The notes under the pieces were generated by a model. The model was not told the DNA's origin. It did not search any database and worked only from the letters and a program-made list of their open reading frames with translations. Shown piece after piece: positions 1 to 64,000 of a stretch of 64,000 nt of DNA. How positions within the stretch are numbered: the stretch's first letter is position 1; each line of letters opens with the position of its first letter. The DNA comes from Branchinecta lynchi (Eukaryota; Arthropoda; Branchiopoda; Anostraca; Branchinectidae), in contig JAKZAP010000011.1 of assembly GCA_023053575.1 (NCBI GenBank), positions 4,216,001 through 4,280,000 of the forward strand. The letters run 5' to 3'. The position numbers and the translations under genes are program-made.

Positions 1-79
1 CCAGTTTGAAAGTTTCAAGGGGTTGACAACTTCAGGAGTAAGGTACACACTGAAACCAAAAATAGGCGATACCAGTTGT

Positions 80-480
80 GAGACATGTAAGGGACTTGTA
101 AGCAACATTCGACTGTAAGCAACAGTCGACTGTTAGCTCATAATCATCTTCGGCAACGAGGAGTTTGCAGCTTTTGCTAGTTGGTATACCTGTTATTTGT
201 CTCAGGTGTATTCGATGGTAAGAACAATTTTGTTCCCAATTGTAAGACATGCATGGGACTTGTAAGTAATAATCGGCTTTTATGCTATAATCATCTTCAG
301 CGATGAGGGGTTTGCAACTCTTGATAGCTGGTGCATCCATTATTTGTTTCCGGTGAATTTATTGTCAATGTCGGGAGACGGACTTGTAAGTAAGATCGGT
401 TCACGAGGGGCTAGAAATTTTTGAAAATTGGTGCACATTGTATTCGATTTCTGTAAATATGACAGTAAGCAAGTTTGTAT
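80..480. repeat. Divergent tandem repeat, about 165-bp unit
   Basis: About three diverged units repeat in the same order a GACTTGTAAG-type segment, an AATCATCTTC segment and a GAGGAGTTTGCAG segment. The open frame on the minus strand (32-340) repeats a peptide containing AEDDY only because the DNA is tandem. I do not recognise the family. Confidence 0.6.
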
Positions 481-766
481 CGATGGTCTATCGCTATAAC
501 CTAGGATTAACTGTTTACGCAACGGGTACAAACGATACGGTAATGTAAAACAATAAGGTAGTTTTGTAATAATTAATAGTGTCATCTATGGTATTTTAAT
601 CCTGAAACGTTACAAATAGCCTTCTTCCGATATTGTTTTGTTGTTGGTTTTACAACGCTAAAGAACAGCTTTTGATTATGTGATTATTCTTTTTAGAACA
701 TACCGTTTTAAAAGCTTCGATAAGTTGACAATTTCAGCATTTAACCGACAGCGAAGAAACAAAACC
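481..766. other. No recognisable feature
   Basis: AT-rich single-copy-looking sequence. I see no coding signal or repeat matched elsewhere in the window. Confidence 0.5.
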
Positions 767-843
767 AAAGTGTTGCTCTCGCAACACTTTAGCCGGCGAA
801 GCCGGACAAAGGTTGCCGCAACACTTCACGTTGCCCGGGCAAC
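767..843. repeat. Cluster of short perfect hairpins
   Basis: Three inverted repeats sit within 77 bases: a 10-bp stem at 767-776/781-790 with loop TCTC, a CCGGC/GCCGG stem at 793-805, and the palindrome GTTGCCCGGGCAAC at 830-843. They lie just downstream of the candidate stop codon at 850-852 on the minus strand. They could be 3' UTR structure or a small foldback element. Confidence 0.6.
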
Positions 844-849
844 GTAGGT

Positions 850-945
850 CTAGTTTGAATTTAGTTCATCGTTACCCTTCTTGGAATAAAGAACTGTGTC
901 TTCAGTCTTGACGTTAACATCTGACGGCTTAATGATTGCCTTGAA
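850..945 (-). CDS. Candidate terminal exon, gene unknown
   Basis: On the minus strand a strong 3' splice site (a TACTAAT branch-like sequence, then a pyrimidine stretch ending CTCAG at 946-950) is followed by 31 open codons and TAG at 850-852. The frame starting in phase 0 reads FKAIIKPSDVNVKTEDTVLY and on to NSN. The composition looks protein-like but matches no domain I know. A frame this short can be open by chance. It lies downstream of the CAS-family exons on the same strand and could end that gene. The phase does not fit exon 4 (phase 2) directly, so another exon would be needed. Confidence 0.3.
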   Translation of the reverse strand, partial: FKAIIKPSDVNVKTEDTVLYSKKGNDELNSN

Positions 946-1050
946 CTGAGAGCAACAGACACGTCAGGATTAGTAAATCAGTAAATCATCTTATGCCCGC
1001 TTGAATTTGGCAGTCTTCTTAGTTGATACAATACAGGTCAGTTACAAATT

Positions 1051-1251
1051 TTAGTAAAACAACTGGAATTTTGTCAACTTCCATCTACCAGAAGAAGTCT
1101 CAGGATCTCTGCCAAACATGTTGGAAGTTCCTAGGCCTAATTTTGCCTTTTTAAGCTCCAAAGATGATTCAACCCCTATGGGGGGAGGGAGTCTGTTTCC
1201 CGATTCTTCGAGTTCTTCCATCATTGCTTTGCTGTTAAAGTGTTTGACACT
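1051..1251 (-). CDS. Candidate exon, gene unknown
   Basis: A 67-codon open stretch on the minus strand runs from a possible acceptor (CTGTTTAG before 1251) to TAA at 1051-1053. A second acceptor ending AACAG would start the exon at 1231 in phase 2, which is compatible with the end of CAS exon 4 (6709). A possible donor, G|GTAGAT, lies at 1089/1088. The peptide is acidic and proline-containing (EELEESGNRLPPPIGVESS), like a disordered linker. I recognise no domain, and the link to the CAS gene rests on strand, order and phase only. Confidence 0.27.
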   Translation of the reverse strand, partial: SVKHFNSKAMMEELEESGNRLPPPIGVESSLELKKAKLGLGTSNMFGRDPETSSGRWKLTKFQLFY

Positions 1252-1299
1252 CTAAACAGGTGAAATTGATTTGGTTTTCTAGATGAACTTTTCAATAAC

Positions 1300-1513
1300 T
1301 TGAGTCATTACTAGCCAAAATGTTAGGGGGAGAGAGGACCAAGGTATTTAACCTTCTGTCTGGTTATTTTTACCGACTATTCTCATGAAAGTCGACCGTT
1401 TATAAAAAAAAATCCGGCGCTTCGTGCCCTCTATTTGTTACCTTTACCGAGTGTCCCGACAACACTGGGGAAGGTGTCCCCTCTCCCCCTATACGTGACG
1501 CTTCTGGTGCAGA
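1300..1513. mobile_element. Degenerate hAT-type MITE
   Basis: The segment starting ACTAGCCAAAATGTT, followed by a purine-rich run and ending GACGCTTCTG, matches the end sequences of the better-preserved element at 11351-11703. It also has the same internal TTTACCGAC motif and a GGCGCTTCGTGCC/GGCGCGAAGCGCC-like segment. The terminal CAGAGGCGT is eroded and no target duplication is visible. Confidence 0.5.
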
Positions 1514-2202
1514 CTTAACATATCTAATCCATGTTCTTGTTTGGGAGTAAAGTCTGGATTAGGTCCGACCCACGGGAGACCCCCCCCCCCCCGAACAAAT
1601 TCCTGGATACAGCCTTTACCTCGGGTGAAAACAGATCCTTTAAATGGGTCAAAATCAGTATACGCGAATATCAGATGTAAAATAAGCTACCTTTTCAGTT
1701 AAACTTTAACTTTGCTTTTATTAACATTTTGCTAAAAGCAACTTATTATCTCTAACCAGCCATTTTTTAAAGTCGGGAAGAAAGAAGACTAGAAAAAGAA
1801 GCTATACAACACATTTCTTTCAAAATAGACTATTAGGTAGCCTAATTTATACAGCAGTGCGACTATCTATAACGCTTATCTTTCTATATGTCGCAGTAGC
1901 TTCAATACGGTAGTGGAACCTCAAACCATCACACAGGCGCAGAGCAGGCCCGTCGCCGAGTCCAAGTGGCCAAGGCAGTATAGTCAACAAAACAGAGGCT
2001 GAATAAACAAACAGATCCAGTGCATCTTCCGCGTCAGTGTTGAAGCTTTTCACATTTTGAAGAAACCCTTAGCCGAATTATGTTCTTTTGTCGATGTTAT
2101 TTTTTGTATTTCTTCTCAATTCTTACTTTCTTTTTAACACTCAACTAGTCCTCTTGTAGTTCAGAGGGTTAATAAAACTTCAATTTATTAAACTCACTAT
2201 CA
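1514..2202. other. Mostly unassigned
   Basis: A C-run followed by a TTCCTGGATAC stretch (about 1580-1608) is a fragment of the MITE family seen complete at 7123-7313. The open frame at 1847-2053 (minus) has no convincing splice sites or domain. Nothing else was recognised. Confidence 0.4.
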
Positions 2203-3476
2203 ACAAGACCAAAGATTTCAATGGGATCCCAAAATTTAACATCTGATCCAGACAATTGCGTCTTGTAGATATCCGCTCTTGGCCAGACTCCTTGAACATT
2301 TTTACTATTAAAACTTAGAAACAGATTAAGGCCAATGGCTCATCTGAGAAAACCAAGTTCAGATATGGATTCAACATGTGTTGTGTCATATATATCTACT
2401 TTAACAAGACCAAAAGGTTTCGATGGGATCCCAAAATTTTAATATTTGCTCCCGACAATACGGTCCTGTAGATATTCGGTCTTCAACAGACTTCTTAAAC
2501 ATTTTTACAATTAGAATTTACAAACAGGTTAAGGCCAATGGTAATAATCGGAGAAGACCAAGTTCGTGTTTGACAGTGCAAACCGGATTCGCCTGCTGAA
2601 TTTCGACAAGTTCAGATATATTCAATCCGTTTTGCGCTGTCAAATATTAATATACGGATTCAGCATATGGTCTAGCCTATAGCCTACGTCGTATCTCCTT
2701 CCTTCCTTACTCCTGCCCAACATCCGGTTTCGGTCGGATTCCGAACAAACTACTTGTCTGACACAAAACTATAGCTCAAAAACGAATTCAGCATGTCTCC
2801 TTACCCCAAAATCCAACCTCTATCAACTTCAGATTAAACGTTTACTTTTAACAAATTTTCCGGTTTCAGACAGATTCCAAGCGATCTATACGTCCGGTGA
2901 TAAAATTATTGTCATACGCGAATTCAGCATGTCTTCTTACTCGCAAATCGAACATCTTATCAAATTTAAATACAAATTTTATTTTTCACAAATTCTCCGG
3001 TTTTGGCCGGATTCCGACCGAACTAATTGTCCGGTGAGAAAATAAGTATCATATTTGGACTCAGAACGTTTCCTTGCCCCTAAATCGAACCTTCAACCAA
3101 CTTAATACTAAACTTTTACTTTTCACAAATTTTCCGGTTTTCGCCAGATTCCGGGTGAACTATTTGTCCAGCGAGAAAATAAATTTCATATTCGAATTCA
3201 GCATGTCTCCTTACCCCTAATTAAACTATCTCACTAGCTTTCAACAAATATTTTGTTCGCCCCTTAATTTGAAACCCCTCCCCCACCCTCAAATATAGGG
3301 CTACAGAGCCGATCTCCGAGCTTGACACAAAAGATCCTCCCACCAAGTTTCATCAAAATATCTCAATCCCCTCGAGAGTTATCGTGCGAACAGACGGACA
3401 GACAGACAGACGGACAACTTTTGGATGTCATAGGTAGCCTATCCCTCCACTTACATTTTGGGATCCCAAAAATTGA
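2203..3476 (+). repeat. Composite repeat with 137-bp internal units (copy 1)
   Basis: The head is an AAGACCAAAG..TGGGATCCCAAAA segment, present twice (about 2203 and 2403). A body of diverged units with core CCGGATTCCG..CTAATTGTCCGG follows. The tail reads CACCAAGTTTCATCAAAATA, then GAGAGTTATCGTG, then a GACGGACAGAC run, then ATTTTGGGATCCCAAAAA. Both ends carry the palindrome TGGGATCCCA. I see no coding capacity. Confidence 0.8.
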
Positions 3477-3829
3477 TCGAAACAGCTCAACTGTAAATCC
3501 AACCAACACCCTCAAACTAGAGCAATAACTATACAAAAGGCTACTCTTTGTTGCTGAATTACGGTACGCATTTTAGACAAATTCTTGAGCGAAGCAATTC
3601 GCACCTGTTTATACGTCGATGGTGGGCGTACCATCGCGAAAATGCCAATCCAAGTATAAAAGAGCCCTAATACTTCACCGCTTGTCAACAATGAAACCCT
3701 AGATGTGGTGTATAAACGGTGGACCACCCAGTTACTAGACCACAAAAGGCCCCTATCATTCAATCTCAACCGTACTCAGCCTTTTATGCGAGTAATTTCG
3801 ATCCAAATACGACAGTGACGGGAAATTAT

Positions 3830-4206
3830 AGTTGCGTTTTTGCAGATACCATGGTATCTGATACCACGGCCTAAAGTCGTTTTTGCAGCTATCGTGGTAT
3901 CTGATATTCAGATACCACGGTCCGACCGTGGTAACTGATCGTGGTATCTGAAAAAGTCATCTCACTTTCATTATTTTTTGGCAAATTGGTGGAAAAGAAT
4001 TTTGGCACTTTTAGTGATGTGACTGATTCTGACTTCGATTCTGACTTCGATTTTGACTGATTCTGACTTCGAAAAGCGCAATTTCGGCAATTGTCGTTTT
4101 TACAGAGCAACCGTATAACAGATACAACGATAATTGCAAAAACGACTAATTGCAGATCCAGTTACCGTTGTAACAGATACACCATGTTATCTGCAAAAAC
4201 GCAACT
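3830..4206. mobile_element. MITE with AGTTGCGTTTTTGCAGATA ends (copy 1)
   Basis: The 377-bp segment has inverted ends AGTTGCGTTTTTGCAGATA. Inside are many short inverted motifs based on GATACCACGG and CCGTGGTAACTG, which can fold into several hairpins. The unique middle (GTGATGTGACTGATTCTGAC to AAAAGCGCAATTTCGG) is shared with copies at 4825-5231 and 22168-23127. No transposase is present. No clear target duplication was assigned. Confidence 0.8.
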
Positions 4207-4824
4207 TAAATCTTAGTCCGTCCGTCATTCCGCTGTTAGGAAGATAACTATCCAAGGGGATGAGATATGTTATACAAGCTTACTTGGCCGTCTGGGCCAG
4301 ACCTATCCAAGTAAAGGTCAAGTTCCTAGATCGGCCATTAGCTATCAAAATGTCAATGACGTTTGTCTGTTTTGTTGGTCTGACCGTCAGTCCCTCTTCC
4401 GCCTTCTAGCACTATAACTCTTTAAGGAGTTGAGAAGATAGAGGCTGACAAATTTAAGGGTTGGCTGGGGGCTAGAAATTAAGGCGTCAAGTAAGACCGG
4501 AGAGAAGAAAGAAAATATGGCTCAACTCCAGTGCCCAACTACACATTCAAGAAAAAGGTATTTACTCATTGTTTCTTATTTCACTATGAATTTGAACTTT
4601 AACGCTGTCAATAACTGACGATTTTGTAATACTTATGACTGATCAATTGGTCAGCATAGATGTTGTTTACAAGAACAATGCTATTTTTAATTCTAATGAA
4701 ATATGCATGGTGGATAAATCGAACTTGAATAATCTATAAGAAGTTACATAAAAAGTAGACACAGTGATCCTGCTTCAACCTCCAGGCCATGAGCGCTGGC
4801 TCCGTCAAAGGGTGATGAAACCTT
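4207..4824. other. Repeat end plus unassigned sequence
   Basis: At about 4213-4345, AGTCCGTCCGTC followed by GTTAGGAAGATAACT and GGGGATGAGATATG is the reverse-oriented tail type of the GACGGAC-ended repeats. The rest, to 4824, shows nothing recognisable. Confidence 0.4.
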
Positions 4825-5231
4825 AGTTGCGTTTTTGCAGATACCATGGTATCTGATACCACGGTCTAAAATCGTTGTCGCAGTTACTGTGGTATCTGAT
4901 ACCGTGGCCAAAAGGCGCTTTTGCAGTTATCGTGGTATCTGACCAGTTACCGTGGTAACTGATCGTGGTATGTGAAAGAAGTATTTTCACTTCATCATCA
5001 TTAACATTAGAGCCTAGGATTTTTTCAAATTGGTGGGAAAGAAGTGTGACACTTAGTGATGTGACTGGATATCAGTTTTTCTTTTGGGATGACTCCGAAA
5101 AGCGCAATTTCGGCAGTTGTCGTTTTTGCAAAGCAGCAGTAGTATCAGATACCACGGTAACTGCAAAAACGACAAAATGCAGATCCAGTTACCGTGGTAT
5201 CAGATACCATGGTATCTGCAAAAACACAGCT
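4825..5231. mobile_element. MITE with AGTTGCGTTTTTGCAGATA ends (copy 2)
   Basis: This 407-bp copy has the same ends, the same GATACCATGGTATC palindromes near both termini, and the same middle as copy 1, only about 620 bp away. The short open frames it contains are by-products of the repeat. Confidence 0.82.
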
Positions 5232-5290
5232 CTTGTCGCTGTTAAGTGCGATTTAACATAATTAGAACGTAAATTCCCCCTTTTTCGTTG

Positions 5291-5369
5291 TCAGATTTTA
5301 GACTCTGAACTTTTCTCAGAGCAGTCGTATTTCCCGGCAGTTCTCATCGCTGCCACTGGACTTGCTCGC
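5291..5369 (-). CDS. Weak candidate alternative last exon
   Basis: A T-rich acceptor (TTTTTTTTGCTATTGTAAAG before 5369) is followed by 79 nt that stay open in phase 2, the phase left by CAS exon 4, and end at TGA (5291-5293). The peptide ends KYDCSEKSSESKI. The acceptor ends AAAG and the frame is only 26 codons, so chance is a serious alternative. Confidence 0.18.
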
Positions 5370-5922
5370 CTTTACAATAGCAAAAAAAATGCCGGGAACA
5401 GGATAGAAAAATTACCATTTTCGCCAAACAGAAAAGTCCCAGGGAAAGTTACAGCTCGCATACAGAATATTTCTAACATGGATCTTCTTGAAAAATATTC
5501 TAAATTATTCTAAAATGGATCTTCTTGTAAAATATTCTAAATTATTCTAAAATGAATCATGACTGTCCTGAACTGAAAACTTTAAACGGAAAATTTACAG
5601 TCCCCGAACACGAAGATTATGTATAGGAAACAGAGCAAAATAACACTAGAGAGTAGCGCCAAGACTAAAAAAAAGTGTTACACACTCGAACAGTAGCGAC
5701 ACTAGCACCACCAGCGTTAGTGAACGTCCCTACTGAAACTCATTCAATCGTTCACCAGCGCTAGCTCTGATAACTTCATATTCTGAAGATAGCATAAAAA
5801 GTTACAGCCTCCATTGTTTCTTTGGTTAATGCAGTCCACACCTTACCTAGATTCATACAGAGCAAATCCCGGCGATGAACGAGATTTTTCAATCGCAGCG
5901 ACAGAAGATTTTTGTCGCTTTT

Positions 5923-6118
5923 ATTCAAACAATGTTTACAACGGATACGTCAGCTCTGATTTTTCATCAGCGATATTTCGGCCCTTCTACAGGTTTGTTT
6001 CCTTCTCCGAAGTTGAACAAGAAGATTGACAGCCTGACGAGGACCCTTGCCAAGAAGGGCCGAAATATCGCTGATGAAAAATCAGAGCTGACGTATCCGT
6101 TGTAAACATTGTTTGAAT
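5923..6118. mobile_element. Foldback element, 66-bp perfect arms
   Basis: The left arm 5923-5988 and right arm 6053-6118 are exact reverse complements. They read ATTCAAACAATGTTTACAAC, then GGATACGTCAGCTC, a CGATATTTCGG stretch and CCCTTCT. The spacer includes GAGGACCCTTGCCAAG. This is the best copy of a family found in many other places here. Its core CCCTTGCCAAGAAGGG is itself a hairpin. A flanking AAAGTCAGCTTGGGCT segment to about 6160 recurs with other copies. Confidence 0.88.
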
Positions 6119-6708
6119 AGATGTTTCAAAGTCAGCTTGGGCTCAAAGAATATTTATGATTTTTATCGCCTGGATGTTCACACTGAATTTTCGTCGGCAA
6201 CAGAATTTAACGCGAAAAGTAATTAAAATAATTAAAAATAACAATTAAAATAATTAAAATAACAAAAAATAATTAATTTTTCTAAAAGCGAATCATCAAA
6301 GGGTCGTCCATGTTGCTGTTGGGGGCATAAAATCGTACTGTCGCCCGATTAAAGTTGAATTTTCCCAACATCAAAAATCGCCTGACGAAGCAACAGAAAT
6401 CGCCGATTTTGTCGACGAAAATCTCGGTGATGGCCGATATCGCCTCAGTGTGAACCTAGGGTTAGCTTTACTAGAAATTTCTAAACACGGAAGTTTGTCT
6501 CGCTTTAAATACCGCAAGCGTAGTGGGCGACGCTACAAGTATGGTCCGTCTGCAATGCTTGGAAAGCATAGGTCTTGGCACTATTCACTAGTGTTATTTT
6601 GCTCTGACAGGAAAATAACTTGTCCCAGACAGAAAACTCCCGTCTGCGAACGCTTATTTTTGTGAGTGCAGACAAGCCGATGACAATTGACCCCATGTTT
6701 TCACTTAC

Positions 6709-6784
6709 CCGTGGTCCACAACCGGTTGATTTCTCGGAACATCATAGTCCAGCTGGTCAGTTCCGCCTGCTCCACCGTGGGAAC
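6709..6784 (-). CDS. BCAR1: CAS-family docking protein, exon 4 (YDVP motif)
   Basis: The 76-nt exon has a very good acceptor (GACCTCTCTTGTCTTCCAG before 6784) and donor (CACGG|GTAAGTGA at 6709/6708). Joined to exon 3 in phase 1 it reads GSHGGAGGTDQLDYDVPRNQ followed by PVVDHG. YDVP is the signature YxxP tyrosine-phosphorylation site of the CAS substrate domain, the docking site for Crk SH2. The exon leaves phase 2 (GG|). Vertebrate CAS proteins have many more YxxP repeats. Only this one is visible here. Confidence 0.87.
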
Positions 6785-7122
6785 CTGGAAGACAAGAGAG
6801 GTCAGAAACAGCGAAGAAATGCCGACGGTTAATTATCGACGAACCAGCGGCGTGGGGTCCCCTTTCTGTCACACACGCGCATGATGGGAGGAAAAGCGAT
6901 TGACGAAACTAATAAGATTCAAACGTGATCTTTTAGCTAACATGTGTAGCCTACATCATTGATATGTGACCAAGGGGTAGATCGAGACGCGAAGAGGGAC
7001 AGTCTTGGGAAGGAGATATCGCTAGGATAAATAACTGATTACCGTCTAAGGGAAGGGGAGTGTAATATCAGTAATCCATGCTGTGACCCATTTATTACAA
7101 TTTTTTATTTGAATAACTACAA

Positions 7123-7313
7123 CAGGCCGGTATCCAGGAATTTATTTAGGGGGGGGGGGTGCCTTTTTGGGGGGGGGTGTCTGCTGGTCGGACAAAAAAA
7201 AGTACAAAAAACACACAGATCAGAGGGAAAAGCCTATAAAATGATTATTTTTGTATGTTTCGGGGGGGGGGGGGGAGGGGGTAAACCCCCTACCCCCCCT
7301 GGATACGGCCTTG
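7123..7313. mobile_element. hAT-type MITE with 8-bp target duplication
   Basis: The 191-bp segment is bounded by CAGGCCGGTATCCAGG and its inverted counterpart CCTGGATACGGCCTTG. The flanks are AACTACAA (7115-7122) and AACTGCAA (7314-7321), an 8-bp duplication with one mismatch. The interior is dominated by G runs near both ends. Fragments of the same family occur near 1580 and 49027. Confidence 0.82.
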
Positions 7314-7418
7314 AACTGCAATTAACATTTAACCCTGCATTCATTACAAACCTGGAGCAAGTCTCAAGTGATTTCACTGATTCATATCAAGTTGTATCTA
7401 AAGTAAAGTATGTTAGAG

Positions 7419-7926
7419 CAGTGGTTCCCAACCGGTGGTACGCGTACCCAAAGGGGTAGCCTACGAGGCAATTTCAATACACATAATATGTACTAGCGAT
7501 ATATTATATCGCTTAGGACAGTAATAGACTGTTCCACCCTTCTAACAATGGTAACTTTTAGTTACTATTTTCCTTTCAACGTCGTAGAAAGTTTATACGC
7601 TGACCATTTCCACCTTCTCGAAATAGTAACTATTTGCTAACCATGCACGGGAGCGTAGTAACCGTGGTATCTACGCATCTATGTAACGTGACGGATTCAA
7701 CCGCTGGAAAACAGAAAAATCTCCAGCCTTACGGCAAAAAGCCAGAATTCGTGACGGCATGCGTAGTAATTACGGTAAATAGGATAGAACGCGCTCCAAA
7801 TATCGTAATTTTTACTTTCTTCTCGTGGTATAATACAGTAAAACATTGTTTCGTCAAAAAAGGGGTACCCAACCATTTTGAACCTTAATTAGGAGTACGC
7901 GGTACGGAAAAGGTTGGGAACCACTG
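7419..7926. mobile_element. hAT-type element, perfect 8-bp target duplication
   Basis: The ends are CAGTGGTTCCCAACC and GGTTGGGAACCACTG, flanked on both sides by TGTTAGAG (7411-7418 and 7927-7934). CAGTGGTTC..-type ends and an 8-bp duplication are typical of hAT elements. There is no transposase. A second MITE is nested inside (7527-7796). The perfect duplication suggests this insertion is fairly young, and the nested one younger still. Confidence 0.92.
7527..7796. mobile_element. GAGCGTGTTCCACCC MITE, diverged nested copy
   Basis: Ends derived from GAGCGTGTTCCACCCTTCT are recognisable (GACTGTTCCACCCTTCT and AGGATAGAACGCGCTC). The interior TTACGGCAAAAAGCCAGAAT and AGTAACTATT segments match the copies at 28891, 33381 and 57947. 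It sits inside the hAT-type element at 7419-7926. Confidence 0.75.
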
Positions 7927-8248
7927 TGTTAGAGTATCAGATCAGTTGCTTCAGTTCATCAATGCAGTCCAATCTGTAAATAAACTGTACAGAAATTTAA
8001 CTTATCGCGCCGTACCTTACAAGTCAAGGATTTTTATTTCATTTTTGCGTGCTGCTTCTTTTTCACAGGCATTCTATTTAGGTAATGTGTATTCTGTAGT
8101 GGTATTTTTAAGCACGTATTTATGAATTAAACCAGTCAGTTGCAAGAAGTTACACGTCGCAAAAGACAGAAATATTTTGCATCCATTTAATGTACGCATT
8201 TACTAATAGTAAAACAATTTTGAGGAGAGAGCTGAAACACAAAAGTGA

Positions 8249-8319
8249 TCCTCACGCGGGATCTGAACCCACGACCTTCGGCTTACAAGGCAACTGCTCT
8301 ACCACTGGGATAAAGAGGA
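8249..8319 (-). tRNA. tRNA-Thr(UGU)-like sequence, probably a pseudogene or SINE head
   Basis: The 71-nt minus-strand segment has an acceptor stem TCCTCTT/GTGAGGA (one mismatch, one wobble), a D-arm region AGTGGTAGAGCA, an anticodon loop CTTGTAA with TGT (complement of 8285-8287), and a T arm GTGGG-TTCAGAT-CCCGC. The anticodon stem (GTTGC/GCCGA) is broken and the T loop is TTCAGAT instead of TTCGAAT. This looks like a decayed tRNA copy or tRNA-derived SINE, not a working gene. Confidence 0.6.
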
Positions 8320-9318
8320 GCTCGCGAACATAGTTGGCAAACCAATTCAATAGTCAGATATAAGCAGGCCATAAGCACAGTGATCCCGCCGAAGGCAGAT
8401 TCAACTAAACACTTCATATCCATATCCCCATCTCATGGGATTAGATAAATATTATGTAAGCGTATAATCCCCCTCAGGAGCAATTTTGTCTTTCAGTTCA
8501 CTACTAAAAAACTGTACATCTCAAAGGCGTACCATAAAATTAAAATCTTTGATTATCTTTCGCTTTCTCCAAAAGGCTCCGAAATGAATCCGAAACATTG
8601 AATCCTAGACTTCAAAATTCAATTCAAAAAATTTACCTCTGGTTTACCCGTCATGGTAAAAGTCCCTCGTAAAACATATCACCTTACGTAATATTTAGAT
8701 ACCAAAACAATTGAGAATGTACTGATAAGCTTTACTGATAATAAAACCCTTGCTTGAAAGACTAAAGGTCAATTTTCGCTACCGAACACGAAAGCTTGTA
8801 TATCCCCCTGTCGTTTTTCAGCACAGTAGGCTACATAGTTTCACTCAGACTGTCAAGTTGATATCCAGTAGATTGGCGATTTACAGGTTATCAATTAGAT
8901 GATGCAAAACGCTTCATTATTTCGTGCCTCGCCTTAACAAACCTTGGGCTGCCAACACTAACTTTTCGCAAGCACGTTGCGTGCGTGACATTTGAAATTT
9001 TCGCCGCATTGTTCCACGTCGTCGCCAGGGTTACCGAGGTAATTTCACCACTATTAGGGAACCAGAAATATTAAAGCATTCCACTCCGGACGTTTAAGTC
9101 GACGAACAGCGCGTAAATCGAATCTGGGTCGAGGAAAGAGGTCCTAATCGACACTTGCGCCCAAAATAGCCCGAGAAGAGGCGTGGAGCCGACAATTGAA
9201 GGACAGAGATAGACCGGACCAAAATTGCGGGCAACATACCGTGTGACAAAATTGTGTTATGTTAAATTTTTGGTAGGCTATATCCGCAAATTTCTAAAGC
9301 GTAGACTATCCCTCTGCT
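8320..9318. other. No recognisable feature
   Basis: No coding exon, repeat family or RNA gene recognised. The last 80 bases may hold eroded upstream codons of the retrotransposon relic that follows. Confidence 0.4.
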
Positions 9319-9709
9319 ATGGCTAATCTTCTACGCCTAACTACGCACAAAATTTTGATAGCCCATTTGCTGAACCGCATCAGTACAGCTTATACTCGTA
9401 TTGTTTCTGGAAAGCGGCGATTTAATCGAAAAATCCTTGTGTCCTCCTACAATGCCACTGTTCTTCCCCGAGTTTTGTATCTTTCTCCGTTTCGGACCAT
9501 CTTCAGTAACGAAAAACTTTGTCAAATTCGTTCAAATTTCTTTCGGTTTTTCAATCATTTGCTATACCCCCCCCCCCTTGACAAGAAACAACCAGTTCAT
9601 AGAAAAGATCCGCATAGCTGATCCCTCTTGTGCCTTTCCGGGGATCCATCAGCATAATGAAGCACAATTTCCATGGAGCTCCCTGATGTTTCAGTTTGGT
9701 GAATTTTAA
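9319..9709 (+). pseudogene. LINE reverse-transcriptase C-terminal relic
   Basis: One frame (9319-9567) includes SSYNATVLPRVLYLSPF, like the region after the catalytic domain of LINE-type reverse transcriptases. The protein then appears to continue in another frame after a C run (about 9569-9577), as TRNNQFIEKIRIADP to TAA near 9709, so a length change in the homopolymer looks like the break. The 3' part reaches an AT repeat near 9760. I infer the family from these motifs only. Confidence 0.45.
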
Positions 9710-9800
9710 TTACTTTGGTTGTTGCCGTAGTGTTATTTCTTTTGTCATTTTTCTACTATATATATATATCTGTATTTGAAAGCGATTAAGCCATATATAG

Positions 9801-11214
9801 AACAAGATCAAAGGTTTCGATGGAATCCCAAAAATTCAACATCTGATCCAGACAACTGGGTCTTGTCTTAGCCAGATCTAGTCTTCGCCAGACTCCTTGA
9901 ACATTTTTACAATTAAAATTCAGAAACAGATTAAGGCCAAATAGCTAATCACCTGAGAAAACCAAGTTCAGATCTGGATTCAGCATGTGCGTTTACCCCT
10001 ATAAGTCATATCTGTTTTGACGAAAACTTCCTGCCACTTCTGCCAATTTCCCGGTTCCGGCCGAACTCCAGAACTACTTGTCCGGCGAAAAAAGAAAGCT
10101 CAAAGACGAAATCAGGGTATCTTCTTTCCCCAGTAATGAACATCTAATCAACTTCAAATAGAAATTTAGCTTATAACAAATTTTCCGATTCCAGCCGGAT
10201 TCCGGTCGAACTATATGTCCGGGTAAAATACGATTGTCATACAGGGACTCAGCATCTCTTCTTACCCCTAAATCGCTTATCTAGTCAACTAGAAATAAAA
10301 CTTTGACTTCCAACAGTTTTCCGGTTTTGGCCGGATTCCGGATGAACTACATGTCCGGGTAGAAACTTGTTTTCACATAAGTGTTCAGCATGTCTTCTTG
10401 CCCTAAATCGAACATCTAATCAACTCCAAATAAAACTTTTAATTTTGACAAACTTTCCGGTTTGGGCCGGATTCCGGTCGAAATACTTGTCCGTCGAGAA
10501 AATAGTTTTCACCATCGTCTTCAGCATGCCTTCCTACCTCTAAATCGAACGTTTAATCAACTTCAAATAAAACTTTTACTTTCAACAAACTTTCCGGTTT
10601 GGGCCGGATTCCGGGCGAAATACTTGTCCGTCGAGAAAATAGTTTTCACCATCGTCTTCAGCATGTCTTCCTACCCCTAAATCGAACATCTAATCAATTT
10701 CAAATAAAACTTTTACTTTCAACAAACTTTCCGGTTTGGGCCGGATTCCGGGCGAAATACTTGTCCGTCGAGAAAATAATTTTCACCATAGTCTTCAGCA
10801 TGTCTTCCTACCCCTAAATCGAACATCTAATCAACTTCAAATAAAACTTTTACTTTCAACAAACTTTCTGGTTTTGGCCGGATTCCGGGCGAACTACTTG
10901 TCCGATGACAAAATGGTTTTCACCATCGTGTTGAGCAAGTCTTCTTACCCCATAATCGACTATCACAATAGCGGTTTCAAAATATTTTGTTTGTCCCTTA
11001 ATTTGAATCCCCTCCCCCACCCCTAAATGTAGAGCTACAAAGCCCATCTACGAACTTGACTGGTCCGACGACCCAACGAACCCTCTCACCAAGCTTCATC
11101 AAAATATCTCATTCCCTTCGAGAGTTATCGTGCTTACAGACGGACGGACGGACAGACGGACAACTTTTGCGATGTCATAGGTATCCCTCCACTTACGTTT
11201 TGGGATCCCAAAAA
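9801..11214 (+). repeat. Composite repeat with 137-bp internal units (copy 2)
   Basis: This copy has the most regular units. The segment beginning TTTGGGCCGGATTCCG restarts at intervals of exactly 137 bp (about 10462, 10599, 10736). The head is an AAGATCAAAGGTTTCGATGG-type segment. The tail is CACCAAGCTTCATCAAAATA, GAGAGTTATCGTGC, a GACGGACGGAC run and GTTTTGGGATCCCAAAAA. Neighbouring units are nearly identical here and more diverged towards the head. Confidence 0.88.
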
Positions 11215-11350
11215 CAAAACAAACAACAATCTCAAATAACAAACAACCTCATATTCTTAACTTAATATCCTACCGACTTTCTGCTAAACTAATAACTTTT
11301 TCTATCATGTTGCCAAAACACACTATATACCTAGCATTTGTAGACTTACG

Positions 11351-11703
11351 CAGAGGCGTCACGACTGGGGGGGAGGAGGGGACCCCCCCCCCCAAAGCCG
11401 TCGGCCAGTCGGTAAAAAATACCGAGTTGGCGCGAAGCGCCATGATTTTTCGTCAAAACAGTTGATTTTTTTTCATGAAAATAGTCGTTTTTTCTGAAAA
11501 TTGGTCGCTTTTTCGTCAAAATAGTCGTTTTTTCTGAAAATCAGTGGATTTTTCGGAAAATTAGTCGATTTTTAAAAAAATGTAATTTTCATTGTTGAAA
11601 ACAGTCTTTTTTTCTGCAGAAAAAGTCGGTAAAGATTACCAGCCAGTCGGTAAATGCCTCGTCCCGCCCCCCCCCCAAAACATTTTGGCTAGTAACGCCT
11701 CTG
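11351..11703. mobile_element. hAT-type MITE inserted in a LINE frame
   Basis: The ends are CAGAGGCGT and ACGCCTCTG. The flanks are GACTTACG (11343-11350) and GACTTAAG (11704-11711), an 8-bp target duplication with one mismatch. The interior has G/C runs next to both ends, paired TACCGAC motifs and short tandem TTTTTCGTCAAAATAGTCG units. The host LINE frame is open on both sides when the element is skipped. Confidence 0.88.
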
Positions 11704-12212
11704 GACTTAAGGATACATAGAAGTAGCTCATCCCCCCCATTCTGAAAAAGAGTACCCCTTATATTAGAAAGCTCCTCACACCTCAACAGAACATGGCCCA
11801 GCCCCTCATTACTCGAATTACAAAAAGGACAAGGATACTGCGCTTCCGGACCCCCACTTTTCCTTTTCCAAAAACTTTTTACAAGTACCGGTAGACAGTT
11901 TGCTCTTGCCTGGATCCATAATAGAATAAATTTTACTGGGATTCTCAACTTTAAATAAAACTCGGTACCAAAATACTCTTTAATTTCCTGATGCAGTTTT
12001 AGACTAGATGACTTGTGAAGATCGTTCCACCACAACTGAATCTGTTGGTCTTCAATTCTTGATTTTAATGTACCTAGAAATTCATTGGTATTTACATTGC
12101 GGCCTTTCCCATCATTCCATTTTTGAGAGAGGTAGTGTTGTTCCTGATGGGAGGTATCTTGCCCACTTTGCGAGAAGGAGGAAGAAAATTTGGACCATTT
12201 CCTCCGTAGATC

Positions 12213-12413
12213 CAAGGTTGGTCACCAAAAGTAATTTCGTACACCCTGGAAAGTAACCCAAAAGTATCTCAAAGTAACCCAATGTAACGTAATGTAACCC
12301 AATGCAATGTAACCCAAAGTAACCCAATGTAACCAAAAGTAACCCAAAGTAACCCTGAGTAACCCAAAGTATCCTGAAGTAACTCGTACACCCTAGTTCT
12401 TGGTGACCAACCC
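12213..12413. repeat. 10-bp minisatellite bounded by inverted ends
   Basis: The inverted termini are GGTTGGTCACCAA and TTGGTGACCAACC, each followed inward by CGTACACCCT in direct orientation. Between them are variants of AACCCAAAGT, about 12 units. It sits inside the LINE coding relic. Confidence 0.8.
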
Positions 12414-12551
12414 TGGCCGTAGTGCCCGAAACTTTCTGATTTAAGGAAAATTTATCTAGAGGGTGTGATTTTATCCCTTCCTGAAATTTTGAGCAATAGT
12501 AACCCTACCGTTATTACTCGAGTGGGCGTGTACATAGATAAATCTTTAGAG

Positions 12552-12840
12552 TTAAGATGGAGTCTGATTGTTTAAGTTATATTTTTGTTTTTGTTTCTTT
12601 GTATATATGGCCCGTGAGCTTTTGAAATACACTAATCTATCTATATAAGATAACCCGGTTTCGTCTAGGATCCGTTTTATTCTATGCGACCAGGATGACT
12701 TCCTCTTGGATGCTAGCATATCCGCGTAAGCTTCTTTCTCCACGCGCTCGGGTGGCAGATCCAGTATCTTTAGCCAGTATCGAATCATCTGTATTTTTCG
12801 GTTCCGATCCAGAGAAAAGAGTCCTAGGTCTTCACTCCGT
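12552..12840 (-). pseudogene. Second LINE ORF2 C-terminal relic
   Basis: The minus-strand frame reads LGLFSLDRNRKIQMIRYWLK, then ILDLPPERVEKEAYADML, then WSHRIKRILDETGLSYI. A YWLK..L..P..R...AY...L...W....K.IL...GL pattern is typical of the C-terminal end of many animal LINE polymerases. The frame is closed upstream by TAG and downstream at 12552. It differs from the neighbouring relic, which has a zinc knuckle. Confidence 0.65.
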
Positions 12841-13299
12841 ACCTACACGAGTTATAACTAAATTTCTTGGATTAATGATAAGGATTATATATTTGCTATA
12901 CAAGAGATTCCCGTGCAACACTAACGTGTCACATAACATGACAGTCACGAAACATCAACCAATCAATCAGTTTTATTTTGAACCCTAATAGCACTATGGG
13001 CCGGAAAAATAAACACTCACTACAATACAAGTAAGACGCAAACTAACAATCAATAAATAAGAAACGAACATAGATCATGAACAGTTAAAATGTTTAGGAA
13101 AATACGGAACGAATGAATTTAGGTATCTTTCGGAAGATTTCGTAGGTGGGGGAACAATCTTGGGTTTTGGGTCGTCCTTGCTTCGCGTATACGGTCCATG
13201 AGAGGGTTTAATGAAGTCCGGAAGGAAAACATGACATAATACCTCATATCGATCCTAATCAAATTGGCATCTTCACTCTATCCTACTCTCTTCAACGCA

Positions 13300-13860
13300 A
13301 AGGGTGTCCGGTGATTTCTTCACAGGTCAATTCGTTACAACAATCCGTCACAGGACAATTTTCACAAGGATATTCTGTCACAAGGGAAATTCGTTATAAG
13401 GGCAATTCGTCACTGGGACAATTCGGACACTTCGTTACAATAAGCCTAAATTCAAGTTCAATTTCATTTAACGTATATATCAATCTCAGTTATATGAAAA
13501 TAAGGTTGCTACAATGTACATTAAAACATGTAGTTATTAGATGAGCAAGCTCAGTCTTTATGAGTTCCATTTGACTGATAACACCTTGACTCCCCTCAAG
13601 TATACATACGAAAAAGACCGAGGATTAAAAGTCCGAGATTAGTCCAGGGCTTAAAAAAAATACGGATTTAAACTACACCTTGTTAAGGGTTGGCAGTTTT
13701 GCTTCGATCCAAACTATCATTCAATAGCAAATTTTCCAACATGACAAACTGTTCTAGTTATGAATTGTCTTACGACGAATTGTACATGTGACAAACTGTA
13801 CCTGTGACTAATTGTCCTGTGACGAATTGTCTTGTGTTCAAACGTCCTAGAATCACTCTT
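13300..13860. mobile_element. Inverted-repeat element built of GTCACAGGACAATT units
   Basis: The left side (13311-13440) carries several imperfect units like TTCGTCACAGGACAATT. The right side (13740-13850) carries the reverse form, TTGTCCTGTGACGAATTG. The middle looks unique. No target duplication was assigned. Confidence 0.7.
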
Positions 13861-14230
13861 TCTACTTAAACCTACCCTCTCTTATGGATGACTGTCAACA
13901 ATGGCCAATATTTCAGGGATATCAGATTTCCAATGGTCAAAAAATTTCTAGCAGGAACGAGACAAAAAAATTAAAGGAGACATTCCAAATATTCGCAAGG
14001 ATAGGCACATATTATATACTGGATTTGTAAAATGTGCAACCACTATACTGCTAAATTAAATGTGATTCATTATTGTCATGGAATTAAATTTGGAATCCAG
14101 CGTCACCGAACTGCATCCAGGTGGTGAGCAAATGGGTCAGCCACTTGCAAGTACAACCTGAATAGTGAACTATGTGTACTTTTGTCAATGTTTATGAAGG
14201 AAAATGTTAGCCTACCGGTATCACAAAATA

Positions 14231-14492
14231 CCGAGGGGCTTCCCACTCTCCGCCACTTGGTGTACACTATGTTGCACCACCCATCCGCCACGCGCCCCAC
14301 TCATCCGCCAGGCGCGCCAACCACCCGCCCCTTGCTCAAAAACAGCTATTTTCCGCCTCAGGCGCCACTAATCCGCAACGTGCGCCACCCTTCCGCCACG
14401 CGAGTCACCCGCTCGCCTCTTGCTCAAAAATAGATATTTTCCGCCACGAGCGCCACCCGGTGTACACCGATTTTGAGAGTGGTCAACCCCTC
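14231..14492. mobile_element. MITE with 8-9 bp target duplication and GC-rich minisatellite
   Basis: The inverted ends are GAGGGG..CCACTCT followed inward by GGTGTACAC. The direct flank ACAAAATAC occurs on both sides (14223-14231 and 14493-14501). The interior repeats CCGCCACGCGCC- and TTGCTCAAAAA-type units. A duplication of 8 or 9 bp would fit hAT or Mutator-like elements. The C-rich composition stands out from its surroundings. Confidence 0.75.
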
Positions 14493-14500
14493 ACAAAATA

Positions 14501-15380
14501 CAGAGAGGAGTTAGTTTTAAGAAGAAACAACGTATTTGAGACCCTATTTAAGGATAATGATATATTTATTCCGGAACTGAAAACTGCTCTGACTAAGCCC
14601 TCATAGCTCGTTCTTTTCGGGTTCCACAAATCATAATACAATTAATAAAGTATCACGTTTCACCAAAAGACAGGGCAATAACAACCCGATTATCAGTTAA
14701 TTTATCATCCGCGTCAGGAGGGCTGACTTCTGTTCCGATTAATTATCTCAAATGTCAGAATCGCTGCCACCACAGAATGACCGACTTCCGACTCTTGAAC
14801 GTGTTGCAAATCGACTTCTAAATTGGCAAATCACAGCACCCGCACGGACTCGGGGAAAAGCCGTCTCTTTATTAGTCACAGCGATGACGCAGACTTTCGT
14901 GTTTTCTGATATTTCCGGTGCTTGATCGGATGTCAAGTCAAAGTGCAAACATTACTGCACGACCGTGTTATTTGCTGGCTCGGATGGACTAGGTGACGTA
15001 TTTCGTTCAACAGACGTCTTGCATTAGTATATAGAGTACATCACGACCTCAAATTTTTTATTTGTAATCTGTATTATCAACTAAATAACGCCAGCAAGTT
15101 GTTTTTGTTTGTTCTCTGGTCAGAATTTCTTGGAAAATTCTGTGAGATGACTCATCCACTGCCTTATCCTCTCTTCCAAACCAGATTTATTTTTTTTAGT
15201 TTCTTGACTAAAAGCATAGGATATTTCTGACGATTTAGTTCAACCCAGTATTTTATACAAATTACTGCATTTTCTGTTTACAACTACTCTGTACTCGGTT
15301 TATACTTATCATATGTTTTTAGACAGAATCCAATGTAAGATGCAGCTCTATGTCAAATATTTCTACAAATTCAATACCTG
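14501..15380. other. No recognisable feature
   Basis: Nothing matched. A short minus-strand open frame (14748-14948) lacks splice signals and a domain. Confidence 0.4.
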
Positions 15381-15760
15381 AGGAGGTAAGGGTTGCGTCT
15401 ACCCTTTAAGCTTTCTTATCGAAAACATGATTTCCTTTCTTCTTTTTTCCTTCCTTTTTCCTTCCGGGGGGGCAAGGGCGCTTTGTTGAGTGAAGATCGT
15501 TCGTTACTGGATTGGTCTTGTCAGTTTGTTATGTCTTCATTCTTCTTTTCTTCTTCTTCTTTTTTTCTCTCCTTCTTTTTCTTTTTTTTTTATTTCTTTG
15601 GTTTGTTTCCGTTAAGATTACATGAATAAGGAATAAGCTCCATCCATTGCCAGGCCTTATGTTAGCCCTTATCGTGGGGCCATAAAGAGTTAATGGTGTT
15701 TTATTTTTTATGAATTAACTGAAACTGAAATTCTGTACGGATCAAGATTAGCAAACAAAC
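15381..15760 (+). mobile_element. LINE 3' end (CCATTGCCAGGCCTTATG type)
   Basis: A pyrimidine-rich stretch is followed by CCATTGCCAGGCCTTATG and GTGGGGCCATAAAGAG, then TTTTTTATGAATTAACTGAA. The same 3' block occurs at 32855-32960. A shared terminal block with TGAAAC-type repeats suggests a LINE 3' UTR. The open frame at 15393-15629 is translated pyrimidine tract, not a gene. Confidence 0.5.
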
Positions 15761-15764
15761 GCAG

Positions 15765-15845
15765 TGAATTTCGGCCCTTCTTGGCAAGGGTCCTCGTCAG
15801 ATGAATAAATGTTTCAAAGTCAGCTTGGGCTCAAAGAATATTTAT
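15765..15845. mobile_element. Foldback-family fragment
   Basis: The segment TTTCGGCCCTTCTTGGCAAG with GGTCCTCGTCAG and then AAAGTCAGCTTGGGCTC matches one side of the element at 5923-6160. The other arm is missing. Confidence 0.75.
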
Positions 15846-15985
15846 TAAGGTAGTTGTTAAGTTCTGAATAGAATTGTAAAGATAATATAATTTTAAAGTA
15901 AAAATAGAAAGAGTAAGTGCCACACTTGTGTCACTGAGTGGAGGAGGAGGAAAAAAACAAAACAAAAAAAAAACAAAAAACAAAC
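15846..15985 (+). mobile_element. LINE 3' tail (AGTGCCACACTTGTG type)
   Basis: It matches, in reverse, the stretch at about 48208-48320: GTTCTGAATAGAATTGTAAA, then AAGTGCCACACTTGTGTCAC, then GAGTGGAGGAGGA and an A-rich tail. I read this as a short 3' fragment of the same retrotransposon family. Confidence 0.6.
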
Positions 15986-17060
15986 GCAGTGAAAGTTTCA
16001 CGTTGACCCAAGTTACATAAGCCTAAGGGGCTATAGACTAAAGACGTGGGTGTAGCAACCATCAATCTTCAAGACGTAATGGGCTAGTGCTTTGAAAAAG
16101 GAGCCGAGGGTCTTCGGTGGTGCTGTTCATGGGTCCCTTCCCCTCCTAACGAAAACGAATGATGCATGGCATCAATTACTTCTGACAATTTGCGTTTGCG
16201 GTGCGGAATCAAATTTTCGGCAGAAAAACACGAACGCAAAGTGCAGTAATAACAGTCCGGTAATGTTCACAGACACGTCTACAATGCCGGGTTTTATACC
16301 CATTAAACGACATCCCTGGATGCTAGATTATTTTGTTTATTTGTTTAATTATTTTGTTTATTTGTTCAAATTTGGGATTGTGGAAGATCGCGGTGGACCT
16401 GGATAAAGTGGTAAGAATGTTTTATTCAGTTATTTGGTGGCTGAAGTGAAGAGATTCGTTTAATCGTTCTGTTTTTCGTATTCCGCCCTATCGTTAACGG
16501 TGAGGGTTATTATTTTTTGTTCATCTCTTCTGCATTTTCTGGAAGAAACTGAGAACTCAAATGTTAGGCCAAAGAATACAAGTTGCAATTTCGTGATATT
16601 CCCTGGAACACATCTTCCGGTCAAATTTCCAGTTTCAGCCGGAAACAAGATTTATGGATGGTAGAGATGTAATGGGGACGGTTGTATTCGTGTGAACATC
16701 CGGTGAGTTATTTAATATTTTATTCTGTCTAGGCCTAGCTTAGCATAAATATATATATGTTGTATTTATTTTTGATTTTCCGTAAAATCGAGCCCCTTAG
16801 TATTTTTTGTCTTAAAAAGATCTTGACTTGAACAGCGAACCCTACTTGTTTCAACGACCGATACAATTAAGACATGTACCTTCATTAATTCATTCACTTA
16901 TTCATACTAACACGCACTATATAACATAAATATAAGGCAAGAAACAATACCCCCTGAAGCTATCTTGTTGGGGATCCGCTACCTCTACACTAGCCTACAC
17001 TGAAAATGTTCACATTATAATAGTTACATCACCCCACAAGCATAAATAAACTACACATTC
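15986..17060. other. Mostly unassigned; possible minus-strand coding relic
   Basis: A minus-strand frame (16460-16648) contains a pyrimidine-rich CTCAGTTTCTTCCAG acceptor-like site followed by KCRRDEQKIITLTVNDRAEY and a stop. It could be a decayed or alternative last exon, but its phase 2 does not follow CAS exon 3 (phase 1). Otherwise nothing recognised. Confidence 0.25.
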
Positions 17061-17064
17061 ATAA

Positions 17065-17290
17065 ATATTTTTTGAGCCCAAGCTGACTTTGAGACATTTA
17101 TTCGTTTCCTTCCCCGAAGTTGAACCAGAGGATTGACAGCCTGACGAGGACCCTTGCCAAGAAGGGCCGAAATATCGCTGATGAAGAATCATAGCTGACG
17201 TATCCGTTGTAAACATTGTTTGAATAAACACAACATATTTGACGGTGCAAAACGCAGTCAGCTTGGGCTGAAGGACTATCTACTACACAT
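17065..17290. mobile_element. Foldback-family copy
   Basis: It has GAGCCCAAGCTGACTTTGAG, the GACGAGGACCCTTGCCAAGA core, GGCCGAAATATCGCTGATGA and ACGTATCCGTTGTAAACATT. It ends with the GTCAGCTTGGGCTGAAGGA block. One arm is incomplete. It lies about 240 bp downstream of CAS exon 3. Confidence 0.8.
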
Positions 17291-17529
17291 ACAGAAAAAT
17301 ATTAACGGCAAAAAAAGAAGAAAAACACACTGAAAAGGAAGATAAAGAAAGGGAAGGAAATAGTAGACAAAACACGGAAGAATTATTTTTTTTCGATTTT
17401 TCAAATCCGAGGGTTCCAAATGTTCATAAGCTATTATATCCGGAGGGCCGGGGGTGGGGGGCTTTTCGCCCAAGACCGTAACTTCTATGAAGTCTTGTCA
17501 GTTTCCAAGCAACGCCCAGGATTCCTTAC

Positions 17530-17608
17530 CTTGTGAGCTTCCTCCAAGATCTTTACTGTCACTTGTCAAGTATACAAAGCTATCGCCCATCCTCACAGGT
17601 TTGACCAC
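17530..17608 (-). CDS. BCAR1: CAS-family docking protein, exon 3
   Basis: The 79-nt exon has acceptor CTTCCCTAATTATAG before 17608 and donor CAAG|GTAAGG at 17530/17529. In phase 0 it reads VVKPVRMGDSFVYLTSDSKD and LGGSSQ, ending in phase 1. The V-V-x-P-x-R-x-G-x-x-x-V-Y pattern matches the segment that precedes the YDxP run in p130Cas. It has the expected place in the protein, after the SH3 and linker and before the YDVP of exon 4. The short exon and the good phase fit with both neighbours make it convincing. Confidence 0.85.
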
Positions 17609-18534
17609 CTATAATTAGGGAAGAGAATCAATAAATTAAATTACTCAAAGGTGTGGTCGAAAGTACCAAATAATCACTTGAGTGGTTGTGATGATATGGC
17701 TTGATGAGTCTGAAAAATATTAGAGGAGTGCCGACAGCAGGAATGATGAGACAGAGTAAAGATTAAGGCGTTCGACATGACTATTTCGTGCAAGTCCCAT
17801 TATACACTGTCAGGCGGAGTCGAAATGGTGCGGCAGCGAAAAACACAGTCGAATGACAAAAAGACGTATCTATATAGTACGACAAAGCGCCTCGCCAGTC
17901 TTCTTCACAAGTCCAAGTACAGTTTTTACCATTATTGTAATATATGAAAACCACATTTTCGTTAAATAAGAGACCGATAGGGACACTTAAAACGCGAAAA
18001 AAATCAGCCTTGTGGCCGACAAAAAGGACACTACCCCCACTCTTTTCGGTAAGAATCGCCCCCTCTAGAACGGAAGGCTGGATCCGCCCCTGTGCTACCT
18101 GCCAAACAACAAATAGTTTCAAAGAACATTTGGACAAGGAGTGGTCAGGCAAACAGTGGAGATTCAACTGGAAACCTGAACAAGACGACACCCATGAAGG
18201 CGTATATGGAGAAATCCTATTCCAATGCAATCGCAAATTTGCAGGTATTTGCAGTAAAATCTTAAAAAGCTCCGCCATGTTCCGTACCTACTACCATTCT
18301 GGTCAATCATCTTCACATGTGTCTAACTCTGTCTATTTTTTCTTTTCTAACACGAATGACGCTATTGTAATGTTGATGCTGTTGTTTTGAATTAGCAAAG
18401 TTAACAAATTAAACTTTGCCTATGATTGGGTAATAGGGTACATAATTGTCGGTTCACAACGGACATGATTATAACATCATATCCTTGAAATAACGTAGCG
18501 TCTCATTTTCTCCTTTTTATGGCACTTGCAGCCT
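17609..18534. other. Intron sequence with one hAT-like end
   Basis: GGCTGGATCCGCCCCTG at about 18078-18094 looks like the right end of a CAGGGGCGGATCC-ended hAT element. I did not find its partner, so the 17781-18278 region may be a one-sided relic. The open frames here are not supported. Confidence 0.35.
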
Positions 18535-18610
18535 CTGGAATCAAGTGCCATATACCGATCACAATTCCGCCTGTCGGTCCGTCCGTCTGTCGGTCGGTCT
18601 GTTCCGCGAT
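18535..18610 (-). repeat. GACGGAC-tailed repeat end (GGCACTTG type)
   Basis: CAAGTGCCATATACCGATCA, a GTCGGTCCGTCCGTCTG run and neighbours are the reverse of the tail at about 55485-55545. This is a short terminal fragment. Confidence 0.6.
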
Positions 18611-18614
18611 TGCG

Positions 18615-19080
18615 ACTTAAGATCTTTATTTTATGCATAAATCAGCTGTATAATTCAGATTCGAATAGGTTATTTGTTTTTGAATGATTTTTGTAGCTAT
18701 GTTATTTTGTATAAGCTTATTGCGTATTCTGGTACATTTTACAAAGCAGGCTAATCAAGCTTCACAACACTATTCCACAAAGAAAAACTTTTAATAGGCA
18801 CTTTAAGCCATAGAACTTCTAATGAAACACTAGAACAATAAGGTAAACTGCATCTGCGGCTTGAACTTGGTGACATCTCAAATATATCCTTTTCTATCAA
18901 GCATTGCTGGGAGCCACGATATCCCAGCTCCTAAGATTTGGATCGCCGAAATGCCAGAGAGGTAAAGACAAGGGATAACAAGAAAACGGCCGATTTTCGT
19001 AGCGCCTTCTAAAGGAAGTCGGTAATGTTTATTTATGAAGCATTTAATACAAAGTAAAGCATTAGAAGTGTCCATTGTGC
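18615..19080 (-). repeat. Dispersed repeat, inverted partner of 25450-25940
   Basis: About 465 bp matches 25450-25940 in opposite orientation with moderate divergence. Landmarks are GATCTTTATTTTATGCATAA, CTTCACAACACTATTCCACA and AAGCATTAGAAGTGTCC. A minus-strand frame here (to about 19144) is partly preserved in the other copy (KIG-FL-IPCLYLSG-SAIQ), so an old coding piece is possible. The element type is unknown. Confidence 0.78.
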
Positions 19081-19146
19081 TTGTACCTGTGAAGAAATAT
19101 GAACAAAACAGAATCCGCTCTTGGTAAAACCCAAGAACAGGCAAAG

Positions 19147-19315
19147 AACCTCCGTCACCTCATCCCCGTAATACAACCATGCCGAGTCGAATAATCTTGT
19201 ACCCTACCCGATGCAAACGAGCGGAGGGTAGGACCTATGCGGAACATCAACATTCGTTACCTCTACAAACAGCTATATCGTAGTAAAGCCCCAAAGAAGA
19301 AATTTCCTAAGTAAA
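19147..19315 (+). repeat. Dispersed repeat, partner at 50905-51055
   Basis: Shared blocks are CTCCGTCACCTCATCCCCGT-like, GGAACATC, TCTACAAACAGCTATATCG and GCCCCAAAGAAGAAATTT. The two copies are diverged. Element type unknown. Confidence 0.6.
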
Positions 19316-20831
19316 AGCCGATTGGTTGTCTGGACGTGCTGCAGAGCGGGTCAGCGCGACGCCTGCACTAATTCGTCTGATATCCTGAACGGCGAAGAGG
19401 AAATACCTCTAGCTCAGCTCAGTTTCGACTTTTGTCGGGGTATCCATAGTCGCTGCATGGGACCAAAGAATAGTGTCTTTGGTCTATTGTCTTTGGAAGT
19501 CAAAGACTTCTATTGGGTTATTTGTTCTTGGCAAGACTGACAACTAATCAATCATCTACTGAACTCCGAAAGCATTTCGTACCTTTACAATAGTATATAA
19601 ACGCATGATAAAACCAGACAAAGTTCGCTTCCCTATATGGATAGAGGGGCGTCAAAATTACAAGAAACTTCAACTGCGACGGGCAAAGAGCAGTTTAAGG
19701 AACTATCGAAAAATACTAAACAACGACGCCACGGAGTCGGCATTAGGCTTATAATTGGTGCCATATATGGCAACTGCCAGAGCGCTGGCATGTCTGTACC
19801 TATCGCTTCTGGTTTACATAATTCATGAGGTTGTGAATGATTTACGGGGCACGTGAGACGAGGTTTGAATTTCGTCCTAATTTTGACAATTTTAAACCAA
19901 TCGAAAAGCATAGTTCAGAAAATCTACCGAAAATGTACAATTCTAAATTATCCAGAACTAGTCACGTTGTGCTTGTACCTGTTTGTTTTTCAGTCGAAAA
20001 ATTAAACGTGACACGGGTGTATAAATATGCTAAAGGGTATTTATCTGATCAATTATTCTGTGCATGCCAAAGCACGGGCGTAATTTCAAACCAATTTAGC
20101 CGGGTAAGCCCAGTTTGTCAAGAAGGCACAAAGAAGAAATCAGGTACAGGATATTTCAGTTCTACCGGTCGTAAATATAAGTACTAGACATAGCTTTAAG
20201 AGTGTTCTATGATAATCGAATACACCCGTTTCGATTACAGATCTGATCAGCTTACAGATCTTTAGTTTTGCATGACCAGCTTCGAATGTGTAGCTAAACC
20301 ATTCCAAGGCGGATCTTCAGTAGAACCTGTTCATTGTAATTATCAGCATCATAACAACTGATGTGGTCCGCCCCCCCCCCTTCCCACGATCATAAATGTA
20401 GGGACTTTCAATAGAGAAGGGAAGTAATGTTCCCAAGCATAAACCTGTCGCTTTGTTAGGAATGGGGCTTTATAAGGGGCACCCCCCCCCCACCCCCTCA
20501 ACTACCGATCATTTAAGATCTAGGTAAATTTATTCATAGACCGTACTGGCCCTTCTTTTATTTTTCTATTTTCTTTGACAGGCATTTTTTCGCCACAGCA
20601 CCCCCCATAATAGCGGACTATTGGAATAATTTCCTTAAGTCTATTCAGTCCATTTCTCACCTTTCATATTCCATTCCAATTTAATCTATTGTCCGGATCA
20701 TATGTACGAAACTTATCGAATCCGTACAAAGCAAAAAATGGTAACAAAAACATAAATAACTCGCAGATACGTAACTACTTACTCCTAGGACTTTTACGTT
20801 CCTAGGGAATATCTCCTTGAAGTTATTCATT
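19316..20831. other. No confident feature
   Basis: Several open frames of 60-116 codons occur (for example 19637-19828 and 19837-20187 on the plus strand) without splice sites or domains I can name. C runs at 20370 and 20483 may mark eroded MITE ends. Confidence 0.35.
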
Positions 20832-21210
20832 TTAAAGGACCCCTGGCATTATTTACTCTTCAACTTACAGTATTCTAAAAATATTTGAATACTTTAAAAC
20901 TAGGCTGTGCTTCCAACAAATAACCCACGGTTTTGGCTGTTTTAAGCCTTTTCCGAGACCCGTGACTAACAGCGAAAACAGGGTAAAAATTTACATAACC
21001 GGTTTTTGTGATGGAAAAACTTCTCGCAGACACCCGTCGACAGCGTGGTACACATCGAAGGTAGCAAAACATGGCAAGTGAGAAAACCAGCGTGGTTCTG
21101 ACAGGGGATTTGACTGTACCGTACGAAATTGGGGTCACCGGGTTTAGAAATACATGGAGGGATTATGGAAGTAGGTTGCGTTAGTATTATAGGTAATACA
21201 GGTCCTTTAA
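20832..21210. mobile_element. TTAA-flanked MITE (piggyBac-like), full copy
   Basis: The segment starts TTAAAGGACCCC and ends ACAGGTCCTTTAA, so TTAA sites lie at 20832-20835 and 21207-21210 with inverted AGGACC ends. TTAA target sites are typical of piggyBac elements. Landmarks are AACCCACGGTTTTGGCTGTT, ATTTACATAACCGGTTTTT and ATGGAAGTAGGTTGCG. There is no transposase. Other copies are at 38480, 52172, 52741, 56697, 57470 and 61817. Confidence 0.83.
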
Positions 21211-21559
21211 GTTCTCCTTCAGGACGCCAAATTCGTATGAGTCTCGGTGGTACCTATCGTTTGGTTTGTGGCGGGGGTTTGCGGCATAACCTTTTAAGAC
21301 AAGCCAGAGTCCACCCAGCTTCAAATGGGTGCCTAGAAGAAGTAGACAGTGAGGGTGTGCGAAAGTGCCAGGATGGCTAGGACCCAACCACCCACTGCAC
21401 ATTCTGGCCGAGGGCCAAGAATCGGAGATCAGCACCACCAGATATGCGTGTCTAGGTTGATACTGATACCTTTCCGTTTTTGTTTTTTTTTGCCAAGGTG
21501 GCTACGAATCATCTTTGATGGCGCATCCTGCAGGTTCGGTTCTTTTAGATACAGCCTGA

Positions 21560-21930
21560 ATAGGACCATGCTTGATAGTGCAAAACGGATACGTCAGCTG
21601 AATTTTATTAGAACTATATTTTGGGCCTTCTGGCAAGGGTTCTCGTCAGGCTCAAAGCCGAATTTGGAAAAACGAAGTTGTGGAAAAACCATTTAAAAAA
21701 AAACAACACACGAACTTGAGGAAAACCTTTTTTCCAAAAAAAGGAAGAAATGGTGGAAAAGGTTTTTCCACCAGTTCGTTTTTCCAACTTGAGCGGCTTT
21801 GAGCCTGAAGAGGACCCTTGCCAAGAAGGGCCGAAATATAGCTCTAATAAAATTCAGCTGACGCATCCGTTTTGCACTATCAAATATGAGCCGCAGTCAG
21901 CTTTGGACTGAAGGAATATTTATTTTGACT
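21560..21930. mobile_element. Foldback-family copy with long arms
   Basis: The left arm holds GATAGTGCAAAACGGATACG, TCAGCTGAATTTTATTAGAA and a CCTTCTGGCAAGGGTTCTCG core. The right arm holds GAGGACCCTTGCCAAGAAGG, AATAAAATTCAGCTGACGC and CCGTTTTGCACTATCAAATA. A second, inner inverted repeat (GGAAAAACGAA and its complement) lies between. A partial copy follows at 21937-22010. Confidence 0.82.
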
Positions 21931-22167
21931 AGGACCCTTGCCAAGAAAGGCCAAAATATCGCTGAAGAATATACTATAGCTACTTATCTGTTTAGCAAAA
22001 CACTCCTTCATTTATTTTGAACAGCTAATAGTCTCAGTAGATAAGACGAGATACGCTGGTCAACCAGAGAAAAGAGTCACCAAAGACGGTTTCAACCAGA
22101 AGTTATCAAACCCGGAAGTCTTCAAAACACATACCAGATACGAGCAACACTAAACAGAACAAACAAT

Positions 22168-23127
22168 AGTTGCATTTTTGCAGATACCATGGTATCTGTT
22201 ACCACGGTAACTGGATTTCCTGCAGAAAAAATATCGACTGGTAAACCCAGCGGGAGTTATTGAGAAGCGTATTAGTGATTTCAATAGAGTAATTATTCGT
22301 AAGTACGGTGTTCCAGATGTTTCGGAGAAATTACTAATGCTACACAGGAAGCTGTTGGGTTCAGCCTACTCTCGGTTTTCACCACACCACCCCCTTACTC
22401 CCCTGTTTATGTGCTAGTGTTTGTTTTGTATAGTTATCTTAGTAAGTAAGTAAGTAATTTATTTATGACCCGCCATTTCGGAAAGGTGTTTAAAGGTGTT
22501 TAGTGTTTTCTTCCTTTCTTTTCTTTATTGTACTCCACTTGTTTTTCCTCTGGAACTTGAGGGTAAGAAATAAATTATTATTATTATTATTTCTCTACTG
22601 AATGTCAGGAGTCATTCCATCTTCGGTCATTTCTGTTTGTTCCGAGTTCGTAGTTATCGAAGTATGTTTTTTCCTTTCCGTTGTTTCTTTTTTCTTGTTT
22701 TTTACTCCGTCTTTTCTGGGCCTCGCCCAGTTTTGTTCAGTGATGGGTTATAAATAAAATGATGATGATGATCTGCAAATAGTATACCAAACGTGGTATC
22801 TGATATACGGTTGCTCTGTAAAACAACAATTGCCGAAATTGCGCTTTTCGAAGTCATCCCAAAAGAAAAACTGATATCCAGTTACATCACTAAGTGCTAA
22901 ACTACTTTCTCACCAATTTGAAAAATTTGATGAAAGTGCGATCACTTTTCATGTACCACGATCAGTTACAACGGTCGGATCGTGGTATCTGGATATCAGA
23001 TACCACGACGACTGGCCAGATACAACGATAACTGCAAAACGCCTTTTGACCGCGGTATCACATACCACGATAACTGCGAAAACAACTTTAGACCGTGGTA
23101 TCAGATACCATGGTATCTGCAAAAAAT
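22168..23127. mobile_element. MITE with AGTTGCGTTTTTGCAGATA ends (copy 3), interrupted
   Basis: It is in reverse orientation relative to copies 1 and 2. The left piece is 22168-22216 and the right piece 22773-23127. In the intact copies AACTGGAT runs straight into CTGCA. Here 556 bp lie between them. The right terminus is only about 13 bp from the 5' splice site of CAS intron 2 (23140). Confidence 0.82.
22217..22772 (+). pseudogene. LINE 3' fragment inserted in a MITE
   Basis: The first 60 or so codons read YRLVNPAGVIEKRISDFNRV, then IIRKYGVPDVSEKLLMLHRK, to a stop near 22412, like the end of a retrotransposon ORF. Then come a TAAG-type repeat, an ATT repeat (about 22575) and a final GAT repeat. 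Two microsatellite tails suggest two stacked 3' ends. I infer the class from the tails and the clean insertion point. Confidence 0.55.
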
Positions 23128-23140
23128 CAAGTAATCTTAC

Positions 23141-23356
23141 CTTGCGACTTTTGACATTGCCGTACATATCCGCCATGATGGATCTCTGGGGCCTGTACTG
23201 GGATGAACTTGAACTCGTTTCGCTGCTAGAGCTGCCGCCAGAGCTGTTCCAGGCCCTTCCTGAAGCTAGGCTGCTAATGGAGTTTGAAGAAGGGGACGGT
23301 TTTCCCTGGTAGAACCCAACGGGAAGGACTTTCAAACGATTTGCAGGACATAGGCC
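23141..23356 (-). CDS. BCAR1: CAS-family docking protein, exon 2 (SH3 end and Ser-rich linker)
   Basis: The exon is 216 nt (72 codons), phase 0 at both ends. The acceptor is TTGGTTTGTTTCTAG before 23356 and the donor AAG|GTAAGA at 23141/23140. It begins GLCPANRLKVLPVG, the last SH3 strand. In vertebrate CAS proteins the equivalent is GIVPGNRLKIL, and joined to exon 1 the residues fall exactly into register (LRGKE+GLCPANR against LHGRQGIVPGNR). A proline/serine-rich linker follows (GKPSPSSNSISSLASG, then a run of Ser), ending ADMYGNVKSRK. A MITE begins about 13 bp into the following intron. Confidence 0.93.
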
Positions 23357-23429
23357 CTAGAAACAAACCAAGGATGTTCAACTTCAAGAGCATTATCTTG
23401 AACTCTAAAGATAAATACTCCTTTAGCAT

Positions 23430-23560
23430 AAGCTAACTGCGAATCGTATTTGACACTGCGAAACGGATGCGTCAGCTGCATTTCAATCATAGCCATATTT
23501 CGGCCCTTCTTGGCAAGGGTCCTCTTCAGGCTCACGGCGCTTAAGCTGGAAAAACTAACT
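23430..23560. mobile_element. Foldback-family fragment
   Basis: TTGACACTGCGAAACGGATG, CGTCAGCTGCATTTCAAT and TTTCGGCCCTTCTTGGCAAG with GGTCCTCTTCAGGC form one arm. The other arm is not seen. It lies 75 bp upstream of CAS exon 2 on that gene's strand. Confidence 0.75.
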
Positions 23561-23689
23561 AATCGAAATATAGCTCTAGCGAAATATCTGTTTACACTGT
23601 AATATACTCTTTAGATATTACAGTTACACTTACCTTGGCTACCAATCTAACAAGAGCCCTATGAACTCAAAAAGGTCTTCAAATACACT

Positions 23690-24300
23690 AAGTAAGTACG
23701 TAATTTATTTACAACCCGCTATTTTAAAAAAAGCGGAGTAAATGGAGGAAAATAAATAAAACGCACAAACATACAAAAAAGGCATTTTCAATGTTCGGCC
23801 AGGAAGCAGTGTATAACGTCGTGCGCTGGTTGGGCCCTGTTGTCCATGATTTTTTATAGTGACGAGGAAACAGCCAAAACGGTAAAACTTGCATCTTGAA
23901 TTTTGAACTTCTCCGTCAATGTATGGTTATGACCTAATTTTCACAAGTAAGGTGCTTTGCATATTTAAAATAACATGATCTCATCTATTTAATCTCCTTC
24001 TTTCGCAGAACATGAGTGACACCAGAACGAAATAGTACAGAAAGAGCAAAACTGTTTCCGCTTAAAACCGAATCGTATCTTCATATCGTGATATCAGCAA
24101 CCTTCTTCCAAGAAAGTGACGTAAATAACGAAAAAATCGCACTTACACCCACTTCCTTCATTTTGCTGCTCGGAAGTGGCTAACCCTTTACTCAACAACT
24201 CGTTCGGTGACGGCGGGATTCTTAATTTGCTTCCATGAGTATAGAATGGTGAATGAACAATTGTCAATGTAATTCCTTTGATTTCCAAATATAATAAGTT
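23690..24300. other. LINE tail fragment and unassigned sequence
   Basis: TAAGTAAGTACGTAATTTAT followed by ACAACCCGCTATTT (about 23688-23725) looks like the reverse-oriented 3' end of a LINE family also seen near 22440 and 62178. Nothing else recognised. Confidence 0.4.
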
Positions 24301-24306
24301 TGTACA

Positions 24307-24504
24307 ATGGTGCTAACAGTTATCATCCTTGTGACTATTAATGCTGTCTCTGCTAATTTACATTTTTTTAATTGTCCAAATCGTTACAGCAGTCTGCTTG
24401 TTAACTACGAAAAACCTTATCGCAGCTGTTTCACAATTAACAAGAACTCAGTAACGAGCAAACGTTATCACTTGTCAGTCAACTCTTTCTCGCCGGTCAG
24501 TTAG
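24307..24504 (+). CDS. Candidate signal-peptide exon, low confidence
   Basis: An ATG frame begins MVLTVIILVTINAVSA, a short hydrophobic stretch ending in a VSA-type signal-peptidase site, then NLHFFNCPNR and KPYRSC. It is open for 65 codons. A possible donor is TCA|GTAACG at about 24449. It lies 330 bp upstream, on the same strand, of the CUB-like frame at 24839. No promoter, acceptor or homologue is known to me. It would be a gene nested in intron 1 of the CAS gene, or a chance frame. Confidence 0.25.
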   Translation: MVLTVIILVTINAVSANLHFFNCPNRYSSLLVNYEKPYRSCFTINKNSVTSKRYHLSVNSFSPVS

Positions 24505-24838
24505 CCTACTAGAAAGAACAGATGAGTCTACTTTATTCCCATCTGTCAACCGGCCGTCGAGTTTCAGTCTGGAACTGTGCCCTGTCAAAGATCCAAAGAA
24601 GCCAATCTTTCAACTGAAATAAAATGAAGTAACTTTTTTCATAATGACAACATGCCAAAATCGCCCAATGAGGCCACACTGAATAGGGCCCCAACCCTGG
24701 ATTGGGCCTGGGGCCAGGGCCAGAAGCATCGAAAAAAATCATAATGTTTGCACAAGTATAGTTGGTAACTTGTCTTTCATTCCGGAGTCCATTTTCTAAA
24801 GCCAAAATAAGTTAATTAATAAAAAAATAAATTAAAGT

Positions 24839-25072
24839 TTGTGTTTGCCACAATACCAAAACGGAGGCCCTGACTATGTTAACTGCCAATGGGCCATGAA
24901 CAATGTTGCCACTGGTCACAGAATTCTGAGACTTGCCGCAGATCCTCGGCTTCTCCGACAAAGCGAGCTAGTTTCTGCGACCGGTTACTTACCAATAAAT
25001 ACAAAAAGGAAGCCAAAAGTTGAGGCATATAATTATGATGATGATAAAGCGAGATTTCTCGTGAATAGTTAG
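24839..25072 (+). CDS. CUB-like open frame, low confidence
   Basis: The frame reads LPQYQNGGPDYVNCQWAM, then ATGHRILRL. This resembles the CUB pattern P-x-Y-P-x-x-Y-P-x-x-x-x-C-x-W followed by G-x-x-I-x-L. The remainder to TAG at 25072 is not CUB-like. The only upstream acceptor (ATTAAAG) is poor. It could be an exon, an exon relic or coincidence. Confidence 0.22.
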   Translation: MCLPQYQNGGPDYVNCQWAMNNVATGHRILRLAADPRLLRQSELVSATGYLPINTKRKPKVEAYNYDDDKARFLVNS

Positions 25073-25449
25073 TAAAAAGAACCCAGTTTCATAGGCGCAG
25101 AATGTCACAGTTTTTTGTGCGGTCGAAAGTCACAGGTTCCGTCCGAGTAAAGTGGCAACCTGGCCCTGGACCTCTTTGCCCAGGCCTGGACCTTGCAGGT
25201 AGAAAATGCTTCATATTGGATGACAATTTGCTTGAATAAACTAATAAGCACCTATGCCTGCTGTAGCTTACTAATTTTTTCTTAAAAAGATATTTCCAAG
25301 GAAAAACAAAAGGTAGCAAATGAAAATTATTATAGCAAAAGTCGCAGCAGATACAGTTTATGTTCCAATATTCTAACGCACCTGGCTTCTTCCAAAACTG
25401 TGCGGCGTTTAAAAAAAAAAAAAATATGCAAAAAAGTCCTGGCTGTTTG

Positions 25450-25940
25450 TAAGTAGGACACTTCTAATGCTTTACTTTGTATTAAATGATTCACAAATAA
25501 ACATTTCCGACGTCCTTTAGAAGGCGCTACGAAAATTGGCCATTTTCTTATTATCCCTTGTCTTTACCTCTCTGGCATGTCGGCGATCCAAATCTTAGGA
25601 GCTGGGATATCGTGGCAGGGAATTCAAAAACTCCGAGCAATGATTGATATAAAAGGATATATTTGAGATGTCACCAAAGTCAAGCCGCAGATGCAGTTTA
25701 CATGATTGTTCTAGTGTTTCATCAGAAGTTCCATGGCTTAAAGTGCCTATTAAAAGTTTTTCTTTGTGGAATAGTGTTGTGAAGCTTGATTAGCTTGCTT
25801 TATGAAATATACCAGAATATGCAATAAGCTTATAAAAAAATAACATAGCTACAAAAATCATTAAAAAACAAATAACCTATTCAAATCTGAATTATACAAG
25901 CTGATTTATGCATAAAATAAAGATCTACTAAGTATTATAA
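25450..25940 (+). repeat. Dispersed repeat, inverted partner of 18615-19080
   Basis: It shares GGACACTTCTAATGCTTTAC, CTTAGGAGCTGGGATATCG, GGAATAGTGTTGTGAAGCTT and CAAGCTGATTTATGCATAAA with the other copy. The copies are about 6.4 kb apart in opposite orientation, within CAS introns 1 and 2. Confidence 0.78.
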
Positions 25941-26335
25941 GAAACAGCACTTCTATCTTTATCCAAGCTAGTAAATTGAGCATGTACTGGCCCAAAAAAT
26001 TACGCTTTGAAATATCACAGAGAGGAAACTGTTGAAAAAGCTGCTGATCTAGAGGGTAGCATTGTTCCTAGGTTGTTGCAGAGTGGGATTGGGGTAGTTT
26101 GACGTGCCCATTGAACTTTAAGGTTAAAGAGACTTAACAAAAAGTTGTGTTGTCTTTCAATCATCTCTGAGCTGTGAGATGGCCTAAAACGAATAAAATA
26201 CAAGTTTAAAAGAAAAACACATGGTAACATAGTTACTGGACCTGCCTACGTCTTGGCTGATTCAAGTTAATTCCCAAGTCATCCATATTTGACCAGCAGA
26301 TACTATGTGCTCCTTCTAACTGGAACACGGGACAC

Positions 26336-26865
26336 CCCTGGATCCCAAAACGCAAGTGGAGGGATACCTATGAATTCATAAAAGTTGTCAGTCAGTCTGA
26401 CCGTCCGTCCGTCTGTGAGCATGATAAGTCTCGAAGGGAATGAGATATAATGATGAAACTTGGTATGAGGATTCTTCGGGCCAAGGGATAGGTCAATTTC
26501 ATAGATGGGCCCCAACGCTGTATATTCAGGGGTGGGGGTTCAAATTAAGGGACGAAAATAAATATTTTTCAAAAGCTAATGGGATAGTCGATCTAGGAGT
26601 AAGCAGAAATGCTGAATCCGAATATGGAAATTATTTTCTCGAGGTCGTTCATCCGAGATCCGGCAAAAACCAGATATTTTGAAAAATTAAAAGTTGTATC
26701 TGAAGTTGATTAGATGTTCGATTCGTGAGTAGGAAGACATGCTGAATCCGAATATGAAAATTATTTTCACACCGGACTAGTTGATCACCCTGAATCCGGA
26801 AATTTAGCATACAGTTTTAGAACCCAATGATATAGCCGGTATAGAGTGAGGAGACATGCTGTTGC
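26336..26865 (-). repeat. Composite repeat with 137-bp units (copy 3, truncated)
   Basis: The reverse-oriented tail (GGATCCCAAAACGCAAGTGG, GTCCGTCCGTCTGTGAGC, CGAAGGGAATGAGATA) is followed by two or three units. The head is missing. Confidence 0.8.
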
Positions 26866-28685
26866 AATTTTCGAGCATACTAATGATAAACAAAAAGTGT
26901 ATGCCATCAGTTTAGTTATCTTCAAAGTCCAACTTACTTGGTCAAAAAGTCAAGATGCATCCGACAGGCGGCAACTGTCTGGTGAACAATTTAATAGAAT
27001 TTGTTGAACGATGTTTGAAAAAAATAAGTGGCTGTACCAGTCCCTACCCTACCCCTTTATTCACAACGAATTTAATCTAAGTCTATTTATACCTAGCATA
27101 CGTATTCTTTGCGTTTTGGATCCGCCATCTTGCAAACTTTGCAATCAGGGAATTACACATTTTTTGTCTTCCAATATTGTTATAACATATTCAGGTCTAA
27201 CGTAGACTCTAAGCATAACTCTCATCAGGAACATGCATATATTTACAGAAATGCATTTAAACTCGAACACGACTGTTGCAAAAAAGCAACCGACCGCATC
27301 CAATAATCCATCCCGCCTGGCCAACATTTTATCGCAGATTCCTCAAGCATTTACTAGCAGTTAGTGTCTAATAAAGCAGACAATTTCGCTAAAGTTAATT
27401 TACTTTTCACTCGAAGAAACGGAATATAGCGGACAACTAAACTAAGCTTGATGGGTTACTCAATCTGTGAAGCATCGGCAGTGCAGTGCATCGTTTCTCT
27501 GTTACAGTATCAATAATAATTCCATAAGCCTCTGTTCTGATTCTTTCCTTAAAACCAGGACTTTTAATCCTGATCAAATTCTAATTTCTTTCTGCATGCA
27601 AACCTATATACACACTGTTCTTTTATGGTCCAAAGACAATAGGAGACAAGATGTTTGGCGATAGGCTACCAAATCCCAACTAATAAGTTTCGAGCAAAAA
27701 AAGATAATAAAAATAAAAACGACGCTTCAAAATATTTGTCACGAAGAAATGTTGTGAATTTAGGCTACGTGAACTATACTTGAAAACTCACGTATCATGC
27801 CACTGCTAATTTCCCGGCGAAGCCAAAAATAAAATATTTTATAGTATTTGAGAAAAAATATACAAAGCTGCATTTTCTTTAATCTCCATTTCCCACCTTG
27901 AAAACCTGCAACCACGGAGACATAACAGACAACGAATGAAATTCGAGTTTGCAGTCCTTCAACTTTAAGAAAACCCAGTTTTTACATCATTTACATTCCG
28001 TGTTTCACTAACTTCCTTTGCGTTTTCTGAATGAATGTTGATTACTTCTGAATCGAAATACCGCTAAGTACGATTAAATTAAAGCCAAACATGAATTTTC
28101 TGTGACAAATCGATGGTGAAAATTTGAATAATGGTTTAGACTGTGGGCGTATTTCCCACGGCAAACTCGGTATCAAAATAATCAAAGACTAGCCGGACCA
28201 AAATTAGAAAAGGAAAAACTCACAACATCTTTCAGACAAGAGATTGTACAAGAGGGTATACCCCCGCCCCCAAAACACACACCCTTACTAGTCTCCTCGA
28301 TTGTCCAACTTGCCAAGCGGCCTCCGGTCATGCCCACAGGCTTCTTGTCCCTCAAATTCCGCCCCCCCCCCTCTCCGTCCGAATCACCCCCCCCCCCTCT
28401 GCCAAAATTCGAGGAGCAAAGAAACTCCATCCTTCAGCTGAAGAGGCTTCCTCAGGGGGGAAGGAAGGGGTCGGATATACTTTTGAGGATCCCAAGTGCT
28501 AAGAGTCCCTCATTACCTCAGCGCGAACTTTCAGAACGATCTCCGAAACTCACAGCTTCTACCCCCTCCGCTGACTCGTCGTTCAAGTACCCTAAAAGTG
28601 TCCCTGGCTTGGTGACAACACGAATATAATTAACCGTTGAAAAGTCAGCAGTTTTGTCTTCCGATCTAACTAGCTCAAACTCTAT
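26866..28685. other. No confident feature
   Basis: C/G runs at 28363-28397 and the open frames over them are low-complexity effects. Nothing else matched. Confidence 0.35.
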
Positions 28686-29486
28686 AGGCGTTTTCCGTGC
28701 TCCCACAAACAGTTTGTGCCTCGAAAAGAGTGTTTCCGCGGTCTTTTGTGCGGCCCACAAGTGTGTTTCCGCGACCAACGAGATTTTCGTGGCTCGCTTT
28801 GTGGCTCAAATTCGACAAACAACTGGCGAGGTGATTGTCGATTTTGTGGCTCGATTCTGGCGGGAAATTCAAATTAAGCAGCGAAATAGTGAGCGTGTTC
28901 CACCCTTCTAACAATAGTTATTATTTCCGTTCCATCCTCACGAAAAGTTACTACGCTGACGGTTCCAACCTTCTCGAAATAGTAACTAATAGTTACTATT
29001 TGCTTACCATGCTCGGGAGCGTAGTAAGCGTAGCAACTACGCATCTCTGTAACGTGATTGGTCGGAACCGCCCGTGGCATGATATCCTGCTGGAAAATAG
29101 AAAAGTCGTTCCAGCCTTGACGGCAAAAAGCCAGAATTCGTGACGTCATGCGTAGTAACTACGGTAAGTAGGGTGGAACACGCTCAGTGTCTAAACAATA
29201 AAGCTAACTACTTGTTCAAGCATGTAGACTTAAAACTGAAGATACTTTTTGGACAGAATTGTCAGGAAACAAGCCTGGAGTTCTATTTATTGATATTTTG
29301 CATGAATTTTTTTATTTTATTTTTAGATATATGAAATTACCGCCAAAAAAATAGACCAAATATCGTTTCCGCGAGTTTCAACTTGTGGCTCGACTGTGTG
29401 GCACAAAATCATGTTTCCGCGACAAACACTCAAAAGTGTGTGGCCCACAATTGTGTCGCGGAAAAAGGCCTTATGTGGGCATATGA
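28686..29486 (+). mobile_element. GTGGCTCG-repeat element (copy 1) with nested MITE
   Basis: It starts TAGGCGTTTTCCGTGCTCCC and ends GTGTCGCGGAAAAAGGCC, giving short inverted ends around TTTTTCCGCG. Subterminal regions repeat GTGGCTCG, TTTCCGCG and CACAAAC..GTTTGTG motifs. Copies are at 41518-42002 and 51095-51467. The GAGCGTG MITE (28891-29185) is inserted in this copy only. Confidence 0.8.
28891..29185. mobile_element. GAGCGTGTTCCACCC MITE, best copy
   Basis: The 295-bp element runs from GAGCGTGTTCCACCCTTCT to AGGGTGGAACACGCTC. AGT flanks it on both sides. The sister host copy near 41725 reads AAAT-CGC-GTCTAA where this one reads AAAT-AGT-element-AGT-GTCTAA, supporting a 3-bp target duplication. 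No coding capacity. Confidence 0.9.
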
Positions 29487-29769
29487 GACCGGTTGTTGTT
29501 CGCAGAGTCTCTAACCCTTTGCTGATCACCTGTCCGTTTTTGTCTGGTATCACGACTACCGGATTCTGAAATTACTTCCACTATCTTAATGAATCATTAG
29601 TACTTTGTTCAGCAATCGCATATTTCGTGACTTAACGACTGACCTTTAAAACAGTTCGATGGGATCAGTGTTTAACGTTTGAAGTAGTGTGCCTGACGGC
29701 TCCCCTACGTTGGTTTGGACAAAGCAAACACGAAAGGCCGGATCATTTCAAACAAGTTAAGCTTTGGAC

Positions 29770-29870
29770 ACAGATTAGATTAGATCACATTAGATTAGAT
29801 TAGATCAGGTTTATTACAAACAAATGCACACCACGCAATCTGCATCACCTGCAGGGAAAGCCCCGGGGGA
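29770..29870 (-). mobile_element. LINE 3' end with TCTAA-type repeat
   Basis: Read on the minus strand, GTTTGTAATAAACCTGATC is followed by repeated TAATCTAATC. A polyadenylation-like AATAAA plus a short tandem tail is common at LINE 3' ends. The body upstream is not identified. Confidence 0.45.
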
Positions 29871-30104
29871 CTTGTTAAATAACATGCGAAAAACAAAATT
29901 CATATCTATTTACTAATGAAAAATGAAAAATGAACTAGTGAAAAATAACATTATACTACTAACACCACATGTCTAATTACTAAAACGAGTACTAAAAAAA
30001 AAATATAAAAAAAATAAAGAGAACAACGCTCATGTAGTTTTGAGAGAGGCTACCATGAAAGTTTAACTGAAAAGCCAGGTTTTTATATCCTGGCTTTGAA
30101 TTCA

Positions 30105-31290
30105 CTGAATTGTTTTTACTCTGCTAAGGGTTTTTTAGTGGAGTGTTCCTTGGAACAGTCCACTATTGCGAGCGCTGTAGCAGCTTTCGGTTTTCGGTTT
30201 CCGGTTTTCACCGTATTTTGTGGAGCTCATAACTCGTGAACCAGTGCAAGTATTTCAAACTAGTAGTTCAAACTTGGTATACAAGTGGGTATTGGGGTCT
30301 AGTTGTGCCTTTTGGGGGTCCCACCCCCCACTCCCACCCGGTTCAGGGGCAAATGGGCCCAGATTGCCCAGTGAATAATGCTCATAACTTGACCAGAACT
30401 GGGCACAGGACGATGAAGTTTGTTGTACTTGTAGATCTTAGGGCTGGGAAATTGCTTTGAAAGTTGCACCTCCCCCACCCACCACGTTCATGGGCAACTG
30501 GGCCCAAATTGCACAGGAGTAAAGTTTGTTACCCTGACAGGAATCAACAGGTATCAAGTTCACACTTGGTATACTAGTGGGGTATTGGGGTCTAGTTGTG
30601 GCTTCTGAGGTCCCCCCCCCCCTCAACCCGGTTCAGGGGCAAACAGGCCCAGATTGCCCAGTGAATAATGTCCATAACTTGACCAGAACTGGACATAGGA
30701 AGATGAAATTCCTTGTACATGTAGATCCTACGGCTGGGAAATTCCTTTGAAAGTTGTACCTCCCCGACACACCACGTCCATGGGCAACTGGGCCCAGATT
30801 ATCCAGGAGTAAAGTTCGTTACCCATGACAGGAATCAACAGGTATCAAGTTGAAACTTGGTAGGATTGTGAGCATTGCAGGGGTCTCTTTTTACTTTTTG
30901 CGGATCCCAAATCCCACCCCACACTTGGTTTAGCGGCAATTGGGCCCAGATGACACATTTTTAATATTTTTAACTTGACAACAACTGGAAATAAGGCAAT
31001 GAAATTCTTTTGTGCTTGTGGATCATAGGGGTTGGAGAGAGCTGAACCACCCCCACCCTCTCCGTTCATCGGCAAGTGGGCCCAAACTGCCCATTAAAAA
31101 AGTGTTTGACCCGTGACTAGAATCAAACTCTAAGCTGGTATACTTGAGGAAAAAGAGGTGTAAATACGCATCTGATGGGTCCCCCCCCCCCCCCTGCCAT
31201 TCATGGGCAGCTGGGCCCAGATTTTCGTTGAGTTAAGTTCGTCTTTGACAGGTTTCAAGTCCAACTCTTCTATATTTGGGGAGAAATATC
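30105..31290 (-). repeat. Tandem repeat, about 295-bp unit, related to the 39.6-41.3 kb array
   Basis: The first 150 bp (TTTTTAGTGGAGTGTTCCTT to AGCTCATAACTCGTGAA) are the reverse of the non-exon part of the unit at 39600-41304. They continue into about four diverged units with paired blocks GGGCAAATGGGCCCAGATTG and GGGCAACTGGGCCCA. This copy lacks the SH3 exon tail. Confidence 0.78.
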
Positions 31291-31889
31291 AGTGGATGAA
31301 GATTTGGTGTTTTGGTGTAACAGCAACAAATAAGACGAAGCCACGTACTTTAACCTTTAATTACCAGTTGGAAACTGGACTGTTTTGTCATATGATCGAT
31401 GATATGCCGTTCTTAATGAATTATGACAAAGGGGGCATTAGGCTGCTACGATTTGGTTTATTGCACTAGTTATTACCTTGCTAATGAAAGAGGTTCAAAG
31501 GGTGGGACTGGCTGACAGACCATTCTCAGTGTTTGAAGTCAAGTTATTCATGCAAGATCTTCAAATTTCTATGGATTTACTGGCGGTTTGTTTAGCATTT
31601 AAAGTGGGATGATTACAAAGTAGGTTATTTCAATAGTTGTTCGGTTATTGGGGATGAGAAATTTCTTGGTTCTAAAGCTATTTGTATATAAAATGAGATA
31701 ACAGTTTTACTTTTACACTCCACGTCTGAGCGCTTGCGTACTTGTTTGTTTTTATTTTCACCTTGGGCTATAGCAGTGACGTTCAGAATATGCACTGCTG
31801 GCCCAACAACGCAAAGTTCACCAAAACGAGGAGAAATTGAATTTCCACTAAAGTGTCCATTTCAAAATGAACCGAAGGTCGGGATATGT

Positions 31890-32345
31890 TCAATTCTAGG
31901 TTTTAAATTACTTCTTAAAAGACCCCTCTTGCTTATTCTGCCTTTTATAATATAGCTAGCTCCCTTATGGAATTATAAGCTTTCTAAAAGTCCACCTTTC
32001 TCCATGGTTTCGTTTTGTTCCTACGAATTTTTAGCGCTTTCTCGGCCGTGCCGAGTTTTGCCGGTTGCACAACACAAAGCTTGCCAGTGTTTTGAACACC
32101 CACTGGCAACTCTTTCACACATAAGGATATGAGAATCTTCTCTTTTTTACTTCTTTTATTTGCTTAGTTTTCCTACTTTTTAACCACGGTGCGTTCAATT
32201 TTCAAATGTTTTGCACCCAGCCACCCGGAGAGCAGCTTGGCTGGATAGAATCGACAAGCGCTAACAAGAAAATTGCAAAATTCAAAAATATTTTTCTCAT
32301 CATTTCTAGTAAGAGCTGTGCTTTAAGAAAGCCTGCTACTGCGGG
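31890..32345 (-). repeat. Dispersed element (copy 1), with the empty hAT site
   Basis: It shares CTTTCTCCATGGTTTCGTTT, CGGCCGTGCCGAGTTTTG, AACTCTTTCACACATAAGG and CGACAAGCGCTAACAAGAAA with copies at 35710-36260 and 62440-63400. Here GCGCTAAC occurs once and is unoccupied. Type unknown. Confidence 0.75.
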
Positions 32346-32854
32346 TGACCCCTAAAAATTTTTATCTTTTGCAATCGTTTACCGGTGTAGTTTCTATATA
32401 TTTCAAGCATACATGTAGAATCAAACATAGGTACGGGTACCTCAAATCCGACATAAAAAGTTCGATGAAAATATTTTATATGAATGAATAACAGCCTATG
32501 TGAATTAGTAACGGGCAAATAGATTTTCGTATCTCAGCCCTGTTAGCCTAAACTTTGAAGAGGGACTAAAAATTCGCCGTTTAAAACTAATAAACTAAAA
32601 TAAAACTAAACCTTTTTCTTTCATGAAAGTGTCACACATAAGAATGACAAACTCACACAAAGCCTACTTTCAATTCCTTCTTTCTTCAGGTTGCTACCCG
32701 CAAGTGACTAACCCATGTCCTCACCACCTGGATGCGCTCCATCGAAGCCGGGATTCTTAGTTTGTGTAGTGCATCATCATTTAATAATAAGCAACGTAAA
32801 ATTTGTAGTTTTTGCATGTTGGTGTAAAATGCCTTATTTTACACTACGCCGACC

Positions 32855-32960
32855 ATTGCCAGGACTTAGTCTAGGCCTTATGGTGGGGCCATAAAGACTT
32901 ACAAGTGTTTTTATTATATTTTTTATGGATAAACTGAAACTTAAACTAATAAATTCAGTT
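32855..32960 (+). mobile_element. LINE 3' end (second copy of the CCATTGCCAGG type)
   Basis: It matches 15645-15740: CCATTGCCAGGACTTAG, TATGGTGGGGCCATAAAGA, then TATGGATAAACTGAAAC. Confidence 0.55.
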
Positions 32961-33380
32961 ATTATGTAGAGCAAGAATATCTGACGCCTGAAATCTTGGC
33001 TGGTGTTGACGGTGATTCACAAGAGAGAACAGGTTTGTGATTGAATTAAGACTAACATATGCAGGTTTTGATATGGGCTTTAACTGATGGGTTCCACGTA
33101 AGTACAACTTGGAAATCCCTCAGTCAGACATGATATCATACAAGTAGATATAAGTAGTGGTACAAGTAGACCTAAGAACTTTGGTTCAAAAACAATCGGA
33201 TATCTATTGCCTTAGCTGATTTGCACCTACTTTACCATCCTCCCGTCTCCGCTATGAGCTTTGGTCGTCTGAGATAACATCATTAGTCAGCGTTCAACAA
33301 GTTGAAGGGAGTATTAATAGGATATCAAATATGTTCATCACTGCCACGTAACTAAATACGGACAAGCCGGAAGGTATATG

Positions 33381-33661
33381 GAGCGTGTTCCACCCTTCTT
33401 ACCGTAGTTACTACGCACGACGTCATGAATCCTGACTTTTTGGCCTCAAGGCTGGAACGTATTTTTCTATTTTCCGCAAAATATTGTGCCACTGGCTAAT
33501 CCGGCCAATCACATCACAGAGATCCGTAGTTACCACGGTAAGCAAATAGTTCCTATTAGGTACTATTTCGAAAGGTTGGAACGGTCAGCGTAGTAACTTT
33601 TCACGAGGTTGGAATGAAGATAGTAACTAATAGTTACTATTGTAAATAGTTACTACCGGTA
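33381..33661. mobile_element. GAGCGTGTTCCACCC MITE copy
   Basis: It begins GAGCGTGTTCCACCCTTCTT and carries the GTAGTTACTACGCACGACG, AGGCTGGAACG and AATAGTTACTATT blocks. The right terminus is eroded. Confidence 0.8.
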
Positions 33662-34335
33662 AAAAAAATTATGCACATTTCGTCTCACATGCGACCAGCT
33701 TCCTTTTTACCAAGAACGTATAGTAGCCTACCACTGAGTAGTGAACCTATGCCTCTCCCTTGTCCCTATGCATCTTTGATCAAACTATGCAATTAGCAAA
33801 AAGAAGGAGCGCTATCACTGTCCAATCTTCTGCGTTTCACGTTTCACCAGCGTCTAATATACTAGCCGAGAGGAGGTGTCCCTAGACGGAATGCATGTAC
33901 TGTAAAAAGTTCCTCCGAGTAAGGGTTAGATTTAACTGCAGTATTTACTTCTGGGATTAATCTCATCTCCACTGAGATACGATTAATCCGAATTTTGGAG
34001 TAGAAGATGAAAGAAATTATGCTCAGCTCATTGCGCACATTACTTATGAATCCATATCTTACTAGCTCTCTGTTACAAGAGACTATAATGAGACAATGGG
34101 GAACGTTCAGAAACTAGTCATCTTGAAGCACTGAACTGGTATTATTATGCGCAGTTCTTGTCATTATCCATTCTTGCCTTTATTCATTCCCACTCGATTG
34201 CGTAACTACTATTCTAGGTTTTCAACCCTTGTTTTAGGCCTAAAACAGTTCAGCCTGTTTCAACTTCTGCTCTGTTTTGCAAACGCATGTTCTGTCTCCA
34301 TTCAGTTGAAGATGAAGCTTCGGACGGTTTGCGGT

Positions 34336-35341
34336 CGGAATACCTATGACTTCGTAAAAGTTGTCCGTATGTCCGTCCGTCTGTGAGAATAATAACTTTC
34401 GAAGGGAATGAGATGTTTTGACGAAGCTTAGTAAGAGGATTCTTTGGGTGACGGGACAGGTCGAGTTCATAGATGTGCTCTGTAGCCCTACATTTAGGGG
34501 TGGGGGAGGGGTTTCAAAGTAAGGTACACACAAAATATTTTAACATCTAATGTGATAGTCGATTTAGGGGTAAGAAGACATGATGAGCACGAATACGAAA
34601 ATCATTTTCTCGCCGGACAAGTAGTTCGCCCGGAATCCGGCCAAAACCGGAAAATTTGTGAAATGTAAAAGTTTTATCTGAAGTTGATTAGAGGTTCGAT
34701 CTTGAGGTAAGAAGACATGCTGGATCCGTATATGACACTCATTTTCTATCCGAAGATATAATTCGCCAGGAATCTGGCTGGAACAGAAAAATCTGTTCGA
34801 AGAAGAGGTTCGATTAAGTGGTAAAGAGACATGCTGAATTCGCACATGAAAATCATTTTCTCACTGGACAAATAGTTCACCCGGAATCCGAACAAAATCG
34901 GAAAATTTGTTAAAAGTAAAAGTTTTATCTGAAGTTGACTAGAGGTTCAATTTAAGGGTAAGAAGGCAAGCTGAATCCGTATATGACAACCATTTTGTAC
35001 CCGGACATATAGTCCGCCAGGAATTCGGCAGAAACCGGAAATCTTTTTAAAACTTAACGTTTTATCTGAAATTGATTAGAGGTTCCATATAGGGGCAAGG
35101 AGATGCGCTGAATTCGTTTTCGAACTTTACCTTTTGTCGGAGAAGTAGTTCGGCCGGAATTCCGCCGAAACAAGAAATTTGGCAAAAGTTATGCAGGAAG
35201 TTCTGATTTTATTTTAATCTGTTTAAATTTGATATTAAAAACGTTCAAGGAGTCTGGAGAAGATCAGATATCTACAAGACCCAATTGTCTGGATCAAATA
35301 TTACATTTTTGGGGGTTCCGTCGAAACCTTTGGTCTTAATG
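34336..35341 (-). repeat. Composite repeat with 137-bp units (copy 4)
   Basis: The reverse-oriented tail (GTCCGTCCGTCTGTGAGAA, CGAAGGGAATGAGATG) is followed by about five diverged units and the head ending in GAAACCTTTGGTCTTAATG. The BamHI-like palindrome at the head is mutated. Confidence 0.8.
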
Positions 35342-35709
35342 TTCTAAGCGCTTTCAAGTCTAGCAAAAACTCGTACAAGTCAGACAACGGAGACCGGGAA
35401 CAAAAAGGCGACTTCTCTGGAGACAGATGACAAGCCAGGAGTTGCTCGGTCCAAGAGATAGCGTGTAGGCGACATTAGGGTGGGAACTAGGCCTGCGCGA
35501 TACAGCCGGATGTGTGAGTTTCAGATACAGACTTGTAAACGGTTCATCTTTGCCAATATTTCGAATGTCATCTTTGATTTTTATTTTCTTTCTTACTCTA
35601 ATGTATTGCTATTTAGCAAAGAAGTTTGGTGCCTGAAATCTTGTTCTATTCTGATGGTGAGCCACAATAGAAGTAGGTGGGTATGAAGCATTGTTGAATT
35701 TACATGCCT

Positions 35710-36260
35710 ATGGTCTTTAAAGCACAACTCTTACTAGAAATGACTTTTTCCCTATGAAATGGATCAGAAAAAAACATTTTCGAAAATACCATTACTTTCC
35801 ACCTGTAATAAGCGATTTTCTTCATAGCGCTTTTGGATTATGTCCAGTCTTCTTGCTCTCCGACGTGGCGGCTGGGCGCAAATCATTTAATAATAATATA
35901 ATAATATAATTGCAATAATAAGGCTTTCGCCTCTATAAATTTCTCGGGACACTATTTGAAAACTGATCGCGCCGTTGTTAAAAAGTGTGAACACTAAGCA
36001 AAAAAAGAAGTAATAAACAAAAGCTTCTCAGACCCTTATGTGTGAAAGAGTTGTCAGCAGACGTTGAAGATCCCGGCAAACGTTTCGTTATGTGACGGGC
36101 AAAACTCGGCAAGGCCAAAGAAGCGCTAAAATTTCGTAGTCACAAAACGAAACAATGGAGAAAGGTGGGGATTTTAGAAGCTTATACTTCTGTATGGGAG
36201 CTAGGTATATTACGAACGGCAGAATAAGCAATAGGGGTCCTTTAATAAATGCGATTGGTC
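35710..36260 (+). repeat. Dispersed element (copy 2)
   Basis: It shares CTTACTAGAAATGA, CTTATGTGTGAAAGAGTTGT, AAAACTCGGCAAGGCC and GAAACAATGGAGAAAGGTGG with the other two copies. The region around the hAT site is diverged here. Confidence 0.72.
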
Positions 36261-36327
36261 CGTCCAGTTTTCTCACACTGGCCGGGGAACAACCCCAGAA
36301 CAATTTATGTTTTTCAGCGGCATCTGG

Positions 36328-36328
<1 letters not shown>

Positions 36329-36367
<39 letters not shown>

Positions 36368-37985
36368 ATAAAAAAATTAATAAACAATATTTTATTAAAA
36401 AAAAAAAATTTATTCCCGCGTAGCTTCTTTTTCATTTGTTCTTGCTTTGGACTGAACCAAACAAGTGGCTACGTCTCCACCTCCAACTCAGTGACGTTAC
36501 TACAAAATTTACTTAAAAGTTTACCCTACTTTAACGTCACCTACACTTTCATCTTAAACCTATTATCTTTGTAATTTATCAACTCTAAATCTAACTTCTC
36601 CTTCCAAAATTTTAATTTTTATATTAAATATTCTCATCAAAACTCACTCTCTCATTCAAAAACCCTTTCTCCATAAATTCTAAACCTACAAACTAAATCT
36701 ACCCTTTTTTCATTTTTTCTAACAATATTAAATTTTATCTACCATATTTTACAACCATTAAATATATTTTCTTCTTTACTATTAATCTACTCATATTTTT
36801 AAAACCTGGCAAAAACCCAAAATATATACAATTTTTTCCACTTCGAATCAAGCAGTCAAATTTTATAGGTTCGATCAGGAATAAACAACCACCAAAAAAC
36901 AAAACTTTTAAAATCACGCACTACCTGTTTCAAGATGTTCTACCGTCCTTAGAGAATCTCTCTTACAGTGGCAAAAAGTTACTTCAATGAAAAAACAACA
37001 AAAAACCTTAAAATTTATTCCTTCACTCACCTACAAAAAAAAACAAAAACCAACAACCAAACTCCCGATTTAAAATCTCCTTCCTTTACAACAAAGGAAA
37101 ACTAGCAAGGAGATTCTAAATATCACTTCAGTTCCTTAAAAAACATCAGGTTGAAACTTTGACTGCCCAAAACAAAAACAACAAAACCAACCAAAAATTT
37201 GAATTTTTATTATATAATTTAAAAAAAATACCGGTTACCCACACTTCAATCATAAAATTTTTAACGCATCATTCAACCATCCCACATCCACGGATCTATT
37301 CCATAACTCACTCTGCGAATTTATTTCAACCATACTGTGGATCCAACTGTAGAACCTCGGGAAATTTATACTTTTACCTTTCTTCCTCATTTTCCACACG
37401 TGGACACAGACTGCAGTCATCAAGAAGACCATAGCCTGTTCTTTCTCTTTTGCAGCACCAATTTCAAAACACAATTTCAGAGCCATTTTCTTTTCTTCTA
37501 AACTTTCAATTTTTACACCCTCCCTTTTAAAAATTTCGAAAATATTTTTAAAAATTTCACCATTAAACTGGCACTCCAGGAACTCATGCTTCATACCGTC
37601 AACTACCTCAATCTTGCACAGCTGACATAGCGGATTTTCGCTACTCAAGAAACGGCTTACGCGGTTTCTGTACGGTAAAATCCCATGAATTACCATAAAC
37701 ATGGTTTCTTTTTCTTGGGGGCGGCTTTTTGATGCATTCCAATTTTCAAATGATTTTTCATAATTCACAAATGGTTCATTCCGTTTTGCTTGGAAATCAA
37801 TCTCGGTCTCACTTTTACCTTTTAAAAATGAATCCACCAATTTTTTCCTTTCCTTGTTATCAATATCATCCTTAAAAATTCCCGAATTCTTGAGGTCCCG
37901 CAGTGTCAAAGCTGCTTTTTGGATTTCCTTTGGTACCGTTTTAAGTTTTTCCTTTACCCGTTCATCATCGTCTTCATTTATTACA
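36329..37985 (-). pseudogene. 5'-truncated LINE with poly(A) tail and target duplication
   Basis: On the minus strand, coding sequence (about 37985 down to 37250, stop) includes the zinc-knuckle-like PLCQLCKIEVVDGMKHEFLE, typical of the end of LINE ORF2. It is followed by about 890 bp of 3' UTR almost free of C and a tail of 35 A (36329-36363 as T). GCATCTGGC flanks both ends (36320-36328 and 37986-37994). A poly(A) tail, 5' truncation and a 9-bp or longer duplication fit target-primed insertion. No intact RT or endonuclease domain is present. Confidence 0.78.
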
Positions 37986-38213
37986 GCATCTGGCTTTTGT
38001 GCTTTTGACCTACACTGCTCATGGCACTGTTGCACCACCGTCTACATGGTTTATCTTTTTCGGTTGCAAATGTCAAATGAACAAATCAGATCACGATTAA
38101 AAACAATCCCAGAATTCCATTCAAAAGATTTCTGTTTGCCTTCCTTATATTGTAGAACAGGACCAATTTTAGTTCACTAGTTAGTTATCTTCTCTAAGTC
38201 GGAGAATCAAACG

Positions 38214-38412
38214 GAGCGACTAAAAAGAGGCACGAGTAGTAAAAAGATGTTAGTAAGTAGTAGAAGTTCGTAACTCCAGAGCCTAAAAGAAGGCAAGTTA
38301 GAACCTTGTTCCTGCATCTCAATCTGAAGCCTTAAAGGGCCCTTTTAGTTTTCATGCCTCATTTTAGTGGTCGTGCCGCCTACACTATGGTGCCGTGCCT
38401 CTTTTTAGTCGA
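38214..38412. mobile_element. MITE with CGACTAAAAAGAGGCACG ends
   Basis: Inverted ends GCGACTAAAAAGAGGCACG and CGTGCCTCTTTTTAGTCG enclose about 200 bp. A second, diverged inner repeat (CCTCATTTTAGTGGTCGTGCC) lies inside the right end. Target duplication not assigned. Confidence 0.7.
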
Positions 38413-38479
38413 TCCCTCATCAAAGCACCTGCAGCGGAGAATAAAATAACTAACAACCGGCAAGAGAAAGACCGAACGC

Positions 38480-38795
38480 TGTTTCATAATCACTCGATAT
38501 ATTTCTAAACCCGGAGACCCCAATTCCATACAGTACATTCTAACCCCTCCAACAAAACCACGCTGCAAACCAAACTTGCCGTCTTTTGCTACCTTGTATA
38601 CCGTGTATCACGCTGTCGACGGTTGTCTGCGATTGTTTCCCTGTTTTCGCTAAAAGTGAACAGATCTCGGAAATGGCTTAAAACAGCCAAAACCTTGGTT
38701 ATTTGTTGAAAGCACAGCCTAGTTTTAAAGTATTTGAATATTTTAAAATATTGTAAGTTGAACAGTTAAACAGTGTGAGGGGTCCTGTAAGCTTC
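38480..38795 (-). mobile_element. TTAA-type MITE, partial
   Basis: CTCGATATATTTCTAAACCC to GAGGGGTCCTGTAAGC, in reverse orientation relative to 20832-21210. The left terminus is missing. Confidence 0.72.
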
Positions 38796-38842
38796 TCGTC
38801 ACCCTACAAGCTGGTAATTGGTCTTATCCTTGCTTGTTGCTA

Positions 38843-39130
38843 ATGTCATTTTGCAAAGTTCCATTCGCGTACAACCAAATTCAGTCGAGGACCGACAAGA
38901 AAATAGTAGTCGCGTTATGCCAAAAGAGATCCCAGGCCTATCTTGTAAGTTCTGCCACTTTGACCGTTTTTGGTAGAAAGGAGTCTAGGGCTGTTCTCCT
39001 GAGAAGACTAGTCTTCTCGCTTCGTGGTTGCCTTAATCTCATTTTTTCCCAGGCCTGGTCAGAGAAGAGAAAGGGCTCTGTCAGAAAACGGCCTAAAGCA
39101 GTGAGGAGTAAGCCCTTGGTGCAGATATGA
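38843..39130 (+). CDS. Possible two-exon small gene, unknown product
   Basis: The first part, 38843-38944, starts at ATG (34 codons, MSFCKVPFAYNQIQSRTDKK onward). A strong donor, CTT|GTAAGT, is at 38944/38945. A 108-nt intron has a CTTAAT branch-like sequence and ends CATTTTTTCCCAG at 39052. The second part, 39053-39130, reads AWSEKRKGSVRKRPKAVRSK and PLVQI to TGA. The phase is 0 across the junction. The basic second part could be nuclear, but no family is recognised. The unspliced frame is also open, so coding evidence rests on the splice sites. It would lie on the opposite strand inside CAS intron 1. Confidence 0.3.
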   Translation: MSFCKVPFAYNQIQSRTDKKIVVALCQKRSQAYLVSSATLTVFGRKESRAVLLRRLVFSLRGCLNLIFSQAWSEKRKGSVRKRPKAVRSKPLVQI

Positions 39131-39599
39131 GAATTGAACCAGGCCTTCAGTCATGGGTGACAAAAACGCGACTAGTATTTTGACGAACAGGTTAGAGAGA
39201 GTGTGTTGACTAAACTTTAGCTAATTATCTACGGGTCGTGACGTCACACGAAAAGTCTATCCTTTCCATTTACTAACGGAAGTGATTGTCCCTAGAACGG
39301 TTTATAAGTTAAACGCGTCTGGCGCCTGGCTGGCCGCTCGGCTCTACATAACTTCAGATACAAATATATATAATATTAGTTTAATCGAATTTTCCTATTT
39401 CTTTCATGAAGTCATGAAAACGTCCGGGCTGTAGACAATCGGCTAAAGTTTAGTTAATAGTAGAGAGAGAAGACACGGTTTCGGCAAATACACTAGTCTG
39501 TTTTGAACGTAACGAAGACAGACTCCGCAACAAACACAATTAGAAAGAGAGCACTGTAATATTTTAAGACGAACCGTTCCAGAAGTGACCCCGATCACT

Positions 39600-41304
39600 T
39601 GCGGCAAGTAATAAATCGAGCAAGCCCTTGATAAGAAATGATTGGGCTAGTAAGAAACCTTGCTGTCCCTCCAAGCCCCCCCCCCCAAAAAAAAAGGCAC
39701 AACTAGAACCCGACACCCACAAGTGTAACAAGTTTGAAATTGATACTTACATCGTTCACGAGTTATGAGCTCCACAAAATATGGTGAAAACCGACAATCG
39801 AAGATGAAAGTTACTACAGCGATCGCAAAAGTGGATTATTTCAAGGAACACTCCGAAAAAACGATCGGGCTAGTAACAAACCTTGCTGAGGGAACTCACC
39901 TCTTTACCCCGAAGGGAGCAAAGCCAACATCCCTGTCCCTCCAAGCCCCACTCCCCCCCCCAAAAAAGGCACAATTAGAACCCGACACCCACCAGTGTAA
40001 CAAGTTTGAAATTGACACTTACATCGTTCACGAGTTATGAGCTCCACAAAATATGGTGAAAACCGAAAACTGAAAGCTGAAAGCTACTACAGCGATCGCA
40101 AAAGTGGATTGTTCCAAGGAACACTCCACTAAAAGCGATCGGGCTAGGAACAAACCTTGCTGAGGGAACTCACCTCTTTACCCCGAAGGGGGCAAAGCCA
40201 CCATCCCTGTCCCTCCAAGCCCCCCCCCCCCCCCCCAAAAAAAAAGCACAACTAGAACCCAATACCCACAAGTGTAACAAGTTTGAACTTGATACTTACA
40301 TCGTTCACGAGTTATGAGCTCCACAAAATATGGTGAAAACCGAAAACTGAAAGCTGAAAGCTACTACAGCGATCGCAAAAGTGGATTATTTCAAGGAATA
40401 CTCCACTAAAAACGATCGGCTAGTAACAAACCTTGCTGAGGAAACTCACCTCTTTACCCCGAAGCGAGCAAAGCCACCATCCCTGTCCCTCCAAGCCCCC
40501 CCTCTCCCAAAAAAAGGCACAATTAGAACCCAATACCCACAAGTGTAACAAGTTTGAAGTTGATACTAACATCGTTCACGAGTTATGAGCTCCACAAAAT
40601 ACAGTGAAAACCGACAATCGAAGATGAAAGCTACTACAGCGATCGCAAAAGTGGATTGTTCCAAGGAACACTCCACTAAAAACGATCGGGTTAGTAACAA
40701 ACCTTGCTGAGGAAACTCACCTCTTTACCCCGAAGAGAGCCAAGCCACCATCCCTATCCCTCCAAGCCCCCCCCCCAAAAAAAAAAAAGCACAACTAGAA
40801 CCCAATACCCACAAGTGTAACAAGTTTGAACTTGACACTTACTTCACGAGTTATGAGCTCCACAAAATATGGTGAAAACCGAAAACTGAAAGCTGAAAGC
40901 TACTACAGCGATCGCAAAAGTGGATTATTTCAAGGAATACTCCACTAAAAACGATCGGCTAGTAACAAACCTTGCTGAGGGAACTCACCTCTTTACCCCG
41001 AAGGGAGCAAAGCCACCATCCCTGTCCCTCCAAGCCCCCCCCCCAAAAAAAAAAGCACAACTAGAACCGAATACCCACAAGTGTAACAAGTTTGAACTTG
41101 ATACTTACTTCACGAGTTATGAGCTCCACAAAATATGGTAAAAACCGAAAATCGAAAGCTGAAAGCTACTAGAGCGATCGCAAAAGTGGATTATTTCAAG
41201 GAACACTCCACTAAAAACGATCGGGCTAGTAACAAACCTTGCTGAGGGAACTCACCTCTTTACCCCGAAGGGAGCAAAGCCACCATCCCTGTCCCTCCAA
41301 GCCC
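39600..41304 (-). repeat. Tandem array carrying SH3 exon tails and splice donors
   Basis: The unit is about 267-276 bp. Read on the minus strand, each unit has the last 48 bases of CAS exon 1 (GLEGQGWWLCSLRGKE), the GTGAGT donor, about 35 bp of intron start, then a dispersed repeat (TAGTGGAGTGTTCCTTG to TGGAGCTCATAACTCGTG) and a T/G run. Donor G positions are 41255 (the gene's own), then 40988, 40720, 40449, 40173 and 39899. A remnant sits at 39650-39680. The copy at 40988 matches the real exon tail base for base. The dispersed part alone occurs at 30105-30250. Confidence 0.92.
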
Positions 41305-41414
41305 GCGGGATTTTCATCCACGACGACAAGAAGATCCCCTTTCCGAAAGGCCAACTCATCTGGGGCATCGGCGATGTTGTCGTAAAGTGCACGAGCTGTT
41401 GCAGAAGTCATTTC
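41256..41414 (-). CDS. BCAR1: CAS-family docking protein, exon 1 of the coding region (SH3 domain)
   Basis: The exon follows an acceptor (CTCCGTTGTTTGCAG) and begins GAA-ATG, with ATG at 41409-41411. Its 52 codons read MTSATARALYDNIADAPDEL, then AFRKGDLLVVVDENP, then AGLEGQGWWLCSLRGKE. This is a CAS SH3: vertebrate members have ALYDNV-E-P-ELSFRKGD and GLDGWWLCSLHGRQG. The ALYD, the acidic RT loop, FRKGD and the WW pair are all present. Two extra residues (QG) precede WW. The donor GTGAGT at 41255 gives phase 0 and joins exon 2 in perfect register. A GTAAAG eight bases earlier would break the frame. The exon tail is duplicated five times downstream. Confidence 0.95.
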
Positions 41415-41517
41415 CTGCAAACAACGGAGGCAAATTTCAAATATATAATTGTGCTTAAAGTGCAAATGACATGGTACGTTTTCATTTTCTTCCATTTCAC
41501 CATGGCTTTCACCTTAG

Positions 41518-42002
41518 GCGTTTTTCCGTGCTCCCACAAACAGTTTGTGGGTCGACTGTGGCTCGAAAAAAGTGTTTTCGCGGTCTTTCGCGCGGCCCAT
41601 AAGTGTGTTTCCGCAACCAACCAGATTTGTGGCTCAAATTCGACAAACAACTTGCGAGGTGATTGTCGATTTTGTGGCTCGATTCTGGCGGGAAATTCAA
41701 ATTAAGCTGAAAATCGCGTCTAACAATAAAGCTAACTATTTTTTCAAGCACGTACGGTAGACTTATAACTGAAGATGCTTTTTATACAGAATGGTAAGGA
41801 AATAAGCCTGGAGTTCTATATATTGTGATTTTACATGAATCTTATTTTGTCTTTAGATATTTGAAATTACCGCCAAAAAAAATAGACCAAACGGCGTTTC
41901 CGCGAGTTTCAACTAGTGGCTCGACTGTGTGGCACACAATCGTGTTCCCGCGACAAACACTCAGAAGTGTGCAGCCCACAACTGTGTTGAGAAAAAAGGC
42001 CT
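41518..42002 (+). mobile_element. GTGGCTCG-repeat element (copy 2), uninterrupted
   Basis: It aligns with 28686-29486 but lacks the nested 295-bp MITE. Landmarks are GGCGTTTTTCCGTGCTCCC, GGTGATTGTCGATTTTGTGG and AATTACCGCCAAAAAAAATA. It lies about 100 bp upstream of CAS exon 1 on that gene's strand. Confidence 0.82.
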
Positions 42003-42119
42003 CTTGTGTCCGTACCACCTGGGTTTGAAATCTTCTCCCGGAAAGAATCGGGAGTCAGAGAACCAGTTATATTTTAAAACAGGTTCAAAAACTATATTTT
42101 TGAAAACTGGGCAAACTTT

Positions 42120-42460
42120 CAGAAGTTTCATAACAGACAAGAGAAGGATGCGCGGTTTCAACAGACAATGCGTAACAGACAACACGTCGGATGTTGTCTG
42201 TTGCGTTTGAAAATGTTATGCGTAACAAGCGTTGCCATCAGGAAGAGCCGACTCGCCAAAAAGCATCTGCTGAATTTTCCGACACCGTGATGACAATAAA
42301 AAAGTCAGTAGATACTTTTTTGTCTCTTCCTGGAAATGCTTGTTTTGCATAACATTTCACGTATAATGTTTTCCAACACAATAGATAACATCCCAAGTGT
42401 TTTGTTACGCACTGTCTGTTGAAACCGCGCATCGTTCTGTTGTCTGTTATGAAACTTCTG
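42120..42460. mobile_element. MITE with CAGAAGTTTCATAACAGACA ends
   Basis: The inverted ends extend about 45 bp: CAGAAGTTTCATAACAGACA then GGATGCGCGGTTTCAACAG, and the reverse on the right. A second copy is at 58197-58500. Internally, TAATGTTTTCCA and AGCATCTGCTGAATTTTCCG blocks are shared. Target duplication not clear. Confidence 0.85.
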
Positions 42461-43410
42461 ACAGTGTAGACTTGCAATATCTCTCCCGGTATTTCCTTTG
42501 ACATTTACATGTTATTATTATTCCTAGTGGTTAGTATTGGAAGGCAAAGAAAGAGAAAATAAAAGGAAGTGAGGGAGACGATGATAAATGTATGTTGTAC
42601 TGGTTTAAATTAAGAAAAGTTATGCACTTCCGCACAGGACATAGTTGTGCCCTTCGTGGGAGCGTGATGTAGCCGTAATATCGACCTAACCTGATCCTAA
42701 GCAGTAAAGCCTCTGTCACTTCTCATCAAATTCTGTATTTGGGACCTGGCTTCCTGGCTATCCAATCACTGGGGCCTTTATCGCAGCGTCGCATAAGACG
42801 GGGGGGGGGCCTAAATCTAAAAAAAAAATTGATTTCGTTTGCACTAAATGAAATAATTTCACCACGCGCGTAGAAACAATGCTTTATCGGCAAGGTGACA
42901 GTGCTAGATACGGAACATGACTTCAAGCTGGAAAAAGTAAAATCGGGCATCTGCACCTCCGTATGTGCAACATTCAATACAGTAGTTTTCTACAGACGAT
43001 TCAGGAGTGAGAATGAAATGAGAGATTATTTTTTTCGAGAATCTTTCACTAACTAGACTTGTCGTTTTAGGAACATACTTGGCATAAGAACTAGCAAGAC
43101 GTAAGTAAAAAATGCAATAGCACACCCGATTTGGCAAATAAGGACCGTACAAGGCGGCTACAGATTTAGTACCATGACTCTTAATTTGGAATCTACTTGG
43201 AACCTAATATTAAATGAATGCCAGCCAGTCTGCACGCTTAATCACCACGAAACATCCCAATTCCAAGTATGGCAAAAACCTGGTCGTGCCAAGTACAGCC
43301 ATCCTAAATTAAAAAAAATCCCCAGAGTTGACTTGGGATAATGTTTGTCGCTTGTCACGCCATTCTTTTTTTGCAATGGCTCGTAATCATGCTGGAACTA
43401 GCTAAATAAA
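42461..43410. other. No recognisable feature
   Basis: Nothing matched a repeat family or a coding pattern. Whether a 5' UTR exon of the CAS gene lies here cannot be told from sequence. Confidence 0.4.
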
Positions 43411-44721
43411 ACAAGACCAAAGGTTTCGATGGGATCCCAAAAATTCAATATTTGATTCAGGCAATTGGGTCTTGTGTTCGCCAAATCCAGTCTTCGACAA
43501 ACTTTTTGAACATTTTTACTATTGAAATTCAGAAACAGATTAAGGCCAAATAGCTAATAATCTAAGAAAAACAAGTTCAGACATGGATTCAGCATGCGTG
43601 TTTATCCCTATAAGTCATATCTGTTTTGACGAAAACTTCCTGCCACTTCTATCAATTTCACGGTTTCGGCCGAATTCCGGAACTACTTGTCCGGCGAAAA
43701 AAGAGAGCTCAAAAACGAACTTTCCCAATACTATACAATCTCTAATCAACTTCAAATAAAATATTTACTTATAACAAATTTTCCGGCTCCAGCCGGATTC
43801 CAGTCGAACTATATGTCCCGGTAAAAAATGATTGTCATACACGGATTCAGCATCTCTTCTTACTCCTAAATCACATATTTAATCAAATACAAATAAAACT
43901 TTAACTTTTAACAATTTTCCGGTTTTGGCAAGATTCCGGGCGAACTACTTGTCCGGGACAGAAAACTGTTTTCACCAAAGTGTTCAGCATGTTTTCTTAC
44001 CCCTAAATCGAACCTCTAATCAACTCCAAATAAATTTTACTTGTAACAAACTTTCCATTTTTTGCCGGATTTCGGGCGTACTACTTGTCCGGCGAGAAAA
44101 TGATTTTCACCATTGTCTTCAGCATGTCTTCCTACCCCTAAATCGAACATCTAATTTACTTCAAATAAAACTTTTACTTTTAACAGACTTTCCGGTTTTG
44201 GCCGGATTCCGGGATAACTACTTATTCAGGCGAAAGAATGATTTTCACCTTCGTGTTCAGCATGTCTTCTTAGCCCTAAATCGAACATCTAATCAACTTC
44301 AAATACAACTTTTACTTTTAACAAACTTTCCGGTTTTGGCCGGATTCCGGGCGAACTACTTGTCCGATGACAAAATGGTTTTCATCATGGTGTTCAGCAT
44401 GTATTCTTACCCCATAATCGACTATTATATTCATTTGCCCCTTAATTTGAACCCCCTCCCCCAACCCTAAATGTAGGGCTACAGAGCCCATCCACGAACT
44501 CGTCCTTACTCTTGACCCAGAGAAGCCTCACACCAAGTTTCATCAAATTATCTCATTCCCTTCGAGAGTTACAGTGCACGAACTCGTCGTTACTCTTGAC
44601 CCAAAGAAGCCTCACACCAAGTTTCATCAAAATATCTCATTCCCTTCGAGAGTTACAGTGCGCACAGACGGACAACTTTTGCGATGGCATAGGTCTCCAC
44701 TTACGTTTTGGGATCCCAAAA
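43411..44721 (+). repeat. Composite repeat with 137-bp units (copy 5)
   Basis: Head ACAAGACCAAAGGTTTCGAT plus GGGATCCCAAAA, about six units, tail duplicated once (CACCAAGTTTCATCAAA at about 44532 and 44617), then GTTTTGGGATCCCAAAAAA. The 181-codon open frame at 43925-44470 is repeat translation. Confidence 0.87.
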
Positions 44722-45351
44722 AAGACAAATCTCACTTAATTTAAAAAAAAAAAAAAAACTACAACATGAGATCATCTCAGTTCTCGCTAGTTGTAAAAAC
44801 AAACAGTTTTATTGTATTTCCTCTATTCTTGGCAAGGGTCATTTTCATGTCGCACCTGGCAACAGTAACAAAGAAAAATCCTGCTAAATGCCACCATGAA
44901 CAAACGTATCGGACACGTAAAGCTCAGTTGCAACTGTTTAACAATTATAACCGTCAATAAGTTAGTAGACATAAATAGCCATTAATAAAAGGTATCGAGA
45001 TCGATGGTCCTTTGAATTTTTGGTCGCACCCGCTACACGGTACTCTTGAGTCTTACGTTTCGGTTTCCAATCCAAATCTGATCTGCATTTCTTCTTTTAT
45101 TCTTAAACAAACTCGTTGCTTAACCAATGCGGAACGAGCTGAAACTGCGCAGATGGCACTAGATGTCATTTAACTTCGCAATACTCAATATGATTAAGTC
45201 CAAAACACGCCACTGATTCTCAGGAAGAAGGAGTAAACATGTCCGTAACGACCAAACTCAATGACTCAAATCCTGAGTCAGCGCAGCTGTGACACCATTT
45301 CTTCCTTTCTTCCGCAGGTACCCAGAAATTCTGCATCGGAAGGGAGAGATA
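44722..45351. other. Unassigned; strong acceptor-like site
   Basis: TTCTTCCTTTCTTCCGCAG at 45299-45317 (plus) looks like a 3' splice site. The following codons (YPEILHRKGEI) stay open across the MITE at 45352 if it is skipped, but no donor or family was found. Confidence 0.25.
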
Positions 45352-45580
45352 AGTTGCGTTTTTTTGGATGTAGTTTCGGTGTAGTTTCGCTTAAAAGCCG
45401 TTTTATTTGTCCATTCCATATTCTGTAGTTTCAAACCTGAAACTACGGAGCTCAAACTACAAACTACCTCGCCGACGTAGTTAGGTGTAGTTTGACTTTT
45501 CGGAAACAAGAACTCAATAAAACGCACGTAAGACAAAACAAACTTTGACGAAACAAAAGTGAATCCAATAAAACGCAACT
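45352..45580. mobile_element. MITE with AGTTGCGTTTTNTTGGAT ends
   Basis: The 229-bp element has inverted ends, possible ATA flanks, and an interior rich in GTAGTTT/AAACTAC motifs, including the hairpin GTAGTTTCA..TGAAACTAC. The first 12 bases match the ends of the family at 3830, suggesting a related transposase. Confidence 0.75.
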
Positions 45581-46401
45581 ATAGTCATCAAGAGTATTCA
45601 ACCGCGTCCACCCTTTCCCACTTTAGCGCTCCTAGCGTATTAAAGCACAACTGGAAACAATACCACGAGTTGACGTGTAAAACTCATCACAAAAATAAGA
45701 TACAAATTCAAAAATTGGAAAAACCTTCCAAGTTGATCGGTAACAGCTAAATAAAACAAAACGTAGGTGTAATAGTCAATAGTCTAATTTTCAATTTAGT
45801 TTTCAAAGTTTCAGGCGCCAATGAGGAGTAGCGTTTTCAATCGTACTTCATCCGCTAGGAGCACTCAATTGAAATAACTCAATTTTTCCTGTTTTTTAAC
45901 TAACAGTTAATAGTCATACGCAATTCGTAATGAATTATTATTATTATATTCGAAAGAGTAGCAAAGGTTTCTAACAATATATTAGGTTTTTACGCCGAAA
46001 GACAATACAACAAAAACAAGAATATCACTTACAAACAAAAAATTTCCAGTGCGCTTTTAAAGCTTGCAGTTCACTCTGTTCACTAGACTGAAAATAACCC
46101 TGCTATGACTATTATCTGTTGGTTGATTGGCACTTACACTGGGGAACGGAACGGAGCAGATAAAAAGTGATCCCACTAGGTCAACAAACGTTGCTGATTA
46201 GATTAGTGGAAACAATCACAGTTCAGAGTAAAAAGGCTGGTGACCATAAGTGTACCGAAAATAAAAAAATGCTTTTTACAGGTATGGTCACACCTGGACA
46301 CCAGTTGCACACCAGACATCCATGGCAAAGTACAAGAATTCGAGCACACCTCTGTCATGAATAACATTGCCTCTAATCTCCACTTGTATACGCTCAGTTT
46401 A

Positions 46402-47472
46402 AACAAGACCAAAGGTTTCGATGGGATCCCAAACATTTTATATTTACAGACAATCGGGTGTTGTAGCGGTCCAATGGTAATCATCGGAGAAGACGAAGTT
46501 CAAATATGGATTCAGGATGTGAGTTTACCCCTATAGCCTGCGTCATGTCTACTTTGATGAAAGTTCCTGCCTTACTTCAGCCAAATTTCCGTTTTCAGTC
46601 GGATTCCGGGCGAACTACTTGTCTTGCAAGAAATTGAAGTTCAAAAACAGATTCAGCGTATCCATTCCATCCATATCTCCATAATCAACTTCACATAAAA
46701 CTTCAACTTTTAACAAATTTTCCGATTTTAGCAGGATTCGTGGCGAAATGTGTCCAGGTATAAAATGAGTGTCATACAGGAATTCAGCATGCCTTCTTAC
46801 CCGAAAATCGAACACTTAATGAGATTCATATAAAACTCTTACTTTTAACAGATTTCCCGGTTATGGCCGGATTCCGGGCGATCTACTTGTCCGGCGACAA
46901 AATAATTTTCATATTAGGATTCAACATGTTTCACTATCCGTAAATCGAACCTCTAATCAACTTCAGATTAATCTTTTATTTTTGACAAACTTTCCGGTTT
47001 TGGCGGGATTCCGGCCGATCTACTTGTCCGACGAGAAAATCATTTTCATATTCGAATTCAGCATGTTCCCTTACCCCTAAATCGGATATCTAATCAACTT
47101 CAGATAAAACTTTTACTTTTAAAAAAATTTCCGGTTTTAGCCGGATTCCGGGTGAACTAGTCTTCCGCCGAGAAAATGGTTTTCATATTCGTGAGCATAC
47201 CGTCTTACCCCGTAACCAACTATCTCATCAGCTTTTAAAAAATATTTTTTTTCCGCCCCTTAATCTGAAACCTCTCCCCCTCCCCTAAATATGCAGCTAT
47301 CGGGCTCATCTACGAACTCGACCTTTCCCTCGACTCGAAGAGTCCTCACACCAAGTTTCATTAAAATATCTCATTCCCTTCGAGAGTTATCGTACTGACA
47401 GACGGACGGACAGACGGACAACTTTCGCGATGTCATAGGTATCCCTCCACTTACGTTTTGGGATCCCAAAAA
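46402..47472 (+). repeat. Composite repeat with 137-bp units (copy 6)
   Basis: Head AACAAGACCAAAGGTTTCG at 46402, about five units, tail CACCAAGTTTCATTAAAATA, GAGAGTTATCGTACTG, GACGGACGGACAGACGG and GTTTTGGGATCCCAAAAA. Confidence 0.87.
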
Positions 47473-47554
47473 GGCGAAAGATAGGAAATGAGAAACCAGA
47501 TGTGAGTGTTACTTGAAAGCAATCCATCTAACGGAACAATTAGCTGTTCAATTT

Positions 47555-48007
47555 AAGGGCGATTAAGGCGGTCTGGAAAGCGCCGCTGGCTTATTCGCCG
47601 AGTGTCTTTGCGACTGCGGCTAAAACGCGCATTGCTTTCCAGGGCTGTGCTGGAGCTCCACTAGTGTTGGAAAGTGACGAGAAAAGTAAACCCACTCTGT
47701 ACTTCGAAAGCGAATTTACCGAGTCAGCGAGAAGTTGTAAATGACTATCTCTCCTTGCCGGTGCAAAATCTCCGGCCTCGCCGGGTACCTAGCGGAAGAA
47801 AGTCAGAAGTGGTGTCACAACTGCTCCCAATGCTTGACACAAGATTTGATTCTTTGAGTTTGAGTCGTTACGGAGACGCTTACTCCTTCTTCTTGGGGAT
47901 CACTGGCGTGGACTAGTCACGTAAAGTATTCCGTTTGTTCTGGCGTTCGGCGGACTCTCGCTTTGCTTTTACGAGAGCGAATCCGTGTGATTGCCAGAAT
48001 CGCCCTT
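47555..48007. mobile_element. MITE with AAGGGCGATT ends
   Basis: The left end is TTAAGGGCGATTAAGGCGG and the right end GCCAGAATCGCCCTTTA. CTGGAAAGC near the left end is repeated in reverse (GCTTTCCAG) further in. A shorter relative is at 59445-59730. Confidence 0.7.
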
Positions 48008-48207
48008 TACCGAAAAGGGTGTATTTTGAAATATTCCGATTTCCGAGTCCCTTTGCAATAAGTGTAGCCTACAACATATTTTTTTTTTTACCGGTGACAG
48101 GATACCTCTGACTTAGTAACGTTTTTCCGTCCGTCCGCCTGTCTGTTAGCATGATAACTCCTGAAGCCGGGGCAGAGATACTTAGTTAAAACTTTATATG
48201 AAGATTT

Positions 48208-48960
48208 TTTTTTGTTTTCCTCCACTCAGCGACAGAAGTGTGGCACTTATTCTTTCTATTTTTACTTTAAAATTGTATTATCTTTACAATTCTATTCATA
48301 ACTTAACATTTACCTTAATATTTTCACCTTTACTTTTTACAATAAAAAAAAAATGTTAAAAATCAAAATCAATGAAACGCATTCAAAATGATTATTGTAA
48401 CATGAAAACGAGTCACACACACTAACCGAAAAAAAAAACTAAAGATAAGAGCACAACCCACGCCGAGAGGTGCCCTTCCGCCATAGGGCACGTCTACTGT
48501 GGTGCCAAAAATAACTACATCAAAAAACGAAAACAAGATTCGAATTCTTTTACACTAAAAAACAAAACACACCAACCTCTCAACTTTAAAACTTTACACT
48601 AAATAAAAAATTCTATTTAAATTTTCCCATAAATAAACAAAATGATTTCAATGTGGTCTATTATTACAATAAACAAAACATTGGTAACAGAACACCCTGA
48701 AATCATCCCACACACGCACACAAATTTTAAATACCATTTAATTTTTCTAAGAAACCCCAAAATACAACTTTGAATGTTTTTGATAAACAACAAAACAAAA
48801 ATCAAAATTAAAAACCAAATTATTAGTACTTTCTCATAACTAACATATTTACAATTATTTTTAAATAGGATTAAATTAAAATTTGACTGTTCAAATTTAA
48901 ACTCTCCAGCCACTCACAATCAACCGTTCTCGACCACTTCGCGCACGGCGAATTCTTTAG
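48208..48960 (-). mobile_element. LINE 3' UTR, minus strand, C-poor
   Basis: Its terminal 110 bp are shared with 15846-15985. The interior is almost free of G on the plus strand (C on the transcript strand), as in the 3' UTR at 36364-37249. No ORF remains. Confidence 0.55.
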
Positions 48961-49664
48961 ATGAAGGTTCCTTAGGTCAAAACGCAGGTGGATTCATAGT
49001 AGTCCCAGTAGCCCTACATATAGAGGTGTGCCCCCCCCCCCCGAAATAAATTCCTGGATACGGGCCTGGGTGTGGTTAAGCGGGTGATAAGGGATTAATA
49101 ACATGTCGGGTGAAGACCGGAAATCCGCAAGGAATATTTAAAGGAAGATTAAAGATTCCCCTTCAAGATTTCATCGAAACCCTTGGTTGCATCATGTGAC
49201 AAACTACGACACACTGTTCCGAAGGGAAATCATATGTCCGTTCAAAGGAAAAGTCAATCTGGAACTTGATGCTCCATAACTGATATACGTGATTATACTT
49301 TGTAGATGGTGCCTCCCCCTATCCCATTTTGTATCTAGTTGACAGATTTGAATTTCCAGTTCCAGCTTCAGCTCCCACACATGATGCAAATCCCTCGGGA
49401 AGTGAACTAATTGTATTCCCAAATTAACGGATCGAAATGCCTGTATGAAATAGGTCACAAAATTAGAACAGAAGGCGGACCTGGACGAATACCATTTTAG
49501 AGGGGATGTGTTGCTGTAAACAGGGGCGTCCGAGGGGGGGGGGAGGGGGGAGACAACTGACCAGACGGTCTGTGGGAAAACAAAATCTGGTAATTTTTTT
49601 AATTTTCAAAATTGTAACTGTCATCTTAAAATTTGTCAAATTTGCCTGAACCGGATGATTTGTA

Positions 49665-49885
49665 GGAAGTCTACCGGATTACTGCTCAGGGGACCAACCG
49701 GAATTTTGCTCAGGAAGTCTACCGAAGTCTTGCTCAAGGAATCTACCGGATCTTGACTTAGGGAATCTATCAGAACTTGTCTCAGGGAATTTTCTGGAGG
49801 TTGGATCAAGGGATCTACCGGAACTTGTCCCAGGGAATCTACTACAATTTGGCTCAGGAAATCTACCGGGATTTTACTGCTTACC
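49665..49885. repeat. 24-bp minisatellite, about nine units
   Basis: Units like GGAATCTACCGGAACTTGTC plus TCAG repeat at 24-bp spacing. Because 24 is a multiple of 3, all frames show 8-residue repeats (for example GNLPELVS on the plus strand, in the frame of the downstream coding relic). Confidence 0.85.
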
Positions 49886-49937
49886 GGATAAGTATAGACG
49901 CACAGCATAACGGATAACCGCGACACAACTTTACAGA

Positions 49938-50490
49938 GTGATTCCTGCATACAGACAACACAGCGTACCGGAACGTTCACCGAGTGATTCCGGTAATATC
50001 CTAAATTTCTCTAGCCCAGATACAGACGTAGATCTGACCGAGAAGGTTGCTAGACTGGCGAAAGATGAGGGAGAAACGGAGGTGAACGCCAGTGAACTGT
50101 CTAGAGGAAGAATACCAAAGGCAACATCGACATATGACAGTGCCATCCCCTTTCAGGGATTCTTCAACTACCCCAGTTCCTAGAGTTAGTTTCTTGGAAT
50201 TCTACACCTCCGAAATGAGGAAACTGATCTCGTCGCTGGTCGGCGAACTAGAACTGACCGTGAACAAGACCGCCGAAACAATATTGCCTATGGTTAGGTG
50301 CTTCGTCGAAGTCGACGTATCTAGCTCCAACAGCTTTCTCGACTTCTTTCCAGTGATAAGGGTGAACTCAGAAGAGTTCAATAAACGAATTAGCCTTGTT
50401 CCGACATGATCTTGAAAGTCGCCAGCAGAAGCTCCGAACAAACAAAACGTTTGTAGATATATTCGAAGTATCTCGTGAATTGCAAAATGT
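49938..50490 (+). pseudogene. Coding relic of unknown family with frameshifts
   Basis: Three overlapping frames follow each other. The first holds DVDLTEKVARLAKDEGETEV. The second holds FYTSEMRKLISSLVGELEL and SFLDFFPVIRVNSEEF. The third, after about 50390, holds FRHDLESRQQKLRTNKTFVD and VSRELQNVLPLVQKTFTSC, then stops. The helical, charged character suggests a real ancestral protein, likely of the enclosing element. I do not recognise it. Confidence 0.5.
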
Positions 50491-50904
50491 CTTACCACTA
50501 GTACAGAAAACGTTCACAAGCTGCTAAGACAATCCCTGTTACCTCAGCAAAAGGTGAAAGAATTTTTAGCCAGACCACCTTACGTTCAACAATGGCTGAC
50601 CAGCGTCTTGAAAGACTGTTACTAATCGCATGTGAAACGAGCCTATCTCGTCTCAACGAGCCTATTTTTGTTTTACTGTTGTCTGTAACACATAATTGAG
50701 GTCAGAACACAACAGTATTCTCGAGTTTCTGCAGAGATGGTCACTACGGAGGATTTCCAGTAAAACCTCGAAAAGTTCCGGTAAAACTCTGAAGCCCCCC
50801 CCCCTCCACCATCAGGAAGGTGTTGGAACACCCCTGACTGTAGGTTTAACTCTAGCCTACGCAGAAAATAGTCAACTGCTCATTGTTTATGGATTTTGAA
50901 TAAA

Positions 50905-51055
50905 TGATATCAAGAACAAATAAGCACCAGAATCTCCGTCTCCTTATCTCTGTAATACGTCCATGCGGAGGTAGGAGATACGTGGAACATCGCAATTCGT
51001 ACATCTACAAACACCTATATCGCAGCAAAGCCCCGGAGAAGAAATTTACACTATC
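50905..51055 (+). repeat. Dispersed repeat, partner of 19147-19315
   Basis: Shares CCATGCGGAGG-, GGAACATCG- and TCTACAAACACCTATATCG-type blocks with the other copy. Confidence 0.58.
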
Positions 51056-51094
51056 GTGCGACATGTGGCAATCCTGTTTTTTTTTGCGGTAATT

Positions 51095-51467
51095 CCAAAT
51101 AAAACTAAAATCCAGATAAAATCTCAATGAATAGAACTCCAGTCTTACATCCTTACCATTCCGGGGATACAAGTGTCCTCAGATTTATGTCTATAGGCTT
51201 GATAAAGTAGTTAATTTTACTATTTAGAATTCACCTTGCTGCTCAATTTGAATTTCTCGCCATATCCGAGCCAACAATCGAAATCACCTCGTCCGTTGTT
51301 TGTCGGATTCGAGCCACAAAAATCTTGTCGATCGCGGAAAGACACTTCTGGGCCACACAAACTACCTCGGAAATACTCTTTTCGAGCCACAAACACTCTG
51401 TGGGATCGCGAAAAACGGAGCCACAAACAGTTCCTGGGACCGCAAAAAATGGGGGTCGAGGTTTAAT
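51095..51467 (-). mobile_element. GTGGCTCG-repeat element (copy 3, partial, reversed)
   Basis: On the minus strand it matches the first half of 41518-42002: repeated TTTGTGGCTCG, GACAAACAAC and GCGAGAAATTCAAATT, through to GAACTCCAG-type 3' sequence. Confidence 0.75.
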
Positions 51468-52171
51468 TGTCTTTTGTTTACCTTTTTCCCGTTTCTTTTT
51501 TGTTCCCAGTATAGCCTACTTATGCTAAGTGATTAAACTATTGAATCCTGCCACAAATAAATCTGTATAGATTTTCACGTGGCAGGTCTGTTATGAGGTC
51601 TGTAATTTCATTACATATTAAAATTTGTCTGTCAAAATGCCTCTGCTGCCGAAGCTATCCCTCCTGAAAGCTATCCCTCACTTTGTCCGCATTAAAAACT
51701 CGCGACCAGTAATAATGCACAAATGACTTGAAGGCTTTCCTGGTGTACTCATGACCAGCAAGATCGCATGTGTTGTTGAGACACCTGGTGCAATGACTGG
51801 ATATGTCTTCCATATTTGTAGATAAATGACAGCATTACATGCTACTTTCTTGGCTGGCAGAAGAAAAAAAAGTAAGGTGTAGAGTTAAGATGTATAATGC
51901 AAATGGCTACTTGAGTTCCGAAGTCAAATGACGGTCACCACCTCGCAACCAGCAATTTTCGTAAGATAACTTTGAAGCTAAGGAGAGACTGAAAAGTTCT
52001 GAGCTTTTTAGTGTTATTTAAAAGTATACCATGAAAATAACGTTTGACGTTATGTCTTATGGAAACGTTAAACTTAAAGACTCGATTTTTCCGGTCCTTA
52101 GTCATTTCTGATGTGTGGTAGTTTGAATGAGAACCTAAAACTTGCGTGTCAATGTGACAATTCAAGTAAAC
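51468..52171. other. No recognisable feature
   Basis: Nothing matched. Confidence 0.4.
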
Positions 52172-52556
52172 TTTAAGGACCCCTCGCACTATTTACTCTT
52201 CAAGTTACAGTATTTAAAAAATTTGAATATCAAAACTTTAAAACTACGCTGTACTTTCAACACATAACCCACGGTTTTTACTGCTGTAAGCCTATTCCGA
52301 GACTCGTTGACTTGTAGCGAAAACATGGAAGCAATTTACATAACCGGTTTTTCTGATGGAAAAACTTTTCGCAGACAACCGTTGACAGTGTGATATACAT
52401 CGAAGGTAGCAAAAAACAGCAGGTGAGAAAATCAGCGTGGTTTTGTCCGACGGGTTAGATGTACCGTTCGAAACTGGAGTCTCTGGGTTTAGAAATATAC
52501 GGAGTGATTAAGGAAGTAGGTTGCATTAGTATTATAGGTAAGACAGGTCGTTTAAC
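52172..52556 (+). mobile_element. TTAA-type MITE, plus orientation
   Basis: TTTAAGGACCCCTCGCACTA to AAGACAGGTCGTTTAA. Same landmarks as 20832-21210. Confidence 0.82.
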
Positions 52557-52740
52557 ATTTTCCTCCTAGGAACATCGTTTTAACGTTCAAAAGCCTCTCC
52601 TCCAGTCCTCCATACACTTTGCTGTTGGCGATGGACGCCCAACCAAAATAGGTCTAACAGATTTGATCATAACCTCTAAGCCAACTATCTTCCTAGTGAC
52701 GTAAGATTTCCTGAGTGGCGGCCAACACGCTTTTTGCATC

Positions 52741-53122
52741 TAAAGGACCTGCCTTACCTATAATACTAATGCAACCTACTTCTATAATCACTCCATATAT
52801 TTCTAAGCCCGGGGACCCCAATTTCGTACGGTACATTCTACGCCCTGTAACAAAACAACGCTGATTTTCTCACTTGCCATGTTTTGCTACCTTCGATGTA
52901 ATATCACGCTGTCGACGGTTGTCGGCGAGAAGTTTTTCCATCAGAAAAACCGGTTATGTAATTTGTTTCCCTGTTTTCACTATAAGTCAACGGGTCTCAG
53001 AAAAGGCTTACAACAGCCAAAACCGTGGGTTATTTGTTGAAAGCTCAGCCTTAGTTTGGAAGTATTCAAATATTTTAAAATACTGTAAGTTGAAGAGTAA
53101 ATAGTGCGAAGGGTCCTTTAAA
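52741..53122 (-). mobile_element. TTAA-type MITE, minus orientation
   Basis: TAAAGGACCTGCCTTACC to GCGAAGGGTCCTTTAAA. Together with 52172-52556 it forms a large inverted repeat with a 184-bp spacer. Confidence 0.82.
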
Positions 53123-53947
53123 GACTTAGATCTGAAACTACCTGCACCAGCTACCTGCACTAACGGCTTCTGATCTAGTAGGTGGCAAACATATAGTAGC
53201 GGCTACTCGGGAACTTGATAGCTGGGAAATAAACCGTCAAAACGCCCGGGCCGGTATTTCGAAGCCAAAGCTGAAAGCAAGAAGTCTAGGTTTTGACAAG
53301 GACTTCAATAATCCGAAACATTTTCAAGAGGAAAGTCTGTGCCAGCTAGGTAGGGTTTAGCTAGGGTCACTGAATACTAGCAGGCCCCTTGAATAATTAC
53401 TCAGGTGACAAAACGGGTGAAGAATTGATGTAAACGGTTGAAATTAGTTTCTGTTATTCGTGAGTAATCTTAGCTGGTGTTAATATTTTGCAGAAAAATA
53501 AGTAAAGCTGTGTTCACAATAATCATTCCTCGTAATGGTTTCTCCCCCATTTTCCACCAGATCAATCAAACTCCTTTTGTCCAATTAATTCCTATTAAAT
53601 AGGTACAGTTCCGTTCACAACAATCATTGTATCAAGTGGTATTAGCTTCTCCCACATTTTCCGCCCTACATACTACCTTTTAAGTCCAAGCCCAACAATA
53701 TGATTACCAGAGTTTAGGAGCATTGACGGGTGCTCAGAGAACGACCTTGATCTTCCTCTCTTTAATATCAGTCTGCTAATTATTTTTAAATGCAGCTCTT
53801 TAGACAGAACGACTACACTATGACATTGCTTTATCCAAGCTGGAATTGTTTCCTGGTTCACGGTCTGGGTCTTCGGACATTTGCAGGAGTGGACATGAGA
53901 CGGAAACTCTCCAATTCACTTGTCGCTATGGTGGCTTTTTGGGAGTA

Positions 53948-54418
53948 CAGTAGAGGTATGCTTATGTGAACGTCTGCCGACAGTAAACGATCGCCGAAGA
54001 AAAAACTAAAAGCCAAACCAGGCATTTTTTCCTATAAATACTAGTAACAGTCACTCACACTTTTGTCACTTTTTGAATATTTTGCTGATTCACGGCTGAA
54101 AGTGGCTCAGCTGACACCTCGTTTGCTTTTTATAATTGGAAAAGTTTGCCACGAGGAACGCACCTTCAGTGGCGAAGATGGCGGTTCGAACCGGCAGGTG
54201 CCTTCCAAAGAGGAAGGACCTTTTCAATAAATTCGAAATAAAAGAAATTTAACTGAATTCCTACTTCAAGTTTGTACCAGGATAACCCTTAAATAGTTGG
54301 CTGTTAGCTGATATCAAGTTTGTTATTTTTCTTTTCTATTTTACTTTATTATATGCAAGTAAGAAAGCCAAGGTAGTGGAACAGTTAAAAAAGTGTTCAA
54401 ATAAGCATACCTCTACTG
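53948..54418. mobile_element. Mariner-like MITE with TA target site
   Basis: TA at 53946-53947 and 54419-54420 flanks inverted ends CAGTAGAGGTATGCTTATGT and its reverse (GCATACCTCTACTG), about 24 bp with one mismatch. A TA duplication with CAGT-start termini is typical of Tc1/mariner. There is no transposase. The interior carries GATGGCGGTTCGAACC. Confidence 0.85.
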
Positions 54419-54849
54419 TAATAGATCGATACTTTCTTACTGTGCTTCACACCAAGGTGAATATTCGCAGAATAGCCCGATTTTTCGTCGACCACAAATT
54501 TCGTGCGACAAAGCTACAAATTCTCTGCGATTCTTCGGAGAATCGCTGTAATTGGATTATTTCAACTATATGTACAAAATCGCGCCACAAAAACCTAGGA
54601 AATATAATTGTTGGACAAATTATATTAGCTGTCAAATGTCAGCCAGTTATACATGAAAAGAACAGTAACACAAGCAGAGGCATTTGGTCCTCAAAGCCTA
54701 GGAGACAGTTGGTTCCGAGGCGGGGATAGAAGGACGGAAAAAGGAACAATTTGCCACCTTTTGTAGCTGAACTCAATCATCGTGTGTGAACTTTGCTGCG
54801 ATTTTGTAGCTGCTACAAAACCGCGCCTCCTAACTCGCGATCCGAATTC

Positions 54850-55570
54850 CGGAAAAAACCCTCCAGCTCCCTCGAAAGAGCACCGATATGATCTTGTTGT
54901 GTCAAGAATGTCTCTAGGGCATATGCTTGTTCTTCCTAACAAATTCCATCCCAATCCCTCAACTCTAAGCGTTTCAAGAGATATCCAGTGCCCCCCCCCC
55001 CCCACAAGTATCGAATCTGGTCCAGATTTGACACGGAACATCCGAGACGATAGCTCTTTCTGTTTGCCAAGTTTCATACACATCCGATAACACGTTCAAA
55101 AGTTATCCATGCTACTAGATTCCGGATTTCCCATCCTTCCACTCGCGGGGTCGCCAGAGTTCCGGACCCCTCCCCAACTCCCTCACAGTGCCCGAATCTG
55201 GTTTGGTTGTGTCAACGATATATCTAGGACTTGTGCTTGTTCTTCCCACCAAGTTTCATCCCGATCCCTTAATTTTATGTGTTTCTCACGATTTCCGGTT
55301 CCCCCCTCCAACTCTCCCCAAAGTCACTGGATCTGGTCCGGATTTGAATTGGGTCGTCTGAGACATGGTCGGATCGGGGAAGTGACTATTTCTAAATTAT
55401 TTTTTTTCGGCTCGGGTAATCTTTTTGGACCATATGCCTGCCAAGTTTCATCGACCTAGCTTATGCGGAAGTGCAGGAACTAGCAAAACCCGGACCGACC
55501 GACCGACGGACAGAAATTACGATCGGTATATGGCACTTGGGCGAAAGGCAAATGCCATAAAGCTATTTAT
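54850..55570 (+). repeat. GACGGAC-tailed repeat with about 190-bp units
   Basis: Three to four units recur with CTTGTTCTTCC-AACAAATTCCATCCC-type blocks, GATATCCAG-CCCCC and GAATCTGGT-CCAGATTTG. The end is CCAAGTTTCATCGACC, CCGACCGACCGACGGACAG and ATATGGCACTTG. The layout (units, then TTTCATC, then GACGGAC run) parallels the 137-bp family although the sequences differ. Confidence 0.75.
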
Positions 55571-55979
55571 ATCCAGAGCTGTGCTTTCAGTGCAAACTGT
55601 GCTTAAAACCAAGACACTTGTACTTCCTACCAGTTTCATAAGAGTATGACATAACTGCACATGCATTTCTGTGAATAATTAGCTACGGCATATGTGTGAA
55701 ATTTACACACCATGTTGTAAACATTTACTCTTTGCGCATGCCAAGCTCTTAGCACCTTGCTAAGAGCTTTCAAATTTTCGTGCGGAAATTATTGGAGAAG
55801 ATGTACCTGTACCTCTTGGTATTCCGGAGTAAACTTCTGCCCAATTATAAGTCAGTTCGCCAATTAAGCACTAGGAGTTAGACAGCTTTTAATTAGTCAG
55901 TTTTAGTGATATTTATGTGTCTGTGAATTAACGTGTATAATACGGACCTCGGGCTTTTTCCAGTACATTTATTTTATTA

Positions 55980-56400
55980 TTATATTGTATGACTTCTTTC
56001 ATTTTTATTTTCTGCCCGTTGCCAAGAATGTTTGATGTCTGATCGTACTCTATTAATAATAATAAGTGTATTCAAAGCCAAAGGCCATATACAAGAAAAT
56101 ACATAAAAAACAACAAAACAAAATAACTTTACATGAACTTCGCCATCGCTCTCTCGAAATTTCACCACCCCATCAACAAATCTGCAATTTTTAGATATAA
56201 CCCTTGGCGTCGGGAAGATGTCAGGAAATATTATAACCTCACCTCCTAATAATTCCCTTCTTAACCCAGAAAGCTCTGACACCGGCACAGAACATGTACC
56301 AAATCATCAACTCTATTACCACATAGAGGGCAAGCACACTCGGATGGCTGGTCTTCATCTTTTCTCTTCAAAAATAACTATTCGTTCTACTTTCTACTCC
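55980..56400 (-). pseudogene. LINE C-terminal zinc-knuckle relic with ATT tail
   Basis: On the minus strand CPLCGNRVDDLVHVLCRCQ is followed, after a frameshift, by SELSGLRRELLGGEVII. About 250 bp further the sequence ends in an ATTATTATT tail (56043-56055). The shape is that of the end of a LINE ORF2 plus a short 3' UTR. Confidence 0.6.
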
Positions 56401-56696
56401 ATCTATTCTCATTCTCAAGGTTCTACACTTAATAAGTGTATCCTATCTCCTCTGTTAGCATTACACTGATTATCACGCTTGCCACACTTGTTTTCTTTGC
56501 GTGACGTACCAGGCTCCGGATCACTGTTTCCAAGATGCTTCGGTTACGCAAATTTTGCCAAGTTTGTCATACAAGACAAGGGATATGGAAAGAGTCTAAA
56601 AACAGCCAAAGCCGAGGTTTCAAAGTAGCCAAAGTTTTAAAGTAGCCAACTATCTTAAAACATCTTAGCAGAAACACGGTGTAGTGCGAGGTTTCC

Positions 56697-57223
56697 TTAG
56701 AGGACCCCTCGCAATATTTACTACTCAACTTACAGTATTGTATAATATTTGAATACTTAAATATTCTTCGAGTCCAAGCTGACTTTGAAACATTTATTCA
56801 AACAATGTTTACAAGCTGACGAGGACCCTTGCCAAGAAGGGCCGAAATATCGCTGGTGAAGAATCATAGCTGACGTATCCGTTATAAACATTGTTTGAAT
56901 AAATTTGAATACTTTAAAACTAGGCTGTGCTTTCAACAAATAACCCACGGTTCACGGTTTTAGCTGTTTTAAGCCTTTCCCGAGACCAGCGAAAACAGGA
57001 TAAAAGAACCAATTTTTCTGATGGAAAAAGTTCTCGCAGACAATCGTCGATAGCGCGATACACATCGAAGGTAGCAAAACACGGCAAGTGAGAAAATCAG
57101 CGTGGTTTTGTTAGAGGGGTTAGAATGTACATAGTACGAAGTTGGGGTTTCCGGGTTTAGAAATATATGGAGTGATTATGGAAGTAGGTTGCGTTAGTAT
57201 TATAGCTAACAAAGGTCCTTTAA
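56697..57223 (+). mobile_element. TTAA-type MITE with nested foldback element
   Basis: Starts AGAGGACCCCTCGCAATATT and ends AAAGGTCCTTTAA. It is split at about 56756 by a foldback-family copy (to 56908), after which TTTGAATACTTTAAAACTAG resumes. Confidence 0.85.
56757..56908. mobile_element. Foldback-family copy nested in a TTAA-type MITE
   Basis: ATTCAAACAATGTTTACA, GACGAGGACCCTTGCCAAGA and AACATTGTTTGAATAAA. The element is short, with the left arm partly deleted. TTGAATACTTAAA/TTTGAATACTTTAAA flanks repeat on both sides. Confidence 0.8.
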
Positions 57224-57993
57224 ATGATGACCCACAGGAGAAGGTGGGTTTACGTGAAGGAAAAGCGGTAGATTGGATTGGGAATAAAAAGTCAATGTTT
57301 AGAGAGGAAAATTACTCGTTTATATTATCTTGACATGCCTGCCTATTGGCCCCAAAAAGCCACCGTATGTGACAGAAGTTAAATTGAAAACGGATACGAG
57401 TAAAAACAGAGGATGAGTTATAGAGCGTGTTCCACCCTATTTACCGTAGTTACAACGTAGCTGAATTAAGCCTTTTCCGAGACCAGTTGACTTACAGTGA
57501 AAAAATTTACATAACCGGTTTTTCTGATGGAAAAACTTCTCGCAGACAATGGTCGACAGGGTGATACACATTGAAGGTAGCAAAAGGCGGCAAGTGAGAA
57601 AATCAGCGTGGTTTTGTTCGACGGGTTAGAATGTACAGTACGAAATTGGGGTTTCAGGGTTTAGAAATATATGGAGTGATTATGGAAGTAGGTTGCGTTA
57701 GTATTATAGATAAGACAGGTCCTTTAAATGATGATCCACAAGAGAAGGCGGGTTTACGTGAAGGAAAAGCAGTGGATTGGTTGGGAATAAAAAGTCAATC
57801 TTTAGGCAAGGACTTTAGAGAGGAAAATTACTCGTTTATTGACATGCGTGCTTATTGGGGCAATGCAGTATCGATTTCTGGGCCCAAAAAAGCCACCATA
57901 TGTGACAGAAACTAAATTAAATTATAATAAAAAATATTAAATTATAGAGCGTGTTCCACCCTATTTACCGTAGTTACAACGCATGACGTCATA
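57005..57993. repeat. Local tandem duplication of about 460-500 bp
   Basis: The block from TTCTGATGGAAAAA (end of the TTAA MITE) through GATCCACAAGAGAAGGCGGG-like unique sequence to AGAGCGTGTTCCACCCTATT occurs twice: about 57018-57458 and 57523-57985. The second copy has extra unique sequence (57800-57870). Its open frame (KAGLREGKAVDWLGIKSQS) is shared by both copies, with small changes. Confidence 0.8.
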
Positions 57994-58196
57994 GATTCTG
58001 GCTTCTTGGCGTTAAGGCTGGAAAGCTTTTTTCTACTTTCGGTAATATACCACGGGGTTGTCACGACAATTATACCGCACAATTGTAGTTACTTTCCTTA
58101 CTACGCTCCCGAGCGTGCTCAGCAGGTGGTTACTATTCTGAGAAGGTTGGAACGGTCAGCGTCGTAACTTTTCACGATGTTGGAACGGAAATACAG
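57947..58196. mobile_element. GAGCGTGTTCCACCC MITE, right end lost
   Basis: Begins GAGCGTGTTCCACCCTATTT. Matches the family to GGAACGGAAATACA, then stops abruptly where the next MITE begins. Confidence 0.78.
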
Positions 58197-58500
58197 TGTC
58201 AGGAGTTTCATAACCGGTGACACAAGGATGCGCAGTTTCAACAGACAAAAATTGGCATGTAATCTGATGTGTTAGGAAGAGCCGAAGAACAGCCAAAAAC
58301 ATATCTGCTGAATTTTCCGATACCATGAGAGAAAAAAAAAAGTCAGCAGATGCTTTTTAGGCATTGTTCGGCTCTTCGGCAATGCTTGTTATGCATAACA
58401 TTTCACGCATAACATTTTAAAAATCACAACAGACTACACTCCAAATAACTTCTGTTGAAACTGCGCATCCTGGTGTCATCTGTTATGTCCTTGTGTCAAC
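58197..58500. mobile_element. MITE with CAGAAGTTTCATAAC-type ends (copy 2)
   Basis: GTCAGGAGTTTCATAACCGG, GGATGCGCAGTTTCAACAGA and the reverse on the right. Same interior as 42120-42460, including AGCAGATGCTTTTT and TTATGCATAACATTTCACG. Confidence 0.82.
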
Positions 58501-58984
58501 AGGACTGTTTGAAGTGAAAATACAAACACAAAACATAATAATCGTCAAGAAAATCGATCGACATTTGCTCCTAAGCACCCGTTGTACTACAGCATAGGTC
58601 AACTGGACATCGAAGTACAGTGGCATACGGTATCGTAAATCCCTAATTTAAAATAAGTAGTACTCGAACATTACCTCTTCATAGCTTTAAGCTATTTGGA
58701 AAATAAACTTGATTGATTGACTGTTGTTTTTGGTCGGGCCTTGTACAGCGAGATATGACTGTCCAGATTTCACGTTTCCTATCAACACGAAACTTTTCCC
58801 GAACCGAGTGCCTTATCTCTGCCTACCTTTGACCTCATCTTCAGAATACAAAACAATTCCTACAAACACATTTTTCGTCATCTTACCTCTTCTAGTTACA
58901 AAAGTTACAAAACGCGTTCTCCGTCCTCACCTGGTTTGTCAACAAGAGAGGGTTGGCCGATCGCTGATAAAAGGGCGACTCTGA

Positions 58985-59445
58985 CAATAAATATTCCTTC
59001 ATCGCAAGCTGACTGCGAATCATATTTGATAGCGCAAAATGGATACTTCAGCTAAATTTTATTAATGTACTGGTCTACTGGAGTTCCGTACTTGGAGGAT
59101 AAATATTCCTTCAGCCCAAGCTGACTGCGAATCATATTTGATAGTGCAACACGGATACGTCAGCTGAATTTTATTAGTTTACTGGGCTACTGGAGTTCCG
59201 TACTTGGAGGATAAATATTCCTTCAGCCCAAGCTGACTGCGAATCATATTTGATAGTGCAACACGGATACGTCAGCTGAATTTTATTAGTTTACTGGGCT
59301 ACTGGAGTTCCGTACTTGGACTATAAATAATTGATCAGCCCAAGCTGAGTGTGAATCATATTTGATAGTGCAAAACGGATACGTCAGCTGATAATGAATT
59401 TAATAAAATTCCGCTGACGTATCCGTTTTGCACTATCAAATATCA
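58985..59445. repeat. Foldback arm amplified in tandem (about 114-bp unit)
   Basis: Three and a half units of ATAAATATTCCTTCAGCCCA, AGCTGACTGCGAATCATATT, ACGTCAGCTGAATTTTATTA and GGGCTACTGGAGTTCCGTAC. The last unit runs into the same arm in reverse (59392-59445). Confidence 0.85.
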
Positions 59446-59730
59446 AAGGCGATTCTGACGGTCTGGAAAGCTGTGCGAGCTCATACCATACACCGGCTAT
59501 TTCTGGACTTCGGCTAATACTCACTTCGCTTTCCAGAGCTGTTCTCGCGCTCCCTGAGTTTCCGCCAGCACTTGGAAAGCGAATCGACTTTGCGAGTGGA
59601 GAGTGATTTCGGCAAGTCAGCGAGAAGTTGTAAAGGTGCAACTGAGGCGCAAAGACTTTCCGTTTGTCCTTGCGCTGGCGGATTCTCGCTTTGCTTTCCG
59701 GGAAGCGAATCCTAGCGATCGGCCCTAAAC
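59445..59730. mobile_element. MITE with GGGCGATT-type ends (copy 2)
   Basis: GGCGATTCTGACGGTCTGG, CTTTCCAGAGCTGTTC and AAGTCAGCGAGAAGTTGTAA match 47555-48007. The right end is ATCGGCCCT. Confidence 0.65.
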
Positions 59731-60049
59731 ATTGCGTTGGATTTTCCGCAGTTTCAAAACCGTCGTAACTATATTATTAATTGCTCTATTCATCCCTCGA
59801 GAGACCCGACTTTTATACTGTACATTTAACCCCCCTCCACCTCCCCCCTACCGACACGACACTGGTTTTCAAACTTGCCGTGTTTCGTTGCTTCCGACGT
59901 GTCTTGAGTGAAGCTTATTTGTCAGGAAAACCGGTTGTGGAAGAATTTCCGTGTTTTAGCTAGAAGTCGAAAAGGCTTAAAATAGCCAAAGATAATATGT
60001 TATCGTACTAACCGAATATTAATAAATAATAATAACCATTTTCCTACCA

Positions 60050-60320
60050 TAGTTGACGATGCAAAACGGATGCGTCAGCTACATTTTATTAGAGCTATAT
60101 TTCGGCCCTTCTTGGCAAGGGTCCTCTTCGAGCCAAGCCACTCAAGTTTGACAAGTTCGTTTTCTAGACCTTCACAAAGTTCATTTTCCGGCTTGAGCCT
60201 GAAGAGAGGACCCTTGCCAAGAAGGGCCGAAATAAAGCTTAAATAAAATGTAGCTGACGTATCCGTTTTGCATCGTCAAATATGATTCGCAGTCAGATTG
60301 GGCTGAAGGAATATCTATTG
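60050..60320. mobile_element. Foldback-family copy, both arms
   Basis: GACGATGCAAAACGGATGCG, TTTCGGCCCTTCTTGGCAAG on the left. GAGGACCCTTGCCAAGAAGG, ACGTATCCGTTTTGCATCGT on the right. The AGTCAGATTGGGCTGAAGGA block is appended outside. Confidence 0.85.
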
Positions 60321-61240
60321 TCCTACCAGATCCAAATCAGCAAACTTAATTTGGATTTACTGCTGCAGCTGCACAAAAAAAAAATGCCAAGTAGAGAAAT
60401 GTGCGGCTTAAATATATTAATGTTTTAATTATATTATTTCAAATGTATTATAACGCTAACGCAAAAGCAACTGCAAAAATTTACTTCAATCCCATTCAAG
60501 CGTTGCGTAGAATTTCCAACGCAAACCTTGCGTGGCTTCGGGTGAAAGGCTTCCGCTTCAGTATCAAAGCAACAGTACCTATATTATTTTCTTTCTTATC
60601 AACTAACAACATGTAATATTTTTCTTGTCAAGAGATCTCAAGCCAGGACAGACATGGAAAGCTAATTTTATCCTACACTTTCTCGATCTATCCACGAAAA
60701 AAATGAATGAAAGCAGATACCTCGTTTCGATCTTCTTATCCAATTATCCGGTTCCTCTCCACATCTAATCCAATTTTGCTCAGTTTCCACTTCACTCTTC
60801 CTCCTGTTAGCTCCAGAAAGAGACTCACTAATCAAGAGATCTCTGAATTCTGATATCTCCGACTAAGCGGCGCAGAAATCGTCGCGTAGGCGCGGCGTCT
60901 CGTCAAAGTGACCACGACCACAGAGGACCGGATATTGGTAAACATGGGTGCTAAGCGATCCGGAAACCCTGGGAAAAAATATGAGTGTGAAAATACTCTC
61001 ACTTCAGTGTGTAACTTTCATGCTGATTTGTGTAGGAATTTCAGGTGGTCGCGAAAAAGGTGTTGATCGCATGAATGGTCTGATGTTTCAACAAAGGTGG
61101 CAAAAACTTGGTTCGCCAGGAATAAAGACCCACCAGTGCAGGGAGGCGGGACAAAAAAGGTGATATGTGACAATTTGAAATGATGAAAGAGACAGGGCTA
61201 TCTTTGAGTCACTACGTCAGCAAATTCAAGTGTAAAATCT
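60321..61240. other. No recognisable feature
   Basis: Nothing matched a family or a coding pattern. Confidence 0.4.
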
Positions 61241-61241
61241 A

Positions 61242-61735
61242 ATGCCTCGCCTTCCTACCTTATGTGTGGGCATGTTCATTCAACCGGAACTAAGAGGTCA
61301 GGAGCAGTTCTGGAGGTCCATGCATCTGATTTCAAAGGGCATATCAGTCACTTCGCAAAAGACTATGGTCAATCTAAGAACGGCCCTCCTTTCTGTAGGC
61401 GGTCACTTCATGTACCTATCTGTTCCCCGATTACGTTATATTCTCCCACCCCCCTATTCTCCTATACGTATTAGACCCCAGCGAGAGAAATCCCAGAAAA
61501 TCACCAAACTAGCCCCTGTGGCCCCTCTTCACGAAAGATATAGAAGGATTTTTGTTTCAGCATTTGTTGAGTTGTACAATAACCGATAAGTTAGTCCTTT
61601 TTAGTGTTTTTTTTCCTTTCGTGACAAAGTAGTATGTTATTCCTCATTTTGTATGACGAAAAGGTCAAATCCGTCGGTAACGCTGTGATAGCTACTTTAA
61701 AAAAAAAAAAATATATTCTATTCTATTCTACCGTA
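61242..61735 (+). pseudogene. Possible LINE C-terminal relic with ATTCT tail
   Basis: A 115-codon frame ends LAPVAPLHERYRRIFVSAFV and ELYNNR. After a stop (61589) come about 130 bp of T-rich sequence, a run of A and an ATTCTATTCTATTCT tail. A short tandem tail after such a C-terminus fits a CR1/L2-like LINE. The class is uncertain. Confidence 0.4.
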
Positions 61736-61816
61736 TACATTGTTTTCTGATGTGCGGTCTGCTTTTATTATGTGGGTATCCGGTTTACTCTTCCCTGAAG
61801 TTCGTGCAAAGAATGC

Positions 61817-62178
61817 TTAAAGGACCTGTCTTACCTATTATACTAATGCAACCTACTTCCATAATTACTCCATATATTTCTAAACCAGGAGACCCCAATT
61901 TCGTACGGTACATTCTAACCCCTCTAACAAAACCACGCTGATTTTCTCACTTGCCGTGTTTTGCTACCTTCGATGTGTATCACGCTGTCGACGGTTGTCT
62001 GCGAGAAAGTTTTTCCATTAGAAAAAACGGTTGTGTAAATTTTGTCCCAGTTTTCGCTACAAGTCAACGGGTCTCGGAAAAGGCTTAAAACCGCCAAAAC
62101 CGTGGGTTATTTGCTGAAAGCACAGCATAATTTTAAAGTATTCAAATCTTTAAATACACTTTAAGTTGAAGAGTAAAT
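61817..62178 (-). mobile_element. TTAA-type MITE, right end cut by a LINE tail
   Basis: TTAAAGGACCTGTCTTACCT at the left. It matches the family to AAGTTGAAGAGTAAATA, where a TAAG repeat begins. Confidence 0.82.
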
Positions 62179-62430
62179 AAGTAAGTAAGTAAGTAAGTGT
62201 ATTTATAACCCACAAAATGTTTTACAACATAAGAGTGTGGAGTAGAAGAGATAAATTGAAATAAAAAGAAAAGAACAAAAGACAACAAGAAAATAACATA
62301 CAAACAGACAATACGCATCAACTATCAGCCAAAAAGTCTAATCAGTCGGTGATGCGGCAACAGACGTAGACAAGACTTCTGACGGAAATCTGAATGCAAA
62401 TCTTGCAGCCGTGACAAAATGTCAGTAGCT
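62178..62430 (-). mobile_element. LINE 3' end with TAAG repeat, minus strand
   Basis: AAGTAAGTAAGTAAGTGTAT then ATAACCCACAAAATGTTTTA. The reverse reads as a 3' UTR ending in a TTAC repeat. Related ends lie near 22440 and 23688. No coding part seen. Confidence 0.45.
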
Positions 62431-62439
62431 CCGTAAGAT

Positions 62440-63400
62440 TTAATAATGGGGGGTCATTGAAAGTCCAACTCTTATTAGAAAGAATCTTTTCACGATGGCT
62501 CGCAAAAACCGGTTTTCGAAAATACTATTAAGGGCTTTACTTGCCACGTGCAATTGGCGATTTTCTTGTTAACGCGAGAGATGGGCGAATCCGATCATGA
62601 AAGGATCCGAATCCCAATCCGGGGCTAGGTACGGATCCGATTCCGAATCCACCGTTTCGTGCTGAGGATTCGAATCCGGAATCGAATCAGGATTCGAATC
62701 CGACCTTCACAAAAATCAAATTATGTACATAGGTTATGGTTTAAAATCAGAGGTGACAAAAAGCACTGATATCTAAGTAATCAGATAACGTCATAGATTA
62801 CTGAGGATGGTTGGTGGTGGAGACAAAAAAGTTGGATTGCCTTAGGCACACTCTGTAAAAATTGGGAAAACAGAAACTGGAAGGATGAAACGGCGGATTC
62901 GTAAGATTGAGTGGTTGGAATCCGAGTCCGAATACGAATCCAGCCTGACAAGCAGAAGATTCAAATCCGGCCAAAAGGTCAAATCCCGGATTCGAATACC
63001 AATCCGGATTCGGATTCGCCCATCTCTAGTTAGCGCTTGTCGACTCTTCCAGCCTTCCTGCTTGTTTGCAAACTGAACGCGTCGCGGTAAAAAAATCGGA
63101 AGATGAAGCAAAATAAAATAAATCCAAAACAGAAGGGGGCCGGAAAATCAATATTTTGAAGCTTCTCATGTCCTGATGTGCCAAAGAGTTGTCGGCGAAC
63201 CTTGAAGCTTTCGGTGAATTTTCAGTGCATGAGTGTCAAAACTCGGCTAGGCCGAAGAAGCGCTAAGAGTCGTTGGTACAAAATGAAACAATGGCGAAAG
63301 TGGGGATTCCAGAAGTTTATAATCCCATTCTGGAGCTAAGGACAGTAGAAAAGGCAGAATACGCAACAGAGGTCATTTAAAGTTTAACCGAAAAGGGCTA
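62440..63400 (+). repeat. Dispersed element (copy 3) with nested hAT MITE
   Basis: AAGTCCAACTCTTATTAGAA, TTGGCGATTTTCTTGTTA, GCGCTTGTCGACTCTTCC and AAAACTCGGCTAGGCCGAAG match copies 1 and 2. The hAT MITE at 62576-63028 interrupts it. Confidence 0.78.
62576..63028. mobile_element. hAT-type MITE (AGAGATGGGCGAATCCG) with 8-bp duplication
   Basis: Inverted ends GAGATGGGCGAATCCG and CGGATTCGCCCATCTC. Target duplication GTTAACGC (62568-62575) and GTTAGCGC (63029-63036). The interior is full of GGATTCGAATCCG-like short palindromes. The unoccupied site is present in the sister copy at about 32262-32269. Confidence 0.92.
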
Positions 63401-64000
63401 GGATACGACAGTCTAGTTACCCATCACTTGTTCGCTTATATAATCTTGAAAACCTGATGAAAAAGCGTTAGTTTGTTTTTCTGATATTTCCAAATAATCG
63501 ATTATCCCATTGTGCTTGCCGCTCTTCCCGTTTTTGTGATATCTCTATGGTGCCTGGAACATTTGGCAACAATACCAGCAGCAAACGAGTAAATAAATTG
63601 TGTATCAAATAAACAAAGAAGTGTCTGCAGTCTGCAGTCTGCAGTGCCAAAAACTAGTGCTAGCTAGTGATAGTGATAGTGCAGTGATTTTCGCGGGCGA
63701 ATTGTGGACGGATTCACCATGGGAAAACGTCCACATTCCCAACGTCCCTACTGAAGACTACTGTGGACAGAATGAAAATCCCCAATAGGTGTTGTAATAA
63801 TTCAATGTATTTGAATCTAAGATGTAAAAATAAGTTGCCTGTTCAGTTAAACTTTAAAGCTTAAACTAAAAGGGCTGAGATACGACAACCTAGATGCCCA
63901 TAGCTTATTCACTTAAATAGACTTTGAAGACTCGATGAAAATGCGCTGTTTCATTGCTTCGCTATCCACCAATAACTGATTTTCGTTTGGTGAACTTTCC
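63370..64000. repeat. Short repeated block near the window end
   Basis: A block of about 90 bp (TTTAAAGTTTAACCGAAAAG and GGCTAGGATACGACAGTCTA, to the AAAACCTGATGAAAAAGCG segment) recurs at about 63850-63950. The intervening CTGCAGTCTGCAGTCTGCAG (63624-63643) is a small tandem repeat. The remainder is unassigned. Confidence 0.5.

Follow-up and report, generated by a model that had tools for sequence, protein, structure and literature searches.

A tandem array of an SH3 exon tail and its splice donor in an intron of a CAS-family gene of Branchinecta lynchi

The CAS gene and the array in its intron

The window, by which we mean the whole stretch of 64,000 nucleotides of Branchinecta lynchi DNA that was analysed, carries on its minus strand part of a gene of the CAS family (p130Cas/BCAR1/NEDD9-like), together with a tandem array built from the end of its first coding exon (Table 1). 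This exon of 159 nt consists of three nucleotides before the ATG and 52 codons of an SH3 domain. It starts at 41414 behind the acceptor TTTGCAG/GAAATG and ends at the donor GAG/GTGAGT at 41255 (slashes mark the splice sites), from which 17.9 kb of intron lead to the next exon at 23356. The 52 codons and the exon at 23356 together form an SH3 domain (Pfam SH3_9, PF14604, E 1e-10). In the PDB, the structures that best match the two exons are BCAR1/p130Cas constructs (best E 2.6e-24), and 59 of the 77 candidates in a protein search reached E <= 0.001, several of them insect proteins named BCAR1 or NEDD9-like. The gene thus has the N-terminal SH3 domain of the CAS adaptor family, continuing across the intron. 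The CAS identity proposed in an earlier note on this DNA is borne out by the Pfam, structure and protein matches alike. The same note spoke of exon 1; the exon is indeed the first to code, but a good acceptor precedes it at 41414, and it is therefore probably not the first exon of the gene.

The intron itself appears to be old. Where the exon ends, 14 of 29 aligned CAS-like proteins continue as RGRQV, which looks like read-through of an unspliced donor, and this resemblance suggests that the position of the intron is apparently of long standing in arthropods; one of these 14 proteins is named (from a bee) and most are unnamed. A protein of Artemia franciscana (P0007) aligns with 41% of the query at 80% identity and has in common with it a two-residue insertion before WW; judged by this one protein, the DNA would most likely be that of a branchiopod crustacean, and at such an identity probably not that of Artemia. 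An origin of this insertion from the array was considered and rejected, since the Artemia protein carries a similar one, LEGQEWW. A search for the CAS substrate domain (repeated YxxP) and the C-terminal helical domain yielded one further candidate exon with splice-like borders, at 6709-6784 on the minus strand, in which 76 nt between CTTCCAG and GTAAGT encode LDYDVPRNQP in one frame. That frame needs one preceding base, whereas the exon ending at 23140 is of phase 0, so that another exon would have to intervene. Within the CAS intron lies a LINE-like reading frame (37250-38041, minus strand) with a zf-RVT match of 25.1 bits, under the curated cut-off of 27.5, and repeated GGTATCTGATACCACGG-type motifs occur just downstream of the second CAS exon, at 22994-23110, and at 3819-5209.

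Table 1. Positions within the window of the CAS exons, the units of the array and the sequences related to them
Feature	Positions	Strand	Remarks
First coding exon, CAS-family (p130Cas/BCAR1/NEDD9-like) gene	41256..41414	-	acceptor, donor, translation, Pfam SH3, PDB BCAR1, CAS-like proteins
Real donor GTGAGT	41250..41255	-	alone of the six donors leaves an open frame when joined to 23356
In-frame TAG met when the real donor is bypassed	41226..41228	-	nine codons past the donor
Unit c0, 267 bp: exon tail, real donor, own intron start, repeat piece, T-run, G-run	41036..41302	-	
Dispersed-repeat piece in unit c0	41050..41217	-	80.8% to 30132-30313; equivalent piece in each full unit
Unit c1, 268 bp, donor 40988	40768..41035	-	exon tail equal to the real one
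Unit c2, 271 bp, donor 40720	40497..40767	-	exon tail with CAG to TAG and two other changes
Unit c3, 276 bp, donor 40449	40221..40496	-	
Unit c4, 274 bp, donor 40173	39947..40220	-	
Unit c5, 270 bp, donor 39899	39677..39946	-	
Truncated seventh unit: 14 nt of exon tail (39663-39676), then intron resembling the intron start	39636..39676	-	BLAST to unit starts
Longer dispersed-repeat copy, ~292-bp internal repeats	30132..31258	+	28-nt hairpin sequence at 30137-30164
Next CAS exon, 216 nt, SH3 end GLCPANRLKVL...	23141..23356	-	acceptor TTTCTAG, donor GTAAGA at 23140

TRF places the array on the minus strand at 39663-41304, with a period of 271, 6.1 copies, 91% matches and a score of 2694, which is far beyond chance. 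When unit borders are set by cutting at GCTTGGAGGGA[C/T]AG, the array falls into six full units plus a truncated remnant, and each full unit has the same order: exon tail (47 aligned bases), GTGAGT, about 32 bp of intron start, about 170 bp of a dispersed repeat, and a T-run with a G-run. The earlier note described this arrangement well in most respects. Its six donor coordinates agree exactly with the positions of GAGGTGAGT (41255, 40988, 40720, 40449, 40173 and 39899), its spacing of 267-276 bp corresponds to the unit lengths, its exact match between the nearest copy and the real exon tail extends over all 47 aligned exon bases, and the five extra donors are, as claimed, the same in sequence as the real one. 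Its count of five additional copies is correct for full units, but there is also a truncated copy, in which the exon tail directly adjoins CAAGGTTTCTTACTAG and 47 unit bases (a length counted by reading) are absent between two CAG words. This copy has lost the remainder of the exon together with the donor, and continues as CAAGGTTTCTTACTAGCCCAATCATTTC before ordinary intron resumes. Hence the donor is kept in five of the six extra copies, and not in all of them as had been stated.

Other tandem arrays are present in the window. One of 112 bp lies at 58987-59391 (3.6 copies, 93% matches), and five with a period of 137 bp lie at 2783-3220, 10138-10959, 34804-35117, 43741-44421 and 46682-47191. 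Between the stretches 43403-44421 and 9794-10822 the likeness is 85% and takes in some flank, so that the 137-bp arrays are probably a dispersed repeat with an internal tandem.

Exchange between units and the origin of the array

Outside the T- and G-runs, any two units are 90-97% identical. Of the 120 pairs formed by 16 informative sites, 59 are incompatible by the four-gamete test. Several of the sites lie next to each other and have the same pattern; with the set reduced to 8 distinct patterns, 15 of 28 pairs conflict. When the copy at 30132 is taken as outgroup, a 4-bp deletion is common to c0 and c1, a base change to c1 and c3, another to c2 and c4, and two further changes to c4 and c5. 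Such crossing, mosaic patterns suggest that the units have probably exchanged sequence, and repeated mutation could be the source of part of the conflicts; a permutation test for spatial clustering as a sign of exchange between units was not significant (p 0.11). The previous description of the array as recent or homogenised is a fair one, in that the copies look homogenised by exchange. The same data bear on whether the array exists as assembled. Tandem repeats with G- and T-runs assemble poorly, but the full units diverge by 3-10% outside the runs and in conflicting patterns, which duplicated reads would not create, and we regard an assembly artefact as highly improbable.

Sequence conservation among the units gives no evidence of selection on the donor. 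None of the nine bases around it varies among the six units, but 28% of the unit's 9-base windows are equally free of variation, so that an intact donor in six full units is within chance expectation. Variable columns number 5 of 47 in the exon tail against 30 of 163 in the repeat piece (Fisher p 0.27), and adding the own-intron start to the exon tail changes this little (Fisher p 0.20). Purifying selection on the copied donors was rejected on these grounds. The in-frame changes in the copied exon tails, which comprise one stop, three missense and two synonymous changes, look as expected for sequence without coding constraint.

We consider it likely that the array is a donor-bearing intronic tandem repeat, similar to a VNTR, which originated in an error of repair or replication, grew by unequal exchange and is mostly silent for the gene. 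The order of events that we infer begins with an error that would have duplicated about 85-90 bp spanning the exon-intron border. A piece of some 170 bp of the dispersed repeat would have been captured in this duplication as filler, with its joints at the T-run and the G-run, template switching being the likeliest route by which the filler was copied from the repeat. The growth to six full units, and their continued similarity, would then be due to unequal exchange.

Several features of the joints and of the repeat fit this sequence of events. Throughout the array, exon tail and never ordinary intron stands behind the repeat piece, and intron sequence resumes only beyond the last, truncated unit. 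The array pieces are 80-84% alike to a stretch at about 30130-30318, the copy that the earlier note had seen alone and placed at 30105. The ~292-bp internal repeats of this other copy start inside the shared stretch and extend about 900 bp beyond the G-run joint. At one joint TTT is common to the intron flank and the repeat, and at the other GGG is common to the repeat and the exon; overlaps of three bases easily arise by chance and alone would be weak evidence. Taken together, the exon tail behind the repeat piece, the internal repeats that pass the G-run and the short overlaps at the joints fit a tandem duplication with filler.

The main alternative is an insertion, in which a transposable element would have entered the intron and duplicated some 85-90 bp of target, and amplification of the locus would have followed. 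At 30132 there is indeed a dispersed repeat that has a hairpin close to the joint, and a long target duplication would likewise yield the order exon, intron, repeat, exon, intron. In that case the element would start at TTTTTAGTGG, stop at the G-run and carry target duplications. However, the internal repeats at 30132 pass the G-run joint by some 900 bp, so that the piece looks internal on that side, and a target duplication of about 85-90 bp is of unusual length for a transposable element. We therefore judge an insertion of this kind to be unlikely. The earlier note likewise held that a transposon inserted just downstream of the exon had probably seeded the amplification. What stands of this is that a piece of the repeat is present in each full unit; against it are the exon tail that always follows the piece in place of ordinary intron, and the continuation of the 30132 copy beyond the G-run. 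On balance, filler of a duplication seems a more plausible account of the piece than an insertion amplified later. The hairpin in the 30132 copy makes a rolling-circle (Helitron/Helentron) origin of the repeat possible. Within the window that copy is the only one found outside the array, and a scan of viral contigs with a 25-base word of the repeat gave 0 matches.

Splice signals in the array

Splice sites were scored with matrices for vertebrate splice sites, and the scores are indicative only. By the donor matrix, the six GAGGTGAGT sites, the real donor among them, tie for best of the 1,081 GTs of the 17.9 kb intron, and the next-best score belongs to AAGGTAAGT at 23633. Joined to the next exon, only the real donor leaves the frame open, and all five decoys lead to a stop after 61 residues. 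The exons that they define would measure 426-1515 nt, as opposed to 159 nt for the real one. Use of a decoy reads into the in-frame TAG behind the real donor and would thus give an unproductive mRNA. We picture the five decoys as able, in principle, to bind U1 equally well, with the real donor being used because it alone would make an exon of normal size with the upstream acceptor (exon definition); decoys, if used, would cross the in-frame stop and feed mRNA decay. The array is, on these predictions of donor use, probably mostly silent for the gene and of small effect on the protein.

Alternatively, the copies might be regulatory poison donors, such that some transcripts take a decoy, stop at the TAG and are degraded, and the length of the array tunes the output of CAS. 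Such a role would agree with five extra donors that equal the real one and are among the best of the intron's 1,081 GTs, and with the stop that every decoy yields. Nevertheless, neither the exon tails nor the donors carry a signal of selection above the unit average, and the decoy exons are of 426-1515 nt against 159 nt, which makes this role improbable. More specifically, the decoys might act as a dosage dial by capturing U1 and setting the share of transcripts that end at the TAG, with the number of units, altered by unequal exchange, tuning the amount of the CAS adaptor; this we hold to be quite unlikely. If it were true, the amount of an adhesion-signalling adaptor would follow unit number. 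Protection by U1 from early polyadenylation was also considered as a role that the array might have; the sense strand of the intron contains 19 AATAAA and 14 ATTAAA signals, of which the first past the array is at 39385.

It has also been proposed, in the earlier note, that the copies might act as 39-nt mini-exons that would lengthen a loop of the SH3 domain. Exons of 33 or 39 nt, both multiples of three, would be in frame after the real exon, a T-run lies upstream, and the 33-nt version is open in five of five copies. However, a G-run separates the T-run from the AG, the 39-nt version of c2 has a stop, and c5 has a change of W to C. Moreover, the acceptors that such mini-exons need look unusable: with -6.6 to -11.2 bits they take ranks of 53-84% in the set of 1,089 AGs of the intron, whereas the gene's own two acceptors score +5.8 and +8.9 bits (vertebrate matrix, indicative only). 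Eleven of the 1,089 AGs score at least as high as the acceptor of the next exon, itself counted; none is in the array, where the best reaches +1.5. Poor acceptors and a stop in one of five 39-nt versions thus make mini-exons unlikely, and we think them very improbable as an explanation of the copies. Exons with TTTCAG acceptors in the repeat piece were also considered, and the four that were formed all contain stops in the frame fed by the real donor.

Another suggestion comes from the AG that abuts GTGAGT in each copy, with a short pyrimidine stretch upstream. Such sites might serve as a ratchet by which the 17.9 kb intron is removed in steps, and they recall the recursive splice sites of Drosophila, in which AG stands next to GT in a long intron (PMC8605326). 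In the CAS array, however, the acceptor part is weak. By the vertebrate matrix the abutting AGs score -5.4 to -6.9 bits, near the middle of the intron's AGs, so that no strong acceptor is joined directly to a donor. A better score is reached by the AG that lies two bases before (-1.3 to -2.8 bits, rank 16-25%), but the intron would hardly become shorter by use of five sites that all lie within 1.4 kb of the donor, and we give this idea scarcely any credence. Mini-exons and ratchet sites alike were rejected on acceptor scores from the vertebrate matrix.

Related repeats and significance

Repeats that contain splice donors have precedents. The minisatellite of IFI6 (6-16), reportedly a subject of Nucleic Acids Res in 1995, is said to offer multiple splice donor sites in units of 12 bp. 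Like the CAS array, it would be an array at an exon-intron border that provides several donors, but its units are reportedly short, whereas those of CAS are long and each decoy leads to a stop. Another parallel is human ABCA7, in which a 25-bp VNTR of intron 18 begins with the donor of exon 18, has 23.7 units in the reference and varies in length among people (PMC5954066). In cDNA, a cryptic donor one unit on is used, by which one unit is retained and the frame is shifted (PMC5954066). The two loci agree in having a tandem repeat beside an exon that includes the exon's donor. They differ in that the ABCA7 unit is 25 bp from its GT, whereas the CAS unit is 267-276 bp, contains a coding exon tail and a repeat piece, and is present six times in full. 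In the potato RdRp gene, an intron was gained through tandem duplication of an exon-intron border (PMC4974935). There too a border-spanning duplication copied splice signals, but on the acceptor side and with a new intron as the result (PMC4974935). The duplication in CAS concerns the donor side and is unlikely to have made a new exon or intron.

The units of the CAS array take in the donor of the exon beside them, and in this the array resembles the donor-bearing VNTRs, of which it would be a long-unit variant with coding sequence and filler in the unit. A literature search found no case of exactly such make-up, which is weak evidence of novelty, given that subscription papers fell mostly outside its scope and some terms went unmatched.

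The array places in a row six donors of the same sequence in nearly identical surroundings of 80 bp, of which one is real and five are decoys. Donor usage across it would therefore test position effects in a natural gene, setting exon definition against nearness to the acceptor. More generally, the array suggests that a repair accident and a captured piece of a repeat can give a conserved coding exon a row of neighbouring splice sites that compete on equal terms, while leaving the gene seemingly unbroken.
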